This document shows positions 1 through 64,000 of a stretch of 64,000 bases of DNA, one piece after another (the stretch's first letter is position 1; each line of letters opens with the position of its first letter). The stretch covers positions 62,001 to 126,000 of the forward strand of contig NZ_JAGDXI010000044.1 of assembly GCF_023256325.1 (NCBI RefSeq), read 5' to 3'. Both the position numbers and the translations under genes were made by a program. The notes under the pieces were generated by a model, which searched no databases, was not told the DNA's origin, and worked only from the letters and a program-made list of their open reading frames with translations. The stretch comes from Caldisphaera sp. Its GTDB lineage: Archaea; Thermoproteota; Thermoprotei_A; Sulfolobales; Acidilobaceae.

Positions 1-1
1 C

Positions 2-811
2 ACTAAACTTATGCTGGACTATGGAACAAAAATAGTTGCAGGTGTTACTCCTGGAAAAGGAGGTATGAATGTACACGGAGTACCAGTTTACGATACAGTA
101 GTAGAAGCTGTTAAAGAACATCCAGAAGCAAATTCCTCAATAATATTTGTACCAGCTAAATTCGCAGCAGATGCTGTTTATGAATCAGTAGATGCAGGCC
201 TAAAACTAGTTGTAGTTATAACTGAGCATATTCCTGTTCATGATTCGCTTGAATTCATAAATTATGCAAAGTCCAAGGGAGTTAATGTAATTGGACCTAA
301 TTGCCCAGGCGCAATAACTCCAGGGAAGGCTAAGGTTGGTATAATGCCAGCTCATGTATTTACTCCAGGTCCAGTAGGTATTGCTTCTAGAAGCGGAACA
401 CTAACATATGAAGTCAGCTATGCGTTATCAAGAGCCGGTATTGGGCAATCAACAGTTATTGGAATTGGAGGAGATCCAGTCATAGGGTTAACTTTCACAG
501 AGGTTATGGAATACTATGAAAAAGACCCTCAAACCAAAGCGTTAATAATAGTAGGTGAAATTGGAGGAGACGCAGAAGAAAGAGCTGCCAAGATGGTTGA
601 AGAAAAGAGATTCACTAAGCCTGTAGTGGCATTTATTGCAGGTAGAACTGCTCCAGAAGGCAAAAGAATGGGGCATGCAGGAGCTATAATAATGCTTGGC
701 TCTGGAACATATAAAGACAAAGTTGAGAGACTTGAAAGCGTTGGTATAAAAGTCGCTAAGACTCCTTTCGAACTACCAAAATTAGTTAGCGATGCCATGA
801 AATCTCTCTAA
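2..811 (+). CDS. sucD: Succinyl-CoA synthetase (ADP-forming) alpha subunit, 5' end outside the window
   Basis: Alpha subunit of succinate-CoA ligase, which makes succinate and ATP from succinyl-CoA with the beta subunit. The CoA-binding Rossmann region ([16 protein letters not shown]) and the ligase half are present, and the catalytic phosphohistidine lies in GHAGAI about 45 residues from the C-terminus. The reading frame is open to base 2 and the residues before the ORF-track ATG (HTKL) match the family, so the gene begins upstream and that Met is internal. About 25-30 N-terminal residues are missing. sucC is presumably just upstream. It converges with the helicase gene, 46 bp away. Confidence 0.95.
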
Positions 812-857
812 TCTTTTCTTCCCTAATAAGCTAGTTTTCTTAAGTTATAATAAAAAA

Positions 858-2459
858 TTAGATTCCGCTTCTCCTTTTTTTAGATTGTGCTTCTTCACTA
901 GTCCTGCTTGCAATTATTTCATATAAAACTGATTTTTTCCCTGGTATAGGCCTTAAAAGCCTTCCAAGCCTTTGTATGAACTGTCTCCTCGAACCAGTTC
1001 CAGAAACAAATATACCAACATTTGCATCAGGTATGTCAAGACCTTCATCTCCAACTGTTGTGATTACTAATATACCTGATTTAGAACTCTTAAAATTATA
1101 TAAGGTTTCTATTCTGTTTTTTTCATCTATGCCTCCATGAATTAAATATGCATTTAATTTACTAGCAAGTTCTTCGGCCTGATCCCTATACTGAGTAAAT
1201 ATTATTATTTTAGAGCCTTTACTTAATTCATTTTTGGCAATTTCAATAACTTTTTCTATTTTAGAACTGCTCTTTTGTATGATTTGTTGCATTTGTGATT
1301 TTATTTTCAATGCCCTTATTGCATTCGTTTCTCCCCTTCTGGCTGCTTCTAATATCTCATTGAAGCTTCTACCCTTGCTATAATTAATGTATAGCTTTCT
1401 TAGCTCATCATATTTATTCATATCTTCTTTATTTAGCTCGACTCTTATTCTCCTTATAATAAAAGGCGCTAAATAACCCTCTTCTGATAATTCACTTGGA
1501 GATTTTTGATAAATTATGCCCCCAATTAAAGGAAATATTTCTTCATGTTTTCCATCTTCTCTTACTGCAGTTGCAGAAAGTCCCATTCTATATGGAGAGG
1601 GCATTTTTGTAGCTATTGCCTTAAATTTCTCAGCTGGTAAATGATGAGCTTCATCAAATATTAATAGCATGAACTTTTTAGAAAATATATCAATATTTCT
1701 AAAAGCGCTTTGATACGTTGTAATAGTTATTGGAAGAATTGTTTTTTCATCACCATAAAATGAACCTATCATGCCTCCTGCATCGGTGAACTTCTTTATA
1801 GAATCTTCCCATTGCCTTATGTGTTCTTTTGTATAAACAACAATAAGGGTAGGTACATTTAGCTTTGTCATAGCATTTATAGCTACAATAGTTTTCCCAG
1901 AGCCTGTAGGTAAAACTATTACCCCTTTACTCTTATTAGATTCCCATGCCTTTACTGCCTCCTCTTGATAATCTCTCAATTCCCCATTGAACTTTAATTG
2001 CCTAGGTAATTTATTATCAATAAATATACCTGTTTTATCGTCAACTATCAATCCTTTAGAAATTAAATGTTCCTTCAAATCAAAATATAAAAAAGGCTCA
2101 AACTGATAATATTTGTGGGTACTATTATATTTTCCTCTAAATTGAAAATCTTCTAAATAGGGCTTTAAAAAAAGCTTAGACTTTAATATAATAAATTTTC
2201 CATCATATTCTAATTTAACTCCTATTGAATCTTTAAAAAAATTTTCTATATTAATTATATCGTTCTTATCTATTACATCTTCGAGTTCTTTTAATTTCTC
2301 AATAACATCTATTGGAGTATATTTGTTATTTTTCATCTTTTCTTCGTTTATCTCAAATATAGATATTCCTTCTTTCCTCGTTATAAAATCAGAAAAATTT
2401 AGCAACTCCTTATACACGTCTTTGCTTAGCCAAGAATTAACTTTGAAACGTAGACTCAT
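858..2459 (-). CDS. XPB/Rad25-type superfamily 2 DNA helicase
   Basis: ATP-dependent DNA translocase of the archaeal XPB family, probably acting in DNA repair or promoter remodelling. Seen: Walker A LPTGSGKT near residue 185, DEAH box in LLIFDEAHHLP near 270, the SATAVREDG segment carrying the XPB RED motif, TTVGDEGLDIP, and motif VI QRLGRLLRP near the C-terminus. An N-terminal damage-recognition-like region of about 150 residues precedes the helicase core. I place the start at the ATG of MSLRF, 9 nt after GGTG, four codons inside the ORF-track start. It overlaps the 3' end of the upstream unknown gene by 23 bp, so the two are co-transcribed. The usual archaeal partner Bax1 is not adjacent. 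Confidence 0.9.
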   Translation of the reverse strand: MSLRFKVNSWLSKDVYKELLNFSDFITRKEGISIFEINEEKMKNNKYTPIDVIEKLKELEDVIDKNDIINIENFFKDSIGVKLEYDGKFIILKSKLFLKPYLEDFQFRGKYNSTHKYYQFEPFLYFDLKEHLISKGLIVDDKTGIFIDNKLPRQLKFNGELRDYQEEAVKAWESNKSKGVIVLPTGSGKTIVAINAMTKLNVPTLIVVYTKEHIRQWEDSIKKFTDAGGMIGSFYGDEKTILPITITTYQSAFRNIDIFSKKFMLLIFDEAHHLPAEKFKAIATKMPSPYRMGLSATAVREDGKHEEIFPLIGGIIYQKSPSELSEEGYLAPFIIRRIRVELNKEDMNKYDELRKLYINYSKGRSFNEILEAARRGETNAIRALKIKSQMQQIIQKSSSKIEKVIEIAKNELSKGSKIIIFTQYRDQAEELASKLNAYLIHGGIDEKNRIETLYNFKSSKSGILVITTVGDEGLDIPDANVGIFVSGTGSRRQFIQRLGRLLRPIPGKKSVLYEIIASRTSEEAQSKKRRSGI

Positions 2460-2895
2460 TAAGTTCTTCACCTTGCTCTGAAAATCTGTAAGCTATTATT
2501 TCTTTTGAATTTATTTTTGCTTTTTCCATAATTTTATATATTCTTAATAACGGAATAGCAGGAATTATAAGCTTAACGCATTTTCCTTGAACTATTATTT
2601 TATACACCTCCGGCTCATCTGCAAGTTTTATCAAAAAATCTTTCTCTTCCTCTTCACAAGATTCTATAACACCATACATTATATGAAGGCAATCAATCCC
2701 ATTGAAAAGCTTTAAATAAAATGAAATTTTATTGTAATAGAGCAATACATCTACATAATCATTTTCTCTGTTTTTGCTGACGCTATTAATTTCTTGTATA
2801 TCATCATTGTTACCAAAAAATTCCTCAATGCAGGGCCCAGCTCCAGGCGTGGGTTCGAAATCATTTATATCCTCTTCACTTAAAACCCTCTTCAT
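2437..2895 (-). CDS. Unknown acidic protein translationally coupled to the XPB helicase
   Basis: 152 residues that I do not recognise. The N-terminus is acidic and carries PTPGAGPCIEEFF. The middle contains DYVDVLLYYNKISFYLKLF, and the C-terminal half alternates beta-like stretches with a Lys-rich helix. No metal-binding cluster, signal peptide or membrane span is visible. It lies immediately upstream of the XPB gene on the same strand and overlaps it, which implies joint translation and perhaps a physical partner. It is much too short to be the Bax1 nuclease. It may be a lineage-specific regulatory subunit, which is inference only. Confidence 0.75.
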   Translation of the reverse strand: MKRVLSEEDINDFEPTPGAGPCIEEFFGNNDDIQEINSVSKNRENDYVDVLLYYNKISFYLKLFNGIDCLHIMYGVIESCEEEEKDFLIKLADEPEVYKIIVQGKCVKLIIPAIPLLRIYKIMEKAKINSKEIIAYRFSEQGEELNESTFQS

Positions 2896-2941
2896 TGCTA
2901 GGCCCCAATATTGTATTTAAAATAAACCCAATAAATCTTTC

Positions 2942-3277
2942 CTAGCATACTTTAGAGCCAGGGTTTACAGGCTCTAAGGGTGTTAATATAACAGGTTTTT
3001 GATCTTCTCCGCATGGAACGGCGAGTATCATACCCTGGCTTTCTAGACCTCCCATAACCTTTGGCTTAAGGTTAGCAACCACTATAACTAACTTACCAAC
3101 AAGCTCTTCAGGCTTGTACCATTTTTGTAAGCCTGCTAGTATTTGTCTCTGTTCAGTTCCAAGATCAACCATCAATTTAAGAAGTTTCCTACTATTTGGT
3201 ACCAATTCTACGCTTAATATTTTACCAACTCTTAAATCTATCTTAGAAAATTCACTATAATCTACTGCCTCCCCCAA
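2942..3277 (-). CDS. tRNA-binding OB-fold protein (MetRS beta / Trbp111 type)
   Basis: 111 residues forming one tRNA-binding domain of the Trbp111/CsaA family, as found at the C-terminus of bacterial MetRS. In archaea it is often a separate methionyl-tRNA synthetase beta subunit. Family motifs seen: DLRVGKILSVELVPNSRKLLKL, ILAGLQKWY, GKLVIVVANLKP and ESQGMILA. The start is TTG, preceded by AAGGGGTG. It sits 36 bp downstream of rpo7 on the same strand, so it is probably in that operon. It likely binds the tRNA elbow to support MetRS, which is not in this window. Confidence 0.9.
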   Translation of the reverse strand: MGEAVDYSEFSKIDLRVGKILSVELVPNSRKLLKLMVDLGTEQRQILAGLQKWYKPEELVGKLVIVVANLKPKVMGGLESQGMILAVPCGEDQKPVILTPLEPVNPGSKVC

Positions 3278-3313
3278 AATTTACACCCCTTAAAATTTTA
3301 TAATTAAATAAAT

Positions 3314-3886
3314 TTATTGCTTTTGCTCTTTATCTTCCTCTATTTTTGTTTCCTTATACCATTCTTTCTTTCCCAAATAAGGTTGCCTCATAGTTAACCC
3401 TATTCTAAATAAGCCAGATCTTTTGGATGCTTTGCTTATTTGTGTTATCCTAACATTAACTATGTCTCCTGCTTCAATAAGCCTACCGGTCTCTTTTCCC
3501 TTAAACCCTCTTCTTTCCTGTATATATTCTACATCTTCATCCATTATTTGGCTTCTATGAACAAAACCATCTATTGGGCCCAAACTAACGAAAAGACCGA
3601 AATCTCTTGCGTCTCTAACCACTCCTTTAGCTACTTCTAACTGCATGGGTTCATAGGATATTAATGTATATTTAACAGGAAAATAAACATTTGGATCTTC
3701 GGATAACAGAATTCCATCACCTTCTATTTCAGCATCTAATACGGCAATAATTATTCCTAAATCGGGGTCTGCTTGACCTTCAAGCTCATTTCTTAAAGTA
3801 TTTATTACAGCTTTCTTTAGATTTTCTGTAAAGGCAATATCGGGTGGCACTCCAACCCATTCGTGCAACGTGTATTGAACATACAT
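3314..3886 (-). CDS. rpo7: DNA-directed RNA polymerase subunit Rpo7 (RpoE')
   Basis: Stalk subunit of archaeal RNA polymerase, equivalent to eukaryotic Rpb7, which pairs with Rpo4 and binds nascent RNA. The N-terminal tip domain starts YVQYTLHEWVGVPP. The C-terminal S1/OB domain includes GPIDGFVHRSQIMDE and ends in a charged tail. At 190 residues it is the normal length. The start is ATG after a GGGAG Shine-Dalgarno. The frequent neighbour Spt4 (RpoE'') is not next to it. A tRNA-binding protein follows instead. An imperfect TTAAC repeat lies about 90 bp upstream. Confidence 0.96.
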   Translation of the reverse strand: MYVQYTLHEWVGVPPDIAFTENLKKAVINTLRNELEGQADPDLGIIIAVLDAEIEGDGILLSEDPNVYFPVKYTLISYEPMQLEVAKGVVRDARDFGLFVSLGPIDGFVHRSQIMDEDVEYIQERRGFKGKETGRLIEAGDIVNVRITQISKASKRSGLFRIGLTMRQPYLGKKEWYKETKIEEDKEQKQ

Positions 3887-3975
3887 ACTTTTCTCCCTAT
3901 CAGTTGGTATATTACTTAAATTATAAATTTATAAAAATTACGCAGGAAACAAAAATTACAAACATTGTAATCATT

Positions 3976-3992
3976 ATTAACCTGGGATTAAC
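3976..3992. promoter_or_regulatory. Imperfect copy of a GTTAAC palindrome
   Basis: ATTAAC-CTGGG-ATTAAC, followed by AATAAAA. It resembles two better copies near 13.1 kb and 34.3 kb. It lies between divergent genes, about 90 bp upstream of rpo7 and about 140 bp upstream of the alpha/beta hydrolase. This copy is not a perfect palindrome and the spacer is 5 nt rather than 6, so it is the weakest of the three. Confidence 0.35.
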
Positions 3993-4133
3993 AATAAAAG
4001 TTATTGTTGCTTAAATTATAAATTATTAAATCTATAGCACATAAAAGAAATATATTTAATGCTTGCAATAATAAACAAACCTAAATTAAAAATTAAATAT
4101 TCCTGCAAACAACAATTCATTTTTGTGATAAGT

Positions 4134-4739
4134 ATGTATACAGAAAAAATGGTTAGAGTAAGTGGATTGAAAATAAATTATTATGATGATGGAGATGGAT
4201 ATCCTGTTTTACTTGTACCTGGAATAAGATATAATGCAAAAACATGGATAGATGTAGGAACTTATGATACAATATACAATGAAGGATTTAAAGTAATATC
4301 AATAGATCCACCAGGCCAAGGAAAATCAGATAAAGGTATATATGATGAAGACAGTGAATATAAATTCATTAACGATTTTATGAACTCTATAGGACTAAAA
4401 GACGCTGTAATCATAGGAGCAAGCTCTGGAGGATACGCAGCTGCTGGAGTGGGAGCAAATTATCCTGAAAAAATTAAAGGGGCTGTAATCATAGGAGGGG
4501 TTAGAATAATTAATTATAAGGATAAGCTAAAAAATATGGAAGGGAAGCCAATATTACTAATATGGGGAACTAAAGACGACATAGCACCAATAAGTAACGC
4601 ACAATTAATTTTAGATAATGTAAAAAGCTCGAGGCTGGTATATCTAGGAACACAACATGCATGCTATTTAGAAAAACCGAAAGAGTTTAACGAAATAATA
4701 AGGGATTACCTAAGAAATGAAATAAAACCAATAATATAA
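4134..4739 (+). CDS. Alpha/beta-hydrolase fold protein
   Basis: About 201 residues of the alpha/beta hydrolase superfamily, a cytoplasmic esterase- or peptidase-like enzyme of unknown substrate. Seen: oxyanion strand VLLVPGIRY, the DPPGQGKSDKG loop, nucleophile elbow GASSGG, the acid region WGTKDDIAP and the C-terminal His in TQHACYLEKP, so the triad looks complete. The ORF track begins 25 codons earlier in low-complexity sequence. I prefer the ATG of MYTEKM because GTGAT lies 4 nt before it. It is short for the fold, with a reduced cap region. It is divergent from rpo7. Confidence 0.85.
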   Translation: MYTEKMVRVSGLKINYYDDGDGYPVLLVPGIRYNAKTWIDVGTYDTIYNEGFKVISIDPPGQGKSDKGIYDEDSEYKFINDFMNSIGLKDAVIIGASSGGYAAAGVGANYPEKIKGAVIIGGVRIINYKDKLKNMEGKPILLIWGTKDDIAPISNAQLILDNVKSSRLVYLGTQHACYLEKPKEFNEIIRDYLRNEIKPII

Positions 4740-4774
4740 ATAAGCTTTATAACATATTAATTCATAGATCAAAA

Positions 4775-5578
4775 ATGATTTGGAAAAACCCAAAAATAGA
4801 ATACATAGGAGATATAGCTATAATTAAAGTACCATTTAATGATGTAAATGAAGAAGAGCTCAAAAAATTAGCTAACGAAATTTTAGAGAAAAATAAATTC
4901 GTTAAAAGTGTCTGGCATGCAGCAACTCCTGTAATGGGGGAATTGAAAATACGCAATTATAAATATCTTGCAGGAGAAAAAAGGTCTGAAACTATATACA
5001 AAGAGCATAACTGCATGTTTAAGGTTGATATAAAAAAGGTATTCATTACACCAAGGCTAAGTTATGAACATCTAAGGATAGCAAATCTTGTAAAGGAAGG
5101 AGAAAGAATAATAAACATGTTTGCAGGTGCAGGTTTATTTTCAATTATAATTGCAAAAAAATCAAATCCCAAGGTTGTTCACAGTATAGACATAAATCCC
5201 GATGCATATAAATATATGATAGAAAACATCGAACTTAACAAAGTTAAAGATATCGTTGTTCCTTATCTAGGTGATGCAAAGGAAATTATAGAAGAAAAAT
5301 TACTAAATTCTTCTGACAGAGTACTAATGCCTTTACCAGATAAAGCTTTGGATTATGTCAAATATGCAATATCATCAATAGATAAAATGGGGTATATTCA
5401 CTTGTATTTACACGTAAGCGCAAGAAAAGATGAATATCTAAGTAAAGCAGAAGAATTAACAAAAAAAGAACTAGAAAAGCATAATATAACATATAAAATA
5501 ATCAACTCAAAAGAGGTCAGGCCTGTTGGACCAAGATTATACCAGGTGGTAGTAGATGTCTATGTTGAAAAAAATTGA
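4775..5578 (+). CDS. Trm5/Taw22-family tRNA methyltransferase (wyosine pathway)
   Basis: SAM-dependent methyltransferase of the Met-10+/Trm5 family. In archaea these methylate G37 or imG-14 of tRNA-Phe, or transfer the aminocarboxypropyl group (Taw2). Seen: the PRLSYEHLRIANLV segment, the SAM motif INMFAGAGLFSIIIAKK near residue 113, the acidic DINPDAYKYMIENIELNK and the MPLPDKALDY motif at the usual NPPY-like position. At 267 residues it lacks most of the N-terminal D1 domain of full Trm5, closer to Taw2 or short Trm5 forms. A TTTATAA box 23-29 nt before the ATG and no Shine-Dalgarno suggest a leaderless mRNA. It overlaps taw3. Confidence 0.85.
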   Translation: MIWKNPKIEYIGDIAIIKVPFNDVNEEELKKLANEILEKNKFVKSVWHAATPVMGELKIRNYKYLAGEKRSETIYKEHNCMFKVDIKKVFITPRLSYEHLRIANLVKEGERIINMFAGAGLFSIIIAKKSNPKVVHSIDINPDAYKYMIENIELNKVKDIVVPYLGDAKEIIEEKLLNSSDRVLMPLPDKALDYVKYAISSIDKMGYIHLYLHVSARKDEYLSKAEELTKKELEKHNITYKIINSKEVRPVGPRLYQVVVDVYVEKN

Positions 5579-6122
5579 CGAAATATTAAAACAAGAAAGA
5601 ATAATAGGATATTTAGACCCACATGCTGAAGAATTCATATTAGAATTAAATGGAGAAAAATTTGGTACATCTAGCAGCTGCCTAGGTAGAATAACTATAA
5701 TAGAAGGTAAATGGCCATGGGAAAGAGATAAATCAAGAGTTGTTTATAAGTCTCATGAAAAAATATCTATATATAATATAGCTAATGTAATATCAAGGCC
5801 ATTTAATGATCTATGGCTCAAAGTTACAGGGCCTATAATACATATAAGAACAGAAAGAATTGATTGCGCTTTAAACATATTAAACATAGCAAGAATTTCT
5901 GGGTTTAAACACAGTGGAATAATATCTAGCTCAGACAATGTTTTTACTGTTGAGTTAATGAGTGCTGTACAAATAACTATGCCATTAAAAATAAATGATA
6001 CTTTTGTTTTTAGCAAAGAATCATTAAATGAAATAATAAACAAAGCCAACGATGCTTTAGATGAAGGGCATAGAAGGTTGAGAAAATTAACAAATATGGT
6101 TAAAGAAGATCTTATTTGTTAG
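5556..6122 (+). CDS. taw3: Taw3, wyosine tRNA methyltransferase
   Basis: TYW3/Taw3 family, the SAM-dependent N4-methylase of the wyosine base at position 37 of tRNA-Phe. Seen: the N-terminal LDPHAEEFI region, the family motif SSSCLGRI near residue 40, a HIRTERIDCALN strand, and GFKHSGIISS near residue 117. At 188 residues it has the usual length. The start ATG follows GGTGG by 6 nt and lies inside the upstream methyltransferase gene, so the two are translationally coupled. Together they cover two steps of archaeal wyosine synthesis. Taw1 is elsewhere. It converges with priL and overlaps it by 11 bp. Confidence 0.9.
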   Translation: MSMLKKIDEILKQERIIGYLDPHAEEFILELNGEKFGTSSSCLGRITIIEGKWPWERDKSRVVYKSHEKISIYNIANVISRPFNDLWLKVTGPIIHIRTERIDCALNILNIARISGFKHSGIISSSDNVFTVELMSAVQITMPLKINDTFVFSKESLNEIINKANDALDEGHRRLRKLTNMVKEDLIC

Positions 6123-7122
6123 AATTTTCCTTAACATTTCTCTTATAAACAAGAACTGGATGCTTACCTCCACAATCTTGAGGGCAAAGACCTTTCTTCT
6201 TCATTATATCACACCTATAAGGACTTATATTTTCTACGCTTAAGAAACCTTTAGCAATCTTTCTTGACAAATTAGGAGAAATACCTAATGAATTAGCTAT
6301 TACATTACTTAACTCATCTTCATCGATTCCTATTGATATTAAGAAGGCTATATATTGGTAAAGGCTTTCATCTTCTATTTTACCTTTATCAATTAAATTT
6401 TTAAAACTTTTCATGCAAGGTGGGAAAGCATCATAATTAATTTTACCTAATGGGATCTTGTTTTCTGCTAATTTTAAATATCTTAACACTTCATTTGAAA
6501 AAAATGAGAATTCTTCTCCAACCTCTAAATCTTTTGCAATGTTTTTAATTTTTACTTCTACACCAACCTCTAGAAGGCCTTTAAGGATTTTCATATCTAA
6601 ATAAACTTTCCCATCTAATAAAAAAGAATTTACTAATCTGAACTGGTTTTCTTGAGCATTAATTGCTATCTTTAAATAATCATTAATTCTAACATAATAA
6701 GGTAAAGTTCTATATATAATCTTTCCATTATTATTAATTAACCAAGGCATCTTTATTAGCTCTTTCTCTATTTTTAATCCCATAAATTCACCTAAAGCTA
6801 TTAGGTTTTCTTCATTATCAGACTCAATAAAATAGCTAGCTCTATTTGATTCAGCCTTAGCATATATATCCAAAGCGATCATAGAATTTGTTGCTTTTAC
6901 TGCAGCTAGAGAAAGGTAAAATGAATAAACTTCATCGTCTGTTGAATCGCCATTCTTTAGAGGACTGACTTTTTTTGTTATTGCTTCCTCTAACCTTTTC
7001 CTTGCTAATTTAACTATTTTGCTGTTTTCAAGTAAAGATTCTATATTAATCCTATAGCCATAGTTGATTTTACTATAATCATCTAAAGATATGGCAAATG
7101 GATACTTACTGTAAGTTAGCAA
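6112..7122 (-). CDS. priL: DNA primase large subunit PriL
   Basis: Regulatory subunit of the archaeal/eukaryotic-type primase, which supports PriS in primer synthesis. The C-terminal iron-sulfur domain is recognisable: FPPCMKSF, then SPYRCD, then GLCPQDCGGKHP, giving the four cysteine ligands. The N-terminal half is all-helical with many Lys and Glu. The ORF-track start is a TTG within TTGGGGAG. The following TTG (MLTYSKYPF), 4 nt after GGGGAG, is an equally good or better start and is the one given. The 3' ends of priL and taw3 overlap convergently. No PriS gene is in the window. Confidence 0.93.
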   Translation of the reverse strand: MLTYSKYPFAISLDDYSKINYGYRINIESLLENSKIVKLARKRLEEAITKKVSPLKNGDSTDDEVYSFYLSLAAVKATNSMIALDIYAKAESNRASYFIESDNEENLIALGEFMGLKIEKELIKMPWLINNNGKIIYRTLPYYVRINDYLKIAINAQENQFRLVNSFLLDGKVYLDMKILKGLLEVGVEVKIKNIAKDLEVGEEFSFFSNEVLRYLKLAENKIPLGKINYDAFPPCMKSFKNLIDKGKIEDESLYQYIAFLISIGIDEDELSNVIANSLGISPNLSRKIAKGFLSVENISPYRCDIMKKKGLCPQDCGGKHPVLVYKRNVKENSNK

Positions 7123-7200
7123 ACTTCTCCCCAATTATAGATAACTGATAGCGACAAATATTAATAAGAGATTTGGTTCATATAATAGCGGTGAGAATAG

Positions 7201-8589
7201 GTGGCTTCCTATAAGGATCTATCAGAAAGAATAGCAGATTGGGCAGTTAACCTTTCATATAAAAATATTCCAAATAATGTAATAGAAGAAGCAAAGAAAA
7301 GAATTTTAGATACTTTTGGTGTCGCTATAGGAGCATTTAATGAAGAGCCTGTTACTATAGCTAGATGGGTAGCCGAGTCTTCTTCAAGTTCAAGGCTTTC
7401 TGCCACAATATGGGGCACTGATAGAACAGGTCCAGCAGATCATGTTGATTTCGCTAATGGTTGCGCTTCTAGATTCTTTGATTTCATGGACACATACCTC
7501 TCTAAGGAAGCATTACATCCCAGCGATAACCTACCAGCAATTATAGCAGCAGCAGAAATTGCAAAAGCAGATGGCAAAAAAATATTAGAAGGTATGGTCG
7601 CAGCATATGAAGTTACAGCAAGGCTCGCAGATGCATATAGTGTAAGAAGCAAAGGATGGGACCACGTTGTGTATATAGCTATAGCATCATCGGTTGGGGC
7701 AGGAAAAGTACTTGGATTGGATAGAGATCAAATGTTGCAAGCTATAAACCTTGCTACAGTAAATTCTTTAGCTTTAAGGCAAACAAGAGCTGGAGAGCTT
7801 AGCATGTGGAAAGGATGTGCCGCGGCAAATGCATCTAGAAATGGATTATTTGCCGCTATATTAGCGTATAGAGGTATGAGGGGACCATCGCCAATATTTA
7901 GTGGGGAATATGGATTTTTCAAAGTAGCATTAAATGGAGATAAGTTTGATATACCAAAAATGGGAGGAGAGGAAAACGAGCCATTTAAACTGCTAGAAAC
8001 CAGCATAAAATATTGGCCTGTTGAATATCATGCAATGAGCGCAGTAGATGCTGCTCTAAAAATTAGAGAAAAAACAGGTTCATTAAAGCCTGATGATATA
8101 AAAGAAGTTAATGTTAAGACTTTCCAAGTCTCATATAACATAATCGCTAAGGATCCAGAAAAATGGGATCCTAAAACTAGAGAAACTGCAGACCACAGCC
8201 TGCCATATATAGTTGCTGCTGCCCTACTTGATGGTAAAGTTTGGCTTGATACTTTCTATGAAAACAGATATCTAGCCGATGATGTAAGACAAGTTTTAAA
8301 GAAAATGAAAGTAGAAGTTGATCCAGAACATGATAAGTTATATCCAACAGGAATTAAAAACACAATATCAATAAAGCTATCAGATGGAAGAACCATAGAA
8401 GAAAGCAGCACATATCCACCTGGTCACTTTAAGAATCCATTAAGCAGAGAAGGAGTTGTAGATAAGTTCTTAAAGGTAACTGAAGGGAAATTATATAAAA
8501 GAAATGCAAAGCAGTTCATAGATACTGTATGGAGTATAGAAAAGTGTATGAATATAAGTAAAGCATTAGCCCTTTTAAAAACAAAGTAA
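7201..8589 (+). CDS. MmgE/PrpD family protein (2-methylcitrate dehydratase-like)
   Basis: 462 residues of the MmgE/PrpD family, named for 2-methylcitrate dehydratase, although other members act on other substrates. Seen: the helical N-terminus with AKKRILDTFGVAIGAF, the ASRFFDFMDTYLSK segment, HPSDNLPAI, the GCAAANASRNGL turn and YPVEYH-like WPVEYHAMSA, all typical. The start is GTG, 6 nt after GGTGA. A role in propionyl-CoA or branched acid disposal fits the acyl-CoA dehydrogenase nearby, but no citrate synthase or methylisocitrate lyase lies in this window, so the substrate is uncertain. Confidence 0.88.
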   Translation: MASYKDLSERIADWAVNLSYKNIPNNVIEEAKKRILDTFGVAIGAFNEEPVTIARWVAESSSSSRLSATIWGTDRTGPADHVDFANGCASRFFDFMDTYLSKEALHPSDNLPAIIAAAEIAKADGKKILEGMVAAYEVTARLADAYSVRSKGWDHVVYIAIASSVGAGKVLGLDRDQMLQAINLATVNSLALRQTRAGELSMWKGCAAANASRNGLFAAILAYRGMRGPSPIFSGEYGFFKVALNGDKFDIPKMGGEENEPFKLLETSIKYWPVEYHAMSAVDAALKIREKTGSLKPDDIKEVNVKTFQVSYNIIAKDPEKWDPKTRETADHSLPYIVAAALLDGKVWLDTFYENRYLADDVRQVLKKMKVEVDPEHDKLYPTGIKNTISIKLSDGRTIEESSTYPPGHFKNPLSREGVVDKFLKVTEGKLYKRNAKQFIDTVWSIEKCMNISKALALLKTK

Positions 8590-8593
8590 TAAA

Positions 8594-9778
8594 TTATTTC
8601 TTTTTTGTTTCTTTCTTCTGTTGTTTAACAGGAATGGTTTCTGATGGTTTAGGCTTTAAGAAATATGCTCCCCCTACAACACCTATTACAAGACCTATTA
8701 TGAAGAGCCCTATAGAAACTTCACCGCTTTTATGTAATCTATAGGAATAGCTTCCAGCTAATTGATTTGTTTCATTATATCTAACCTGCCAATAACTTAC
8801 TAAGCCTTGCAACTCCCCAACTTTTGTAGTCAAGGAATTCACGCTCTGGTTTAATGAGGTTATTTCACTTAAATAGGAATTTACCACTTTATTATAGTTA
8901 ATCAGATTTGTTATATTACCACTTATATTATATACTTGAGAAACCATATCTAATGAGTCTGTTAAACTTATCAGTTCTGGATTAAATTGAGAATCATATA
9001 AGTTAAAACTTATTTCATAACTGTTTCCTCTAGCTAAGCTAATATTTTTGATATCAATTATAGTATATGCAACACCATTACTTGCTGGCGTTCCATTGAG
9101 ATATCCTTTTAAAAATTGTACGCTTGCATAAGTTGGAGTAACAAAGTTAAGTCCAACCATTGATTTATAGCTGTTGTTTGAACTTGACAACATTAATACT
9201 TTTAAAAAGTTTCCAGTATAGCTATTTGAAGCATTTCCAATAAAATATTTAGGTATTCCATTTACCAATTCTGACCCAATAAAAGACCAATTATTTCCTA
9301 AATAAATACCTCCTATACCTAAATAAAGATCTTTAATATATGAATTGTTGCTTGTTGCATTTACAATTATGTTATAACTTATATATGGATAATAAGTACT
9401 TACTGTAACAAACTCATAAATTGATATGTTTCCTGAATTTGTTGGAGTAAATAATATTTTAACATAGTTTGCTCCTTTATTTATTAAAGTCGCTTTCCAT
9501 TGTTGATTATATAGACTTCCCGGCAGAGTCTGATTAATAGACAGCACCATTGATGGGACTTCTAAGCTGTTTAATTGAACTGTTTGCGGAACTAATGTAT
9601 TATAACTAACTATTGATGCTCCTTTAGTTAAATTAAAGGTTACTTGATAGTATTGGTTTTGTATATTTACACTTGTATTTGATATGCTGTAAACAAGAGA
9701 AGCTCCCTGAGCTATGTCTATTATATACATTGAAGATACTAATAGCAAAGCAATCAATATCAATGCCTTCCTATTCAT
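8594..9778 (-). CDS. Secreted, C-terminally membrane-anchored surface protein
   Basis: 394 residues of unknown function. An N-terminal signal (ALILIALLLVSSMYIIDIAQG) is followed by a beta-rich, Asn/Ser/Thr-rich ectodomain with many N-glycosylation sequons. A stalk of about 50 residues with heptad-like Leu/Val spacing (SEITSLNQSVNSLTTKVGEL) precedes one transmembrane helix (IGLFIIGLVIGVVGGAYFL) and a short Lys-rich cytoplasmic tail. This architecture resembles S-layer anchor or surface-stalk proteins of thermoacidophilic archaea, without a recognised homologue. The start is ATG after GGAGGG. It converges with prpD, with only 4 bp between stops. Confidence 0.8.
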   Translation of the reverse strand: MNRKALILIALLLVSSMYIIDIAQGASLVYSISNTSVNIQNQYYQVTFNLTKGASIVSYNTLVPQTVQLNSLEVPSMVLSINQTLPGSLYNQQWKATLINKGANYVKILFTPTNSGNISIYEFVTVSTYYPYISYNIIVNATSNNSYIKDLYLGIGGIYLGNNWSFIGSELVNGIPKYFIGNASNSYTGNFLKVLMLSSSNNSYKSMVGLNFVTPTYASVQFLKGYLNGTPASNGVAYTIIDIKNISLARGNSYEISFNLYDSQFNPELISLTDSLDMVSQVYNISGNITNLINYNKVVNSYLSEITSLNQSVNSLTTKVGELQGLVSYWQVRYNETNQLAGSYSYRLHKSGEVSIGLFIIGLVIGVVGGAYFLKPKPSETIPVKQQKKETKKK

Positions 9779-9847
9779 ACCTTTAGCCCTCCTTCTAAGA
9801 GATTTTTAATTACTAATTTAAGCTTAATTGAGTGAAAGGGGAGTAAA

Positions 9848-10246
9848 TTGTGCAATAAAACGTTTAAAGCTGAAGTTTTCAGCGGAAAAAATGAAGGAGA
9901 ATTTTTTGTTAGCATTTACTCAAAAAACATTAAAAAGGCATTAGGGTTTACCCCTTTTCCTGGAACATTAAATGCAAGGTTAATATCTGATGTTGAAGAG
10001 TTCAATAACTGTCTGTCAAAATCTAAAGCCATTATTATTGATCCTCCCAACATTCCTAATACTAAATATGCTAGAGTAATCGCATATCCCATTTTGTTAT
10101 TTAATTCATTAAACGCCTATATCTTAAGACCCGAAATAACTATTTATAAAAAAGATGTAGTAGAAATCATATTTGAAAGAAGGTTAAGAGATGTATTAAA
10201 TATTGACGATGGTTCTATAATAGATATTAATGTAATATTGGAATAA
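9848..10246 (+). CDS. ribK: CTP-dependent riboflavin kinase (archaeal RibK)
   Basis: 132 residues of the archaeal riboflavin kinase family, a cradle-loop barrel enzyme that makes FMN using CTP. Seen: a GKNEGEFFVS N-terminal loop, the diagnostic GFTPFPGTLNARL, and a C-terminal barrel strand ending LRDVLNIDDGSIIDI. The length fits the family without a fused DNA-binding domain. The start is TTG, preceded by AAAGGGGAG. It lies 43 bp upstream of an acyl-CoA dehydrogenase, itself a flavoprotein. A predicted FAD synthetase-like gene is at 44.4 kb, which would complete FAD synthesis. Confidence 0.88.
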   Translation: MCNKTFKAEVFSGKNEGEFFVSIYSKNIKKALGFTPFPGTLNARLISDVEEFNNCLSKSKAIIIDPPNIPNTKYARVIAYPILLFNSLNAYILRPEITIYKKDVVEIIFERRLRDVLNIDDGSIIDINVILE

Positions 10247-10289
10247 ATATTTTAAGCGGAACTGTATTTAAGTTTATTGGTGAATAAGC

Positions 10290-11522
10290 TTGGATTTTGA
10301 TTTATCGCAAGATGAAAAATTATTCAAGGAATCTGTTCACGAATTTCTATCCAAAGAGCTTAATCCTATATGGATAAAGATGGATAGCGAGAAGAAGATA
10401 CCAACAGATGTTATTCATAAGATGGGAGAACAAGGACTTTTTGGTATAGCAGTTCCTGAAGAATATGGTGGCCAAGGGGGAAGCTTCTTATTAGCTGCAC
10501 TAGCTGTAGAAGAGGTTGCCTACAATGATCCAGCTGTTGCAACAGCTGTTTTTACTTTATTAAACAATAGCTGGCCTTATATTTTGTATTTGTATGGTAA
10601 AGAAGAAGCAAAGCAAGAAATACTTCCTTTAGTAGGAAGAGGTAGAGGATTTTTTGGAATAGCTTCTACAGAAACAAGCGGAGGAAGCGATGTTGCTGGA
10701 GAAAAAACAACTGCTAAAAGAGAGGGAAATATATATAAAATTAATGGAGAAAAAATTTACATAAGTGGAGTCAGAGAAGCTTTAGAACAATTGGAATTAG
10801 GAAGCTGGTTCTTAATTGCAAGGACAGGAAGGCAAGAGGACAAACACAGAGGATTATCCAGCTTTGCCTTTATAGGAAACAAAAATGGTAAAATAACTCA
10901 AGGTTTAGAATATTCTATATTAAACACTATAGGAAGGCATGCAATTTCTACGGGTTTGCTTCATTTTAGTGATGCAATAACTGATTCGAATCATTTAATA
11001 GGAGAAGAAAATAAGGGTTACTACTTGGCAATGCAAGGATTTTCTATAGCAAGAGTTTTAGTTAGTGCAGCAAATATAGGTGCTGCCCAATGGGCATTAG
11101 AACAAGGAGTCAAGTATGCAAGAGATAGGAGAATGTTTGATGACAAACCGATAGCCTCTTTCCAAGGTGTTAGCTTTCCAATAGCAGAAGTAGCATCAAA
11201 AATTGAGGCCACAAGATTATTAATATATAAATCAGCTCAACTTGCCGACAAAATATTCATTAAAAAAGAGCCAGGATTTAAACCACAAGATCTAAATTAC
11301 TGGGCCTCCTCTTCAAAAATTATGGCCATAGAAACCGCATTTCAAGCGATAGAAACTACAATGAAAACCTACGGAGGTTATGCTTATACAGAAGAAGCAA
11401 ATGTGTTTAGAAACCTATTGGGAGTTCTTTCCTATCTGGTAGGTGCTGAAGGCTCTCAAAACATAATGCGTTATATAGTTGCGAGGGAGTTAATTGGAAG
11501 AGAATATGTTAAAGGAGATTAA
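10290..11522 (+). CDS. Acyl-CoA dehydrogenase
   Basis: FAD enzyme that oxidises acyl-CoA to enoyl-CoA, 410 residues, near full family length. Seen: helical N-terminus DLSQDEKLFKESVHEFLSKE, the GIAVPEEYGGQGGS segment, the flavin/substrate loop GIASTETSGGSDV, and the C-terminal YGGYAYTEEANVFRN region in which the catalytic Glu normally lies. The start is TTG after GGTGAATAAGC. No electron-transfer flavoprotein genes are adjacent. With the hydroxyacyl-CoA dehydrogenase/crotonase fusion at 18.4 kb and methylmalonate-semialdehyde dehydrogenase at 34.4 kb it could serve branched-chain or short-chain acyl oxidation. The exact chain specificity cannot be read. Confidence 0.93.
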   Translation: MDFDLSQDEKLFKESVHEFLSKELNPIWIKMDSEKKIPTDVIHKMGEQGLFGIAVPEEYGGQGGSFLLAALAVEEVAYNDPAVATAVFTLLNNSWPYILYLYGKEEAKQEILPLVGRGRGFFGIASTETSGGSDVAGEKTTAKREGNIYKINGEKIYISGVREALEQLELGSWFLIARTGRQEDKHRGLSSFAFIGNKNGKITQGLEYSILNTIGRHAISTGLLHFSDAITDSNHLIGEENKGYYLAMQGFSIARVLVSAANIGAAQWALEQGVKYARDRRMFDDKPIASFQGVSFPIAEVASKIEATRLLIYKSAQLADKIFIKKEPGFKPQDLNYWASSSKIMAIETAFQAIETTMKTYGGYAYTEEANVFRNLLGVLSYLVGAEGSQNIMRYIVARELIGREYVKGD

Positions 11523-11528
11523 TCAAAA

Positions 11529-11891
11529 TTATTTTTGTTTACAATAATTTATTAATTCTCCAATTAATTCCGCGCAATTATTTACTTTTTCTTTTGCATA
11601 GATTGAGCTATGGTTTGACGCATCAAGTAAAGCATTTATTGTAGAGCATAACATGTCTTTCATTGATATTTTAAACAAATCCAAATCTCTTTCTTTTATT
11701 TTTAAATCTCTTGTTTGAACAAAAGGTAAAAAATCATCTAAAGAATACGTTCTTAGAAATATACCATCAGAGTTTATAATAAGTTTTCTATTGCTACCTA
11801 AATCTATTTGAGCTTCATATTCTCCTGCTGGAGGAGCCAAGCATGATATAAGCTCCATCTTTGATTTTTCTTCACAGCTACATTTCGACAT
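11529..11891 (-). CDS. Unknown small protein with N-terminal cysteines
   Basis: 120 residues that I do not recognise. It has an N-terminal CSCEE, a further Cys in LISCLAPPAGEY, a beta-like centre (RKLIINSDGIFLRTY) and a helical C-terminus ending NYCKQK. There is no signal or membrane span. The start ATG follows GAGGG by 5 nt. It is divergent from another unknown protein that also carries Cys pairs, has a beta centre and ends with Cys near the terminus, so the two may be distant paralogues or partners. It converges with the acyl-CoA dehydrogenase, 6 bp away. Confidence 0.7.
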   Translation of the reverse strand: MSKCSCEEKSKMELISCLAPPAGEYEAQIDLGSNRKLIINSDGIFLRTYSLDDFLPFVQTRDLKIKERDLDLFKISMKDMLCSTINALLDASNHSSIYAKEKVNNCAELIGELINYCKQK

Positions 11892-11985
11892 ATTAACCCT
11901 CTTATCTTATTATAGCAAAAAAATAAAAACAGTAGTACTTATAAAACCCAATTGCTTAAGAACTATAAGGAAAAGGTGAAAAAAG

Positions 11986-12504
11986 GTGCCAGCATCACAA
12001 TTAATAAACAGGTTAGAATCAATATCGAAATCTATGTCAAGAAAAGGGAGCCTAAGCGCTATAGGTTCGACTTCTCTTGTAAATATATTAACATTAGTTA
12101 ACAAAATGAATGAAATAAGTAAATATGTGGAATGTCTAAGCTCAAATAAAAACTCTTGTACGAAAACAAATAAAGGTGTTCTATGCACAAGTGATTGCTC
12201 TAATACATTTAAGCTTGATAATGATGTTGAGACGAAATTATGGAAAATGGGAAGCAATGCTTTTGGATTTGCATTATCACCAGATTATATAGAGTTAGGA
12301 ATTAAAGACACGAAAATAGAAGTAACTCAAGATAAAATAAATATAAAAATAGAAAATAGCTCGATATCAGTTCCCCTTGACGAAAAAAGTATAATAGAAA
12401 ATAGCTCGATTATAATTAATGCAGCGAATAGAATTGATGAAGTTATTAGACACGCATTTAATGGCATATCAAGTTGTGCAAGAAACTCTGGAATAAAATG
12501 TTAA
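11986..12504 (+). CDS. Unknown cysteine-containing cytoplasmic protein
   Basis: 172 residues, unrecognised. The helical N-terminus (LINRLESISKSMSRKGSL) leads into a Cys-rich middle (ECLSSNKNSC, GVLCTSDC). A beta-rich segment with DKINIKIENSSISVPL follows, then a helix, and the end carries SSCARNSGIKC. Five or more cysteines could bind a metal or form disulfides. The start is GTG, 6 nt after GGTGA. It is divergent from the 120-aa protein across a 94-bp shared promoter region and ends exactly where the convergent Nudix gene ends. Confidence 0.7.
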   Translation: MPASQLINRLESISKSMSRKGSLSAIGSTSLVNILTLVNKMNEISKYVECLSSNKNSCTKTNKGVLCTSDCSNTFKLDNDVETKLWKMGSNAFGFALSPDYIELGIKDTKIEVTQDKINIKIENSSISVPLDEKSIIENSSIIINAANRIDEVIRHAFNGISSCARNSGIKC

Positions 12505-13029
12505 TTAAATAATACCAATATTTCTTGCATATAATAATATTAATATTGTCTTAGCATCCTCAATATTGCCATTATTTATTAATTCTAAAGCCTTATCTGC
12601 TTTAATTCTAAAAGTTTCAATTATTTCTGTCTCATCAAGATTTTGCTTTTCCTGTTTAGGATCAATTGCAACAAAGAAATACATATATTCAGTAGAATAT
12701 CCTGGAGAAAGATAGGCTTTTGTAATCAATTTTAAATTATCAGCAATTAAACCCGTTTCTTCTTTTAATTCCCTTATAGCTACTTCTTCAGGGGTTTCAT
12801 CTTTTTCAGCCGTTCCAGCTGGAACTTCAATAATATATTTGTTTATAGCAGGTCTGTATTGCTTTAATAAAACTACTTCTTTTGTATCGCTAAAGACTGG
12901 TAATATTGAAACAGTAATTGGCATAAATCTGACTTTAAATAAAAACATCTTCCTATTGTTAGGAAGAATTAAATCCTCAGATTCTACTATTATTTTGTTT
13001 CTAAAGTTATAAATTTCGTTTCTAGCCAT
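12505..13029 (-). CDS. Nudix hydrolase, ADP-ribose pyrophosphatase-like
   Basis: 174 residues with a perfect Nudix box, GX5EX7REUXEEXGU, from GTAEKDETPEEVAIRELKEE onward near residue 75. The upstream VVLLKQYRPAINKYIIEVPAG segment is typical of the ADP-ribose pyrophosphatase branch. It hydrolyses nucleoside diphosphate-linked compounds; ADP-ribose is the likely but unproven substrate. The start ATG follows GGGGGAT. A perfect 24-bp palindrome lies about 73 bp upstream of this start and may control the gene. Confidence 0.92.
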   Translation of the reverse strand: MARNEIYNFRNKIIVESEDLILPNNRKMFLFKVRFMPITVSILPVFSDTKEVVLLKQYRPAINKYIIEVPAGTAEKDETPEEVAIRELKEETGLIADNLKLITKAYLSPGYSTEYMYFFVAIDPKQEKQNLDETEIIETFRIKADKALELINNGNIEDAKTILILLYARNIGII

Positions 13030-13101
13030 ATTATTATCCCCCAGAAATTTTAGATTTTTCTATTTATTAATAACTTTGCTTTAACTATAAACAATTAAGC
13101 C

Positions 13102-13125
13102 ATTGTTAACCGGGGGGTTAACAAT
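13102..13125. promoter_or_regulatory. Perfect palindrome ATTGTTAACC-N4-GGTTAACAAT
   Basis: Ten-base inverted arms flank GGGG, in the gap between the Nudix gene start and the 3' end of the HMG-CoA reductase gene. Because HMGR reads toward it, the site is placed to act on the Nudix promoter, although it could also be a structured end of the mevalonate operon transcript. A second near-identical copy is at 34332 and a weaker one at 3976. Confidence 0.5.
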
Positions 13126-13148
13126 AAAAAACAAATTAAAATAAAATT

Positions 13149-14378
13149 CTACTTTTTAGTTCTTCCCAACTTTTCGTGAGCAGACGCTAATTCTCCCGCT
13201 GCCTGTGCAGCCAACAAGTTAAGCTCTCCTGCTAAAGCAGTTGAAGCAATAATTTCTGCTAGCTTTAATGCATTAGACCCCTGAGGATTTCCGCCTCCTG
13301 CTATACCTAATAATTGTAATGCTTCTTTCTGAGTAGGAAGCCATGTACCCCCTCCTACAGTCCCTACTTCCAAGCTAGTTAATGTAACTGAAATATACAA
13401 GTCCTCTCCTCTTGTTTCAGTCCAAACGTAACCTAAGCTGCTTTCTACTACTTGAGCTAAATCCTGACCTGTAGCAAGAAATATAGCAGCAATAATATTA
13501 GCAAATTGCGCATTATAACTTAAACTACCAGAAACAGCGTTACCTAACAAATTCTTTGACTTATTTATGTAATCGATTTCATAAGAAGTTAACCTCATCA
13601 CATCCTTAAGGATTTCTTTTTTTATGATCGATTCTGCTATAACATACTTACCTCTCCCTAACAACTTATCTAAATAACTAGGCTTTTTATCAACACACAA
13701 ATTACCGCTTAAGCTAACGCATTTATGAGGCCCTTCATAGCTATCGTCTATATACTTGCATATTCTATCGCTAGCTATAGTTGCCATATTCATTCCCATG
13801 GCATCTGCTGTATTAAAAACAAATCTAGGCCAAACCATATTGCCTACAACAAAAACTTGCATATCCTTAAGTTCTCCATGGCTAGTAACTTGTTTTGTTA
13901 ATTCTTTAAATTGTGAAAAGTTAGATTTTAACCATAAAGACAGTTTACTTGCTTCTTCTACATTAGGAGTCCATATTAATGGTGCTCGGGCCATTCCATC
14001 ATATAAAATTTTTGTCTTTACACCTCCACTTAATGTTAACGTCTTTACACCTCTATTAACTCCTGCAACTAAAGCCCCTTCAGTTGTAGCCATAGGTACA
14101 AAAAATTCTCCTTTTGCATAATCTCCATTAATCTTTAAAGGACCTACAATACCTATAGGTACCTGAACTGCACCAATCGGATTCTCAATATTATGTCCAA
14201 CTAAATCTTCAAAATCTAGTAAAGTAGATGCTATGGCAGATAGTTTTACATTATACTTCCTTTCTAAATAAAGTCTCCTAACTAGAGCTGCTAAATTGGA
14301 ACTTTTTAATGTTTGATCTAGTCTGCTTATACTTATTTCTCCTTTTTCAAGTTTTTCTAATATCTCGTCTACATTCAT
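13149..14378 (-). CDS. hmgA: Hydroxymethylglutaryl-CoA reductase
   Basis: Class I-type archaeal HMG-CoA reductase, which makes mevalonate from HMG-CoA with NADPH for isoprenoid ether lipids. Seen: ENPIGAVQVPIGIVGPLKI with the substrate-binding loop, the catalytic Glu in ATTEGALVAG, the NAD(P) region FNTADAMGMNMA, a catalytic Lys candidate in the SLSGNLCVDKKPS stretch, and GTVGGGTWLPTQKEAL near the C-terminus. The length of 409 residues is usual. Its ATG follows directly after the TAA of the DUF35 gene, making it the last gene of a four-gene operon. Confidence 0.97.
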   Translation of the reverse strand: MNVDEILEKLEKGEISISRLDQTLKSSNLAALVRRLYLERKYNVKLSAIASTLLDFEDLVGHNIENPIGAVQVPIGIVGPLKINGDYAKGEFFVPMATTEGALVAGVNRGVKTLTLSGGVKTKILYDGMARAPLIWTPNVEEASKLSLWLKSNFSQFKELTKQVTSHGELKDMQVFVVGNMVWPRFVFNTADAMGMNMATIASDRICKYIDDSYEGPHKCVSLSGNLCVDKKPSYLDKLLGRGKYVIAESIIKKEILKDVMRLTSYEIDYINKSKNLLGNAVSGSLSYNAQFANIIAAIFLATGQDLAQVVESSLGYVWTETRGEDLYISVTLTSLEVGTVGGGTWLPTQKEALQLLGIAGGGNPQGSNALKLAEIIASTALAGELNLLAAQAAGELASAHEKLGRTKK

Positions 14379-14792
14379 TTACTTTTGCACCAATACAGGT
14401 CTGAACTTTAGCACATAATAAATTAGACCTGCGTCCCTATCTTCTTGCGTTTTTCTTAAAGTAGCTTCAACTTCCATATCTTTTTTCAATGAATTAGCGT
14501 TAACTATATCTGTTAATTCAGCAGTTATTTTAGTAACTCCTAAATCTATTAATCCATAATATATAGGCGATTGATGTCTCGCCCCTTCCGGTATTGCGTA
14601 TATTGTTGTATAGGATATTAATTTCCCTCTCCTTGGTAATTCTACTAATTCTAGTTCCCTGCTTCCACAATATGGACATGCATTTTTTGGCGGGTAATGA
14701 ACCTTGCCACAGCTCTTACATTTAGCTCCATTTAATTTATATATTATCTCTTTTTTCCTCCAAAATCTAGATATAGATAAATCCATTGACAT
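14379..14792 (-). CDS. DUF35 OB-fold/zinc-ribbon acyl-CoA-associated protein
   Basis: 137 residues: a helical start, a rubredoxin-like zinc ribbon (CKSCGKVHYPPKNACPYCG), then an OB-fold (RRGKLISYTTIYAIPEG and beyond). In archaea the DUF35 protein bridges acetoacetyl-CoA thiolase and HMG-CoA synthase and shares the CoA-binding site, helping channel the unstable intermediate. Its position between thiolase-like and HMGR genes and downstream of HMGS matches that role. A GAGGGGGTG Shine-Dalgarno overlaps the thiolase stop. Confidence 0.93.
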   Translation of the reverse strand: MSMDLSISRFWRKKEIIYKLNGAKCKSCGKVHYPPKNACPYCGSRELELVELPRRGKLISYTTIYAIPEGARHQSPIYYGLIDLGVTKITAELTDIVNANSLKKDMEVEATLRKTQEDRDAGLIYYVLKFRPVLVQK

Positions 14793-14795
14793 AGC

Positions 14796-15938
14796 CTACA
14801 CCCCCTCAACTAAGGCTACATAAGAACTAGAACCTAATCCATTAAGAGAAACTACTAAACCCTTCTTAGCATTATTGGCTTTAACCCCTGGGAACTTGTT
14901 AGCTACTTGCAATGATGATTCTGCAATTTGATAAACACCGGTTGCACCTAATGGATGCCCTCTTGCCTTTAATCCTCCACTTGGATTTGCCAGAGGTCCC
15001 TTTCCTCCTGGAGAGAAATAACCTGTAGAAACTAGTTCAGCAGCCTTTCCACGATTAGCCAATCCAAGCGTTTCCAATATAATCATAGCAGTTATTGTAA
15101 AGGAATCGTGGATTTCTATAAAATCTAAATTAGATGTATCTGCTATATTTGATATCCTTCTAAAGGCCTCTGATAAAGAATCAAATAATAATGGATCTTC
15201 AGATAATTCTATAGAACCGTAACCAGTTGATGACTCTATTGCAGAAATTTTAGCTAAAGGCGAACTTGACATATCTTTATTAGATAAAACGATCGCTGCT
15301 GCTCCATCTCCTAATGGATATGAATCTAATAGTGTAATAGGATCTGCTAATATTTGTGATTTTGCTACCTTATCAGGCTTTATTGCAAAATTTAGCATAG
15401 CATATGGATTTTCCTTTGCGTTAGAATGCATCAATGCGGGCCAATAAGACATTAATTCTCTATCTACATTATATGTATCCATATATAGTCTCATTAATAT
15501 AGCAGCATCACCTGCAAAACCTATGTTATAGAACGATTTTGTATCACCATCATATAGCATTTGTAATTGCTTGTAAACTTTAGAGCTTACAAACTCATTT
15601 AATTTTTCAGCACCTATTACCAAGACTTTATCAGCTTGATGAGATTCTAATAATGATTTTGCAACTGAGATAGCTGCTAAACCACTTGCTTCTCCAGCTT
15701 CAACGTTTAGGGCCTTTATTCCTCTTAAGCCTAAAGATGTTGCCAAATAACTGGCAGTATCTAATTGATTATCCTGAAGAGACGATAGACTACTTGAAAA
15801 TACAAGGTAATCTATACCATCAACTCCTCCTGCTTGTTCTATTGCAGCAAATGCTGCATTTGCCGCTAAATCTTTTAAGCTATAATCATAATGCCTATCT
15901 ATCTTAGTCATTCCAACTCCTTCAACATAAACTACCAT
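14796..15938 (-). CDS. Thiolase-family protein (acetoacetyl-CoA thiolase position), lacking cysteine
   Basis: 380 residues with the thiolase fold. It is the expected acetyl-CoA acetyltransferase between HMG-CoA synthase and DUF35. Seen: the region that should hold the nucleophilic Cys reads NVEAGEASGLAA, the first catalytic His lies in FIEIHDSFT, and GGLKARGHPLGATG holds the second. The C-terminal loop is SLNGLGSSSYVALVEG. I find no cysteine anywhere in the translation, so the classical acyl-enzyme and proton-transfer cysteines are absent. Either it uses another mechanism, acts structurally in the thiolase/HMGS complex, or belongs to a SCP2-like branch. The start is ATG after GAGGTGAT. Confidence 0.88.
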   Translation of the reverse strand: MVVYVEGVGMTKIDRHYDYSLKDLAANAAFAAIEQAGGVDGIDYLVFSSSLSSLQDNQLDTASYLATSLGLRGIKALNVEAGEASGLAAISVAKSLLESHQADKVLVIGAEKLNEFVSSKVYKQLQMLYDGDTKSFYNIGFAGDAAILMRLYMDTYNVDRELMSYWPALMHSNAKENPYAMLNFAIKPDKVAKSQILADPITLLDSYPLGDGAAAIVLSNKDMSSSPLAKISAIESSTGYGSIELSEDPLLFDSLSEAFRRISNIADTSNLDFIEIHDSFTITAMIILETLGLANRGKAAELVSTGYFSPGGKGPLANPSGGLKARGHPLGATGVYQIAESSLQVANKFPGVKANNAKKGLVVSLNGLGSSSYVALVEGV

Positions 15939-15948
15939 TTATATCACC

Positions 15949-17004
15949 TCATTTAATTACATGAATTATAGACCTGCTTTTTGCGTATGAAGCATAATCT
16001 ATCAAAACCTTTCTATTTAAATAATCTTCAACCGTTGGAGCCAAGGGTTTTCTATTTTCAACTTCATCCGTGACTGTAATAAGATACGCATCACTACCGG
16101 CTCCGCTGCCAAAAGGAGCTAAGAGAATCTTTTGGCCTGGCTTTGCTTTATCTAAAACTCTTGCTAAACCCATTAATGCGCTTGCATTATAAGTATTTCC
16201 AATCATTGGAGTTACTAAACCATCTTTCATTTGATCCATATTGAACCCTAGGTCCTGACCAACCTTAACAGGGAATTTTCCATTTGGTTGGTGAAATATA
16301 GCATAATCAAAATCACTTGGTTTTAGTCCATTTCTTTCCAACAATGCTTTAACAGCATTTTCTATATGGTAAAAATATGCAGGTTCTCCAGTAAATCCTT
16401 CACCGTGCAATGGATATGGTTGTGATGCTCTTCTCCAAAAATCTGGTGTATCTGTAACAAATGTAACAGAATCTTCAATTATTGCAGATGCATTGCTTGT
16501 TCTACCTATAACAAACGCTGCAGCCCCACTTGCAGCAGTAAATTCTAACACATCTCCAGGATTTGCTTGGGCAGTATCACTTCCTATAGCTAAACCATAA
16601 TCAATTAGTCCTGATGCTGCCATACCTATTAATGATCTCATACCTTCGCTAGCAGCCCTGCAAGCAAATTCGAGATCACTGGCCATAGTGAAAGGCGTAA
16701 TTCCTAATGCCTCACCAATTATTGTTGCGCTAGGTTTAACAGCATATGGTTTTGATTCTGTACCAAAAAATATGGCGCTTATTTTTTTAGGCTCTATTTT
16801 AGATCTCTTAATAGCATTATAAGCTGCTTCATATCCCATAGTTAGTGAGTCTTCATCAGGACCTGCAATTGCCTTAGATTCAACTGCTAATCCTTTATAT
16901 TGATCTGGATGCCATCCCCAAATTTTTGCAATATCTGACAATGGGAGCCTATAAATTGGTATATAGGCGCCCCAACCATGTATTCCAGCTTTTGGAGTTG
17001 CCAA
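15949..17004 (-). CDS. Hydroxymethylglutaryl-CoA synthase
   Basis: Archaeal HMG-CoA synthase, which condenses acetyl-CoA with acetoacetyl-CoA. Seen: the N-terminal IHGWGAYIPIYRLPL, the active-site Cys in DLEFACRAASEGMR near residue 110, the catalytic His region FDYAIFHQPNGKFP, and GNTYNASALMGLARVLD. The length of 351 residues is typical. The start is TTG after AAGGTG. It is the first gene of the operon HMGS, thiolase-like, DUF35, HMGR, and supplies the first two committed reactions of the mevalonate pathway. The operon promoter must lie between 17005 and about 17100, where the sequence is AT-rich. Confidence 0.95.
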   Translation of the reverse strand: MATPKAGIHGWGAYIPIYRLPLSDIAKIWGWHPDQYKGLAVESKAIAGPDEDSLTMGYEAAYNAIKRSKIEPKKISAIFFGTESKPYAVKPSATIIGEALGITPFTMASDLEFACRAASEGMRSLIGMAASGLIDYGLAIGSDTAQANPGDVLEFTAASGAAAFVIGRTSNASAIIEDSVTFVTDTPDFWRRASQPYPLHGEGFTGEPAYFYHIENAVKALLERNGLKPSDFDYAIFHQPNGKFPVKVGQDLGFNMDQMKDGLVTPMIGNTYNASALMGLARVLDKAKPGQKILLAPFGSGAGSDAYLITVTDEVENRKPLAPTVEDYLNRKVLIDYASYAKSRSIIHVIK

Positions 17005-17315
17005 ATTATCAACACCTTATTTGTTTTTAGGTTATGTTACCCCTATAAAAATCTTCGCCAAATGACTAACCAATTATAGACAAAAGACGAATTAGCATCT
17101 ATATTAATTTACGGAAAGAACTATTTTAAGAAATTCGTAACATTCTTTAATCAATATTATTTTAACTTCCTTTGCAAACTCTAAATTATTTTTACCAATA
17201 TTTAAGCTTATGTTTTATAAAAATGTGATTTAATTGTCTTTATAAACTACATTTTAAACAGAACAAAAGCATAAAGTTATTAAGCAGATAGATGTTCTTA
17301 GAAATAAATGCTGGA

Positions 17316-17371
<56 letters not shown>

Positions 17372-17585
17372 CACCCATTAAGGGCTCCACAATTTTCTTG
17401 CATCCTATAGAAAAACGTTATTACAGCAATCAAAGTGATATTGTTCCCACCAATTTTATAGAAATCCTTTAATAATACGTTTAAAGGTGTTTAATCATTA
17501 ACCATAAAAATTTCTCATTTATACCAATAACATTTAATAGCTTAGAATTAAAATATCAGTCATAGAAAATATGAGGTGAAGATGT
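17372..17585. other. AT-rich intergenic DNA before cren7
   Basis: Together with 17005-17316 this forms a gap of about 580 bp between the mevalonate operon and cren7. Apart from the deleted tRNA-like sequence I see no ORF with a ribosome-binding site, no long repeat and no strong RNA hairpin. Several TTTATA-like boxes occur and the cren7 promoter must be in the last 100 bp. Confidence 0.6.
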
Positions 17586-17768
17586 ATGCCTGAAAAATTC
17601 CCACCTGTTAAGGTAAAGGATCCATCGTCTGGTAAGGAAGTTGAGTTATCTCCCGTAAAGGTTTGGACACTAGCTCCAAAAAGCAGAAAGGGAGTTAAAA
17701 TAGGGCTTTTCAAGAGCCCTGAAACAGGTAAGTTCTTCAGGGCAAAGGTACCTGAAAACTACCCGTAA
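17586..17768 (+). CDS. creN7: Chromatin protein Cren7
   Basis: 60-residue DNA-binding chromatin protein conserved in Crenarchaeota, an SH3-like beta barrel that binds the minor groove and bends DNA. Seen: [21 protein letters not shown], with the Trp/Leu intercalation region, and [17 protein letters not shown]. The length and sequence match the family closely. The start ATG lies after GAGGTGAAGATGT. It is transcribed alone with AT-rich flanks. Its presence is one of the clearest taxonomic clues in the window. Confidence 0.97.
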
Positions 17769-17869
17769 ATCTAAAGCAAAAAGATTTTAAATTTTTTTAT
17801 AATTATTTTTATGTATTTAAATTAAGAAATTAAAATCACTTAATAATGTTATAGATAAAAATTAAAAAT

Positions 17870-18148
17870 TTACTTTTCGGCTGCTTGAGGACCTTTTCCT
17901 AATACGGCATTCATAACGTTAGTTATAACTTGAGCTAGATGTTGAGGCTTTGTATAATATTTATCGTATTGATATCTTTGACCTTTATATGAAATTTCTA
18001 CCTGTTCATCGGAATCCCTAACAATCATGAAGTCAGCACCTTCCTTAGTTAATGCAAACGAATTTTTGCCTCTCGACTCTATTTTAAAGCCGTTTTTTGT
18101 TACCTCACTCCTTATAGCATCTTTTACTTGATCCAAATAGTCGCTCAT
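17870..18148 (-). CDS. Unknown small basic/acidic alpha-beta protein
   Basis: 92 residues, not recognised. An amphipathic first helix (YLDQVKDAIRSEVTKNG) leads to three beta-like strands (FALTKEGADFMIVRDSDEQVEISYKGQRY) and a final helix (LAQVITNVMNAVLGKG). It is soluble, with no Cys motif and no signal. The start ATG sits after GGTGATAGAGGT. It faces cren7 tail to tail with 101 bp between. It could be a small nucleoprotein or regulatory protein, but nothing in the sequence proves that. Confidence 0.75.
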   Translation of the reverse strand: MSDYLDQVKDAIRSEVTKNGFKIESRGKNSFALTKEGADFMIVRDSDEQVEISYKGQRYQYDKYYTKPQHLAQVITNVMNAVLGKGPQAAEK

Positions 18149-18374
18149 ACCTCTATCACCTACTTCTAAAGTTTAAAAGGTACCCTTTAAATAAATTTAT
18201 TAATGGTAACAATATTTTTCCTTAACGGTGGGCATTTAGTGATTGAAACAAAATAATTAATATTTAGTGAATAAATTCAAAAAATATAAATGCATATAAA
18301 TAGGATTTATTAATATTCTTTTACCAATAAATCTTTATTTTCACTTAACAATATATATAAGTGGGTGGAATAAG

Positions 18375-20396
18375 TTGCCCTCTATAGATAAAATAAAGAC
18401 AATTTTGGTAATAGGAGCAGGTACTATGGGTCATGGAATAACTGAATTAGCAGCTATTGCAGGATATAAAGTTTACATTGCTGATATAAATAACGAAATT
18501 ATTAAAAGTGGTTTAGAAAAAATCAAATGGAGCCTATCAAAATTACATGAAAAGGGTAGCCTAAAAGAAAGCGTTGATTCTGTTATGTCAAGAATTATAC
18601 CTGTTGTTAATACGGACTCTCAAGGAAACTTCACAAAAGATTTTGAAAATGCGATAAAAGATTCAGACATGTTTATTGAGGCCATTCCAGAAAGGCTAGA
18701 TCTAAAGCAAAATTTATTTAAATTTATAGATAAAAATAGGAAAGCCGATACAATAATGGCAACAAATACGAGCAGTCTTCCTATTACAGAGATAGCTGCA
18801 GCAACATCTGCACCTGAGCTTGTTGTAGGAATGCATTTCTTTAATCCACCACCATTAATGCCTTTAGTCGAAATAATAAAGGGAGAAAAGACATCTGATG
18901 AAACGGTTTCTGTTACATACCAAATAGCTAAGAATTTTGGAAAGCAGCCTGTTATAGTTAAGAAAGATGTGCCAGGGTTCATTGCTAACAGGGTATTAGC
19001 AAGATTTTTGAACACAGCTTGTTGGCTAGCATATAAAGGCTTTTATTCAACATTAGAAATAGATTCTGCTGTAAGATACGGTCTAAACTTCCCTATGGGT
19101 GCTTTTGAGCTAGCAGACTATAGCGGCATAGATGTCTTCTATTTTGTTAACAAAGCGATGATAGAAAGAGGCTTTAAGATGAAACACTGTCCTTTATTCG
19201 AACAAAAGTTTAATGCAAAAGAACTAGGAATGAAAACCGGAAAAGGATTTTATGAATATCCAAAACCCGGAGCTTATGTTAGACCTCAAATACCAAAAGA
19301 ACTAGCAAACAAAGTAGACCCTGTTTTACTTTTGGCCCCAGCTGTTAATGAAGGCGCATGGCTATTAGAAAATGATGTTGCAACAAAAGAAGATATAGAT
19401 AAAGCTGTTATGTTAGGCTTAGGATGGCCTAAGGGATTATTTGAATTTGCAGATGATTTTGGTATAGATAAAATAAATACAGCATTAAAGCAACTAAAAG
19501 ACCTGCTTGGAGATCAAGATTTTGAACCTACAAAAATGCTAAAAGATATGGAATCAAAAAACGAGCTAGGAAGAAAAACCGGAAAAGGATTTTATGAATA
19601 TAAAAAAATAGAAGAGGTAAGTAAAAAAACAATATTAATAAAATATGAAAAACCAATTGCTTGGATAGTTTTAAACAGACCAAATAGACTAAATGCCATA
19701 TCTCCTGACATGATAAAGGAGCTTGGAGAAGCCCTGGATGAATTGGAATTAAACGACGATATAAGAGTTTTAATAATAACAGGTGCTGGAAGGGCTTTTA
19801 GTGCAGGTGCTGACGTAACGGCATTTGCGGGTATAACACCAATGCAAGCCGCCATATTTTCTAAGAAATTCCAGGAATTAACATTAAAGATGGAATTTTA
19901 CGCCAAGCCCATTATCATAGCAATTAATGGATATGCATTGGGCGGAGGTCTTGAGCTATCGATGAGCGGAGATATAAGAATAGCGTCAGAAAATGCATTA
20001 CTTGGCCAGCCGGAGATAAACTTAGGATTTATACCTGGAGCTGGTGGAACGCAAAGGCTTCCTAGGTTAGTTGGAAGAGGCCAATCAAAACTATTAATTT
20101 TCACTGGAGACAACATATCAGCAAAAGATGCATACGCATTAAAGCTCATTGATAAAGTAGTTCCTCCTGAAAGATTAGAACAAGAAGCAAGAGATTTAGC
20201 TCTAAAAATTTCAGAAAAGCCACCATTAGCATTAATGGCTGCAAAGCTTGCCATAGAACAAGGACTCGAAAGCAACATATGGGCTGGATTAAACTTAGAG
20301 GCAAACCTATTTGGTTTATTATTTAGTACTGAAGACGTTGCTGAAGGAGTTACTGCATTCTTAGAAAAGAAGAAACCTTCATTCAAAGGTAAATAA
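18375..20396 (+). CDS. Bifunctional 3-hydroxyacyl-CoA dehydrogenase / enoyl-CoA hydratase
   Basis: 673-residue fusion. N-terminal NAD-binding 3-hydroxyacyl-CoA dehydrogenase: GAGTMGHGITELAAIAGY near residue 15, catalytic His in GMHFFNPPPLMPLVE, and GFIANRVLARFLN. There are two C-terminal dehydrogenase repeats, each ending KTGKGFYEY. The crotonase domain starts near 415 with ITGAGRAFSAGADV (oxyanion hole) and PEINLGFIPGAGGTQRLPR (catalytic Glu). The family includes the crotonyl-CoA hydratase/(S)-3-hydroxybutyryl-CoA dehydrogenase of crenarchaeal 4-hydroxybutyrate cycles, but it equally serves beta-oxidation. No 4-hydroxybutyryl-CoA dehydratase is in the window. The start is TTG after GGGTGG. 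Confidence 0.95.
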   Translation: MPSIDKIKTILVIGAGTMGHGITELAAIAGYKVYIADINNEIIKSGLEKIKWSLSKLHEKGSLKESVDSVMSRIIPVVNTDSQGNFTKDFENAIKDSDMFIEAIPERLDLKQNLFKFIDKNRKADTIMATNTSSLPITEIAAATSAPELVVGMHFFNPPPLMPLVEIIKGEKTSDETVSVTYQIAKNFGKQPVIVKKDVPGFIANRVLARFLNTACWLAYKGFYSTLEIDSAVRYGLNFPMGAFELADYSGIDVFYFVNKAMIERGFKMKHCPLFEQKFNAKELGMKTGKGFYEYPKPGAYVRPQIPKELANKVDPVLLLAPAVNEGAWLLENDVATKEDIDKAVMLGLGWPKGLFEFADDFGIDKINTALKQLKDLLGDQDFEPTKMLKDMESKNELGRKTGKGFYEYKKIEEVSKKTILIKYEKPIAWIVLNRPNRLNAISPDMIKELGEALDELELNDDIRVLIITGAGRAFSAGADVTAFAGITPMQAAIFSKKFQELTLKMEFYAKPIIIAINGYALGGGLELSMSGDIRIASENALLGQPEINLGFIPGAGGTQRLPRLVGRGQSKLLIFTGDNISAKDAYALKLIDKVVPPERLEQEARDLALKISEKPPLALMAAKLAIEQGLESNIWAGLNLEANLFGLLFSTEDVAEGVTAFLEKKKPSFKGK

Positions 20397-20459
20397 ATTT
20401 TATTGCCAGAATTAATGTAAATAAATTTTTAATCCTTTTTCTAATCTTAATAATATTGA

Positions 20460-20559
20460 AGCCGGGTCGTCTAGCGGCCCAGGATGCGGGGCCTTGGATG
20501 GCTTTCAGGTAGCCAAAGGAACCCCCGTGACCGGGGTTCGAATCCCCGCCCGGCTACCA
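20460..20559 (+). tRNA. tRNA-Gln(TTG) with a 24-nt intron
   Basis: Acceptor AGCCGGG pairs with CCCGGCT, and the discriminator A and CCA are encoded. The D arm resembles Glu/Gln tRNAs and the T arm is CGGGG-TTCGAAT-CCCCG. The anticodon stem CGGGG/CCCCG is interrupted after position 37 by an intron. Removing it gives the loop CC-TTG-GC, anticodon TTG, so glutamine. Position 33 is C instead of the near-universal U. The discriminator A and 5' A fit archaeal tRNA-Gln. It is followed within 3 bp by the stop of the convergent dtdA gene. Confidence 0.9.
20498..20521 (+). other. tRNA intron with a perfect bulge-helix-bulge
   Basis: Intron at canonical position 37/38. The outer helix CGGGG/CCCCG, a 3-nt bulge AAC, a 4-bp central helix CCTT/AAGG, a 3-nt bulge GGA and an inner helix TGGCT/AGCCA with loop TTCAGGT form the structure cut by archaeal splicing endonuclease, with cuts GG^A and AA^C. 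Confidence 0.88.
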
Positions 20560-20561
20560 TT

Positions 20562-21380
20562 TTAAACGTATATTATTTCTAACCCTAGTTCTCTTATAAT
20601 AGAATCTATTCTCTTTCTAATTTCAGACTTTATTCCTTTCTTTTCAATTATTGCAGCTTTAATCCTAGGGTTACTTTTCTCAACACATTGTTTCAATAGA
20701 TCAAAATCTAAATAATCCACATAATGCTTAGAAATTATGTGGCCAAAACAATATTTATCATTTAATTCCATTTCAGTAAACTTTTTAGGATAATGAGTTG
20801 ATCCTATTCCTATTGAAGGTATACAGTCATAATCTATATCCACATTACTTATAGTATCTATTATTGTTTGAGCTAAAGAATTAATTGCCTTTATGTCATT
20901 CCATTCTTTTTCTGTACTACCTATTTCTATAAATAAAAGAGGTTTGATTAATGATGTTGGACCATGATGGGTAGCCTCTAAAGTGAAAGAATACTCTTTT
21001 AATTCAAGAGAGTTTTTATAATAATTTCTAAATATTTGCTTAGTTATAGCTGGATTAACGTAAGATAACTGTTTAGGTTTTCCTCCATATAAGGCATCAC
21101 TTAGGTTGCCTGTGTGATGCACGCTAAGTGTTTTTGTGTTGCTAGTTGATTGATGCTTTGAAACGACTATAATAAAATCAGCATTCTCATCTGGTGTTTG
21201 ATCTAAGAAATCAAAATTTATTGTATCTTCATTAAATCCCCCTAACATTATGCCGTTTATATTATAGCATGATATAGCCTTTTCACAATAACTAATGCCG
21301 CCTCCTCTTTCTACAAGCTTTTCAGCAACGTTTTTTCCTACCGGATCGTTTATTGAATAAGCAATTGCGTATCTTAACAT
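20562..21380 (-). CDS. dtdA: D-aminoacyl-tRNA deacylase, archaeal type
   Basis: DtdA/GEK1 family, a zinc-dependent enzyme that removes D-amino acids from tRNA. Seen: VVSKHQSTSNTKTLSVHHTGN near residue 95 (the SRHSS...VHPPGN equivalent), SFTLEATHHGPTSL near 150, GSTEKEW, and IGIGSTHYPKKFTE near 205. The length of 272 residues is normal. The start is ATG after GGGAG. It converges on the tRNA-Gln gene with a 2-nt gap, so its terminator must overlap the tRNA on the opposite strand. Confidence 0.94.
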   Translation of the reverse strand: MLRYAIAYSINDPVGKNVAEKLVERGGGISYCEKAISCYNINGIMLGGFNEDTINFDFLDQTPDENADFIIVVSKHQSTSNTKTLSVHHTGNLSDALYGGKPKQLSYVNPAITKQIFRNYYKNSLELKEYSFTLEATHHGPTSLIKPLLFIEIGSTEKEWNDIKAINSLAQTIIDTISNVDIDYDCIPSIGIGSTHYPKKFTEMELNDKYCFGHIISKHYVDYLDFDLLKQCVEKSNPRIKAAIIEKKGIKSEIRKRIDSIIRELGLEIIYV

Positions 21381-21484
21381 ATTTAACTCCCATTGAATTG
21401 TACATAAATTATTTAATAAATTTGATTTAGTAAATTTAATAGAAAATTATAATTCCTTAAATTAACTTAAAAATAGGGGAGAAA

Positions 21485-21799
21485 ATGATATCCTCAGCAG
21501 AACTAGAAGTTGTATATGAGGACCCAAGCTTATTACTTAGAGGTTTTGAAGCAATAAAAAATTATATTGATGGGCTAAAATGTATTACAACAGCCTCTCC
21601 TGCATGGGCTATTGCCTCTTGTGATAACCTATTCATTAAAGCCAAAATTGATATAGAAGAAAACTTAAACTTACAAACAATAGCTAAAGCTTCAATAAGT
21701 ATAAAATTAGAAGGTGACTCTAATGGTATGGTAAGAATCGTTTCTGATCTAACAAAAATAGTAAAAGATTCTGGAGGAGGAATTATGCTAAAATCTTAA
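21485..21799 (+). CDS. Unknown small protein
   Basis: 104 residues that I cannot assign. An N-terminal strand-helix unit (AELEVVYEDPSLLLRGFEAIKNYIDGL) is followed by a Cys-containing loop and an alternating beta segment (LFIKAKIDIEE), then a C-terminal strand and helix (NGMVRIVSDLTKIVKDSGGG). A Pcc1-like small alpha/beta fold crossed my mind but the conserved residues are not visible. The start is ATG after GGGGAG. It lies 57 bp upstream of the CoA-disulfide reductase gene, so it may be co-transcribed. Confidence 0.7.
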   Translation: MISSAELEVVYEDPSLLLRGFEAIKNYIDGLKCITTASPAWAIASCDNLFIKAKIDIEENLNLQTIAKASISIKLEGDSNGMVRIVSDLTKIVKDSGGGIMLKS

Positions 21800-21856
21800 T
21801 TATTAATAGCAAAACTTTAATTTCTTCTAATTTATGATTTAATTGGTGAATGTTAA

Positions 21857-23239
21857 GTGCAAAAAATAGTTATTATTGGTGCTGGAGCAGGAGGCATGGC
21901 AGTAGCTTCTAGAGCTAAAAGACTAAACAATAAGCTAAGTGTAACCGTTTTGGAGAAAACAAATTATGCAAGCTTTGCTTTATGTGGTATCCCATATTAC
22001 ATTGGAAATATAGTTAAAGAACTTGACGATCTTCTGTTTTACCCACCAGAAGAATTTACTAAAAGAGGTATAGATCTTAGGTTTAACAAAGAAGTTACAG
22101 AAGTTGATGCTGGAAATAAGACTCTAAAATTCAGAGATTTAAAGTCAGGAAAAGAAGAAACATTAGAATGGGATAAATTAGTTATAGCAACTGGAGCAAG
22201 ATCTAAAGCAGATAAAATATGGCCAGAAATAAAAAACGCAAAAAACGTTTTTTACATAACCCATTTAGACTCAGGAGAAATTATAAGAAATTACGCTTTA
22301 AAATTAGGAAGAGGCAAAAAGGCTGTAATAATAGGATCAGGCTATGTTGGATTGGAATTAATAGAAAATTTAACTAATCTCGGCCTAAAAGTAACTGTTA
22401 TAGAAGCTCTTAATCAAATACTTCCTAAAATGTTAGATCCTGATTTAGCAAGTATTGTTGAAGACTATTTGAAATCTAAAGGAATTGAAATAGTGAAGAG
22501 CTCCCCTGTAGAATCTTTTGAAATAAATAATGATGGTGAAGCTGTTAAAGTTAGAACAAGCAGTGGTTCTTTTGATGGCGATATGTTTATTATAGGTGTT
22601 GGGATAGAGCCTAATAATGATATAGCAAAGCAACTTAAATTAAACCTAGGAAGCAGTGGAGGTATAATTGTTAATGAGAAGCTATTAACAAGCAACCCCG
22701 ATATCTATGCAGTTGGAGACGTAACTGAACATCTAGACTTAATTACTGGAAAGTTCGTTTGGAGACCATTCGCACAAATAGCAAACAAGATGGGTTATAT
22801 AGCCGGAAGCAATATAGGAGGTTTGGACGCAATATTTAGAGGAAGTGTTGGTAGTTCTGCATTAAAGACTTTTGATATGGTAGCAGCTAGAACTGGATTA
22901 TCTAAATCGGAAGCAGAAAAGCTTGGTTATAAAGTTATTGAAGCCTCTCTAAACGCCGGGATTAGAGCCCATTATATTCCTGGCGGAGAAAATAAAATGT
23001 ATCTTAAAGTAGTCTCTGACGATAAGACAGGCAAGTTATTAGGTGCACAAGCGATTGGTCCAGGAGAATCTGTTTTCTGGCGTATTAATGTAGTTGCGTC
23101 TCTTTTAACAGTTAAAGGAACTATATGGGATCTATTTAATAGCGATATCGGCTATCAACCTACCTTGAGTCCTGCCTGGGATCCATTAATAATAGCCTCA
23201 AGACTTCTTATGAGAAATTTGGGAGAAAAACCTATCTAA
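21857..23239 (+). CDS. CoA-disulfide reductase / NADH oxidase family flavoprotein
   Basis: FAD/NAD(P)H pyridine nucleotide-disulfide oxidoreductase. FAD motif GAGAGGMAVASRAKR at the N-terminus, the single redox Cys in SFALCGIPYYIG near residue 43 as in CoA-disulfide reductase, the NAD motif IIGSGYVGLELIENL near 155, and the second FAD segment DIYAVGDVTEH. The C-terminal dimerisation domain contains LTVKGTIWDLFN. It keeps CoA reduced or acts as a polysulfide/NADH oxidase; the branch cannot be fixed by eye. The start is GTG, 7 nt after GGTGA. Confidence 0.9.
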   Translation: MQKIVIIGAGAGGMAVASRAKRLNNKLSVTVLEKTNYASFALCGIPYYIGNIVKELDDLLFYPPEEFTKRGIDLRFNKEVTEVDAGNKTLKFRDLKSGKEETLEWDKLVIATGARSKADKIWPEIKNAKNVFYITHLDSGEIIRNYALKLGRGKKAVIIGSGYVGLELIENLTNLGLKVTVIEALNQILPKMLDPDLASIVEDYLKSKGIEIVKSSPVESFEINNDGEAVKVRTSSGSFDGDMFIIGVGIEPNNDIAKQLKLNLGSSGGIIVNEKLLTSNPDIYAVGDVTEHLDLITGKFVWRPFAQIANKMGYIAGSNIGGLDAIFRGSVGSSALKTFDMVAARTGLSKSEAEKLGYKVIEASLNAGIRAHYIPGGENKMYLKVVSDDKTGKLLGAQAIGPGESVFWRINVVASLLTVKGTIWDLFNSDIGYQPTLSPAWDPLIIASRLLMRNLGEKPI

Positions 23240-23330
23240 TTAAGGTTTTCTAATTAATCTTTTTTATAGAAAAGTATATTTACCCTGCAAGATTCTTTAA
23301 TAGTAAATAATAATTAGAGGATGATAAATA

Positions 23331-25124
23331 TTGCCTAATATAAAAGAACTAATGATGGCTGCCCAAGGTATTATTAAAGCAGATGCTATCATTACTAATG
23401 CTAATTTAATTAGCGTGACAACTAGTGAAATAATTGAAAATGCATCAATAACAACGTACAAAGGAATAATAACAAGGATTCTAAACAAGGAAGAGGACAT
23501 AAACAATTATATAGGTTATAGAACAAAAATTATAGATGCAAAAAATAATTATGTAATGCCTGGATTTATAGAAAGTCATATACATATCGAATCTAGCTTA
23601 TTAAATGTTAGAGAATTTGGAAAACTTGAGGTTATGCACGGAGTAACAACTGTAATTGCTGATCCTCATGAAATAGGTAACGTTTTGGGAAATGAAGGAG
23701 TTAATCTGTTTATTGAAGAAAGCAAACATGCTCTCCCAAGAATTTATTTTGAGGTTCCAAGTTGCGTACCCGCTATAGATATTAATAAGGGTTTAGATAG
23801 TGGAGCAAAAATAATTAATAATAATGATATAAGAGAATTGATGAAATCAGAAAAAATTATCGGACTAGGAGAAGTAATGGACTTTGAAAGCGTTTTACAA
23901 GGAGAAAAAGAAATGCTAGAAAGAATAGAAATAGCAAAAAATAACAACAAGGTCATCGAAGGACATGCCCCACTTCTTAATAAAGAAAAATTAGATAGCT
24001 ATCTTATAGCAGGCATTAGCAGCGATCATGAATCTTCTATATTAGAAGAGGCCTTAGAGAAAGTAAGAAAAGGTATGTACATATTTATGAGAGAAGGCAG
24101 TGCCTGGAAAAATTTGAGTGAACTTTCAAAACTTATAACTAGCTATAAAATTGATAGCAGAAGGCTTATTCTTGTTGCAGACGATATAAATGTTGTTGAT
24201 CTGGTAGAATATGGACATTTAGATTATTTGATAAACAAAGCCATAGAATTGGGAATAGATCCTATTAAAGCAATTCAGATGGTTACGATAAATCCTGCAG
24301 AGCACCTTCGAATTGATGATAAAATAGGTATAATAGCTCCTGGTAGATACGCTGATTTAGTTTTCTCTGAAAATTTAAATAAAATAAATATAAACACTAC
24401 AATTATTGAAGGAGAAGTTGTATATAGATATGGTAAAATAGTTAAAAATATTGATGATAACTTCATTTATCCAAAATATGCAAGTAATACAATTAATTTA
24501 AACAAATTTAACGAGGAAGACCTTTTAATTAAGATAAATGATAATTTAAAAGAAGTAAACGCGAATATAATAAAAGCTATCCCAGGAAGCGCTTTAACTG
24601 AAAAAACAGTTGAAGAACTACCAGTTAAAAAAGGGTTTATAGATTCTGATGAAGAAAGAAACATAATGCACATAGCAGTCATAGATAGACATCATGCATC
24701 AGGCAATATAGGGAAAGGTTTTGTTAAAAATTTAGGAATTGAGAGAGGAGCAATAGCTCAAACAATAGCCCATGATACGCATAATTTAATTATAGCAGGC
24801 TACGATGTAAAAGATATGATAACAGCATCGAAATACGTTATAGAATCTAATGGCGGTATTGCATATGTTGATAAAGGAAAACTCATTTCAATTGTTAAGC
24901 TTCCTATTGCGGGATTAATAAATAACTCAAGTTATGGAGAGGTTTATAGAGAAGTAAAACAATTAGAAGAATCTTTAAGCGTAGCAGGGGGTTCACTTAA
25001 TAGCATTTTCATGACATTAGGCCTTATATCATTACCCGTTATACCTGAATTAAGAATAACAGATAAAGGCCTTGTTGATGTTATGAAAGGAAAAATAATT
25101 GATCCAATTAGCAGGGCTCAATAG
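23331..25124 (+). CDS. ade: Adenine deaminase
   Basis: 597-residue amidohydrolase that turns adenine into hypoxanthine in purine salvage. Seen: the N-terminal metal motif FIESHIHIESSLL, the HGVTTVIADPHEIGNVLG loop, GLGEVMDFESV, EGHAPLL, SSDHES, and the C-terminal domain with HHASGNIGKGFV and AQTIAHDTHNLI. The length is typical. The start is TTG after GAGGATGAT. Its last 17 bp overlap the 3' end of the convergent guaA gene. Together with guaA and the guaB-like gene it forms a purine neighbourhood. Confidence 0.95.
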   Translation: MPNIKELMMAAQGIIKADAIITNANLISVTTSEIIENASITTYKGIITRILNKEEDINNYIGYRTKIIDAKNNYVMPGFIESHIHIESSLLNVREFGKLEVMHGVTTVIADPHEIGNVLGNEGVNLFIEESKHALPRIYFEVPSCVPAIDINKGLDSGAKIINNNDIRELMKSEKIIGLGEVMDFESVLQGEKEMLERIEIAKNNNKVIEGHAPLLNKEKLDSYLIAGISSDHESSILEEALEKVRKGMYIFMREGSAWKNLSELSKLITSYKIDSRRLILVADDINVVDLVEYGHLDYLINKAIELGIDPIKAIQMVTINPAEHLRIDDKIGIIAPGRYADLVFSENLNKININTTIIEGEVVYRYGKIVKNIDDNFIYPKYASNTINLNKFNEEDLLIKINDNLKEVNANIIKAIPGSALTEKTVEELPVKKGFIDSDEERNIMHIAVIDRHHASGNIGKGFVKNLGIERGAIAQTIAHDTHNLIIAGYDVKDMITASKYVIESNGGIAYVDKGKLISIVKLPIAGLINNSSYGEVYREVKQLEESLSVAGGSLNSIFMTLGLISLPVIPELRITDKGLVDVMKGKIIDPISRAQ

Positions 25125-26631
25125 TAGCTGGAGGCTTTGTTGATGTTATGAAGGAAACTGCTGTAATTTTTTTAACTTCATTTGTTATTCTATGAGATAT
25201 ATCATCAACAACATCATTACTAGGTAAATAATAATCGGCTGTCATGCCATCGTTACTTGTTACAAGCCTTACATTAATTATATATCCTTCTTCCCTTTCA
25301 TCTCCTTTTACCCCAACCCAAGATTCCGATATAGACACAACTGATTGCCATAAGCTATTGTATATTCCTCTTGACTTTAATTCATCAGATACTATCTTGT
25401 CAGCTTTTCTTAACAAGTCTAACTTTTCGTTTGTGAACTTACCTATAATCCTCACTGCCAATCCTGGACCTGGAAATGGATGTCTACTAAGTATTTCTTT
25501 AGGAATCCCTAATATGCTTCCCAATTCTCTAATCTCATCCTTATATAATCCCTTTAGGGGTTCTATTAGTTGAACATCAAACCATTTAGGGATGCCGCCT
25601 ACATTATGATGCGATTTAATTTTTTGTGAGTGTTTAGTTTTCCCACTTTCTATTACATCTGGATAGGTAGTACCTTGTATTAGATAAGATGCTGCTTCTT
25701 CTGTTATTATTTTGTTAAGTTTTTCTGCAAACAATTCTCCTATTATTTTCCTCCTTTCTTCACAGCTCTCTACTCCTTCAAGCCTTGTTATAAAATCATT
25801 TGATGCATTTATATAAATCGGATTTATACCGATCTTATTTAAATTTTTGATTGCCTCATCAACTTCATTTTCTCTAAACAATCCATGATCTATTAAAACA
25901 GAAATAACATTTTTAGAACCTATGGCCTTCATAACAATATAGGTTGCGACTGTAGAATCTATACCTCCACTTACAGCAGAAACAACCTTTCCACCTTTAT
26001 ACATAGATTTTATATCATATAATTCGTTAGCATAGTAATTTGATACTTTTTCATTTATAGAAATTTCATTAATAGCAAATCCTGATAATCGAGCAAAGTT
26101 TTTCAAAATTAATTCTCCTTTTCTTGTATGACTAACCTCTGGGTGGAATTGAACACCAAATACATTCACATTTGGTATTTTAATTGCAGAAATGCAACCT
26201 CTTTCAGATACAGCATTTACCTCTGCATCGCCTGCTTCATTAACACAATCTCCGTGACTCATCCAAACTTCTTCTATATTATCAAGATTATAAAGCAACT
26301 CATTTCTTTTCTTTAAATATATTTTTGTTCTGCCATATTCAGGATTATTAATGATTTTTCCACCAAACATTAATGAAAGCAATTGGTGACCGAAACAAAT
26401 GCCCAATAATGGTTTTCCCATATTTATTATATTATAAACATTTTCTTCTATTTCTTTTATATCATCTCTTAAAGCGCTTAGAGGACTTCCAGAAACTATA
26501 ACGGCTTTAGCGTTATAAACATTTTGATCGAATTCAGGAGTTAAGATGGAATTTACACTCATATATGTTAATCTCTTATGAATCAAATGAGTATATTGTG
26601 ACCCTAAGTCGACTATTGCTATATAATCCAT
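25108..26631 (-). CDS. guaA: GMP synthase (glutamine-hydrolysing)
   Basis: Converts XMP to GMP. One fused chain: class I glutamine amidotransferase with the nucleophile Cys in GICFGHQLLS near residue 80 and the HPEVSHT His, then the ATP pyrophosphatase P-loop SGGIDSTVA near 218, then the dimerisation domain with RHPFPGPGLAVRIIG. 507 residues, slightly short at the end: it finishes PPATIEPC where the family normally ends TIEWE, and that tail lies in the 17-bp overlap with ade. The start is ATG without an evident Shine-Dalgarno. Confidence 0.96.
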   Translation of the reverse strand: MDYIAIVDLGSQYTHLIHKRLTYMSVNSILTPEFDQNVYNAKAVIVSGSPLSALRDDIKEIEENVYNIINMGKPLLGICFGHQLLSLMFGGKIINNPEYGRTKIYLKKRNELLYNLDNIEEVWMSHGDCVNEAGDAEVNAVSERGCISAIKIPNVNVFGVQFHPEVSHTRKGELILKNFARLSGFAINEISINEKVSNYYANELYDIKSMYKGGKVVSAVSGGIDSTVATYIVMKAIGSKNVISVLIDHGLFRENEVDEAIKNLNKIGINPIYINASNDFITRLEGVESCEERRKIIGELFAEKLNKIITEEAASYLIQGTTYPDVIESGKTKHSQKIKSHHNVGGIPKWFDVQLIEPLKGLYKDEIRELGSILGIPKEILSRHPFPGPGLAVRIIGKFTNEKLDLLRKADKIVSDELKSRGIYNSLWQSVVSISESWVGVKGDEREEGYIINVRLVTSNDGMTADYYLPSNDVVDDISHRITNEVKKITAVSFITSTKPPATIEPC

Positions 26632-26857
26632 TTGAAACCATCTCTTCTGAGCTTATCTAAATTAAAATTTTTCAGACAATATATAATTTTCTCTACCAAT
26701 AAAACCAAAGTAAGGTCTAATAGGGAACTTAATAAAAACTAATTACATTTTTAAAATAAATAATATTTATTGAATGTATAGCAATAAGCATAGACGACCA
26801 TAATTTATAATGTTTGTCAATAGAGTGTTTGACTAATAATTTTTGCCCTTTAGACGT

Positions 26858-27316
26858 TTATATTTTCTTCTTTTTAACTAATGCTACAACTAATACAATT
26901 ATTACTAAACCGATTGTTATAAAAGGCAAATAATTTATTATTTTTATGGACTGTAGTAAGGTTGATAATGATAACTTGGCATGTGCTAATGGTATGAAAG
27001 TAATAATTCTGGTTGTATTTCCTGTTACTACTATTATTCCTGTTGAAGGTACAGAAAAATAATCATTAACCTGATTTATAATATATAGGTGACTTCCTTT
27101 TGAGACTTTTAATACTATTCGAGAAGAATTAGAAAAATTTGTCACGTTATCCAATGTAACATACCATGTAGTATCTTTAGGCAAACCTATTTCTTCAAAT
27201 GTAATATTATATGTTTTGTATTCACTTTCTTGCGGATACTTTAAAGGTAAGAAATCTGTATTGTTAACCCAAATACTATAGACATTATCGCATATATCTG
27301 CTTTCACATCATGCAT
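26858..27316 (-). CDS. Short surface protein with GLP-x-x-T-x-W motif and C-terminal anchor
   Basis: 152 residues. After about 30 unassigned residues there is one extracellular beta-sandwich unit with the motif ITFEEIGLPKDTTWYVTL, widespread in thermopsin-like and other surface proteins of thermoacidophilic archaea, with several N-glycosylation sequons. A single membrane helix (LPFITIGLVIIVLVVALV) and a KKKKI tail follow. No signal peptide is visible, so either the protein inserts by its tail or this is the remnant C-terminus of a larger surface protein. It is the last gene of a three-gene minus-strand cluster. Confidence 0.7.
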   Translation of the reverse strand: MHDVKADICDNVYSIWVNNTDFLPLKYPQESEYKTYNITFEEIGLPKDTTWYVTLDNVTNFSNSSRIVLKVSKGSHLYIINQVNDYFSVPSTGIIVVTGNTTRIITFIPLAHAKLSLSTLLQSIKIINYLPFITIGLVIIVLVVALVKKKKI

Positions 27317-27376
27317 TTCCTTTTATCTCAGATAAAATAATTCCCTATATTTTATGATATTTATTAATTTAAACTA

Positions 27377-27724
27377 TTACGGTTTTGTCAAATTTAAAAA
27401 ATACGTTTTCTTATTAGATACTATGTGAACCGGATTGTTAAAATCGTTAAAAGTAACTGTTAAAGTAGCTGTTCTGCAAATAACTGATATATTATAATAC
27501 TTATTATTAGGTAAAATTAATTTAAATGTATAATTTTTAACCTGTGCAATATATGTACTATTATTGTTATAAAATATTATTTCAAATGGATTATTACATA
27601 GTTCGACTACACCAGTTACGTTTACTTCTTTAATGGGTTTATTAAACTCGTAGTAAGCAACAAAGATAAATATTATTAATAAAACGACTCCAATTATAAT
27701 AGCAATTCTAATAGAGATTCTCAT
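27377..27724 (-). CDS. Signal-anchored extracellular small protein
   Basis: 115 residues, unknown. One N-terminal membrane helix (IAIIIGVVLLIIFIFVAYY) is followed by a beta-rich outside domain of about 85 residues containing two cysteines (VELCNNPFEI and ISVICRTATL) and five or more N-glycosylation sequons. It resembles a minimal carboxypeptidase-regulatory-like beta sandwich, but I cannot confirm this. It starts 31 bp downstream of the 40-aa Cys-rich peptide gene and 60 bp upstream of the anchored surface protein, all on the same strand, so they are probably one transcript. Confidence 0.7.
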   Translation of the reverse strand: MRISIRIAIIIGVVLLIIFIFVAYYEFNKPIKEVNVTGVVELCNNPFEIIFYNNNSTYIAQVKNYTFKLILPNNKYYNISVICRTATLTVTFNDFNNPVHIVSNKKTYFLNLTKP

Positions 27725-27755
27725 CCAGAATCACCAAATTTAATTATGTCTGTTA

Positions 27756-27878
27756 CTAACATACAGGGCAATAATTGCAACAACAGGTAGCGCAATCACT
27801 GTCAGTAGCGCATGGTTTTGAATTATCTATGCTTTCTCTTAAAAACTTAGGAATTTTTGCAACAGAATTGCTATGCAT
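27756..27878 (-). CDS. 40-aa cysteine-rich peptide, possible RiPP precursor or metal-binding peptide
   Basis: Not in the ORF track because it is short. The translation has a 22-residue N-terminal part without Cys (MHSNSVAKIPKFLRES then IDNSKP) and an 18-residue end, CATDSDCATCCCNYCPVC, with seven cysteines. An in-frame TAA directly precedes the ATG, fixing the start, with GGTG about 13 nt upstream. The bipartite layout resembles leader plus core of ribosomally made modified peptides. A metallothionein-like or disulfide-knotted peptide is equally possible. No signal peptide and no modification enzyme is visible next to it. Two membrane-associated genes follow on the same strand. Confidence 0.65.
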   Translation of the reverse strand: MHSNSVAKIPKFLRESIDNSKPCATDSDCATCCCNYCPVC

Positions 27879-28169
27879 TTATATTAACACCGTCTTGGAA
27901 TGTAATAGGTAACGATAATAAATATTGTTCATGAAAAATATATAACATAGAAATCTAAGCAGATAGACATCTTAAAAACCAAATATACATATTATATTAA
28001 TTATTTTTAAAATTTAAAAACTTCTAGATAATTAAAAAGGAAAACGTGAAAAAATTGATCTATTTTATTAAATTGCTATTTAGCAAAAGGTTATGCGATT
28101 AATAAACAACAATATACATATTAAATGCTTTTTATCATTTTTTAAACCAAATTAATAAGGGGAGTAAAC

Positions 28170-29435
28170 ATGAACATAGAAGAATTCATAACGTTTAATG
28201 ATGTAGTAATAGTTCCAGGAAGATCACCAATTGAACCTTCAAAAGTAAATATTTTAGGAAAAATTACAAAAAATATTGCTTTAACGATTCCTGTAATTTC
28301 TAGCCCAATGGATACTGTAACGGATTGGAAAATGGCAACAACACTAGCAAGGCTAGGTGCTATTGGAATAATACATAGAAATATGTCAAGAGAAGAACAA
28401 GCAATTCAAGTATCAAAAGTAAAGGAACAAAAGCCTGATATATGGGAAGAAATACCAAAAGTAGATCCAGACTCTAAAATAGAAAATATTTTATCCAGAA
28501 GTGAAGATTCTTTTGCTATAGTAAGTAATAACGGTATTGAAGGTATTATATTAAAGATAGGAGCAAATTATTCTCTCCAATCAAAGAAAATAGATTATTT
28601 AGCTAAGCTATTGTCAATGATAAACGTTTCTCCAACACTAGATGAAAACCATAAGCTTAGAGTTGGAGCAGGTATTTCTCCTTTTGACTTAGAGAGAGCA
28701 AAGATACTGGATAAAGCAGGAGCTGATGTGCTGGTAGTAGATGTAGCTCATTTGCATAATGAAAACGCTTTAAACAGCTTAGCAAAGATCTCAAAAAACG
28801 TTAGCGCTGAAATAGTTGCAGGAAACTTGGGAACTTCGGTTGGGGTTAAAGATACTTTATCAAAAGTTGAAAACGTATCGGGCCTTAGAATGGGGATATC
28901 AAGCGGTAGCATTTGTTTAACTGGAGAAGTTACAGGAGCATCAGTGCCAACTTTAACAGCAACTATTAACGCGAGAAAGGCCTTAGAGGAATTAGGTTTG
29001 TTCGGAAAAATTCCAATAATTGCTGATGGGGGCATTAAAAATGCCGGAGATGCCGCTAAGGCTATCATAGCTGGTGCAAGCAGCATAATGGTTGGCAGAT
29101 ATTTGGCATGCACAGAAGAATCACCTGGAATTAAAATAAGGATTGGTGATAAGCTATATAAACAATACCGTGGCATGGCAAGTAGAGGAGCCATGGAAAA
29201 AAGATACGCGGAGGATAGATATTCTAAGCCAAGCAAAGCAATAGAAGAAGGTGTTGAAGGAATTATAGAATATTGTGGAAGCGTAGTCAATGCACTAAGT
29301 GAAATGGCCTTGGGACTCCAAGCCTCTTTAGGCTATGCTGGTGCAAAAAATATTGTTGAGGCATGGAATGCTGGACTTGCAAAAATAACAAGCCTTGGTG
29401 CTAAAGAAGTAGGAATTCATGATATAGAAACTTAA
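28170..29435 (+). CDS. IMP dehydrogenase/GMP reductase family protein with eroded CBS region
   Basis: 421-residue TIM-barrel enzyme of the IMPDH/GMPR family. Seen: the N-terminal FNDVVIVPGRSP, PVISSPMDTVTDWKMA, ADVLVVDVAH, the catalytic Cys loop GISSGSICLTGEVTG, IIADGGIKNAGDAAKAI, and YRGMASRGAMEKR. The insert that normally holds two CBS domains is only about 65 residues, so the Bateman module is truncated. The Cys loop differs from the usual GPGSICTT, so IMP dehydrogenase or GMP reductase activity are both possible. It lies near guaA and ade. The start is ATG after GGGGAG. The 291-bp gap upstream shows no other feature. Confidence 0.88.
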   Translation: MNIEEFITFNDVVIVPGRSPIEPSKVNILGKITKNIALTIPVISSPMDTVTDWKMATTLARLGAIGIIHRNMSREEQAIQVSKVKEQKPDIWEEIPKVDPDSKIENILSRSEDSFAIVSNNGIEGIILKIGANYSLQSKKIDYLAKLLSMINVSPTLDENHKLRVGAGISPFDLERAKILDKAGADVLVVDVAHLHNENALNSLAKISKNVSAEIVAGNLGTSVGVKDTLSKVENVSGLRMGISSGSICLTGEVTGASVPTLTATINARKALEELGLFGKIPIIADGGIKNAGDAAKAIIAGASSIMVGRYLACTEESPGIKIRIGDKLYKQYRGMASRGAMEKRYAEDRYSKPSKAIEEGVEGIIEYCGSVVNALSEMALGLQASLGYAGAKNIVEAWNAGLAKITSLGAKEVGIHDIET

Positions 29436-29581
29436 GCGGGCTGTATATTAGTTTTTCTCTATATTAGCAAATCCTTTATATTTTATAAGGGCTGGACGTA
29501 AATTAGAAAGCGGAGAAAAAGAAAATAGCTAATATCTGATAAGAGTATATAACCTATTAAATATTGCCAAAGGTGGAAAAA

Positions 29582-29842
29582 ATGATAAGAGAAAGCAAAT
29601 TGGAAATACTGTGCCCTAGATGTAAAGTTCCTATGGATTATCTATCTGAAACAGAAAAAGCATCAAACAGTAATGGGAAATCAATAAAAATAACGAGATA
29701 TTACAAATGCCCAGTATGCGGGAGGAGAATAATAGATGAAACCTTAATAATAAGGGATGATGGGACTAATACAATCATAGAATCACACACTAATGGAGCA
29801 AGAAAATTATTGGAAAAACAAAGAGTACCTTTAACAAAATAA
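29582..29842 (+). CDS. Small zinc-ribbon protein
   Basis: 86 residues. Two Cys pairs, LCPRCKVP near residue 10 and KCPVCGRRI near 47, form a zinc ribbon. The rest is charged, with the C-terminus NGARKLLEKQR. No close family recognised; such proteins often bind nucleic acid. I start at the ATG of MIRESK, 5 nt after GGTGG, rather than the TTG six codons upstream in the ORF track. It converges with endonuclease V, 5 bp apart. Confidence 0.75.
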   Translation: MIRESKLEILCPRCKVPMDYLSETEKASNSNGKSIKITRYYKCPVCGRRIIDETLIIRDDGTNTIIESHTNGARKLLEKQRVPLTK

Positions 29843-29847
29843 ATTTT

Positions 29848-30576
29848 TTATTTTATTTTATCAATAAATTTTTTACAATCCAGATTGGGATCAATATGAT
29901 TCTTTGCTATTTTTGAGATCCTATCTGCTATGTAAATAGGTATTGGTAGTTTAGAATTCCCTGACATTATTTTTGCTATATTAAAACTTGTTTCCAAAGA
30001 TATCTTATTACCTGGACTTATATAAATTTTCTTATTTTTAATTAGTAAAATTTTCGAAACAAGTTTTTCTCCTATTTTTAGGTAAATATCACCATTCTTT
30101 ATTGTCTCTTCTCCTACAAGCCTTTTCTTAGCTATACCTATAGTAGGTGTATTAAATACAACCCCTATATGAGTAGCAATACCAGCAAACCTTGGATGTG
30201 CATATCCATGTCCATCTACAAATAATACATAGGGTTTTACTTTTTTTAATATGTTTAGTAATGATGGAACTAACAAATACATCTCTCTAAAAGCTAAAAG
30301 TCCTGGAATATAAGGAATACAAACCTTCCTTATAGTTATATCGCAATCTATAATATCATATTGAGGATATTTTATAGCAACTGCAACTCCTATACCTAAA
30401 CCATTGTTAAGATACGAAGCGTCTAAACCTACTAAAACTTTACCTTCTATTTCATTTATGTCTACATAATCCCGTAAATCGACTTTTTTGCTTATAATAT
30501 TTTGAACCTTAATTGCTATTTCCTTATTAAAGCTAGCTTTAATTTGCTCACAATCACTATAAAGCATTGAATTCAT
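29848..30576 (-). CDS. nfi: Endonuclease V
   Basis: Deaminated-base repair enzyme that nicks DNA (or RNA) 3' to inosine. Seen: the first catalytic Asp in KVLVGLDASYLN, PYIPGLLAFREM, the signature DGHGYAHPRFAGIATHIGV near residue 130, and KKRLVGE. The start is uncertain. A TTG inside the proteasome gene gives 251 residues; the ATG of MNSMLYSD, 10 nt after the proteasome stop, gives 242 and is used here. It is co-directional with psmB and probably co-transcribed. Confidence 0.92.
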   Translation of the reverse strand: MNSMLYSDCEQIKASFNKEIAIKVQNIISKKVDLRDYVDINEIEGKVLVGLDASYLNNGLGIGVAVAIKYPQYDIIDCDITIRKVCIPYIPGLLAFREMYLLVPSLLNILKKVKPYVLFVDGHGYAHPRFAGIATHIGVVFNTPTIGIAKKRLVGEETIKNGDIYLKIGEKLVSKILLIKNKKIYISPGNKISLETSFNIAKIMSGNSKLPIPIYIADRISKIAKNHIDPNLDCKKFIDKIK

Positions 30577-30586
30577 TTTATAAAAA

Positions 30587-31210
30587 TTATTGTTTTTCTT
30601 CAACCACTTTTAATTTATACGATTTTTCTACTGGTTTTTCATCTGTTTTTATTATAAGCAGATCTATCCCGTCTCCAGATGAGGAATCTCTTTCCATAGT
30701 TGTCTTTAATGCATTTACAGCAATTTTTTCAGCTTCTTCAACCGATAAATTTTCATTATAAGTTGATTCTAATACGCCAAGCGCTGTGGTTCCACCACTG
30801 CCTACAGCCATATATTTGTCTTCTGTTATAGAACCTAGAGTATCTAATGTATAAATCTTAGGCTTTCCATCTCTATCAATTCCTCCAATTAATGCTTCTA
30901 TTAGGAAAGGAAGCATTTTATATGAGTATAATATGTTTGAAAAGAGCTTAGATATGGCATATAAGCTCATAGAAACTTCGTTTGTTGTCTCATAATAGTT
31001 TATCTCTGCATTCATTATCCTTATCAACCCGCTAACATCAGCATAAAGTCCTGTTAGAGCTATACCAGCTTTGTTGTTAAATAAATAAACTTTCTTTGCA
31101 TTTCTGCTCATTATAAAACTACCATAAGACATCCTTTTATCAGTTGCTAAAACAATTCCATCTTTTGCCCTTATCCCTACAGCAGTGCCTTGTTCGTATG
31201 ATATTGCCAT
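30587..31210 (-). CDS. psmB: Proteasome beta subunit
   Basis: 20S proteasome beta-type subunit of 207 residues. Seen: a very short propeptide of 8 residues ending in Gly, then Thr (QGTAVGIRAKDGIVLATDKR), the Lys33-like region SRNAKKVYLF, and the SGDGIDLLII end. The dipeptide GT needed for autocleavage is present, but the next residues are AVG rather than TTVG, which resembles the crenarchaeal beta1 paralogue thought to be weakly active or structural. The start is ATG after AGGTTGGT. It likely needs a second beta subunit elsewhere in the genome. Confidence 0.93.
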   Translation of the reverse strand: MAISYEQGTAVGIRAKDGIVLATDKRMSYGSFIMSRNAKKVYLFNNKAGIALTGLYADVSGLIRIMNAEINYYETTNEVSMSLYAISKLFSNILYSYKMLPFLIEALIGGIDRDGKPKIYTLDTLGSITEDKYMAVGSGGTTALGVLESTYNENLSVEEAEKIAVNALKTTMERDSSSGDGIDLLIIKTDEKPVEKSYKLKVVEEKQ

Positions 31211-31325
31211 TTTTTACCAACCTCAATTTATTTCTGTTCGGAAACCTTTAAAGGCGTTTTGCATATACTTGCTACATTCTATAACTTTTTCTTTTAATGT
31301 TAAAAACCATTTTTAATTAACAATT

Positions 31326-31790
31326 TTACTTTTCTTCAGAAACTTTTATATGTTCTGTTGGTATTGTTACGACTATCTTTGAGTCACCTTCTAATAAGGT
31401 TATATCAGCTTCTCCTCTTGTTGAATAAATTTCTACAACACGACCTTTCATCCCTTTAAATGGACCTCCTATAATTTCTACTAGCTGACCTTTAGTTAAT
31501 GATGGTAAAACAGTTAATGGCTTTAAGAGCTTAACAACTTCTTGAAGATTTATTGCTATAGGCCTTTTTCTTTTTACATTCTTTATTCCTCTTATTAAAT
31601 AAAATAGATCTTTTATATCCCCTATTTCAACTATCACAGTACCCTTTAAATCTTCGGAATAAACTATACTTCTTACATCTAATTTTAATGTTTGCGCTCT
31701 TTCTGCGAAAATTAGGGCTATTTTTTCTTCATATCCCCCTACTACTGATATTGCATAAATCTTGGATTCTTTCTTTTCTGAAGAAGACAA
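31326..31790 (-). CDS. spt5: Transcription elongation factor Spt5
   Basis: Archaeal NusG/Spt5, 154 residues. An NGN domain (IYAISVVGGYEEKIALIFAERA...) binds the polymerase clamp with Spt4, and a KOW domain carries KGQLVEIIGGPFKGMKGRVVEI. It stimulates RNA polymerase processivity and couples to ribosomes. It follows secE by 11 bp, the classic archaeal and bacterial secE-nusG pair. Confidence 0.96.
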   Translation of the reverse strand: MSSSEKKESKIYAISVVGGYEEKIALIFAERAQTLKLDVRSIVYSEDLKGTVIVEIGDIKDLFYLIRGIKNVKRKRPIAINLQEVVKLLKPLTVLPSLTKGQLVEIIGGPFKGMKGRVVEIYSTRGEADITLLEGDSKIVVTIPTEHIKVSEEK

Positions 31791-31801
31791 ATAATATCAC
31801 C

Positions 31802-31981
31802 TTAAGCCACCAATAATACATATATCAAATGTATTATATATCCTATAGCTCCTACTATAACAAAACCTAATAAACTCAACCTTGTCAATAAATTAAACTC
31901 TTCTTCGTCGGGCTTTCTTGATAGCAGCAATATCCTTTTCCATGACGACAAGTATTCTTTTATTTTGTCTAGCCCTGCCAT
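31802..31981 (-). CDS. secE: Protein translocase subunit SecE (Sec61 gamma)
   Basis: 59-residue ORF missing from the ORF track. The N-terminal amphipathic helix (LDKIKEYLSSWKRILLLSRKPDEEEF) lies on the membrane and one transmembrane helix follows (LSLLGFVIVGAIGYIIHLIYVLL). The sequence and the position 11 bp upstream of spt5 identify it as the gamma subunit of the SecYEG/Sec61 channel. The start is ATG, with AGGA about 8 nt before it. Confidence 0.93.
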   Translation of the reverse strand: MAGLDKIKEYLSSWKRILLLSRKPDEEEFNLLTRLSLLGFVIVGAIGYIIHLIYVLLVA

Positions 31982-32081
31982 CTTTAATCCTCCGTTTTAT
32001 AAAATAGAGCAGGGTCTTATATACTAATATATTGAATTTATATTTTGATTAAACGTGAAAAATACAAATAAGAACTATTAT

Positions 32082-32915
32082 TTAAAACAACCTTAACGGA
32101 TTTTCATAGTTTAATGCGAAATATAAAGTAATTAAAACTCCTCCTAATATTGCATTTAAATCTTCTCTATTCCTTTTTAATACTTTGTCTTTAGATAATA
32201 GCTTATTTAATATATTTGGATCATTAATGTCTAAATCTAAAAAATCGCTTATTTTATACAAATCTTTTCCTATGTAAATATACGATTTTACAGATGCTTG
32301 TACTGCATTTTTAGAGTTAAGCATCAATTTAGATAGCTTTAGCAAATTACTATAGTCCTTTATATTTATCATAAAACCGGCATCTATCTTTGATAAGATC
32401 TCAAATATATCTCCTAAGGTCATGTTTTCATATTCAATGTATTCTTTATTAATATTAGCCTTTTCCAACAAATTTATGTAATTTGATAGACCTAAATCTT
32501 CTAAAGCCTCAACAAACTCCACAGTATCGCTTGGTTTTCCTTTATATAACAATTTTGATAAATATGGTCCTACGTTATTAATTACATTCTGTCTTAAAGC
32601 TTCTGAATAACCGTCTATTGATGATAAAACAACAGCAGCCGCTACAATACCTGGTATCGGTCTCTCATTTATAGCCTCAAAGGCTTTTTTATATGCTGTT
32701 GATATTAGATGCCCTAAACCTAATGAGCTCAGGTCAATATTTCCTAAAGCAAGCTCCTTGCCTCTTTTGTGTGATTCATCTATAATATCAAATATCTCAA
32801 TCGCTTCTATGACCCTTTCTTCAAACTCTATTTCAGGCATAAACCTATGAATCGAACCAGGCTTTATAGGCGAAGTTAAGGTTAACATTAAAGCCCTTTT
32901 TATATCCCTTATCAT
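32082..32915 (-). CDS. CitG/MdcB-like triphosphoribosyl-dephospho-CoA synthase family protein
   Basis: 277-residue all-helical protein. The N-terminal SPIKPGSIHRF matches the ASPKPGNVHR motif of the CitG/MdcB family, and LGLGHLISTAYKKA and PIPGIVAAAVVLSS fit the following helices. Bacterial members build the prosthetic group of citrate or malonate lyase. The role of archaeal members is uncertain since citrate lyase is usually absent. Family membership is read from motifs and the function is not established. The start is ATG with AGGGA 10 nt upstream. Confidence 0.75.
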   Translation of the reverse strand: MIRDIKRALMLTLTSPIKPGSIHRFMPEIEFEERVIEAIEIFDIIDESHKRGKELALGNIDLSSLGLGHLISTAYKKAFEAINERPIPGIVAAAVVLSSIDGYSEALRQNVINNVGPYLSKLLYKGKPSDTVEFVEALEDLGLSNYINLLEKANINKEYIEYENMTLGDIFEILSKIDAGFMINIKDYSNLLKLSKLMLNSKNAVQASVKSYIYIGKDLYKISDFLDLDINDPNILNKLLSKDKVLKRNREDLNAILGGVLITLYFALNYENPLRLF

Positions 32916-33019
32916 TAAGTCTTCCCTGATTTTTGTATCTATTATGCTTTATAAATGTATACCATAGTTTTCTAAAGACAATACACCTTTCTCTCTTAAT
33001 AAACCTCATGTTATATTTA

Positions 33020-33679
33020 TTATAATTGTTGGGAACCTATAGTTCCACTTTGTTGTGTTTTTTGTGATTCAACAGTATATGATCTTATAGCCTGGCCAAA
33101 AGCCTTTACTATAGGAGAGATTGTGTTCATAAATGCCAAAAAGTCTTGATCAACTAATAATTTTAAAATATCAGAAATACTACCATTACTTTTTGATATC
33201 TTTTCTAAATTTGCTGATAAACTTTTCATAAAATTTTCAAAAAACTTTGAAACTGCGTCTAGAAAATTTAAATTAAATACTTGCTTTAATATATTGAGAA
33301 TTTTTAATCCTAATTCTTTAATATAATTTAAAATTTTATTAAAATAATTTATTAAATCGCTTACTTTAAAAGAGTTCATTATACTGTTTAGTAAGTTGCT
33401 TACAATGTCTGATAGATAATTTGAGAAATCTATAAGTGAATTTAAAACATTTTTTTGCATTGTAATGAGGCTTTTCATTTTTTCTTGCATAGCTGGATCT
33501 TGAGATAAGAAATCTAACGATGGTATAGAGTTAGTTATAGCCCTAAGCGTATTCATGCTAGGTATCAACAAAGAATTAGTTAAATCTAACACAACTTGTG
33601 TTATTTTGCTTATTAAAGTATTTATGTTATTTATTAAATCATTAAATGTTATGGTTTGATTTGTTTCTAAATTGCTCAT
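33020..33679 (-). CDS. Unknown amphipathic helical protein
   Basis: 219 residues, almost entirely predicted helix, with Ile/Leu/Val/Phe spaced by Asn/Ser/Lys. It has no Cys, a Ser/Gln-rich C-terminus and no clear membrane span or signal. This pattern is seen in surface-binding proteins such as phasins or apolipoprotein-like proteins, but also in coiled-coil regulators. I choose the ATG of MSNLETN, 5 nt after GGTGA, instead of the ORF-track start. A small membrane protein gene lies upstream on the same strand. Confidence 0.7.
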   Translation of the reverse strand: MSNLETNQTITFNDLINNINTLISKITQVVLDLTNSLLIPSMNTLRAITNSIPSLDFLSQDPAMQEKMKSLITMQKNVLNSLIDFSNYLSDIVSNLLNSIMNSFKVSDLINYFNKILNYIKELGLKILNILKQVFNLNFLDAVSKFFENFMKSLSANLEKISKSNGSISDILKLLVDQDFLAFMNTISPIVKAFGQAIRSYTVESQKTQQSGTIGSQQL

Positions 33680-33700
33680 CTGATTCACCATATAAATATT

Positions 33701-33832
33701 ATGAAGCCAAGAATTAATAAGTTTCTTGGTTTAGCAAATTACCAAGTTAAAGTAAAGATTAGCAAGATAAAAAAACATAAAGCCTTAAAAATATTAGGAT
33801 ATAAAACTTTGCTTTATGGTTTTGCACCTTAA
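33701..33832 (+). CDS. Possible 43-aa basic peptide ORF
   Basis: An ATG opens 43 codons of a Lys-rich sequence (KVKISKIKKHKALKILGYK), between two minus-strand genes. There is no Shine-Dalgarno and the TATA-like stretch is too close to the ATG for a normal leaderless promoter. At this base composition an ORF this long occurs by chance, so it is listed only as a candidate. Confidence 0.2.
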   Translation: MKPRINKFLGLANYQVKVKISKIKKHKALKILGYKTLLYGFAP

Positions 33833-33860
33833 TAATAAAAATAAAATGTTTTATAAAAAT

Positions 33861-34247
33861 TTAATGCTTATACAAACCTATTAAAATACCTATTATAAAT
33901 CCTAAGAGAATTGGTCCAACAGTAAATAATCCTAGAGTTAACATGAGGTTTCTAACTACAGGCTCTAAATTAACAGCTTCTGTTTGTAAAGTAGATAAAG
34001 TATTACTTAGGCTACCTCCAAAGCTCCATGCATTTAATATAACGCCTATTATTACTATAATAATAAATGCTATTATATATTTTAAAATTTTTACTGAAAC
34101 ATATCCTAGCCCTAAACCTAATACAAATTCAATTAATATAGTGGCTAGCTCGTAAGGATTGTGCAACGCATTTATAAACATTTGAGATAGCGAGGCATTA
34201 GTTATAGTTATTGTTGAAAGTATATCAATTATCACCAGTTTCACCAT
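33861..34247 (-). CDS. Small integral membrane protein
   Basis: 128 residues with probably three membrane helices: ATILIEFVLGLGLGYVSVKIL, KYIIAFIIIVIIGVILNAW, and LMLTLGLFTVGPILLGFIIGILIG. The N-terminus (MVKLVIIDILSTITI) is hydrophobic and alternative GTG or TTG starts 12-21 nt downstream are possible. No family recognised. A GTTAAC palindrome lies about 85 bp upstream. It may form an operon with the amphipathic helical protein downstream, 181 bp away. Confidence 0.7.
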   Translation of the reverse strand: MVKLVIIDILSTITITNASLSQMFINALHNPYELATILIEFVLGLGLGYVSVKILKYIIAFIIIVIIGVILNAWSFGGSLSNTLSTLQTEAVNLEPVVRNLMLTLGLFTVGPILLGFIIGILIGLYKH

Positions 34248-34331
34248 GTTAGTTTTGAATGTAAAAAGTTATAAGGGTATATACCTAATAATTATCTAAA
34301 ATGAATTCATTATTTTATTTAATGTCTCTCA

Positions 34332-34353
34332 TTGTTAACTCCCCAGTTAACAA
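34332..34353. promoter_or_regulatory. Perfect palindrome TTGTTAACT-CCCC-AGTTAACAA
   Basis: Nine-base inverted arms in the gap between the aldehyde dehydrogenase 3' end and the start of a small membrane protein gene, about 85 bp upstream of the latter. It is nearly identical to the copy at 13102 but with the central four bases complemented (CCCC for GGGG). Confidence 0.5.
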
Positions 34354-34443
34354 AAATCTAAATATTTCTATTTTGCCAAAGTTTTTTTATCATAAAAAAG
34401 ATATAATTATATTAATATTAAAAATTATAATTAAACAATCAGT

Positions 34444-35898
34444 CTAGGTACTCCATCTAGAAATTACTACTTTACTATCAGTAAAGAACAGAATATGATC
34501 TAACCCTCCTTGAGGATGTAAGTCACCGAAGAATGATTGTTTCATCCCAGCAAATGGATAAAATGCTATTGGAGCCGCTACGCCTATATTTATACCTATA
34601 TTTCCTGCTTCTACCCTATCAACAAATTCTCTTGCATAGTACCCTGATTTAGTGTAAATAGATGATGCATTACCATAACGACTCCTATTTATTATTTCTA
34701 AAGCCTCATCGAAGTTATTTGTGGTTATTATAGATGCTACTGGGCCGAAGATTTCTTCCTTAGCTATTGTCATATCAGGGTTCACAAAATCAAATATTGT
34801 TGGAGCTAAGAAGAAACCGTTTGGATATTTTTCGTTTTTATAATTTCTCCCATCAAGTATCAATTTAGCACCTTCATCTATTCCAATTTGTATATATTTA
34901 ACTACTCTTTCTTTATGCTCTCTTCTAATTAACGGACCCATGTCTACATCTTTTTCCATTCCATACCCTATTTTCAATTTTTTGGCGTGGTCAACAAATG
35001 AATTAACGACTTTATCATGATTCTCTTTAAAAGTGACTAAAACTGAACCAGCTAAACATCTTTCTCCAGCATTACCAAAGAATGATCCAATTATATTGGG
35101 CATAAGGTTCTCTATATCAGCATCAGGCATTACAAGAATGAAATTTTTAGCTGATGCGCCTGCCTGTACTCTTTTCTTCCTGCTAGTTCCAGTTTTGTAA
35201 ACATATTCTGCTACAGGTGTAGATCCCACAAAGCTTATTCCGGCTATTTTGTTATTTTCTAAAATATAATCTACTACCTCTTTTCCTCCATTTACAAGTT
35301 GAACTACATTTTCTGGAAAGCCAGCTTTTTTTATGAGTTCCATTGACTTCTCCATACTCATGGGAGTCTTTTCAGAGGGTTTTATTATTACAGTATTTCC
35401 CATAGCAACAGCATAAGGCATAAACCAGAATGGGATCATTAATGGAAAATTAAATGGTGATATTATTGCAAAAACACCTATTGGGACGCGTACTAATTCT
35501 TCGTCAACTTCGTATGCAATGTTTCTGTTATTTTCACCCATTATATGGTAACTAACTGCTGCAGCAGATTCAACATTTTGTATTGCCCTTATTATATCAC
35601 CTTTAGCTTCTTGAAAAGTTTTACCGTGCTCGTTTGTTGTTATTTCAGCAAGCTCATCTATGCTATCCCACATCAAATTTTCCAATTTAAATAAAATTTT
35701 AATTCTATCAGGTATAGGAACTTTCTCCCATTTCTTTTGTGCATCATAAGCTAAATCAACAGCTTTATCAACTTCTTCTTTTTTCCCTTCAGCTACTTTT
35801 GCTATTACCTCTCCTATTGCAGGGTTATATACATCGTATTTTGGTTCCCCTAAGGGATCTACATACTCTCCACCAATAAAGTTCTTTATCATCCTCAT
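34444..35898 (-). CDS. mmsA: Methylmalonate-semialdehyde dehydrogenase (acylating)
   Basis: 484-residue CoA-acylating aldehyde dehydrogenase, which converts methylmalonate or malonate semialdehyde to propionyl- or acetyl-CoA. Seen: VRVPIGVFAIISPFNFP, GNTVIIKPSEKTP, SFVGSTPVAEYVY, the catalytic Cys in GNAGERCLAGS near residue 285, and the diagnostic C-terminus FYPFAGMKQSFFGDLHPQ. It overlaps the upstream aminotransferase by 4 bp, so the pair forms a beta-alanine or beta-aminoisobutyrate degradation unit. The start ATG follows GAGGTGG by 7 nt. Confidence 0.95.
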   Translation of the reverse strand: MRMIKNFIGGEYVDPLGEPKYDVYNPAIGEVIAKVAEGKKEEVDKAVDLAYDAQKKWEKVPIPDRIKILFKLENLMWDSIDELAEITTNEHGKTFQEAKGDIIRAIQNVESAAAVSYHIMGENNRNIAYEVDEELVRVPIGVFAIISPFNFPLMIPFWFMPYAVAMGNTVIIKPSEKTPMSMEKSMELIKKAGFPENVVQLVNGGKEVVDYILENNKIAGISFVGSTPVAEYVYKTGTSRKKRVQAGASAKNFILVMPDADIENLMPNIIGSFFGNAGERCLAGSVLVTFKENHDKVVNSFVDHAKKLKIGYGMEKDVDMGPLIRREHKERVVKYIQIGIDEGAKLILDGRNYKNEKYPNGFFLAPTIFDFVNPDMTIAKEEIFGPVASIITTNNFDEALEIINRSRYGNASSIYTKSGYYAREFVDRVEAGNIGINIGVAAPIAFYPFAGMKQSFFGDLHPQGGLDHILFFTDSKVVISRWST

Positions 35899-37250
35899 AA
35901 TTTTTCCACCTCTTTATCAGCGACTTCCAAACTCTCATCAATAACGTTTAACCCTCTCAATAGCTCATCTTTGTCTATTATAAGAGGAGGAGCAATTATG
36001 AAATGAGAAACCCATGCATTAATATAAACTCCATTCTCCATAGCCTTTTTTGCAACTCTTTCAGTCATTAATGGTTTACCTTGTATCTTATCAACATATG
36101 TATTAAAAGGTGTTTTCTTTTCTCTATTCTTTACTATTTCTATTGCCCCAAATAAACCAATGCTTCTAACATCTCCAACTGAAATATGCTTATCTTTGAT
36201 TTCTTCTAATCTCTTTTTTAATAATTTACCTAACTCCCTAGCATTTTCTATCAAGCGCCTTTCTTTGTATTCCCTTATTGCAGCATATGCAGCTGCTAAT
36301 GCTACTGGATGTGCTTCATAAGTCATTCCATGGGCAAAGTAAGAATCCTCAAAATAGTCTGAAATCTCTTTACTAGTTGCAACCAAAGAAAGTGGAACAT
36401 GAGCTCCCGTTATTCCTTTAGCAGTTGTAAGTATATCTGGTTTAATATTCCAATTATCTACAGCGAACCATTCTCCAGTTCTTCCCCATCCTGACATTAC
36501 CTCATCAGCAACAAATACAACGTCGTTTTCCTTAGCTATTTCTCTCACTCTTTGCAAATACCCTTCAGGAGGCACGATTACTCCATTAGTGCCAGTAACA
36601 GGCTCCAAAACTATACCTCCAACATTTCCTTCATTCTTTATCATGTATTCTAAATAATCTGCACATGCTAAATTACATTCAGGATACTTTAATTTGAAAG
36701 GACATCTATAACAATAGGGAGGAGGACCATGTAAAACGTGCGAGGAAGAATAAACGTTATCAACTGCTCCCCTTCTAAAATCTCCTGTCAATGAAATGCT
36801 ACCCATGGTTGCTCCATGATATGAATTGTAGTTTGAAATTATCTTTATTTTTCCATCCTTTTTATGGAAAAGTCTGATTATTTTAATTGCAGTTTCATTG
36901 GCATCAGTTCCTGAAGTTCCAAAAAAGTACTTAGTAAGATTATCTGGCAATACTGATTTTAATTCAGATGAAACCTTTGCTCTAATTTCCGTTGCATATC
37001 CAGGTTGTACATATTCTAAAGTATTTAGTTGATCATAAACTGCCTTAGCGATCCTTTTATTAGCATGCCCTAAGTTTGAGCACATTAATTGAGATGAAAA
37101 ATCGAGATATTTTTTACCTTCAGAGTCCTCAAAATAACAATCGTACGCTTTTGTTATGACTAAAGGATTCCAACCAGTTTGTTTTCTCCAGGTACCATAT
37201 GTAAGGTCAGTAACAGTCTTTTTTACATCAAAACTTTTTTCTGTGGACAT
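35895..37250 (-). CDS. Class III aminotransferase, beta-alanine/omega-amino acid type
   Basis: PLP enzyme of 451 residues. Seen: YLDFSSQLMCSNLGH, the PLP phosphate region FGTSGTDANETAIKI near residue 108, YNSYHGATMGSISLTG, the Asp that contacts the pyridine in FVADEVMSGWGRTG, and the Schiff-base Lys in TTAKGITGAHVPL near 280. Coupling to methylmalonate-semialdehyde dehydrogenase suggests that it makes malonate semialdehyde from beta-alanine or the methyl analogue from beta-aminoisobutyrate. A Cys-rich insert (PPYCYRCPFKLKYPECNLAC) is noteworthy. Confidence 0.92.
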   Translation of the reverse strand: MSTEKSFDVKKTVTDLTYGTWRKQTGWNPLVITKAYDCYFEDSEGKKYLDFSSQLMCSNLGHANKRIAKAVYDQLNTLEYVQPGYATEIRAKVSSELKSVLPDNLTKYFFGTSGTDANETAIKIIRLFHKKDGKIKIISNYNSYHGATMGSISLTGDFRRGAVDNVYSSSHVLHGPPPYCYRCPFKLKYPECNLACADYLEYMIKNEGNVGGIVLEPVTGTNGVIVPPEGYLQRVREIAKENDVVFVADEVMSGWGRTGEWFAVDNWNIKPDILTTAKGITGAHVPLSLVATSKEISDYFEDSYFAHGMTYEAHPVALAAAYAAIREYKERRLIENARELGKLLKKRLEEIKDKHISVGDVRSIGLFGAIEIVKNREKKTPFNTYVDKIQGKPLMTERVAKKAMENGVYINAWVSHFIIAPPLIIDKDELLRGLNVIDESLEVADKEVEKL

Positions 37251-37414
37251 TTTAACACACTAATAAGTATACAAAATTTTAAACTATATAAAACTTTGTC
37301 TTTTTACACTTTTATTTTGTAAAAACTAATTCTATTTGCGATAAGGCACATTAGTTTTATAAATTTAGAAAAATTTAAATAATTTTCATATATATTATAA
37401 ATATTGGGGGGCTA

Positions 37415-38698
37415 TTGGAAAAAACTAATACTGAATTCGAAGAAAATTATGACTTCGAAGAAATTTTAATATCTTATGTTACATCATTTAAAATCAAGAA
37501 AAAATTAATTAAAAATAGGAAAAAATATCTTGAAAAAAACTCCCCTAGGTTAGAACTTCCTAATAAGGAGTTTGAAGACATTCCAGTAAAGCCTCCAATA
37601 TATGTCGACCAGAATTTAAAAGAGAAATTAGAAAGCTCTATATTATTAAAAACTTTTCTCTATCACCTTTTTAATTCAATTCAAGGAATTTTCTTTGAAA
37701 ATGCATTTATAGAAATAACATATATAGATAATGCTAAAATTAATAGGTTTTCTTCTGTTGACATATCAAAAGGTAAAGATTCTAAAATACAAGGAGACCT
37801 GCTATTAGAAGGATCATTAATTAACGTTATTTTATACACAGTAGATGTTATAACAATTTTTTTGATTTTTGAAAATGAGTCTAAAGGAATATACGATATA
37901 AGAACGTTTGCTCATCTCCAGCACCCTAGACACCTATACATTCAATATCAAAAAGAAAATAAAGAAGAAACAAATCAAATATCAAACAATTTAATAGAAC
38001 TTACCCTTATGGAGCTTACTTTTAAATTAGTTTATGATAGGCTAGGAGAAAATAAAGAAGAAATGGAAAGGTATCTTAAAGATAATTATAGAGGAAGAAC
38101 TTACACCTCGTTTTACGGAAAAGTTTGTAATAATAAATTAGATTCAATACATAAATTTATTCCAATGATAGTTGAAGGATATACTAATTTCTATATTAAA
38201 GACCCCGAAAAATATGTGGAGAAATACGACCAATCTCAAACAAATGATACTGAGATATTTTTGACCGATAAGACTTTCGTTGTATATGGAATTTGTAAAG
38301 CCGATAGCCATAAAATGAGGAGCGATAGCAAAGATTTTATCTCATTTGGGTCTTTAATAGGACTATTAGTTACATATATTAATCTTTATCAACATGAACA
38401 TTTTGAGGTCATTAGTAGAATCAAATATAAGAATATATCAAATAGAGAAATTTTTCAAAGGCTAGATTATATCTTATCTTCAGCATCCATATTATATGAT
38501 CCCAATTTTATAGAAACACCTTTTTTAAAGAGATTAGTTAGATATTTATTTAAAGAGTATAATTATTACGAATTTTATGAATCTCTAACAGCTACCATGA
38601 ATAATTTATTTTTCTCAAGAACGCAAAAATTATTAATATATTTAACAATAGCTGTAATTTTAACAGGCACACTGTCTATATTAATAATACTAAGATAA
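37415..38698 (+). CDS. Orphan tail-anchored protein
   Basis: 427 residues, not recognised. A soluble, strongly charged Lys/Glu/Asn-rich body of about 400 residues carries helices and a RYLKDNYRGRTYTSFYG segment. It ends in one hydrophobic helix (LLIYLTIAVILTGTLSILIIL), so the body faces the cytoplasm as a tail-anchored protein. Low-GC codon use and a position between a divergent catabolic operon and a tRNA-Gly gene suggest accessory DNA, but no integrase or repeat is seen. The start is TTG after GGGGGG. Confidence 0.75.
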   Translation: MEKTNTEFEENYDFEEILISYVTSFKIKKKLIKNRKKYLEKNSPRLELPNKEFEDIPVKPPIYVDQNLKEKLESSILLKTFLYHLFNSIQGIFFENAFIEITYIDNAKINRFSSVDISKGKDSKIQGDLLLEGSLINVILYTVDVITIFLIFENESKGIYDIRTFAHLQHPRHLYIQYQKENKEETNQISNNLIELTLMELTFKLVYDRLGENKEEMERYLKDNYRGRTYTSFYGKVCNNKLDSIHKFIPMIVEGYTNFYIKDPEKYVEKYDQSQTNDTEIFLTDKTFVVYGICKADSHKMRSDSKDFISFGSLIGLLVTYINLYQHEHFEVISRIKYKNISNREIFQRLDYILSSASILYDPNFIETPFLKRLVRYLFKEYNYYEFYESLTATMNNLFFSRTQKLLIYLTIAVILTGTLSILIILR

Positions 38699-38834
38699 AA
38701 TCAATTATACAAGTGTGTTAATGTACTAATCTTTCCCGTCGATCTTGTCCTCAAGGCATGATAATATTATGGGTGTTTTAAAAGCGAACCCATATCTTGT
38801 TATTAATTATTTCATTTATTATTTGGATAAAATA

Positions 38835-38910
38835 TGCGGCGGCCGGGATTTGAACCCGGGACCTCTGGCGTGGCGGGCCCGCGTCCTAATCCAGGCTAGA
38901 CTACCGCCGC
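38835..38910 (-). tRNA. tRNA-Gly(GCC)
   Basis: Read on the minus strand: acceptor GCGGCGG/CCGCCGC, D arm GTC...GAC, T arm CCGGG-TTCAAAT-CCCGG, variable loop AGGTC. The anticodon loop is CCGCCAC with anticodon GCC. Position 33 is C where U is expected, and the anticodon stem has a G28-A42 mismatch. CCA is not encoded. The 63-aa ORF in the track over this region is a tRNA shadow. Confidence 0.92.
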
Positions 38911-39029
38911 TCTCACTAACTATAACAACTTATTAGGGTTTTTAAGTTAAACCTTTACATCACATATTAATAAAAATTTTAAACAAATATAGATAACTGC
39001 GAAATTTGACTAAGAAATTGGTGGAAAGC

Positions 39030-40187
39030 ATGATAAAATTCAAATGGGTTTACAACAACGATGAGATAAATTTTGGACCATCTTCCTTAGATAACTTAAG
39101 AAATTACCTAAATAATGTTAAAAAAGTAATAATTGCAACAGGTAAGACCTCTGCAAAAGCAAGCGGTGCATTAGATGATGCAATAAAAATATTAAAAGAA
39201 TTTAATATACAATATGCAATATTCGATAATGTATCTCCTAATCCATTGTCATCCCAAGCAGATGAACTTGCAAAAATTATTGTTTCTTATAGTGCTGATA
39301 TAATAATAGCTATTGGTGGGGGTAGCGTTATAGATACAGCAAAGTTAGGTTCGGCAGTAGCTGCTAACGGTGGAAAAACAATAGATTACCTATATAATAA
39401 AAGAAAGGTAGAAAAAATAATACCTGTATACGCAGTTAATTTAACGCATGGAACTGGAACTGAAGCTAATAGATATGCTAACACAACAGATACAGAAAGA
39501 GGGGATAAACTTGGTAATGCCATTTGCTATCCAAAAGCTTCTTTCGACGATCCAAAATATACATTAAGCATGCCAAAGGAAGAAGTTTTATGCACAACTT
39601 TTGATGCTTTCTATCATGCATATGAGTCAACTACCACCTCAGGCAGTTCTCCTTTAGTACAAATGCTATCAGAAGAAGCTGCGAAACAAATTAAAGAAAA
39701 TTTACCTCTTGCTATACAAAACTTAAATGATGTAAATCCAAGATATTATCTTCTCTATGCCTCAATGATAGCTGGAGTCTCCATAGATTTAAATCCAACA
39801 AATATAATTCATGCATTAGAAAACATAATGAGCGGTTTAGTACCATCATTACCTCATGGATGCGGGCTAGCTATTATAGGACCATTATTAGCTCCATTGA
39901 TACACAAGTCTTCACCAAATGAATCAACAAAAATATTAAAAACATTAAATCCTGATATTAAACCAAATTCTGATCCTTCTATTGTAACTAAAATATTGAC
40001 AGAATTTCAAAGTTCCGTAGGCTTTAATAAAAAGCTTAGCGATTATGGTTTTGGGCATGATATGTTAAGAGAATCTATAAGAAGGGCATTTTCTAATCCA
40101 GTTGTTGCCGATAGGCTAAGAAATAGGCTTTATGGAGTTAATATAGATGAAAAAGTCCTAATTAATATGTTAGAAAATTCCATTTAA
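39030..40187 (+). CDS. Iron-containing alcohol dehydrogenase
   Basis: Group III Fe-dependent alcohol dehydrogenase, 385 residues. Seen: NAD motif IIAIGGGSVIDTAK near residue 90, VNLTHGTGTEANRYA, metal ligands in TTFDAFYHAYES (Asp/His), NIIHALENIMSG and SLPHGCGLAIIG. The start is the ATG of MIKFKW, 6 nt after GGTGG, eight codons inside the track start. The substrate is unknown. It could reduce aldehydes from amino-acid fermentation. It precedes elf1 by 69 bp and is separated from tRNA-Gly by about 120 bp. Confidence 0.93.
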   Translation: MIKFKWVYNNDEINFGPSSLDNLRNYLNNVKKVIIATGKTSAKASGALDDAIKILKEFNIQYAIFDNVSPNPLSSQADELAKIIVSYSADIIIAIGGGSVIDTAKLGSAVAANGGKTIDYLYNKRKVEKIIPVYAVNLTHGTGTEANRYANTTDTERGDKLGNAICYPKASFDDPKYTLSMPKEEVLCTTFDAFYHAYESTTTSGSSPLVQMLSEEAAKQIKENLPLAIQNLNDVNPRYYLLYASMIAGVSIDLNPTNIIHALENIMSGLVPSLPHGCGLAIIGPLLAPLIHKSSPNESTKILKTLNPDIKPNSDPSIVTKILTEFQSSVGFNKKLSDYGFGHDMLRESIRRAFSNPVVADRLRNRLYGVNIDEKVLINMLENSI

Positions 40188-40256
40188 TTCTTAAGCTCAC
40201 AAATTTAAACTGCGAATTTTACGATACTTTTTGTAAAGACTTAAGAGGTGCCGTTG

Positions 40257-40592
40257 GTGGCGAGAAGAAGGAGAAAGAAATCATTAAAGCCAAAAAGGCC
40301 AAGACATCCAAGTAGGTATTTCCAATGTCCAAGATGCGGATCTATGACCTTAACTATAGACTTTGTTAAAATAAAAGGAAATGAAGAAGAAAAAATGGCA
40401 ATAGCAAAATGTGGAAACTGCCATCTATACTGCGAGCTTAAGGTTCCTAAAGTTTTAGACAGAGTAGATGTTTATAATAAAATAGTTGATTTAAGCTATG
40501 ATAATAAATTAAATGAGTGCGAAAAAACACAAGAAGAAATTGAGACTGAAGAAACAAGTGAGACTGAAGAGGAGGCAGATGCTAAACAATGA
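40257..40592 (+). CDS. Elf1-like transcription elongation factor
   Basis: 111 residues. The basic N-terminus ARRRRKKSLKPKRPRHPSRYF leads to a zinc ribbon, QCPRCGSMTL and KCGNCHLYCEL, characteristic of the Elf1 family that travels with RNA polymerase. The C-terminal 25 residues are extremely acidic (Glu/Thr). The track start GTG lies inside the GAGGTG Shine-Dalgarno, so the GTG three codons later (ARRRRK) is the likely start. It overlaps or abuts the GGGP synthase gene. Confidence 0.88.
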   Translation: MARRRRKKSLKPKRPRHPSRYFQCPRCGSMTLTIDFVKIKGNEEEKMAIAKCGNCHLYCELKVPKVLDRVDVYNKIVDLSYDNKLNECEKTQEEIETEETSETEEEADAKQ

Positions 40593-40620
40593 TATATTTA
40601 GATATTATATGGGTGGAATA

Positions 40621-41370
40621 TTGAAGGATAGAGTATTTAAAAAATTATTAGAAGAAAAGAAAAATAAAATACATCTAACATTAATAGATCCAGATAAAAC
40701 TTCACCTGAAATGGCAAGATTAATATCTTTGAGCGCATATAAAGCTGGATCTAGCGCAATTTTAATTGGTGGCTCTTTGGGAGTTTATGAGCCTCATTTA
40801 ACAGAACTTGTAAAATCTTGCAAAGAATCTGGTTTACCAGTAATATTATTTCCAGGTAACATTAATGGTTTAACGGCATCTGCAGATGCAGTTTTATTTA
40901 TGCTTTTGTTGAATAGTGATGATCCTTATTATGTAGGTGGAGTGCAAGCTCAAGCGGCACCTATAATATTAAGAATGGGACTTGAAACAATACCAACAGC
41001 ATATATAATAATAGGTCATGGAGGTGCTGCAGGATATATAGGAAAAGCAAGACCAATTCCTTATGAAAGAGGCGATATAGCAGCTGCCTATTCTCTAGCA
41101 GGAGCAATGCTAGGAGCTAAAGTAATTTATTTAGAAGCGGGTAGCGGAGCTCCTTATCCAATACCACCTCAAACCATATCTTTAGTTAGAAGGGCTTTAG
41201 ACCAAATAGAATATAACGGTTTATTAATAGTTGGCGGAGGTATAAATAGTCCTGAGGCAGCCAGAGAAGCTATAAAGGCTGGAGCTGATGGAATAGTTAA
41301 TGGTACCATCGTTGAAAAAGATCCAAATTCTATATACCATATGATAAAAGCGGTTAAGAATGAAAACTGA
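40621..41370 (+). CDS. Geranylgeranylglyceryl phosphate synthase
   Basis: (S)-3-O-geranylgeranylglyceryl phosphate synthase, the TIM-barrel prenyltransferase that makes the first ether bond of archaeal lipids. Seen: HLTLIDPDKTSPEMA, LIGGSLGVYE, VILFPGNINGLT, AYIIIGHGGAAGYIGKARPIPYE, VIYLEAGSGAP, IVGGGINSPEAA and GADGIVNGTIVE. The TTG start gives 249 residues and follows GGGTGG by 4 nt. An ATG 14 codons earlier with GAGGAGG is the alternative. The track start 36 codons upstream reads through elf1 and is wrong. Confidence 0.95.
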   Translation: MKDRVFKKLLEEKKNKIHLTLIDPDKTSPEMARLISLSAYKAGSSAILIGGSLGVYEPHLTELVKSCKESGLPVILFPGNINGLTASADAVLFMLLLNSDDPYYVGGVQAQAAPIILRMGLETIPTAYIIIGHGGAAGYIGKARPIPYERGDIAAAYSLAGAMLGAKVIYLEAGSGAPYPIPPQTISLVRRALDQIEYNGLLIVGGGINSPEAAREAIKAGADGIVNGTIVEKDPNSIYHMIKAVKNEN

Positions 41371-41418
41371 TACGAAACAAATTAAAAGGCCCGCAAATAT
41401 AATATAAGCGGTGAAAGG

Positions 41419-41595
41419 ATGTCAACAAAACCCAAGAAAAGATCTTCAAAGAAAAAACAAACATCGCCTATGACATCTGCTGGATTAATAGCATTCTATG
41501 AAGACTATGATAGCAAAATAGAAATATCGCCTATGACATTGATAATAATATCAGTTGCTATAGCAATTATAGTAATCTTTGCCAGATTAATCTAA
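41419..41595 (+). CDS. secG: Preprotein translocase subunit SecG (Sec61 beta)
   Basis: 58 residues, too short for the ORF track. A basic N-terminus (KPKKRSSKKKQ) is followed by the family motif SPMTSAGLIAFYEDYDSKIEISP and one membrane helix (LIIISVAIAIIVIFARLI). This is the archaeal Sec61-beta signature. The start ATG follows GGTGAAAGG. It lies 48 bp downstream of GGGP synthase. Nothing is seen in the 168 bp that follow. Confidence 0.95.
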   Translation: MSTKPKKRSSKKKQTSPMTSAGLIAFYEDYDSKIEISPMTLIIISVAIAIIVIFARLI

Positions 41596-41763
41596 ACCTA
41601 CAAAAATATAATTTGTTCTTGCTTTTCTTAAGAGCTATCAGAGTTATTTTGCGAATGAATTCAATTAAAACACTATTAAAAGTTCCTTCATACTACATGT
41701 ATTAAACAGATTTCATAGCCATTAAGGATAGATAAACTTGCTTTACATTAAAACCTATAATTG

Positions 41764-42186
41764 TTAAGAAATCTCATGTTTCACTAAAATTTCTCTTAAA
41801 TAGCTGCTATAATCCATCTCCATAATTTCTTCTATTATTTTATTTAAATCACTTATGCTTATCTTACCTGATAAATCTCTAAATCTGTTAGATTTTATAG
41901 CTATTTTAAGAGCATATATGTGAGAACATCCTTTGTAAGTTCTTTTTTCTATCTGCATCCTAAATCCTTTACAACTGCAATATAAAGGTGAACCCTTTGA
42001 AGATAATATTAAGTGATCTCCATGCTTTCCCATGTAAACCCATAACTCAGGATATTTACTTATTAAAATAAATCTGTTAGATAAACCAATTTCATTAACC
42101 CTTTTTGACCAATTGCTAGGTATCTCTATAAAAGAATTTTCATTAATTTCATATATCGTTTGATTTTCTTTTGAGTTCGATAACAT
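41764..42186 (-). CDS. SWIM zinc-finger protein
   Basis: About 140 residues. The centre has the SWIM pattern CxC-xn-CxH: PLYCSCKGFR, then YKGCSHIYALKIA, with the family-like FILISKYPELWVYMGKHGDHLI before it. SWIM domains mediate DNA or protein binding and archaeal examples accompany recombination factors. The start is uncertain among several Met codons within the 3' end of rpiA. The overlap of about 38 bp implies coupling to rpiA. Confidence 0.8.
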   Translation of the reverse strand: MLSNSKENQTIYEINENSFIEIPSNWSKRVNEIGLSNRFILISKYPELWVYMGKHGDHLILSSKGSPLYCSCKGFRMQIEKRTYKGCSHIYALKIAIKSNRFRDLSGKISISDLNKIIEEIMEMDYSSYLREILVKHEIS

Positions 42187-42853
42187 CATAACCACAGCTT
42201 TCTCTTCCTATAACTATGTAATCGGCCAAATTCAAAAATATTCCTGTTTCAACAACTCCTGGAATTGATCTAAGCATATCATCATAATATTTTGGTTTAT
42301 CCATAGGTCCTGTATATACGTCTATAATAAAGCCGCCCCAATCGCTTATTATAGGTCCATCCTTTGCTTGACATTGCCTAATTTCATATTTTATATTTTT
42401 CTTTTTTAAAATATTTGAAATATATGGATAAGCCTTTGGCACAACTTCTATTGGTACAGGTCTTTTTTCTCCAAGCTTATTTACCAATTTTTCTTCGCTA
42501 ACGACAAATATATTAATACTCCCTGAATATGCTAAAATTTTTTCACCTAATAAAGCAGCTCCTCTACCTTTAATCATCTCCCCTTGTCTTGTAACTTCAT
42601 CTGCACCATCTATATAGATATAGCTATCTTTCTGATTATACTCAATTGCTTCTAAGCCCAAAGAAGATAAAAACAATGAGGTGGAGCTACTTGAACTTAT
42701 CAACTTCTTGTTCATTAACAAATCAACTGATTCCTTTATAAATGCCTGTGTTGTGGAACCCGTTCCAAGTCCTACAATTTTATAATTTGATATAAATTTC
42801 TTAACTAATTCCAAAGCGCCTTTAGCTGCTTCTCTCTTTGCATCACATTGCAT
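42149..42853 (-). CDS. rpiA: Ribose-5-phosphate isomerase A
   Basis: Interconverts ribose 5-phosphate and ribulose 5-phosphate for nucleotide synthesis. Seen: VGLGTGSTTQAFI near residue 27, IDGADEVTRQGEMIKGRGAALLGEKI near 85-110 with the catalytic Asp/Glu/Lys, and PVEVVPKAYPY-like PIEVVPKAYPY. 234 residues, normal length. The start is ATG after AGGGAAAGA. Confidence 0.95.
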   Translation of the reverse strand: MQCDAKREAAKGALELVKKFISNYKIVGLGTGSTTQAFIKESVDLLMNKKLISSSSSTSLFLSSLGLEAIEYNQKDSYIYIDGADEVTRQGEMIKGRGAALLGEKILAYSGSINIFVVSEEKLVNKLGEKRPVPIEVVPKAYPYISNILKKKNIKYEIRQCQAKDGPIISDWGGFIIDVYTGPMDKPKYYDDMLRSIPGVVETGIFLNLADYIVIGRESCGYDVIELKRKSNDI

Positions 42854-42984
42854 TGTTCTTTCCCTTTTATTTCATAGATAATATGCTTAAATTTTAACAT
42901 TTTCTATATAATAAATAACGTCTAAACTTTTTCCTTTGAAACTAAGTTATTAAAAATAATGAAATAAATAATGTTGATAATAAC

Positions 42985-43059
42985 TTAAATTTGAATTTTC
43001 TATTAAGAGAAAATATATTATTTCATATAAATATTGTTCAATAGAAAATTCAAATTTAA
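42985..43059. repeat. 20-bp perfect inverted repeat upstream of the CBS-domain gene
   Basis: Left arm TTAAATTTGAATTTTCTATT (42985-43004) and right arm AATAGAAAATTCAAATTTAA (43040-43059) are exact reverse complements separated by 35 AT-rich bases. The right arm runs into a TATA-like AAATTTAAATATAATA about 45 bp before the CBS-protein start, so it overlaps the likely promoter. Possible meanings are a paired operator, an RNA hairpin or remnant terminal repeats. Confidence 0.85.
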
Positions 43060-43102
43060 ATATAATATCTTCTTTTCTCTTAGTAATTATATGGTGATAA
43101 GA

Positions 43103-43537
43103 ATGCAAGATGAAGGTCCACCTGTTATCACAATTTGTCCTGGTCTTCAGCCTAAAGTATATCCTAAAGATAATGTAAGCAAAGCCATACAAGTAATGGT
43201 AGAAACTGGTATAGGTGCGGTAGCTGTTACTGATGAGCAAGGAAAAATTATAGGGATTTTTACTGAAAGGGATTTGTTAAATAAAGTATTAGTTAAAGAC
43301 AAAAAAACTGATGAAATAATTATTGGAGATGTTATGACTAGAAATCCAATTGTTGGCAATCCTTCATGGAGCGTTTTAAAAGCTATAAAAACTATGGCTT
43401 ATTATGGTTTTAGACATCTGCCAATAGTAGATGATACAGGAAATTATTTGTGCATGGTATCTATAAGAGAGCTCGAAAAGTTTATAACACAAATAGATAT
43501 TGGAGTTGAGCCTAGTGAAATTATTGGTGGGGATTGA
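43103..43537 (+). CDS. CBS-domain pair protein
   Basis: 144 residues: two CBS domains (Bateman module), first SKAIQVMVETGIGAVAVTDEQG with GIFTERDLLNK, second VLKAIKTMAYYGFRHLPIVDDTG with VSIRELEK. It binds adenine nucleotides or SAM in many proteins and probably acts as a cytoplasmic energy or ligand sensor with an unknown partner. The start ATG (MQDEGPP) follows GGTGAT by 4 nt, 23 codons inside the track start. It sits 21 bp upstream of surE. Confidence 0.9.
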   Translation: MQDEGPPVITICPGLQPKVYPKDNVSKAIQVMVETGIGAVAVTDEQGKIIGIFTERDLLNKVLVKDKKTDEIIIGDVMTRNPIVGNPSWSVLKAIKTMAYYGFRHLPIVDDTGNYLCMVSIRELEKFITQIDIGVEPSEIIGGD

Positions 43538-43558
43538 TTTTAATTATTGGTGAATTGT

Positions 43559-44362
43559 TTGAAAAAAATATTAATAACAAATGATGATGGAGTATATAGC
43601 AAAGGGTTAAAGTTACTTTACGAATCTGTAAAAGAATTAGGAGACGCTAAAATAGTTGCACCTGAAACACCAAAAAGCTCAACAGGTTTAGGAATTACAT
43701 TGCACAAACCTTTAAGGCTTTATCCTATGGAAATCAATGGATTAAACATTTTCGCTACAAACGGTACACCTTCAGATATTATATATCTTGCCTTAAAAGA
43801 AATTTTTGATAAAATAGATTTAGTAGTTTCAGGAGTAAATATTGGAGATAATACAAGCGTTCAAGTTATTCTATCTAGTGGAACCGTTGGAGCAGCTGCT
43901 CAAGCAGCTATAGTAGGAATTCCGTCAATTGCTTTTTCTGCCGATGTAAAAGAGGAAATGGAAATAACTAGAGAAGATTATTATAGATATATAAATATAA
44001 TAAATAAAACAATTTCTAAATATGTATTAGATAACGGATTTCCCAAAGGTGTTCATCTCTTAAATGTAAATTATCCATCTATTATTAATAGCAGTACTAA
44101 GGTAAAAATTGCTAAACCTGCTAATATTAAATTTACTCAGAAGATAAGTACAAATAAAGATCCTGCAGGAAGAAAATATTATTGGCTATATGGTTCCACT
44201 GTGAGACCTAAAAACGATACTGATGTTTATGCAGTGCACGTAGAAAAGGCTATTGCGATAACTCCTATTTACTTGGGTCTATTCCCTTATAGATTAAATA
44301 AAGACACCTTGCTCAAATTAAATGATCTAACAAATTTAATAACAAAGGAAATTAGAAGTTAA
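43559..44362 (+). CDS. surE: 5'/3'-nucleotidase SurE
   Basis: Metal-dependent nucleoside monophosphate phosphatase. Seen: the N-terminal KKILITNDDGVYSKG with the metal-binding Asp pair, VAPETPKSSTGLGITLHKPLR, FATNGTPSDIIYLAL, DLVVSGVNIGDN, and LSSGTVGAAAQAAIVGIPSIAFS. 267 residues. The start is TTG, 5 nt after GGTGA, which restores the family-typical beginning. It converges with the nucleotidyltransferase gene. Confidence 0.95.
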   Translation: MKKILITNDDGVYSKGLKLLYESVKELGDAKIVAPETPKSSTGLGITLHKPLRLYPMEINGLNIFATNGTPSDIIYLALKEIFDKIDLVVSGVNIGDNTSVQVILSSGTVGAAAQAAIVGIPSIAFSADVKEEMEITREDYYRYINIINKTISKYVLDNGFPKGVHLLNVNYPSIINSSTKVKIAKPANIKFTQKISTNKDPAGRKYYWLYGSTVRPKNDTDVYAVHVEKAIAITPIYLGLFPYRLNKDTLLKLNDLTNLITKEIRS

Positions 44363-44389
44363 CTTGAAATTATTAATAAACTTTAATTT

Positions 44390-45121
44390 TTAAAATTTTA
44401 GATTATTCCCATACTTTTCTAGATATTCGCACCCCTTAATCAAAATATCAGTCGACCCTTTTAGGTCTCCAGAAAACTTATCCTTTTCTTTAAACCTAAC
44501 TATCACAGGTTTATAATTAATTCTGGCTTCAACTAATGATGCCAATTTTTCTTCAGGAATTGGTTGATCTGGCCCTAAGACTATAACATCTGGTTTTATT
44601 GTTTCTATAGGTTTTATAATGTCCTTTTCATCCCCTAACATGGCTCTATAAACATATTTAATTGAGGAAACCATTTCTAATCTTGTATTTTCATCTAATA
44701 TAGTTGGTCTACCTTTGTTTTTATATGCATTAATATCCCTGGCTATTACAACGTAAACCTTTCCAAATTGAGAGGCAAATTTTAATAAATGGATGTGACC
44801 AGGATGCAATATATCAAAAGTGCCAGCAACAAATACTTTTGCTTCCTTTAATGGGTTCTCAGGCCATTTTATATCTATTAAATTTAAGAACTTTAATGAA
44901 TCTATAAGTCCTTCAGAATAAGAAATAGATATTAGCGCGTCATCTAATTTATCAATTTTTAAAAAATATTTTGCATCATCTAAATACGCTTTTACATTAA
45001 CCAGCAAATGTGATATATCAAAACCCCTTTCTGTTATTGATTTCTTTTTTAATTCTAGATCAGACAAAGCATTTTCAACGTTGTTTATATATTTTTCTAT
45101 TCTGAACTTGATATCATCCAT
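44390..45121 (-). CDS. DUF357 plus cytidylyltransferase-like protein (FAD synthetase-type)
   Basis: 243 residues. An N-terminal helical DUF357 domain of about 90 residues (DIKFRIEKYINNVENAL...) is fused to a HxGH nucleotidyltransferase with FVAGTFDILHPGHIHLLKFA near 110 and GPDQPIPEEKLASL later. The catalytic domain resembles archaeal FAD synthetase RibL and related adenylyltransferases. With RibK in this window it could complete FAD synthesis, though the substrate is inferred. The start ATG of MDDIKF follows GGAGG by 6 nt. Confidence 0.85.
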   Translation of the reverse strand: MDDIKFRIEKYINNVENALSDLELKKKSITERGFDISHLLVNVKAYLDDAKYFLKIDKLDDALISISYSEGLIDSLKFLNLIDIKWPENPLKEAKVFVAGTFDILHPGHIHLLKFASQFGKVYVVIARDINAYKNKGRPTILDENTRLEMVSSIKYVYRAMLGDEKDIIKPIETIKPDVIVLGPDQPIPEEKLASLVEARINYKPVIVRFKEKDKFSGDLKGSTDILIKGCEYLEKYGNNLKF

Positions 45122-45283
45122 TGTTTTTCCTCCTTCCTTCATAAATAGTTTTTTCTAGGTCTAAATAATTTAGCCTTTTTTGAAATTTATATATCAAACA
45201 AAATCCTTAAATAGATTCCCAACAAGAAATTAATATAATTATTAGAATTTAATAACAAAGATAACATAAAAATTCCATAAACT

Positions 45284-45973
45284 TCATTTACTTTTTGAAC
45301 TATTAATTAATGCGTTATATTCTAAAGCTAAATCCCTTCTTACTATATCACCCTTAGGCTTTAATTCTTTCCAAGCCATTGCCCTAAACCTATAAATCCT
45401 TGTTCTGTTATCAAGCCAACAGTCAGGCCATAAACCAGCCTTTAAGCATGTCTCGGACAAAAATGTTTCTTTATCCCATAGATTTTCGACAGGTACTTGG
45501 GGTAATAATAAACCTCTATGATATCCTCTTTCTGCAACTAGACCATCTCTACCTATGACTACAAAGCTAATCCTCCCTTCTTTATCCAATGGTGCTTCTT
45601 CAAGTTTTGATAAAACAGAAACCTCAAAAGTAACTGTATCTAGTTCATATTCGTCCATAGGGTTAAATCTTGGATCATTAAATGCTGATTCTACAGATAC
45701 TTCTATAACAGTTTTAGCTAAAGGTTTTATTGGCTCAATAAATCCTATACATCCCCTCAGGCTATGCTGTTCTTCTGAATAATATGTCTCTATAGTTGTA
45801 AATGCAGCTCCAGGTCTATACAAAATTTTAGGTAAATTTTCTGGCACTTTCATTAGCTCTTTATTTTTGAAATAATATTCAACGCTTTGCCTTGCTAATT
45901 TTACTAAAATTTTTCCTATATCATCATTAATTTCGTCTGGATCAACTGGCTTATTTAGATTTTCCTCACTCAT
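45284..45973 (-). CDS. AMMECR1-domain protein
   Basis: 229 residues of the conserved AMMECR1 family, found from archaea to humans, of unproven biochemical role. Seen: FTTIETYYSEEQHSLRGCIGFIEP with the invariant LRGCIG, VSVESAFNDPRFNPM, VSVLSKLEEAPL, and LLLPQVPVENLWDKETFLS. The start ATG of MSEENLN follows GGGAT by 5 nt, four codons inside the track start. It stands alone with about 140 bp gaps on the upstream side of the next gene. Confidence 0.93.
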   Translation of the reverse strand: MSEENLNKPVDPDEINDDIGKILVKLARQSVEYYFKNKELMKVPENLPKILYRPGAAFTTIETYYSEEQHSLRGCIGFIEPIKPLAKTVIEVSVESAFNDPRFNPMDEYELDTVTFEVSVLSKLEEAPLDKEGRISFVVIGRDGLVAERGYHRGLLLPQVPVENLWDKETFLSETCLKAGLWPDCWLDNRTRIYRFRAMAWKELKPKGDIVRRDLALEYNALINSSKSK

Positions 45974-46066
45974 TGTTAATCCCATAATATTATTTATCTA
46001 AGAAAGTTAATATAGAATATTTATTTTTATTTGTTTTTTAATAAGATAAAGTATATTTTACGTTAA

Positions 46067-46963
46067 TTAAATTTTTAAATAACCTATAATCCTGGATTTA
46101 CCAGATTTGGCATTAACATCAGCAACCATAATTCTTTTAAACTCAGGCATAGGTTTTGTTAATTCTACTTTTGCCTTATCATCAAATTTTAATTGACCCA
46201 TTAAAATAACTCCTCCAGAGATAAAATGATATTGACCGTTTTCTTTAATTTCACTCCACGGGTATTTTACGAATTCCCCCTCAAATGACTTTAACCATTT
46301 TTTGTCTTCAGGAATTAATGCATAAGTATCTTTTACATCATCTGCCTTAACATTTTTTAAAGCTAAACCTACCCTAACCCCTGGTCCAACACTCTCTTGA
46401 TCTTCATCTAATACTTGTATACTCTTTACTTCAACGGGTTGCATTGACGGGAGAGCTATCATCTTATCATGAACCTTCAAATCCATAAATGTAAAGCCCA
46501 GCATAACAGCACCAACACCTTTAACTGTAAAAACTCTATCTATATACACAAAATCTTCTTTTCTTGATTCTGGTTCTTGGTACTTTATTTCATTTTCATA
46601 ATCGGAGCTTACTTTAACATTTATATTAGATGATTCTATAAGCTTCTTAATTAAATTTATGTTATTATGAATCGCTATAGAATCAATACCAGATGAATTT
46701 GCTGCTAATAACAATTCTCCATCTTTCCAATCTAAATTGTCATTTAGCAATATTATTATCTTATTTGATAAAGAGATTGCAACTAATGTGTTTATAATAG
46801 ATAAAGGATATTGTGTTGGGACTATAGTAGATAAAATGTAATCATTTTGCTTTCTATAATATATATTTAAATCACCCTTGTCCTGAAGTTTGCCCATTTT
46901 TTCTGCAGCTTGCTTTGTTTTATCTTCACTTGGTGAAACTATTGATATTATGCCTCCTCTCAC
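46067..46963 (-). CDS. EF-Tu domain 2-like protein, degenerate SelB/EF-1A paralogue
   Basis: 298 residues. The second half reads as translation-factor beta barrels: VYIDRVFTVKGVGAVMLGFTF, KVHDKMIALPS, VEVKSIQVLDEDQESVGPGVRVGLALKNV, as in SelB and EF-Tu domain 2. The N-terminal 130 residues sit where the GTPase would be but show no P-loop GxxxxGK, DxxG or NKxD. It is therefore a non-GTPase relative, perhaps a ribosome or tRNA accessory protein. The start is GTG after GGCGGAT. Confidence 0.78.
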   Translation of the reverse strand: MRGGIISIVSPSEDKTKQAAEKMGKLQDKGDLNIYYRKQNDYILSTIVPTQYPLSIINTLVAISLSNKIIILLNDNLDWKDGELLLAANSSGIDSIAIHNNINLIKKLIESSNINVKVSSDYENEIKYQEPESRKEDFVYIDRVFTVKGVGAVMLGFTFMDLKVHDKMIALPSMQPVEVKSIQVLDEDQESVGPGVRVGLALKNVKADDVKDTYALIPEDKKWLKSFEGEFVKYPWSEIKENGQYHFISGGVILMGQLKFDDKAKVELTKPMPEFKRIMVADVNAKSGKSRIIGYLKI

Positions 46964-47101
46964 GCTTATCCGCCTAATTTAACCCTACTTTGATCATAAT
47001 TATATCTTTATTATACCCTATGCATAATTATTTCCTTAATAGAAAAATATACTATTATATAAAATCTTCAATTTTTATTAACTAATGTAGGAGGAAAATT
47101 G

Positions 47102-48124
47102 ATGCAAAAGCTAATAGACGCGTACGGAAGACCTCTAGAAAATCTAAGAATTGCTGTAACTAGGGAATGTAACTACAATTGTATATTTTGCCATTTGGAA
47201 GGGGATCCTATAGGCAAGCCTCAAAAAATAGGAACGATGCCTCCAGAATTAACACCCTATGATTATTCTATAATAGCTGAGGCTGCAACAAAGATAGGCA
47301 TAAATGGATTTAAGATAACGGGGGGCGAGCCTTTAGTTAGAAATGATATAGTAGATATAATTGATAATATAAGAAAATATTCTGAAAACTCGGATATATC
47401 TATGACTACAAATGGTTACTTGCTTGATATATATGCTAAAAAACTAAAGGATACAGGATTAAATAGAGTAAACATATCAATACATTCTCTAAATAGAGAA
47501 ACTTATTATAAAATAACAGGCGTTGATGGTTTAGAAAAAGCACTAAATGGACTTGAGGCCGCTATAGAAAATGGACTAAAAGTTAAGATAAATACATCAA
47601 TAGTAAATGGATTAAACGATAGAGAAGTAATGGATTTAGTAGAGTTTGCTGCAAGTAAAGGGGTAACACTACAGCTTATAGAACTCCAACCGATCAATTC
47701 CGGTTCAAAACAATTTAGTAGTTTACATTACCCTCTCTCATTAATAGAAAACCTCCTAATTAAGAAAGGAGCAAACGTAATTTTAAGGAAACTGCATAAT
47801 AGACCTATTTATAAGCTGCCTAACGGAGCAATAGTCGAAGTTGTAAAATCTTATAATAATCCCTTGTTTTGCGCTGGCTGTATGAGGGTGAGACTATTAG
47901 CTGATGGCACATTAATTCCTTGCATTAATTGGAGAAAACCAGGAGTAAATCTCTTACCTAAAATTAGAAATAAACCTAGGGATATTGCAATTAAAAATAC
48001 AATAAATGCCTTTATTGAAGTAAACACTCTTAGAAAACCTTATGTATTGTATAATCTAAACACAAACCAATATGTTAGTAATGGCAGAAACCTTAGGTTA
48101 AAGATACCCAAAAAATTAAGTTAA
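47102..48124 (+). CDS. moaA: GTP 3',8-cyclase MoaA
   Basis: Radical SAM enzyme of molybdopterin synthesis. Seen: the N-terminal cluster LRIAVTRECNYNCIFCH (CX3CX2C), KITGGEPLVRNDI, NISIHSLNRETYYKITG, and the second cluster region NPLFCAGCMRVRLLADGTLIPC. 340 residues, normal. The start ATG follows GGAGG by 7 nt, with TTG one codon earlier as an alternative. The archaeon probably makes Mo- or W-cofactor. No other moa genes are in the window. Confidence 0.93.
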   Translation: MQKLIDAYGRPLENLRIAVTRECNYNCIFCHLEGDPIGKPQKIGTMPPELTPYDYSIIAEAATKIGINGFKITGGEPLVRNDIVDIIDNIRKYSENSDISMTTNGYLLDIYAKKLKDTGLNRVNISIHSLNRETYYKITGVDGLEKALNGLEAAIENGLKVKINTSIVNGLNDREVMDLVEFAASKGVTLQLIELQPINSGSKQFSSLHYPLSLIENLLIKKGANVILRKLHNRPIYKLPNGAIVEVVKSYNNPLFCAGCMRVRLLADGTLIPCINWRKPGVNLLPKIRNKPRDIAIKNTINAFIEVNTLRKPYVLYNLNTNQYVSNGRNLRLKIPKKLS

Positions 48125-48128
48125 AAAT

Positions 48129-48848
48129 TTATTCTATTGAATTTATATTCTCAGGTTTCATAGAGCCTGATAATAAAAGCAACACACTTAAAACTAAAAG
48201 AGATGAGACAAACAGATTCCAACCATATATTGCTGATAATATTATTGTTATTCCTGATAAAAATCCTCCCCCCATTGCAAGACCAGCATCTGTTGTAAAG
48301 GGACAAACTTCGTTTTGCTGCCTGAAATAAAAAGACATTATAGACACAACTACAGATGAAGATATTAATCCTACTAAGGGAGATGTGAATAAAGAGATTA
48401 ATGGAATAGCTACCATAACAAATGCATGCAATTTTTTAGTTATAAAACCCATAGACACAGTCGATAAAAGAAGAAATACAAAGAAAAGAATTTTTTCAAA
48501 CAATAAAGGAAGTTGCATAAAATAGATAAAAGAAGTGGCAAGAAGCGATGAAGGTATTATTGCTTTGAAATCATTTAATGTAACATAAATTAAAGATAAT
48601 GCTAGTAAAATTAGAGAAATAATCTTTAACTGTGTAAATATAAAAACTATAGATATTAAAGATAATGTGACATAAACAAAATAATATTTCCTTTTTAAAA
48701 ATACTATTGGTTCAATTATTGATATCAAAAATATAGCAGAAGATATCATAATATAATGCATAAATATTATAGAAAGAGTAAATAGTAGAGCTGATATTGA
48801 ATAAAAAACGCATACATAGAACCAAACGCCTTTACATAAATTACTCAT
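48129..48848 (-). CDS. Polytopic membrane protein next to heme O synthase
   Basis: 239 residues, about seven to eight hydrophobic helices, very rich in Leu/Ile/Ser/Phe. The only distinctive motif is NEVCPFTTDAGLAMGGGFLSG between the sixth and seventh helices. No family recognised. It follows ctaB by 10 bp with its own AGGTGA Shine-Dalgarno, so it is likely in the same operon and may act in heme, quinone or oxidase assembly. That is inference from position only. Confidence 0.75.
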   Translation of the reverse strand: MSNLCKGVWFYVCVFYSISALLFTLSIIFMHYIMISSAIFLISIIEPIVFLKRKYYFVYVTLSLISIVFIFTQLKIISLILLALSLIYVTLNDFKAIIPSSLLATSFIYFMQLPLLFEKILFFVFLLLSTVSMGFITKKLHAFVMVAIPLISLFTSPLVGLISSSVVVSIMSFYFRQQNEVCPFTTDAGLAMGGGFLSGITIILSAIYGWNLFVSSLLVLSVLLLLSGSMKPENINSIE

Positions 48849-48858
48849 TTAATTCACC

Positions 48859-49710
48859 TTATAAAAATCTTGCTAAAATGAAAAATGTTGCTATAACTGA
48901 ATTGGCGAACTTAAATACTGATAGAGCGTTATCCTTTGATGGAGATCCTATAAACTTCTTTATTTTTAATAGTGCTATCAAAACAAATATTGTTGATAAT
49001 GATGCAGCTATTAAACCCCTTCCTTCCAATAAATAGAAAAGCCATACCAATACATCTAAAGAAATTATAGAAAATATAACTAAACTTCCAAAGGTCTTTT
49101 CATTAGACACTACTGGAAGCATTGGAATAGATGCGTTCTTATAATCATCTATATGATAATAAACTATAAACCAAATATGCATAGGAATCCATGCTAATAC
49201 TATTAATGCAAGCAAAATACCTCCTATACCGAGACTACCTGTTGCTGCAGCCCAACCACCTAAAGACGGCATTGCACCTGCCACTCCTCCAAACAAGATA
49301 TTTGAAGCTGTTGTTCTCTTTGTCAACTCAGTATAACCTATTATATCAAACAAAAGACCCATAATTATAGCAAATACAACATATTTGTTTATAAAATCAG
49401 CTGCTATGATACCAATGAGTATAAGCAATATGATTCCCAATATAGCTTCTCCTTTTGATAATTGTCTAGATGGTAAAGGTCTCTTTCTTGTTCTTTTCAT
49501 TATAGAATCTATATCAATCTCCAAGTACATATTAAGAGCTGTTACCCCTCCTATACCTCCTATACCCACGGGTATCAATAAAAGGAGATTTCTTATGTTA
49601 ATTGGCGTACCTGCAGCAAAATACGCACCAAAAACTGTAACAAGCAATAGCCCAAGCTGCGCTGGTTTGGTCATTTCTAACAGAGCCTTTAATTTTTTAA
49701 TAAAGCTCAT
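48859..49710 (-). CDS. ctaB: Protoheme IX farnesyltransferase (heme O synthase)
   Basis: UbiA-superfamily membrane prenyltransferase that adds the farnesyl group to heme B, needed for heme-copper oxidases. Seen: the first Asp-rich motif NMYLEIDIDSIMKRTRKRPL near residue 60, GWAAATG, and the second motif YYHIDDYKNASIPMLPVV near 185. About eight membrane helices; 283 residues. The start is ATG after GAGGGA. It implies an aerobic or microaerobic terminal oxidase. Confidence 0.93.
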   Translation of the reverse strand: MSFIKKLKALLEMTKPAQLGLLLVTVFGAYFAAGTPINIRNLLLLIPVGIGGIGGVTALNMYLEIDIDSIMKRTRKRPLPSRQLSKGEAILGIILLILIGIIAADFINKYVVFAIIMGLLFDIIGYTELTKRTTASNILFGGVAGAMPSLGGWAAATGSLGIGGILLALIVLAWIPMHIWFIVYYHIDDYKNASIPMLPVVSNEKTFGSLVIFSIISLDVLVWLFYLLEGRGLIAASLSTIFVLIALLKIKKFIGSPSKDNALSVFKFANSVIATFFILARFL

Positions 49711-49863
49711 TATTAGTCCCTCAATTTAACTTATTTATATTTAGCTTATATAGTTGGACTTATACTTATTAAATTCCAATTAATAGTATATTTTGTTTCT
49801 AATATTTATCCACATATAAAAATTTAAACCAATTTCACAGTTTAAATATTAGGTGATACTCTT

Positions 49864-50190
49864 TTGTCATCAAAAGATGAAAATCAGCAAAAAGTAGAAA
49901 ATAAACCTGTGGATAGTAAGCCTAAAGATAGTAAAACACCTAAATATATAGGTATAACATTAATAGCAATTGGAGTTGCATTACTAATCTTTGTATTTTA
50001 TGAGGCCTATCTCTCTTTTTTAAACCCAGGTTTTATAAGCAATTTGAATTCTTTAACTTCATCAAATACTATTCCAATATCTTTTACTGCTGAAGCTCTA
50101 GTAATATTATTAATTAAAGTCGCATTCTTAGGTATAGCTTTAGCTGCAGGCTCTACTATATTATCAAAAGGAGTAGAGTTAATTAAATAA
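49864..50190 (+). CDS. Small two-helix membrane protein
   Basis: 108 residues. A hydrophilic Lys/Asp/Ser-rich N-terminus of about 27 residues, two membrane helices (YIGITLIAIGVALLIFVFYEAYL and ALVILLIKVAFLGIALAAGSTIL) and a short outside loop. Unknown function. The start is TTG after GGTGATACTC. First of three co-directional membrane-protein genes with 11-bp spacing or overlap. Confidence 0.75.
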   Translation: MSSKDENQQKVENKPVDSKPKDSKTPKYIGITLIAIGVALLIFVFYEAYLSFLNPGFISNLNSLTSSNTIPISFTAEALVILLIKVAFLGIALAAGSTILSKGVELIK

Positions 50191-50201
50191 TGGGGATCTG
50201 A

Positions 50202-50597
50202 TTGAAACTTGGCATATTAGCAACTGTTGCTGGTTTAATTTTGTTAGGGCTTGCTGCCTATCCATTATACGGATTTGTTACCGGATTTTTAAAAAATCCT
50301 TTAAATATAACAGAAACCCAAACTAATTGTAATGGTACTATTGGAATACTATTTAATATAAAGTATAATAATGAAGTTGAAGTAGATAATGCCACAATAG
50401 ATTTGAAATTAATATATAGCAATGGAAAATCAGTTAATAATATACTATTTTCTGGGAATTTATTTCAGAATGAAACTGTTTACAAATGTATTCCAGCATA
50501 CTATTTTGAAAACGCAGTTCAATATGAATTTAGTATAACGGGGAAAATAGGAGGATTATATAACTTTAACTTAACAGAAGTGAACAAAATTGGATAA
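50202..50597 (+). CDS. Signal-anchored extracellular protein
   Basis: 131 residues. One N-terminal membrane helix (LGILATVAGLILLGLAAYPLYGF) is followed by a beta-rich external domain with several N-glycosylation sequons and two cysteines (TNCNG and KCIPAYY) that could form a disulfide. It resembles LEA14-like or pilus-accessory folds in style, but no family is recognised. The start is TTG after GGGGA. It overlaps the next gene by 8 bp. Confidence 0.75.
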   Translation: MKLGILATVAGLILLGLAAYPLYGFVTGFLKNPLNITETQTNCNGTIGILFNIKYNNEVEVDNATIDLKLIYSNGKSVNNILFSGNLFQNETVYKCIPAYYFENAVQYEFSITGKIGGLYNFNLTEVNKIG

Positions 50598-51045
50598 AGA
50601 AAAAATATATTGGATAGTAAAACAAGTATTCTTAGGAATTTTAGAAGGAATATTTTATTCAATAATTTATGTTTATTTCTTACCATATCTATTAACTCTA
50701 TTATCATCGTCTTTAAGCAGTCAAATTCCTCTCTTAGCATTACCTTTTTCATCTGAAATATACATATACATAGGATTATTTGTTGGATTAGATGTTGTTG
50801 CTAGAATAATGAAAGGTACAATATATAATCCATTGCTAAGGGCCTCCTCTTCTTTATTAGGATTACTTATAGTTTTAAGCTATTTTAACGGAGGTGTATT
50901 AAGTGTTGGACCTATATCAACAAATGGTGGACAAGTCTACATGACTTTAGATCTATCCCTAATACTATTAATTTACGTAGCATTTATTATAGCTCCTGGA
51001 ATTATAATTCCCTTTATAGAATACTTTGTTGAGAATAAACGTTAA
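50590..51045 (+). CDS. Four-helix membrane protein
   Basis: 151 residues with about four membrane helices (ILEGIFYSIIYVYFLPYLLTLL, IYIYIGLFVGLDVVARIM, ASSSLLGLLIVLSYF, SLILLIYVAFIIAPGIIIPFI). Unknown function. It overlaps the upstream gene by 8 bp, so the three proteins are probably made together and may form one membrane complex. The start is TTG with AGTG/AGAAG upstream, weak Shine-Dalgarno. Confidence 0.75.
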   Translation: MDKEKIYWIVKQVFLGILEGIFYSIIYVYFLPYLLTLLSSSLSSQIPLLALPFSSEIYIYIGLFVGLDVVARIMKGTIYNPLLRASSSLLGLLIVLSYFNGGVLSVGPISTNGGQVYMTLDLSLILLIYVAFIIAPGIIIPFIEYFVENKR

Positions 51046-51080
51046 AAATTTTTAAGATTAAATAAAATAAATACTATTAT

Positions 51081-52391
51081 GTGATTGAATTGGAGAACCC
51101 AAAAGAAGATTTAAATGAACTAATAAAGCATATATTGATAAAATCCGATTTATCAATTTATGTTAAAGATTATATAAAAAAGCTTAAAATTGATAGAATG
51201 GCTAATAAGAAATTTATATTAATATCTTTCGGAAAAGGAGCATCATCAATGGTTAACGGAGCAATCGAGATGCTAAACGATAAAATTGAGGGAGGAGTCG
51301 TTGTTATACCTAAAGGAACAAAAAGGCCTAAAGGAAACTTAGAAGTTATAGAATCAAGCCATCCTATCCCAGATGAAAATAGCATTAAGGCTGCAGATTC
51401 AATTATAGAGTGGACTAAAATCAGGGGAAACGTAGGGTTTCTATTTTTAATATCAGGTGGAGGTTCTTCTCTTGTCGAAAAACCCTTAAGACCTATAACT
51501 TTAGATGATCTGAAAGAATTAAATAAAATACTTTTAAATTCAGGAGCAAGCATTTCTGAGATAAATACTGTTAGAAAACATGTTTCTCAAATAAAAGGAG
51601 GAAGGCTTGCAACATTTGTATATCCAAAAAAGGCTTATGGTCTATATGCCAGTGATGTTCCAGGAGATATATTAGATCAAATAGCCTCAGGGCCAACAGT
51701 TCCAGACACTACAACATTTAATGATGCATTTAATGTGATAATAAATTATAATTTAAAAGAATCTATACCTAAATCAGTTTTAAAAGTATTAATTGATGGA
51801 GTCAATAGAAAAATAAGAGATACGCCAAAGCCTAACGATAAAATATTTAAAAAAATTAAGAATGAAATAATAGCAAAAAATGAATCAATATTGAAACATA
51901 TATCAAAACTATTGAAAGGCAAAGGATACAAAACTATTATACTGACATCGAGAATTGAAGGAGAGTCTAAAGATGTTGGGTATGCTTTAGCCTCAATAAC
52001 ATTAGATTCAATAAATAAAGGTCTTCCATTAAGACCTCCAATCGCATTAATCCTAGGAGGAGAAACAAGCGTTACAGTAAAAGGAAAAGGCATTGGAGGG
52101 AGAAATATGGAATTAGCTCTAGCTTGGGGGTTAAAGGTTAATGAGCAAATTTCATACAAAAGAGCGGCGATATTAGCTTTTGCAACCGATGGTATTGATG
52201 GCCCAACCGATTCTGCAGGGACCTTATTATCTAGTGAAGATATAAATTACATAAAATCTCTTGGAATAGATATTAAAAAAGAATTAAAAGATAATAATAG
52301 CTATTATGTTTTAAATAAAGCAGGCCTGCTAATAAAAACAGGACCTACAGGATCTAATTTAAACAATATAATAGTTGTTGCAATAAAATAA
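51081..52391 (+). CDS. Glycerate 2-kinase (MOFRL family)
   Basis: 436 residues. N-terminal DUF4147 domain with ILISFGKGASSMVNGAIEM, IESSHPIPDENSIKAA, LFLISGGGSSLVEKP, INTVRKHVSQIKGGRLA and DVPGDILDQIASGPTVPD, plus the C-terminal MOFRL domain with LGGETSVTVKGKGIGGRNMEL and ATDGIDGPTDSAG. It phosphorylates glycerate to 2-phosphoglycerate, the key step of the branched or non-phosphorylative Entner-Doudoroff pathway of thermoacidophilic archaea. The start is GTG. Confidence 0.95.
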   Translation: MIELENPKEDLNELIKHILIKSDLSIYVKDYIKKLKIDRMANKKFILISFGKGASSMVNGAIEMLNDKIEGGVVVIPKGTKRPKGNLEVIESSHPIPDENSIKAADSIIEWTKIRGNVGFLFLISGGGSSLVEKPLRPITLDDLKELNKILLNSGASISEINTVRKHVSQIKGGRLATFVYPKKAYGLYASDVPGDILDQIASGPTVPDTTTFNDAFNVIINYNLKESIPKSVLKVLIDGVNRKIRDTPKPNDKIFKKIKNEIIAKNESILKHISKLLKGKGYKTIILTSRIEGESKDVGYALASITLDSINKGLPLRPPIALILGGETSVTVKGKGIGGRNMELALAWGLKVNEQISYKRAAILAFATDGIDGPTDSAGTLLSSEDINYIKSLGIDIKKELKDNNSYYVLNKAGLLIKTGPTGSNLNNIIVVAIK

Positions 52392-52409
52392 AAATTTTAT
52401 TTATTTTAT

Positions 52410-52934
52410 TTATTCTTTAGCCCTCTTAATGGCACTCATGATTTCCGCCTTAGCTTTATCTACTCCTTCCCAACCTGTTACCTTAACCCATTTACCAGGC
52501 TCTAATTCCTTATAATGTTCAAAGAAATGAGATATTTTCTTTTTTAGGAAATCAGGAATGTCCTTAACATCACTCCAAGAACCATAAATTGGGTCAAGTT
52601 TTTCTTTAGGAACTGCTATAATTTTAGCATCAGGACCTTCTTCATCTTGCATTACTAATATTCCAATTGGCTTTGCTTCTATTATTGTTCCAGGCATTAC
52701 TGGTTCTCTGCTAATTAGTAATAGATCTATAGGATCTCCGTCTTCAGATTTTGTTCCGGGGATGAAACCATAATTGAATGGATAAGACATACTTGTATAT
52801 AAGAATCTATCAACTTTTACTAAACAACTTTCTTCATCTAACTCATATTTAACACTACTATTCATAGGAATTTCTATAAACATATTTACTAAATCAGGAG
52901 CTTTACTTCCAGGACCTAGTTTTTCAAGACACAC
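52410..52934 (-). CDS. ppa: Inorganic pyrophosphatase
   Basis: Family I soluble pyrophosphatase. Seen: [24 protein letters not shown], the [12 protein letters not shown] and [10 protein letters not shown] motifs with catalytic Asp residues, [21 protein letters not shown] and [17 protein letters not shown]. The track ORF runs 36 codons upstream into L7Ae leader sequence and is wrong. A GTG 8 nt after GGTG gives 174 residues; another GTG three codons earlier is possible. It is divergent from rpl7ae. Confidence 0.94.
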
Positions 52935-53029
52935 GAGTTTCACACCTATTATTATTAAGGATGCGTTATATTTAAAAGTTAAACTGCTACAAATATGTAT
53001 GACGACCCAAATAGGGGAGGAGGATGAAT

Positions 53030-53413
53030 ATGTCAAAGTCAAGCTATGTGTTGTTTGATGTGCCAGAAGATCTGGCAGAGGAAGTATATAAGGTAGTTAG
53101 CAAGGCAAAAGAAAGTGGTAAAATAAAGAAAGGAACTAATGAAACAACGAAAGCCGTTGAGAGAGGAAATGCCAAACTAGTAGTTATAGCTGTAGATGTA
53201 GATCCACCAGAAATAGTTGCTCACCTGCCATTATTATGTGATGCAAAAAAGATACCATTCGTGTATGTACCAAGCAAGAAAAAACTAGGAGAAGCTGTTA
53301 ATATAGAAGTAGGAGCAGCAAGTGTTGCAATTGTTGAAGGAGGAGAAGCAGAAAACGATTTAAAGAAAATTGTTGATAAAGTTAAAGAATTAAGAGCTAA
53401 AGCTAGTGCATAA
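53030..53413 (+). CDS. rpl7ae: Ribosomal protein L7Ae (eL8), k-turn binding protein
   Basis: 127 residues. Binds k-turns in rRNA, box C/D and H/ACA guide RNAs and RNase P. Seen: [67 protein letters not shown] and the C-terminal helix. The start ATG (MSKSS) is 7 nt after GGAGG, two codons inside the track start. First gene of the ribosomal/RNA polymerase cluster. Confidence 0.97.
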
Positions 53414-53443
53414 ATTTACTAATTTGCTCTTGGGGAATGTTAA

Positions 53444-53938
53444 ATGCCTGCTAAAGGAGCCAAAGAGGAACAATTTAAATATGTGCTGAGGATCGCTGAA
53501 ACAGACATAAACGGTAATTTAAACATTATATTGGGTTTAAGCAAGATTAAAGGTATCGGATATCAAACTGCTTTAGCCATTGTTAGACACTTAAAGATTG
53601 ATCCCAATAAAAGAATAGGTTATCTAAGCAATGAGGAAATAAAGCAACTAGAAGACGTTATAAGCGATCTAACCAAGCTAAAGTTACCGAGCTGGATGTA
53701 TAACAGAAGAAAAGACTATGAAACCGGATTAGATAAGCATCTTATTGGAGCAGATTTAATATTTGTTGCTAGGAGAGATGTTGAAAGAGAACAAAAAGTT
53801 AATTCTTGGAGAGGAGTTAGACATAAACTAGGACTTAAAGTAAGAGGACAAAAAACTCATACTACCGGTAGATTAGGTATGACTATAGGAGTTAAGAAAG
53901 AGAAGGTGGAAACAAGTGGGGGATCCCAAAAGCAGTAG
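53444..53938 (+). CDS. rps13: Ribosomal protein uS13
   Basis: 164 residues, small-subunit head protein that contacts tRNA and the B1 intersubunit bridges. Seen: FKYVLRIAETDINGN, IILGLSKIKGIGYQTALAI, RRKDYETGLDKHL and the C-terminal SWRGVRHKLGLKVRGQKTHTTGR motif. The start is ATG after GGGGA. It overlaps rps4 by 23 bp, so the two are coupled. Confidence 0.97.
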   Translation: MPAKGAKEEQFKYVLRIAETDINGNLNIILGLSKIKGIGYQTALAIVRHLKIDPNKRIGYLSNEEIKQLEDVISDLTKLKLPSWMYNRRKDYETGLDKHLIGADLIFVARRDVEREQKVNSWRGVRHKLGLKVRGQKTHTTGRLGMTIGVKKEKVETSGGSQKQ

Positions 53939-54455
53939 AAAGAAGTGGGAAGGGCCTGGACATCCATGGATTAAGTCCAGGTTAGAAACAGAGATGAAAA
54001 TAATAGGAAAGTATGGATTGAGAAATAAAAAAGAACTCTGGACTGCAGAAACTATAATAAGAACAGTTAGGCATCAAGCAAGAAATTTACTTGCCTTACC
54101 AGAACCTCAAAGATCCGAAGTTGGTAAAAGCCTTTTGGATAGATTATACAAACTAGGCTTAATTGGAAAAGATTCAAGCCTTGATGATATTTTAGGATTA
54201 ACTTCGGAAAATGTATTAGAAAGGAGATTACAAACCATAGTATTAAAGAAAGGAATGGCAAAAACAATTTATCAGGCTAGACAATTCATAACTCATGGAC
54301 ATATAGCCATAAATGGTAAAAGAGTTACAAATCCAGGATATTTAGTAACGAGAGAAGATGAAGATAAAATAACATATGCGTTAGGTAGTCCAATTAAAGA
54401 TATGATGGAAAGTAAAAGTAGTGAAGAAAATCAAGGTGAAGAGGGTGAGTCTTAA
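53916..54455 (+). CDS. rps4: Ribosomal protein uS4
   Basis: 179 residues, primary 16S rRNA binder. Seen: the archaeal N-terminus [33 protein letters not shown], and the S4 RNA-binding domain [31 protein letters not shown]. The acidic C-tail ([12 protein letters not shown]) is typical of archaea. The start is GTG after AGGTGG. Its stop overlaps the rps11 start by one base. Confidence 0.97.
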
Positions 54456-54850
54456 TGGCGTTTAGAGAGCTTAGGTGGGGAGTAGCTCATATATATAGCA
54501 GTTTTAATAATACAATTATACACATAACAGATCTAACCGGTTCTGAAACGTCATCAAGAGTTTCAGGAGGTATGGTTGTTAAAGCTGATAGAGAGAAACC
54601 ATCTCCATATGCAGCTATGATTGCCGCAATAAGAGCAGCTCAGTCATCTATGGATAGGGGTATAACAGCAATTCATATAAAAGTAAGAGCACCCGGAGGC
54701 CATGGACCTAAAACACCTGGACCAGGAGCTCAATCAGCTATAAGAGCTTTAGCTAGAGCAGGTTTCGTTATTGGGCGTATAGAAGATGTAACACCTATAC
54801 CTCACGATACTACAAGAAGACCTGGCGGAAGGAGAGGTAGAAGAGTCTAA
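54455..54850 (+). CDS. rps11: Ribosomal protein uS11
   Basis: 131 residues, small-subunit platform protein near the mRNA exit. Seen: [68 protein letters not shown] and the end [19 protein letters not shown]. The start ATG follows GAGGGTGAGTCTTA and shares an A with the rps4 stop. A 72-bp gap separates it from rpo3. Confidence 0.98.
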
Positions 54851-54922
54851 ACTATTTTTTTAATATAAATTTAATTAGCCTGGTATTATTATTTATTTTG
54901 CAGATGCTTAGGTGGCATAAAA

Positions 54923-55759
54923 ATGGAAAAAAGTGTTGATGTATTAGACCTTAAAAATAACAAAATAACAGTATATCTAGAAGGATTTCCGATAGCATTT
55001 GGTAATGCTCTTAGAAGGCTTGTATTATCTGATGTGCCTACTATGGCTATTGATTATGTATACTTTTATGATAATGATACAAGCGTTTATGATGAAATCA
55101 TAGCCCACAGACTAGGATTATTAGTTTTAAAATCTGATGATGCTATCCATAAATATAATTTGCCAGAAAAATGTGCTGGTAAGGATGAAACTGATACTTC
55201 TTGTTATGTCCAAGTGGTTCTTGAGAAAGAGTTAAGCGATGAAAGCTCCTCAGGCATATATGTTAAAGCATCAGATCTTAAGTTTTCTGATGAGAATATA
55301 AAGCCTGCATATCCTGATACTCCCATAGTTTATCTTGCTCCCGGTCAAAGGATTCACTTAGTTGCCTATGCAAGGTTAGGAAGAGGTAGAGAGCATGGAA
55401 AATGGAGTCCTGCCTCTACATCTATTTTACAATACACAACTATGGTTGATGTAAAAGGGAGCGAAGCTAATGAAGAGTGCATAAAATGTGTTTCTTATTA
55501 TAAAGAAGTTGAGGAAGCTCTTAAATCAAAAGAGAACAAAACGATAGAATATAAAACAAATATAAATACAAGCGGTTTAAGATATTGTGAAGATAGTGCA
55601 TGCAAGAATGTAATTAAAGTTAGATACGATAGCAATAAATTGTTGCTTACAGTAGAATCTAATGGCTCTTTAGAACCACAGCAAATTATTTTAGAAGCCT
55701 CTAAAAGCCTTGATAGGAGGGTAGAAGCGCTGCTGGAAAAAATTGAAAAGGGTGAGTAA
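54923..55759 (+). CDS. rpo3: DNA-directed RNA polymerase subunit Rpo3 (RpoD)
   Basis: 278-residue assembly subunit, equivalent to Rpb3/alpha. Seen: YLEGFPIAFGNALRRLVLSDVPTMAID, the DEIIAHRLGLLVL motif, and the AYARLGRGREHGKWSPAS stretch. The insert domain carries cysteines EECIKC, RYCEDSAC and others, compatible with the iron-sulfur cluster known in some archaeal Rpo3 proteins. The start is ATG after AGGTGG. It partners with Rpo11 and Rpo10 (encoded 2 kb downstream). Confidence 0.96.
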   Translation: MEKSVDVLDLKNNKITVYLEGFPIAFGNALRRLVLSDVPTMAIDYVYFYDNDTSVYDEIIAHRLGLLVLKSDDAIHKYNLPEKCAGKDETDTSCYVQVVLEKELSDESSSGIYVKASDLKFSDENIKPAYPDTPIVYLAPGQRIHLVAYARLGRGREHGKWSPASTSILQYTTMVDVKGSEANEECIKCVSYYKEVEEALKSKENKTIEYKTNINTSGLRYCEDSACKNVIKVRYDSNKLLLTVESNGSLEPQQIILEASKSLDRRVEALLEKIEKGE

Positions 55760-55761
55760 AT

Positions 55762-56121
55762 ATGAGAAGAGAGATTACAAATGAGCTGTTAGTTAATACG
55801 CTTAAGAATTTGAGGAAGCAGTATAAAAATACTAAATCTAAGGTTTGGCTTTATATTGCAGAAATATTATCAAGACCTGCAAGAAGAAGGGTCATAGTTA
55901 ACCTAAATAAAATTAACAGACTAGCCAATGATAATGATATTATAATAGTTCCTGGAAAAGTATTGGGAAGCGGTAAATTGAACAAAAAAGTTACTATTGC
56001 TGCATTCTCATTCTCAAAAGATGCTGTAGAAAAAATAAGATCCTCTGGTAGCAACAGTATTACTATAGAAGAAGTGATGAAAACGAACCCCGAAGGTAAG
56101 AATGTAAAAATAATAGTGTGA
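55762..56121 (+). CDS. rpl18e: Ribosomal protein eL18
   Basis: 119 residues, large-subunit protein shared by archaea and eukaryotes. Seen: ITNELLVNTLKNLRKQYKNTKSKVW, the LSRPARRRVIVNLNKINRLA segment, and PGKVLGSGKLNKKVTIAAFSFS. The start is ATG, preceded by GGGTGAGTA that overlaps the rpo3 end. Part of the classic archaeal block rpo3-rpl18e-rpl13-rps9-rpo10. Confidence 0.97.
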   Translation: MRREITNELLVNTLKNLRKQYKNTKSKVWLYIAEILSRPARRRVIVNLNKINRLANDNDIIIVPGKVLGSGKLNKKVTIAAFSFSKDAVEKIRSSGSNSITIEEVMKTNPEGKNVKIIV

Positions 56122-56133
56122 GGTGGTATGAGA

Positions 56134-56577
56134 ATGGAAGAAATAGTAATTGATGGAAGTAATACAATATTAGGTAGGCTAGCAAGCCATGTAGCTAAAT
56201 TATTATTAGAAGGAAACAAGGTTGTTATTCTAAATTCTGAAAAAATTGCCGTTAGTGGAGATCCATCGAAATTAATTCAATTTTATAAAGATACAGTATT
56301 AAATGTTAAGACTCACTATTCTCATAAATGGAGGCCAAAGAGAGCTAGATCACCAAGCAGGTTGGTTAAAAAGACTGTAGCAGGCATGTTACCAAAAAAT
56401 AATAAGAAAGGTGAAGATGCTTTGAAAAGACTCAAAGTTTATGTTGGCATACCAAAAGAATATAAAAATAAGCAACCTATAAAACTACAGTTTACAGTAG
56501 ATAAATTAGGAGGCAAGTTTACGACCCTTCAAGTAATAGCTGAGAATATGGGATGGAAGGTGGGTGCTGTTGAGTAA
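56134..56577 (+). CDS. rpl13: Ribosomal protein uL13
   Basis: 147 residues, large-subunit protein near the L3 site. Seen: VIDGSNTILGRLASHVAKLLLEG, VVILNSEKIAVSG, HKWRPKRARSPSRLVKKTVAGMLPK and KRLKVYVGIPKEYK. I prefer the ATG of MEEIVID, 8 nt after GAGGTGG, over the ATG two codons earlier which is too close. Its end overlaps the rps9 start. Confidence 0.97.
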   Translation: MEEIVIDGSNTILGRLASHVAKLLLEGNKVVILNSEKIAVSGDPSKLIQFYKDTVLNVKTHYSHKWRPKRARSPSRLVKKTVAGMLPKNNKKGEDALKRLKVYVGIPKEYKNKQPIKLQFTVDKLGGKFTTLQVIAENMGWKVGAVE

Positions 56578-57022
56578 CCTAAATCTGGTAGTGTCAACAG
56601 GCAAAAGAAAAAAAGCAGTAGCTACAGCTATAATAAAACCTGGTAGCGGTAAAGTCAAGGTAAATGGCGTTCCTGTAGAGATTATTCCAAACACTATGGC
56701 AAGAGTAAAAATAATGGAACCAATTTTATTGGTTGGGAAAGAAGTTATGAATCTAATAGACATAGAAGTAAGAGTGAGCGGAGGGGGAGTTATGGGACAG
56801 GCTTCTGCATCAAGAACTGCTATAGCAAGAGGGATAATTTCATTTTTCAAATGCAATGATAGCAGCGAAGAGTGCGAGAAGAGAAATAAAATTGCCGAAA
56901 GAATTAAGCAAATATTTGAAGAATATGATAGGACAATGCTATCTGGTGACTATAGAAGAACAGAACCTGAAAAATACATGAGATACAGCGCCAGAAGGGG
57001 ATGGCAGACATCATATAGGTGA
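56570..57022 (+). CDS. rps9: Ribosomal protein uS9
   Basis: 150 residues. Its C-terminal tail reaches the P-site tRNA. Seen: [51 protein letters not shown] and the invariant end [19 protein letters not shown]. The likely start is TTG (SNLNLVV), about 6 nt after GGTGG, two codons inside the track GTG. It contains an inserted Cys-bearing loop ([12 protein letters not shown]) before the tail. Confidence 0.97.
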
Positions 57023-57027
57023 AAAAT

Positions 57028-57267
57028 ATGTTACCTCCAGTTAGATGTTTAACTTGTGGAGCCCCATTAGGGCACTTATATGAACCATTTAAGAAAAGAG
57101 TTGAAGCAGGAGAGGATCCTGAAAAGGTATTAGATGATTTGGGAGTAAAGAGATATTGTTGCAGAAGAACTTTATTTACTAGTATAGCTTATATAGAACA
57201 AATTTCCAAATATAGCACGTCCAGAATTGCAAGGTATAAGGAATTAGAAAAGGGTGCAAACGCTTGA
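57028..57267 (+). CDS. rpo10: DNA-directed RNA polymerase subunit Rpo10 (RpoN)
   Basis: 79-residue zinc-binding assembly subunit. Seen: [20 protein letters not shown] (CX2C) and [14 protein letters not shown] with the second Cys pair. The start ATG (MLPPVR) follows GGTGA by 5 nt; the track start GTG is part of the Shine-Dalgarno. Its TGA overlaps the TTG start of rps2 by 4 bp. Confidence 0.97.
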
Positions 57268-57884
57268 GTGAAGAAGAAAATAAGGAATTACTAGTATCTT
57301 CAGATACATACAAGAAAGCAGGAGTTATTTTTGGAACGCAGATATGTACAAAATATATGAGAGAATTTGTTTATAAAATATTACCTGATGGATTCTATCT
57401 ACTAGATGTTAATAAAATAGACGAAAGAATTAGGATAGCAGGGAGGTTCTTATCTACATTTGACCAGAAAAAGATAGCCGTTGTATCAACAAGAATTTAT
57501 GGTCAAAGACCCATAACAATTATGTGTGAAAAACTTGGTTGCAAAGCAATAAGTGGTAGAGTTATACCGGGTATTTTTACCAATCCAAACTTAGAGAGTT
57601 ATATAGAACCGGATGCTGTAATAATAACCGATACCAGAACTGACAGACAAGCTTTGGTAGAGGCTTCCAAAATCGGCTTACCAGTAGTTGCATTAGCTGA
57701 CACAGACAACAAAATAGAAGATGTAGATCTCATAATTCCTGCAAACAATAAAGGTAGAAGAAGTTTAGCTTTAGTTTATTGGCTATTAACAAGAGAAATA
57801 ATGAGAAACAAAGGATTGCTAGCACCAGGTCAAGAACCTGATTTCACATATGAAGACTTTGTAACAAGCAGAATTAAAAAATAA
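57264..57884 (+). CDS. rps2: Ribosomal protein uS2
   Basis: 206 residues. Seen: [98 protein letters not shown]. It lacks the long bacterial coiled coil, as expected for archaea. The start is TTG overlapping the rpo10 stop. Last gene of the cluster; the usual followers enolase and mevalonate kinase are absent here. Confidence 0.97.
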
Positions 57885-58070
57885 TCAACACTTTACTCTC
57901 ATTACATTTAATATATCTCTTATTTCCTCTAACAATTCATTAATAGCAATCAATTTTCCTCTAGACTCTTCTCTTTTAGCCATTTCAGAAACATCTCTTT
58001 CTAATAAATCAAGCCTTATATAAACCATATCAAGCAGCTCTCTTGGATCTTTCTTTTCTATATTTTCCAA
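57885..58070 (-). CDS. Small coiled-coil protein, unknown
   Basis: 61 residues, charged and helical (DPRELLDMVYIRLDLLERDVSEMAKREE), ending in Cys. Heptad-like Leu/Ile spacing suggests a short coiled coil. I start at TTG, 5 nt after GGTGA, three codons inside the track GTG. It abuts the rps2 stop with no gap. Function unknown. Good ribosome-binding site and even composition support a real gene. Confidence 0.6.
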   Translation of the reverse strand: MENIEKKDPRELLDMVYIRLDLLERDVSEMAKREESRGKLIAINELLEEIRDILNVMRVKC

Positions 58071-58213
58071 ATTATTCACCTTATTTAAACAAGCAGATAA
58101 ATCATTAAAAATCTTCTTTTAGAATTGGGCGAAATTTGTAGTAATAGACCAGCAATAACTTTTAAAGTGGTGGGTGATATACATATAGAGGGTTTAAATA
58201 GGGGGGTGCTAAA

Positions 58214-58603
58214 ATGCAGTCAACTTACAACATAGAGGACGAATATAACAAAAAGCCAAAAGTTGTAGGACGTCATGTCTATGGAAATGTTAAGGGATGC
58301 AGAAACACTAACCTATTAAAAGACGAAAAGGGTTTAACTAACCTTTTAATTAAGGCTGGAAATGCTGGAAATATGACAATTCTAGATGTTAAAACGTGGA
58401 AGATTGGCGAAGGAGTTAGCGCTGTGGCTATTGTATTAGAAAGCCATATAACAATACATACATGGCCAGAATATAAATTTGCTACAGTGGATGTATATAG
58501 TTGCGGTTCTCATACAGATCCCAAAAAAGCTTTCGATTTCATAGTAAATGCCCTCGATCCAGAGGATGTTGAATTCGGTATGACAGATAGGAGCCTGGAA
58601 TAG
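58214..58603 (+). CDS. Pyruvoyl-dependent S-adenosylmethionine / arginine decarboxylase
   Basis: 129 residues of the prokaryotic AdoMetDC family (SpeH). Seen: [25 protein letters not shown], the autocleavage region [13 protein letters not shown] where Ser becomes the pyruvoyl group, and [19 protein letters not shown]. Crenarchaea carry two paralogues, one true AdoMetDC and one arginine decarboxylase on the same fold; by sequence alone I cannot decide which this is. It acts in spermidine/agmatine synthesis. The start ATG follows GGGGGGTG. A GC-rich hairpin starts 5 nt after the stop. Confidence 0.92.
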
Positions 58604-58607
58604 GAAA

Positions 58608-58641
58608 GGCCCCCGGGTTCAGGCATTTTGGCCTGGGGGCC
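58608..58641 (+). ncRNA. GC-rich hairpin of unknown role
   Basis: GGCCCC at 58608 pairs with GGGGCC at 58641 and CAGGC pairs with GCCTG around ATTTTG, with a CGGGTT bulge on the 5' side. About 70 per cent G+C here contrasts with the AT-rich flanks, and in hyperthermophiles such islands usually mark structured RNA. It directly follows the decarboxylase stop, so it may be a transcript 3' end, a regulatory hairpin or part of a small RNA. No box C/D motifs; an ACA occurs downstream, but the structure is short for H/ACA RNA. Confidence 0.4.
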
Positions 58642-58788
58642 AAAGCGAACAAAAAAGAATTAAATCAAAATTATTTTTATTTTGTTAACTGATTTTCTTA
58701 TTTATAACCCTTCGTTCCCTTTATTATGATTATTTCTTATAATTTTCTGCTTATAAAAATCATCCTAAAGAGAAATTCTATAAAATAA

Positions 58789-59271
58789 CTAATTAGGTTT
58801 AATCCAGTTATCTATTGCCTCATATAATTCTTTCATAGTGTTATCATTTAAATTAATTAAAGCGTTAAATGCATCATGCAATAAAATATGGTGTAATACT
58901 TCATCTTTATATATCAGCTTAAATGCAAACTCTAAAAATTTATCATTTTTTATGTTATTATCTTCCAAAACTCTTATTAAAAATTCCATAGCCTTTGATT
59001 CTTCCAAAATATGATTTTCTAATGATTTCAATACCTCATTAGATTCTTGCAGCATAGGAACTTCATTACCTTTATTTAACATTTCTTCAATAAATCCATA
59101 AACAATGCTATGCTTATAGGAATCTAACGAAGCGATAGTTAAAATTAATTTTAACATGGGGGACTCAGCTTTTTCAACAGTTTTTCCTAACTCCTTTGAA
59201 TAAATTTCTTCATCTTTTTTCCATTGTCTAACGTTTTCTATTAGATCTTTGTTGTACAATGATCTCACCAT
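58789..59271 (-). CDS. Ferritin-like di-iron domain protein
   Basis: About 160 residues of four long helices with ferritin-like ligand patterns: WKKDEEIYSKEL, LTIASLDSYKHSI, NHILEESKAMEFLIRVLE, and YKDEVLHHILL. The track ORF extends 52 codons upstream through the antisense tRNA, giving the well-known spurious MDLNHRP start; the ATG of MVRSLYN, or the TTG 12 nt later which follows GGTGAG, is the real start. Downstream of a VIT1-like iron transporter on the same strand, so an iron-handling role is likely. Confidence 0.75.
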   Translation of the reverse strand: MVRSLYNKDLIENVRQWKKDEEIYSKELGKTVEKAESPMLKLILTIASLDSYKHSIVYGFIEEMLNKGNEVPMLQESNEVLKSLENHILEESKAMEFLIRVLEDNNIKNDKFLEFAFKLIYKDEVLHHILLHDAFNALINLNDNTMKELYEAIDNWIKPN

Positions 59272-59362
59272 TTTAATAATTTCTTCTATGTATTTAAATC
59301 TAACATAACTAACCATAATAGAAAATATATAAAAGCCCAAAGTATAACAATGAACTATATGG

Positions 59363-59436
59363 AGCGGGGTAGGGCAGCCTGGTAGCCCGCGGGGCTCATA
59401 ACCCCGAGGCCGGTGGTTCAAATCCACCCCCCGCTA
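59363..59436 (+). tRNA. Initiator tRNA-Met(CAT)
   Basis: Acceptor AGCGGGG/CCCCGCT with the A1-T72 pair typical of archaeal initiators, D arm GGGC...GCCC, anticodon stem CGGGG/CCCCG with three consecutive G-C pairs, loop CTCATAA, T arm GGTGG-TTCAAAT-CCACC. CCA is not encoded. Its last three bases are also the stop codon (minus strand) of the VIT-like gene. A TATA-like AAATATATAAAAG lies about 35 bp upstream. Confidence 0.95.
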
Positions 59437-60051
59437 TATATAAATCCTTAATGCATATTTTACTAGAGAAACAAATGCTATTGCCAATAGACCTAAAACA
59501 ATGTTTTTTATAATATTTATTAAAACATTTTCATTACTGATTTTACCCATATAATATCCTAAATAGCCTAACTCAACAAATGATATAAATAAAGATATTA
59601 TTAAAGCATGTGTTATATTAAAGTTCAAGAAATATGATATAAAGAACGGTAAAGAAATAAGAGATGTGAAAACAAATGCTCCAACTCCGCTCCACAATGA
59701 AACATATAAAGACAGAAAATTAATAGATTTCCCATATATGCTATCCTTTAATGAAACCATAAGTTCCTTTTCTAAATCTTTCAGCTCCTTTAGTCTTTCA
59801 TTTCTTTCAGAAAAGTATACTGATATTACACTGCTAAATATTCCCATAGTTAAAGAGCTACCTAGTATGCTCATTCCTAGAATCAAAGAATTTAAATATG
59901 GTTCATACGCACCTATCATTACACCAAGAGATGCAAAAATTGAATCAAAGGAATTTGTTATAAACATCCTCCTTGCTATAGATCTTACTTCTTTAAAGGA
60001 CTCAACGATCTCAAAAAAATTCTCTAAAAATTTTTTTAATTTATTAAACAT
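59434..60051 (-). CDS. VIT1/CCC1-family iron/manganese transporter
   Basis: 205-residue membrane protein of the vacuolar iron transporter family. Seen: the N-terminal RRMFITNSFDSIFASLGVMIGAY (the NxFDG-like first helix), SLTMGIFSSVISVYFSERNERLKEL with the charged helix that binds metal in this family, and three further helices (LYVSLWSGVGAFVFTSLISLPFFI, ALIISLFISFVELGYLGYYMG, IIKNIVLGLLAIAFVSLVKYA). The start is ATG after AGGGAAT, 1 nt after the ridA stop. It likely exports Fe2+ or Mn2+. Confidence 0.88.
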   Translation of the reverse strand: MFNKLKKFLENFFEIVESFKEVRSIARRMFITNSFDSIFASLGVMIGAYEPYLNSLILGMSILGSSLTMGIFSSVISVYFSERNERLKELKDLEKELMVSLKDSIYGKSINFLSLYVSLWSGVGAFVFTSLISLPFFISYFLNFNITHALIISLFISFVELGYLGYYMGKISNENVLINIIKNIVLGLLAIAFVSLVKYALRIYI

Positions 60052-60052
60052 G

Positions 60053-60433
60053 TTATTCCCTAGCTGCTATAGCCTCTATCTCTATCTGAGCGTTAACAGG
60101 TAAATCATTTACAAATATAACAGATCTTGCTGGATATTGCCCTTTAAAATATTTGGAGTAAATATTGTTAAAAGTAGAGAACTTTGAAGGATCTTTCATA
60201 AAAACTGTTACCTTAACTAAATCATCAAATGATAAATTAGATGCTTCTAATATAGCTTTTAGATTTTCTAATACTCTTTTTACTTGTTCTTCGAAATCAT
60301 CACTCACAAGCTTTCCTGTTTTTGGATCTAATGGAACCTGACCCGAAATGAATAAAAATCCATTAGAAATTATCCCCTGACTATAAGGGCCTACAGGTTT
60401 AGGTGCTTTATCTGTAAAAACTGCCTCTTTCAA
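60053..60433 (-). CDS. ridA: RidA family enamine/imine deaminase
   Basis: 126 residues, trimeric reactive intermediate deaminase that hydrolyses 2-aminoacrylate and related imines. Seen: APKPVGPYSQGIISNGFLFISGQVPLDP, VLENLKAILEASNLSFDDLVKVTVFMKD, the catalytic Arg in YPARSVIFV and the end INDLPVNAQIEIEAIA-like VNDLPVNAQIEIEAIA. The start is TTG after GGGAGGA. First gene of a ridA-VIT-ferritin-like run. Confidence 0.95.
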   Translation of the reverse strand: MKEAVFTDKAPKPVGPYSQGIISNGFLFISGQVPLDPKTGKLVSDDFEEQVKRVLENLKAILEASNLSFDDLVKVTVFMKDPSKFSTFNNIYSKYFKGQYPARSVIFVNDLPVNAQIEIEAIAARE

Positions 60434-60501
60434 ATCTCCTCCCTATTTTTCATTAAAACTTATGAATTAAAAAGCTTAGTGAACTAGAATCGATTATATA
60501 A

Positions 60502-61356
60502 TTAAGCATTATTAATTTTCTTATAAAATTCTGATATTTCTGCAATATCTTTGTCCCCAATTTTTAGTGTATCGCTTAATTTAAGTATATCTAGGACATT
60601 TCTCAAAAGAGGAGTGTAATCAATTCCATAATCGTTAAGATATTCTAAAGTTTTTTCTGCGACATATTTACTTAGCTTAACACTAAAAACTTCTTTATAG
60701 TTTTTATTAATCATCATAGGAAACCTAGATCTTAATTGAACTGAGTCTGCTCCGCCCATAGTTAAAGCCTTTACTAATAGATCCTTATCTATCTTTAATT
60801 TATCTGCTATTTGAGATATTTCAGCTAAAAGGACAGTGTTTGCAGTTAGCAATAAAGTGCTTATAAGTTTAATTATATTTGCATTTTCATTACTCCCTAA
60901 ATAAATATATTCGCCCATATCTTTTAGCAAATTCTGAGACTTTTCATACAACTCTTTGTTTCCACCAACATAGAATATTAATCTACCTGCTTCAGCATCA
61001 GCAGGTCCTCTTTCTATTTTTGCCGAAATATATTTTAACCCATTGTTATTTACAAAATTAATAACATCATTTATTTCATCATAACCCATTGTTGTCATAT
61101 CTATAATTACGCCTTTATAATTATTTAGAATTTTTAGTGTTTCTATAACTTCTTTTCCAGTCGGTAATAATAACAATGCGTAATCAGAATCGTAAGCATC
61201 TGAAACGTTGTTTAAAGGTTTAAATCCTTTCAAATCTGCCAGGATTTTATATGAATTTTTATCAACATCAAAACCTTCTACTTCATATCCTTTACTAACA
61301 AGATTTTTTGCAATTCCTCTACCCATCCTACCTAAACCAATTATAGCTACCTTCAT
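60502..61356 (-). CDS. 3-hydroxyisobutyrate dehydrogenase-type beta-hydroxyacid dehydrogenase
   Basis: 284-residue NAD(P)-dependent beta-hydroxyacid dehydrogenase. Seen: the N-terminal GLGRMGRGIAKNLVSKGYEV, the DMTTMGYDEI loop, and a middle segment AKIERGPADAEAGRLIFYVGGNKE that corresponds to the substrate motif DAPVSGGxxxAxxGTL, although altered (RGPADAEAG). The catalytic Lys region reads NANIIKLISTLLL. Links to methylmalonate-semialdehyde dehydrogenase suggest valine-type catabolism, but glyoxylate reductase activity is also possible. Confidence 0.9.
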   Translation of the reverse strand: MKVAIIGLGRMGRGIAKNLVSKGYEVEGFDVDKNSYKILADLKGFKPLNNVSDAYDSDYALLLLPTGKEVIETLKILNNYKGVIIDMTTMGYDEINDVINFVNNNGLKYISAKIERGPADAEAGRLIFYVGGNKELYEKSQNLLKDMGEYIYLGSNENANIIKLISTLLLTANTVLLAEISQIADKLKIDKDLLVKALTMGGADSVQLRSRFPMMINKNYKEVFSVKLSKYVAEKTLEYLNDYGIDYTPLLRNVLDILKLSDTLKIGDKDIAEISEFYKKINNA

Positions 61357-61561
61357 TCCTGAACGCCTTTAATTTTCTGTTTTATAATAAAGCAATTATA
61401 ACCTTTTTTAATAGAGCATATATAATTATTTAAAAAAATTTTTTATGGTTTAATAAAAGTATTTTATTTAATATTCTCTAGCTATAAATGTTGAAAACTT
61501 TATCCTTAAACTATAACAAAATGTAAAAATTTTAGTTATACCAGAGCATTAGGAGATAAAT

Positions 61562-62410
61562 ATGAAGTTTGCTGATGCGCACTCACATATAAATCCAATT
61601 AAAGGAATGGGATATAAAATATCAGAAAAATTTAAATCTAATGGAGGATGGTTCATTTCTTACGTCTCAGCGTCGCCTTGGGATTACTTTGATGATTTTA
61701 ATGGTTTTGAATCATATAGAAAAATGATAGAATATCAAATAAAAGAGTGCAAGAAATCAAATGAAATAGGAATTAAAACTGTTTGTATAGCTGGTTTCCA
61801 TCCTGAAGATATAGATTTTTTAATCGATAAAATAAAGATGAGCCCAAGCAGCGTCTTAAATTTAGGTTTAAAGGTCATAGAATATGAATCCAATTTATGC
61901 AAAGATGGTATTCTCTATGGTATTGGTGAAGTTGGAAGACAACACTATAAAACCATGCCTGAGAGAGTAGCTATTTCTCAAATTATTTTGGAAAAAGCCT
62001 TTGAATACGCTAAAGATTATGATTGTATGATACACATGCATTTAGAAAATGCTGATATAGATACGGTGAAAATAATAGATTATAATGTTAATAAGGCTAA
62101 TATAAACAATAAAAGAAAAATAGTATTCCATCATGCAAAACCATCAATGTTAATTGAAATCAATAACCTTGGATATTCTTCTACAGTATATGGCATAGAT
62201 GAAGTCTTAAATTTTGTTCTATATAGTTTACCTCCAATTTTTATGATAGAAAGCGACTTTCCTGATAATCCTGCGTACAAGAAAGTTGTATATCCATGGG
62301 AACTTCCAACAAAAATAGTTGAGATTTCTAAAAAATTTAATCTAAGTGAAGAATATCTATATAAAGTTAATATTGATAACATTAAACAATCATATGGTAT
62401 AGAACCTTAA
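61562..62410 (+). CDS. TatD-related metal-dependent hydrolase
   Basis: 282 residues, amidohydrolase-like TIM barrel. Metal ligands visible: DAHSHINP at the N-terminus, GIGEVGRQHY with the bridging Glu, MIHMHLENAD, FHHAKPSM and MIESDFPDNP with the terminal Asp. This is an archaeal branch of the TatD nuclease family; the substrate is unknown. The start ATG follows GGAGAT. It converges with the VWA gene, overlapping by 4 bp. Confidence 0.87.
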   Translation: MKFADAHSHINPIKGMGYKISEKFKSNGGWFISYVSASPWDYFDDFNGFESYRKMIEYQIKECKKSNEIGIKTVCIAGFHPEDIDFLIDKIKMSPSSVLNLGLKVIEYESNLCKDGILYGIGEVGRQHYKTMPERVAISQIILEKAFEYAKDYDCMIHMHLENADIDTVKIIDYNVNKANINNKRKIVFHHAKPSMLIEINNLGYSSTVYGIDEVLNFVLYSLPPIFMIESDFPDNPAYKKVVYPWELPTKIVEISKKFNLSEEYLYKVNIDNIKQSYGIEP

Positions 62411-63741
62411 GAAAAATCAGCTACTTCTAGAGCTTCTTTTTGCTCTAGTTTCTTAACTGATAAATACCTATAAGATATTTGCTGTAAAAATGCATTATGT
62501 CCTTGTATCATTACTGAATGCAACCTAGAGTTTGATTTCTTTAAGAGCTTATTTATTATTTCAGGGCTGAGCCTATCCTCTCCATCAGTTATCAAAACAA
62601 TATCGCTTGGTTTATCTTTACTGCTCGTCTTTGTTTTATCCATATCATCGACTGCAGATGATATAGCCCTCGTTATATCAGTTCCTCCCCCTGCTTTTAT
62701 TCTTGCTAAATATGATAAAACGTTTAAAATATCTGATGCCTTTGCATTACTTTTAACGTTCATAGGTTGATAAGGAACCGAATCGAAAAATCTAACAAAA
62801 AAGTTTCTTCCTTCATCCATAGCTTTTTTAAATAACGCAACTGCAACAGCTCTAGCCCAATCTATTTTTGAACCTACCATACTACCGCTTTTATCTAATA
62901 AAACATAAATAGGCCCTTTGTTTGAAGGTAAGTTCTTTTCATAGAGTAATAACCTATCATTAGCAAATTCTGCATAAAACAATAAACTTGGAAATGCGAG
63001 CTGGCTATAATGTACTCTTTCTATATCTCCCCCAATTTCGATTCCTGAGATCCAACCTTTAGAATAATTTATAGTGTTTTTTGTTTTTGCATTGGTTATC
63101 ATCTTTAGGCCTTCTATTTTCTCTAAAATTCTCGCTACATCAGTTTCTCTTGCTAACTTTAATATTTCCTCTGCAGAGCCTTCTAAAGAAAAAATGCTTC
63201 CTTTTCCTGCGCCCATTTTTTCAGCTAGCATCTTAACTTCTTTTGCCATCTCCGCGTCTTTCATAGCTGATTCAGAGGCTTTTTGTATAGCATTTTGTAA
63301 TTCTTGAGAATTATTTCCTTCATTATCAGACTCGTTTTGGCTATTTCCTTCTTTTCCTTTATCGCCTCCTTGATTTGGCGGTAATAACTTGTTAAGTTTT
63401 TCTATAAATGAAGCTGCTGCAACTATACTTGTAACGCTATCTGCTGACGTATATATTTTAGTTTTCCAAGCCGATTCTGTTTTTAACAATGTAGATATTA
63501 CTGTTCTTCTAAATGCCTCTTCTTCATCATCTTCAGGAGATGTTTCATCTGTTGATGGTATTGGGAAATAATATGTATAAAACAAGTCTATACCTAAATA
63601 GGGGGAAATTCTTGGATCCAAGTTTTTTCCTGATAAGTCCTTTGCTGTTGCTAATATTTTCTCTCCTCTATAAAGTCTTAGCTCATCTATGTTGCCTATT
63701 TCTCTATAAACGCTTTCTTTTCTTTTATTTTGCTTCTCCAT
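62407..63741 (-). CDS. VWA/CoxE-like domain protein
   Basis: 444 residues. A polar, Glu/Asn/Gly-rich first half with a low-complexity KGKEGNSQNESDNEGNN stretch is followed by a von Willebrand factor A domain near residue 275 with all MIDAS elements: LLDKSGSMVGSK (DxSxS), the GGGTDITRAI Thr, and VLITDGEDRLS. Such proteins normally work with a MoxR AAA ATPase, which may lie past the window edge. The start is ATG after GAGGA. A small coiled-coil ORF is directly upstream. Confidence 0.88.
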   Translation of the reverse strand: MEKQNKRKESVYREIGNIDELRLYRGEKILATAKDLSGKNLDPRISPYLGIDLFYTYYFPIPSTDETSPEDDEEEAFRRTVISTLLKTESAWKTKIYTSADSVTSIVAAASFIEKLNKLLPPNQGGDKGKEGNSQNESDNEGNNSQELQNAIQKASESAMKDAEMAKEVKMLAEKMGAGKGSIFSLEGSAEEILKLARETDVARILEKIEGLKMITNAKTKNTINYSKGWISGIEIGGDIERVHYSQLAFPSLLFYAEFANDRLLLYEKNLPSNKGPIYVLLDKSGSMVGSKIDWARAVAVALFKKAMDEGRNFFVRFFDSVPYQPMNVKSNAKASDILNVLSYLARIKAGGGTDITRAISSAVDDMDKTKTSSKDKPSDIVLITDGEDRLSPEIINKLLKKSNSRLHSVMIQGHNAFLQQISYRYLSVKKLEQKEALEVADFS

Positions 63742-63751
63742 ATTAGATTCC

Positions 63752-63988
63752 TCACATATTTAACTTTATCATTATTTCTTGAGATAGAGATTCTATCATA
63801 TCATTTAATTCTTCTGCCTTTTTCCTTATTTCTTCATCTTCAACATCTTGAACCAGGTTTTGTACTTTTGACTTTGCAGCTTTCAGGTTTTTATATATTT
63901 CCAGAAGCCTTGGGTCAAAAGATTGCATCTGTTGTATACTTCTCCTAGAGTTCTTTATATTGCTAGTTATTTCTTCTAATTCTCTCAT
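63752..63988 (-). CDS. Coiled-coil protein fragment upstream of the VWA gene
   Basis: 78 residues, helical and charged (LKAAKSKVQNLVQDVEDEEIRKKAEELND), no other motif. The reading frame stays open to the last base of the window (codons GTT, AGA, GAT, AAG before the ATG), so this may be the C-terminus of a larger protein, possibly a MoxR-type ATPase partner or a subunit of the VWA system. Stop is 10 bp upstream of the VWA start. Confidence 0.6.
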   Translation of the reverse strand: MRELEEITSNIKNSRRSIQQMQSFDPRLLEIYKNLKAAKSKVQNLVQDVEDEEIRKKAEELNDMIESLSQEIMIKLNM

Positions 63989-64000
63989 AACTCTATCCTT

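What the first reader, a model, noticed from the sequence alone, without database searches (positions are those of the whole stretch)
27756..27878. Unlisted 40-aa peptide with seven cysteines in its last 18 residues, upstream of two surface-protein genes
Seen: a minus-strand ORF with an in-frame stop just before its ATG. A Cys-free N-terminal 22 residues leads to CATDSDCATCCCNYCPVC. The layout looks like leader plus core of a ribosomally made, modified peptide, or a metal-binding micropeptide. It precedes two small membrane-anchored extracellular proteins on the same strand. No homologue or modification enzyme is recognised here, so this may be an undescribed peptide system.
Basis: partly seen in the sequence, partly recalled or inferred. 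Interest (0 to 1): 0.85.

Follow-up and report, generated by a model that had tools for sequence, protein, structure and literature searches.

The report
Genus-specific cysteine-rich mini-protein and membrane partner
A heat- and acid-loving archaeon carries a real but previously unlisted 40-residue, cysteine-packed mini-protein gene, found just ahead of a gene for a small membrane-anchored surface protein; only one close relative shares the pair, and nothing shows that the peptide is an antibiotic-like modified peptide.

Summary
The 40-aa ORF at 27878-27756(-) exists as described and is more than chance. A relative in the same GTDB genus (Hestiella acidicharens, WAJZ01) carries the same motif, C-x2-DSD-C-x2-CC-x-N-[YF]-C, twice. 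Both copies lie directly upstream of an orthologue of the window's next gene (27724-27377, 115 aa; 42% identity, E=2e-18). Five of the ten conserved motif codons differ only synonymously. So the real unit is a two-gene cassette: cysteine-rich mini-protein plus single-pass surface protein with a predicted beta-sandwich.

The cassette was found nowhere else in the collections searched. It sits at different chromosomal sites: between guaA and guaB here, near hemB in Hestiella. G054 (probably C. lagunensis) has only a frameshifted partner gene, after its 23S rRNA.

The "leader plus core" RiPP reading is weakly supported. The supposed leader is not conserved, and in Hestiella the motif ends a longer two-module protein. 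No YcaO was found; SPASM radical-SAM proteins are not linked to the peptide. The "second surface protein" (27316-26858) looks like a gene remnant.

Best guess: a disulphide-stapled mini-protein, perhaps oxidised by the genome's protein disulphide oxidoreductase, acting with its membrane partner. Function is untested.

The parts
27756..27878 (-). 40-aa cysteine-rich mini-protein gene (leader-like 22 aa + CATDSDCATCCCNYCPVC)
   Evidence: orthologous motif upstream of the same partner gene in H. acidicharens
27759..27812 (-). codons of the conserved Cys-rich C-terminus, residues 23-40 (C-x2-DSD-C-x2-CC-x-N-[YF]-C-P)
   Evidence: 10 identical residues out of 17 aligned positions; 5 of these 10 codons differ synonymously
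27377..27724 (-). 115-aa partner: N-terminal transmembrane helix (5-27) plus extracytoplasmic beta-sandwich; starts 31 bp after the peptide stop
   Evidence: (AlphaFold2 pLDDT 79)
27879..28169 (-). AT-rich upstream region holding the presumed promoter, shared divergently with guaB (28170+)
   Evidence: read; inferred, no promoter mapped
26858..27316 (-). 152-aa ORF, probable 3' remnant of a beta-helix/NosD-like surface protein gene; not part of the conserved cassette
   Evidence: no homologue in H. acidicharens

Best explanation
The ORF is a real gene for a very small cysteine-rich protein. With the adjacent single-pass membrane protein gene it forms a lineage-restricted two-gene accessory cassette that sits at different chromosomal positions in different species. 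Shown: the ORF, its conserved motif, the conserved adjacency, the different sites, and the narrow distribution in the collections searched. Inferred: both genes are co-transcribed; the mini-protein is held together by disulphides, made either in the cytosol by the protein disulphide oxidoreductase (PDO) that the genome encodes or after release; and it works at the cell surface or membrane together with the partner's external beta-sandwich. What the pair ultimately does (binding, signalling or antagonism of neighbours) is open.
For: Two peptide copies in H. acidicharens (G190 C66 and C135), both directly followed on the same strand by the 168-aa orthologue of the window's 115-aa gene; the gap is about 10 bp in Hestiella C66 (read) and 31 bp in the window. 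The peptide core similarity exceeds every one of 5000 composition-preserving shuffles, and 5 of 10 conserved motif codons differ only synonymously. Hestiella module 1 and the partner gene show dN/dS of 0.09 and 0.21 between the two copies. PDO is present in all five genomes of the genus, in the window's genome on the same contig at C8:27486-28124, outside the window; thermophilic archaea with PDO are predicted to be rich in intracellular disulphides (PMC3177088). The partner model is one N-terminal helix plus an 8-strand beta domain. guaB and guaA lie 132 bp (G190) and 488 bp (G148) apart without the cassette.
Against: Only one relative species carries the peptide, so conservation rests on two lineages. 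Module 2, the part homologous to the window peptide, shows no purifying selection between the two Hestiella copies (dN/dS about 0.83, 10 nonsynonymous against 3 synonymous changes), and one copy is frameshifted. No signal peptide is visible, so extracellular action is unexplained. Disulphides are not tested; the AlphaFold2 model of the peptide is uninformative (pLDDT 52). There are seven Cys in the window peptide and five conserved with Hestiella, both odd numbers, so full pairing is not obvious.
Confidence: 0.4

Rival explanations
1. Metal-binding micropeptide: the clustered thiols (C-x2-C-C, C-x2-C) bind Zn, Cu or an Fe-S cluster in the cytosol, and the partner is a surface protein linked to metal handling.
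For: Dense CxxC-type spacing; acid hot-spring habitats are metal-rich (general knowledge).
Against: The C37-x2-C40 pair of the window peptide is absent in Hestiella, whose protein ends C-P-A; I recognised no metal-transport or metal-sensor gene beside any copy (by eye); no match to any Pfam or NCBIfam family.
Confidence: 0.25
2. Antagonistic (bacteriocin-like) peptide with a membrane-anchored immunity partner, spread as a small accessory cassette.
For: Patchy distribution, different chromosomal sites, two diverged copies in one genome with one frameshifted, and an orphan decayed partner gene in G054; fixed order of peptide then membrane protein.
Against: No signal peptide or exporter gene beside it; no similarity to any described family in the libraries searched; no activity data. 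The features also fit any fast-turnover accessory gene.
Confidence: 0.15
3. RiPP precursor: the first 22 residues are a leader and the Cys-rich C-terminus is a core modified by an unlinked enzyme such as a SPASM radical-SAM protein.
For: Leader-like Cys-free N-terminus; the window's genome encodes four SPASM proteins.
Against: Leader not conserved while core is; Hestiella form has two Cys modules; no YcaO; SPASM proteins occur also in peptide-less genomes of the genus and none is on the window's contig.
Confidence: 0.1
4. Chance ORF, not translated.
For: Short; another equally Cys-rich ORF in the window is spurious; only one relative species has it.
Against: Motif and position conserved next to an orthologous gene with synonymous codon differences.
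Confidence: 0.05

Closest known systems
Disulphide-rich mini-proteins (knottin, squash-inhibitor, WAP/Dickkopf-type C-x-x-DSDC modules)
   Same: Short and Cys-dense; the 'C-x2-DSDC ... CC' arrangement resembles such modules (from memory). The only PDB sequence hit was a non-significant 'PCkTDSDCnTkkC' stretch of 6any, Bm4233 (E=5.7).
   Different: No significant sequence match, no visible secretion signal, odd Cys count, fold not predicted.
RiPP precursors (YcaO- or radical-SAM-modified peptides)
   Same: Small precursor-sized ORF with a Cys-free N-terminus and a Cys-rich C-terminus.
   Different: No linked modifying enzyme recognised, no YcaO, leader not conserved.
Sulfolobicins (sulA, sulB, sulC) of Sulfolobus
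   Same: Small proteins of thermoacidophilic archaea; a toxin/immunity reading was considered.
   Different: Sulfolobicin genes are described in Sulfolobus species (PMC3718332); no sequence comparison could be made because the original paper was not held.
Prealbumin/CnaB-like beta-sandwich domains (for the partner)
   Same: Foldseek's weak top hits include such domains, e.g. in a transhydroxylase subunit and rhamnogalacturonan lyase (domain naming from memory).
   Different: All E > 0.001 and TM-score at most 0.5; no Pfam family assigned.

Membership tests
RiPP precursor | Modifying enzyme encoded in the same locus | tested here: not met
   ORFs around all copies read by eye and genome-wide SPASM search. 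Hestiella contig C135 has a SPASM protein about 7 kb away, but similar proteins are in all five genus genomes, with or without the peptide.
RiPP precursor | YcaO cyclodehydratase in the genome (azol(in)e class) | tested here: not met
   PF02624 not found in five genomes while control genomes, including Sulfolobus acidocaldarius, score.
RiPP precursor | Leader conserved across orthologues | tested here: not met
   Leader comparison p about 0.1, core 0 of 5000 shuffles; only two lineages available.
RiPP precursor | Mature peptide carries a post-translational modification | not testable with these tools
   Needs mass spectrometry.
Knottin / disulphide-rich mini-protein | Sequence match to a known family or solved structure | tested here: not met
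   No significant hit in Pfam, NCBIfam, PHROGs, PADLOC or PDB sequences.
Knottin / disulphide-rich mini-protein | Disulphide connectivity / knotted fold | tested here: inconclusive
   AlphaFold2 pLDDT 52.
Metal-binding Cys micropeptide | Conserved paired CxxC ligands | tested here: not met
   Only C23, C29, C32, C33 and C37 are shared; the last CxxC pair is not.
Metal-binding Cys micropeptide | Binds metal | not testable with these tools
   Needs purified peptide.
Bacteriocin plus immunity pair | Two adjacent genes, peptide plus membrane partner, conserved as a unit | tested here: met
   All three peptide loci found (window, C66, C135) have the partner directly downstream; this is also true of many other gene pairs.
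Bacteriocin plus immunity pair | Secretion signal or dedicated exporter | tested here: not met
   No hydrophobic stretch in the N-terminal 22 residues; no exporter gene immediately adjacent; judged by eye, no signal-peptide predictor run.
Bacteriocin plus immunity pair | Kills or inhibits sensitive relatives; partner protects | not testable with these tools
   Needs an activity assay.

The most novel reading that the evidence does not exclude
A previously undescribed archaeal small-peptide system: a released, oxidatively folded (or otherwise modified) Cys-rich peptide acting between cells of Caldisphaera and relatives, with the membrane-anchored beta-sandwich protein as its receptor or immunity factor, moving between chromosomal sites as a two-gene cassette.
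Probability: 0.15. Interest if true: 0.75.

Novelty: new variant of a known kind. Interest (0 to 1): 0.42.

Why it matters
Genes this short are easily missed by annotation, and few peptide-mediated interactions are known in thermoacidophilic archaea. The two-gene unit with a recognisable motif gives a concrete, small target: the peptide can be synthesised and its redox state, metal binding and activity on relatives tested. If it is only a lineage-specific orphan it remains a modest addition to small-protein annotation.

Tried and rejected
- Homologues of the peptide across 197 genomes of the order and 398 of the phylum: only marginal hits (E 0.002-1) outside H. acidicharens. Those examined were antisense, interrupted or in unrelated frames. 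Rejected as chance.
- Phages, plasmids and IMG/VR: no relative of the peptide in phages or plasmids, and none of peptide or partner in IMG/VR. A motif pattern scan gave 14 viral stretches; most lie in short or interrupted frames, and the closest look-alike (L116) is antisense to a longer phage ORF. Rejected as chance, though not every one was followed up.
- Weak partner hits in G264 and G428 belong to unrelated larger proteins; no Cys-rich ORF next to the first and only composition-level ones near the second.
- Homology between the two Hestiella Cys modules: not significant (p = 0.36). I do not claim a duplication.
- Window peptide against Hestiella module 1: not significant (p about 0.2).
- SPASM protein near Hestiella copy C135 as modifying enzyme: rejected, because a similar protein is in all five genomes.
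- Papers: nothing found on Hestiella acidicharens or on Cys-rich peptides of Caldisphaera.

Full report
Observation. The minus-strand ORF 27878-27756 encodes MHSNSVAKIPKFLRESIDNSKPCATDSDCATCCCNYCPVC. A TAA abuts the ATG, so the start cannot lie upstream. A GGTG lies about 10 nt before the ATG. In simulated sequences of the same dinucleotide make-up no ORF reached more than 5 Cys in 18 residues (60 simulations). However, a second Cys-rich ORF in the window (18714-18836-, 8 Cys) is antisense to a real gene, so composition alone proves nothing.

Conservation. A same-genus genome (G190; named Candidatus Hestiella acidicharens, WAJZ01) has the motif at two loci, C66 and C135. At both, the peptide is followed directly on the same strand by a 168-aa protein orthologous to the window's 115-aa protein (42% identity over 93 residues, E=2e-18; alignment). 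The aligned core is PCATDSDCATCCCNYCP against PCTKDSDCSICCFNFCP. None of 5000 shuffles, of the whole peptide or of the core only, reaches its score. Ten of the 17 positions listed from Cys23 on are identical, and five of those ten codons differ synonymously. This is what a selected protein-coding sequence gives.

Form of the orthologue. In Hestiella the motif is the C-terminal module of a longer protein: HISLPCRCGTGKYCCYCNNGVCVAMCQSGSETFEQINCFVAAGKIGACPCTKDSDCSICCFNFCPA, cut by the contig end. The C135 copy shows the start, MKEMQKKEIITIDNPEHISLPC..., behind a GGAGGT, but a 14-nt net indel puts its second module in another frame. Between the two copies, module 1 (dN/dS 0.09) and the partner gene (0.21) are under purifying selection. 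Module 2 is not (0.83; 10 nonsynonymous, 3 synonymous changes), consistent with the C135 copy being broken. The numbers are small. The two modules are not demonstrably homologous to each other (p=0.36).

Distribution. Of five genomes of the genus, only the window's and Hestiella have the peptide. G054 has the partner gene alone, frameshifted, directly after the 23S rRNA gene; its genome length matches C. lagunensis as I recall it. Outside the genus no convincing relative was found in the sampled order and phylum or in GTDB r220 genomes. Phages and plasmids hold no relative of the peptide, and viral contigs none of peptide or partner. Absence statements are limited by sampling and by the difficulty of detecting so short a protein.

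Genomic position. In the window the cassette lies between divergent guaB (28170+) and guaA (25108-26631-). In Hestiella guaB and guaA are 132 bp apart and in G148 488 bp apart, with no cassette; in G054 and G143 guaB has another neighbour. Hestiella's C135 copy lies near hemB, and the C66 copy on another contig. The cassette therefore occupies different sites in different species. One Hestiella contig ends inside the peptide gene and the other about 160 nt upstream of it, which may mean a repeat there; this was not resolved.

Neighbours. The 115-aa partner is predicted as a transmembrane helix (5-27) plus an eight-strand beta domain (pLDDT 79). Fold matches are weak beta-sandwich domains, none below E=0.001. 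The 152-aa ORF 27316-26858 is not part of the conserved unit. It has no homologue in Hestiella, and its start (DICDNVYSIWVNNTDFLPLKYPQE) resembles the tail of a beta-helix/NosD surface protein of the same genome (DICSKPYIIGVNSTDYYPLKYPQE, C21). I read it as a 3' gene remnant.

RiPP test. No YcaO was found in five genomes. SPASM proteins are present (four in the window's genome), but not on the window's contig, and similar ones occur in genomes without the peptide. The putative leader is not conserved whereas the core is. The RiPP reading is therefore unlikely but not excluded, since an unlinked enzyme could act.

Mechanism. I favour a disulphide-stapled mini-protein. The genus encodes PDO (in the window's genome on the same contig, outside the window), and thermophilic archaea with PDO are predicted to use cytosolic disulphides widely (PMC3177088). 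The DSDC/CC spacing resembles disulphide-bonded modules (from memory; the one PDB look-alike is not significant). The fixed partnership with a surface-exposed membrane protein suggests joint action at the envelope. Secretion, redox state, partner binding and function are all inferred. Metal binding and antagonism with immunity remain open rivals.

Verdict. A real, genus-restricted small-protein gene and partner that standard annotation would easily miss. Moderately interesting, with no evidence yet for a new modification system.

Noticed in passing
window 26858-27316 (-): ORF without N-terminal signal that resembles the C-terminal tail of a beta-helix/NosD-like surface protein at G000:C21; probable gene remnant beside guaA.
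   Followed up: partly
window 18714-18836 (-): 40-aa ORF with 8 Cys, antisense to a gene that reads like a 3-hydroxyacyl-CoA dehydrogenase; spurious, a useful negative control.
   Followed up: yes
L023 1358-1707 (-) (G054): Partner gene orphaned and frameshifted directly downstream of the 23S rRNA gene, no peptide ORF in front of it.
   Followed up: yes
L059 (G190 C135), peptide copy near 7655-7908 (-): Second peptide copy split by a 14-nt net indel; synonymous divergence in module 2 is low (dS 0.15 against 0.5 next door), unexplained.
   Followed up: partly
L103 and L104 (G054, G143), upstream of guaB: guaB neighbours the adenine-deaminase-like gene directly; guaA is not in between as it is in the window.
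   Followed up: no
window 20460-20559 (+) and 17317-17368 (+): ARAGORN calls an odd tRNA with a 4-base anticodon at 20460, and Rfam a marginal tRNA at 17317 (31.3 bits); either could be an unusual or intron-bearing tRNA or a false call.
   Followed up: no
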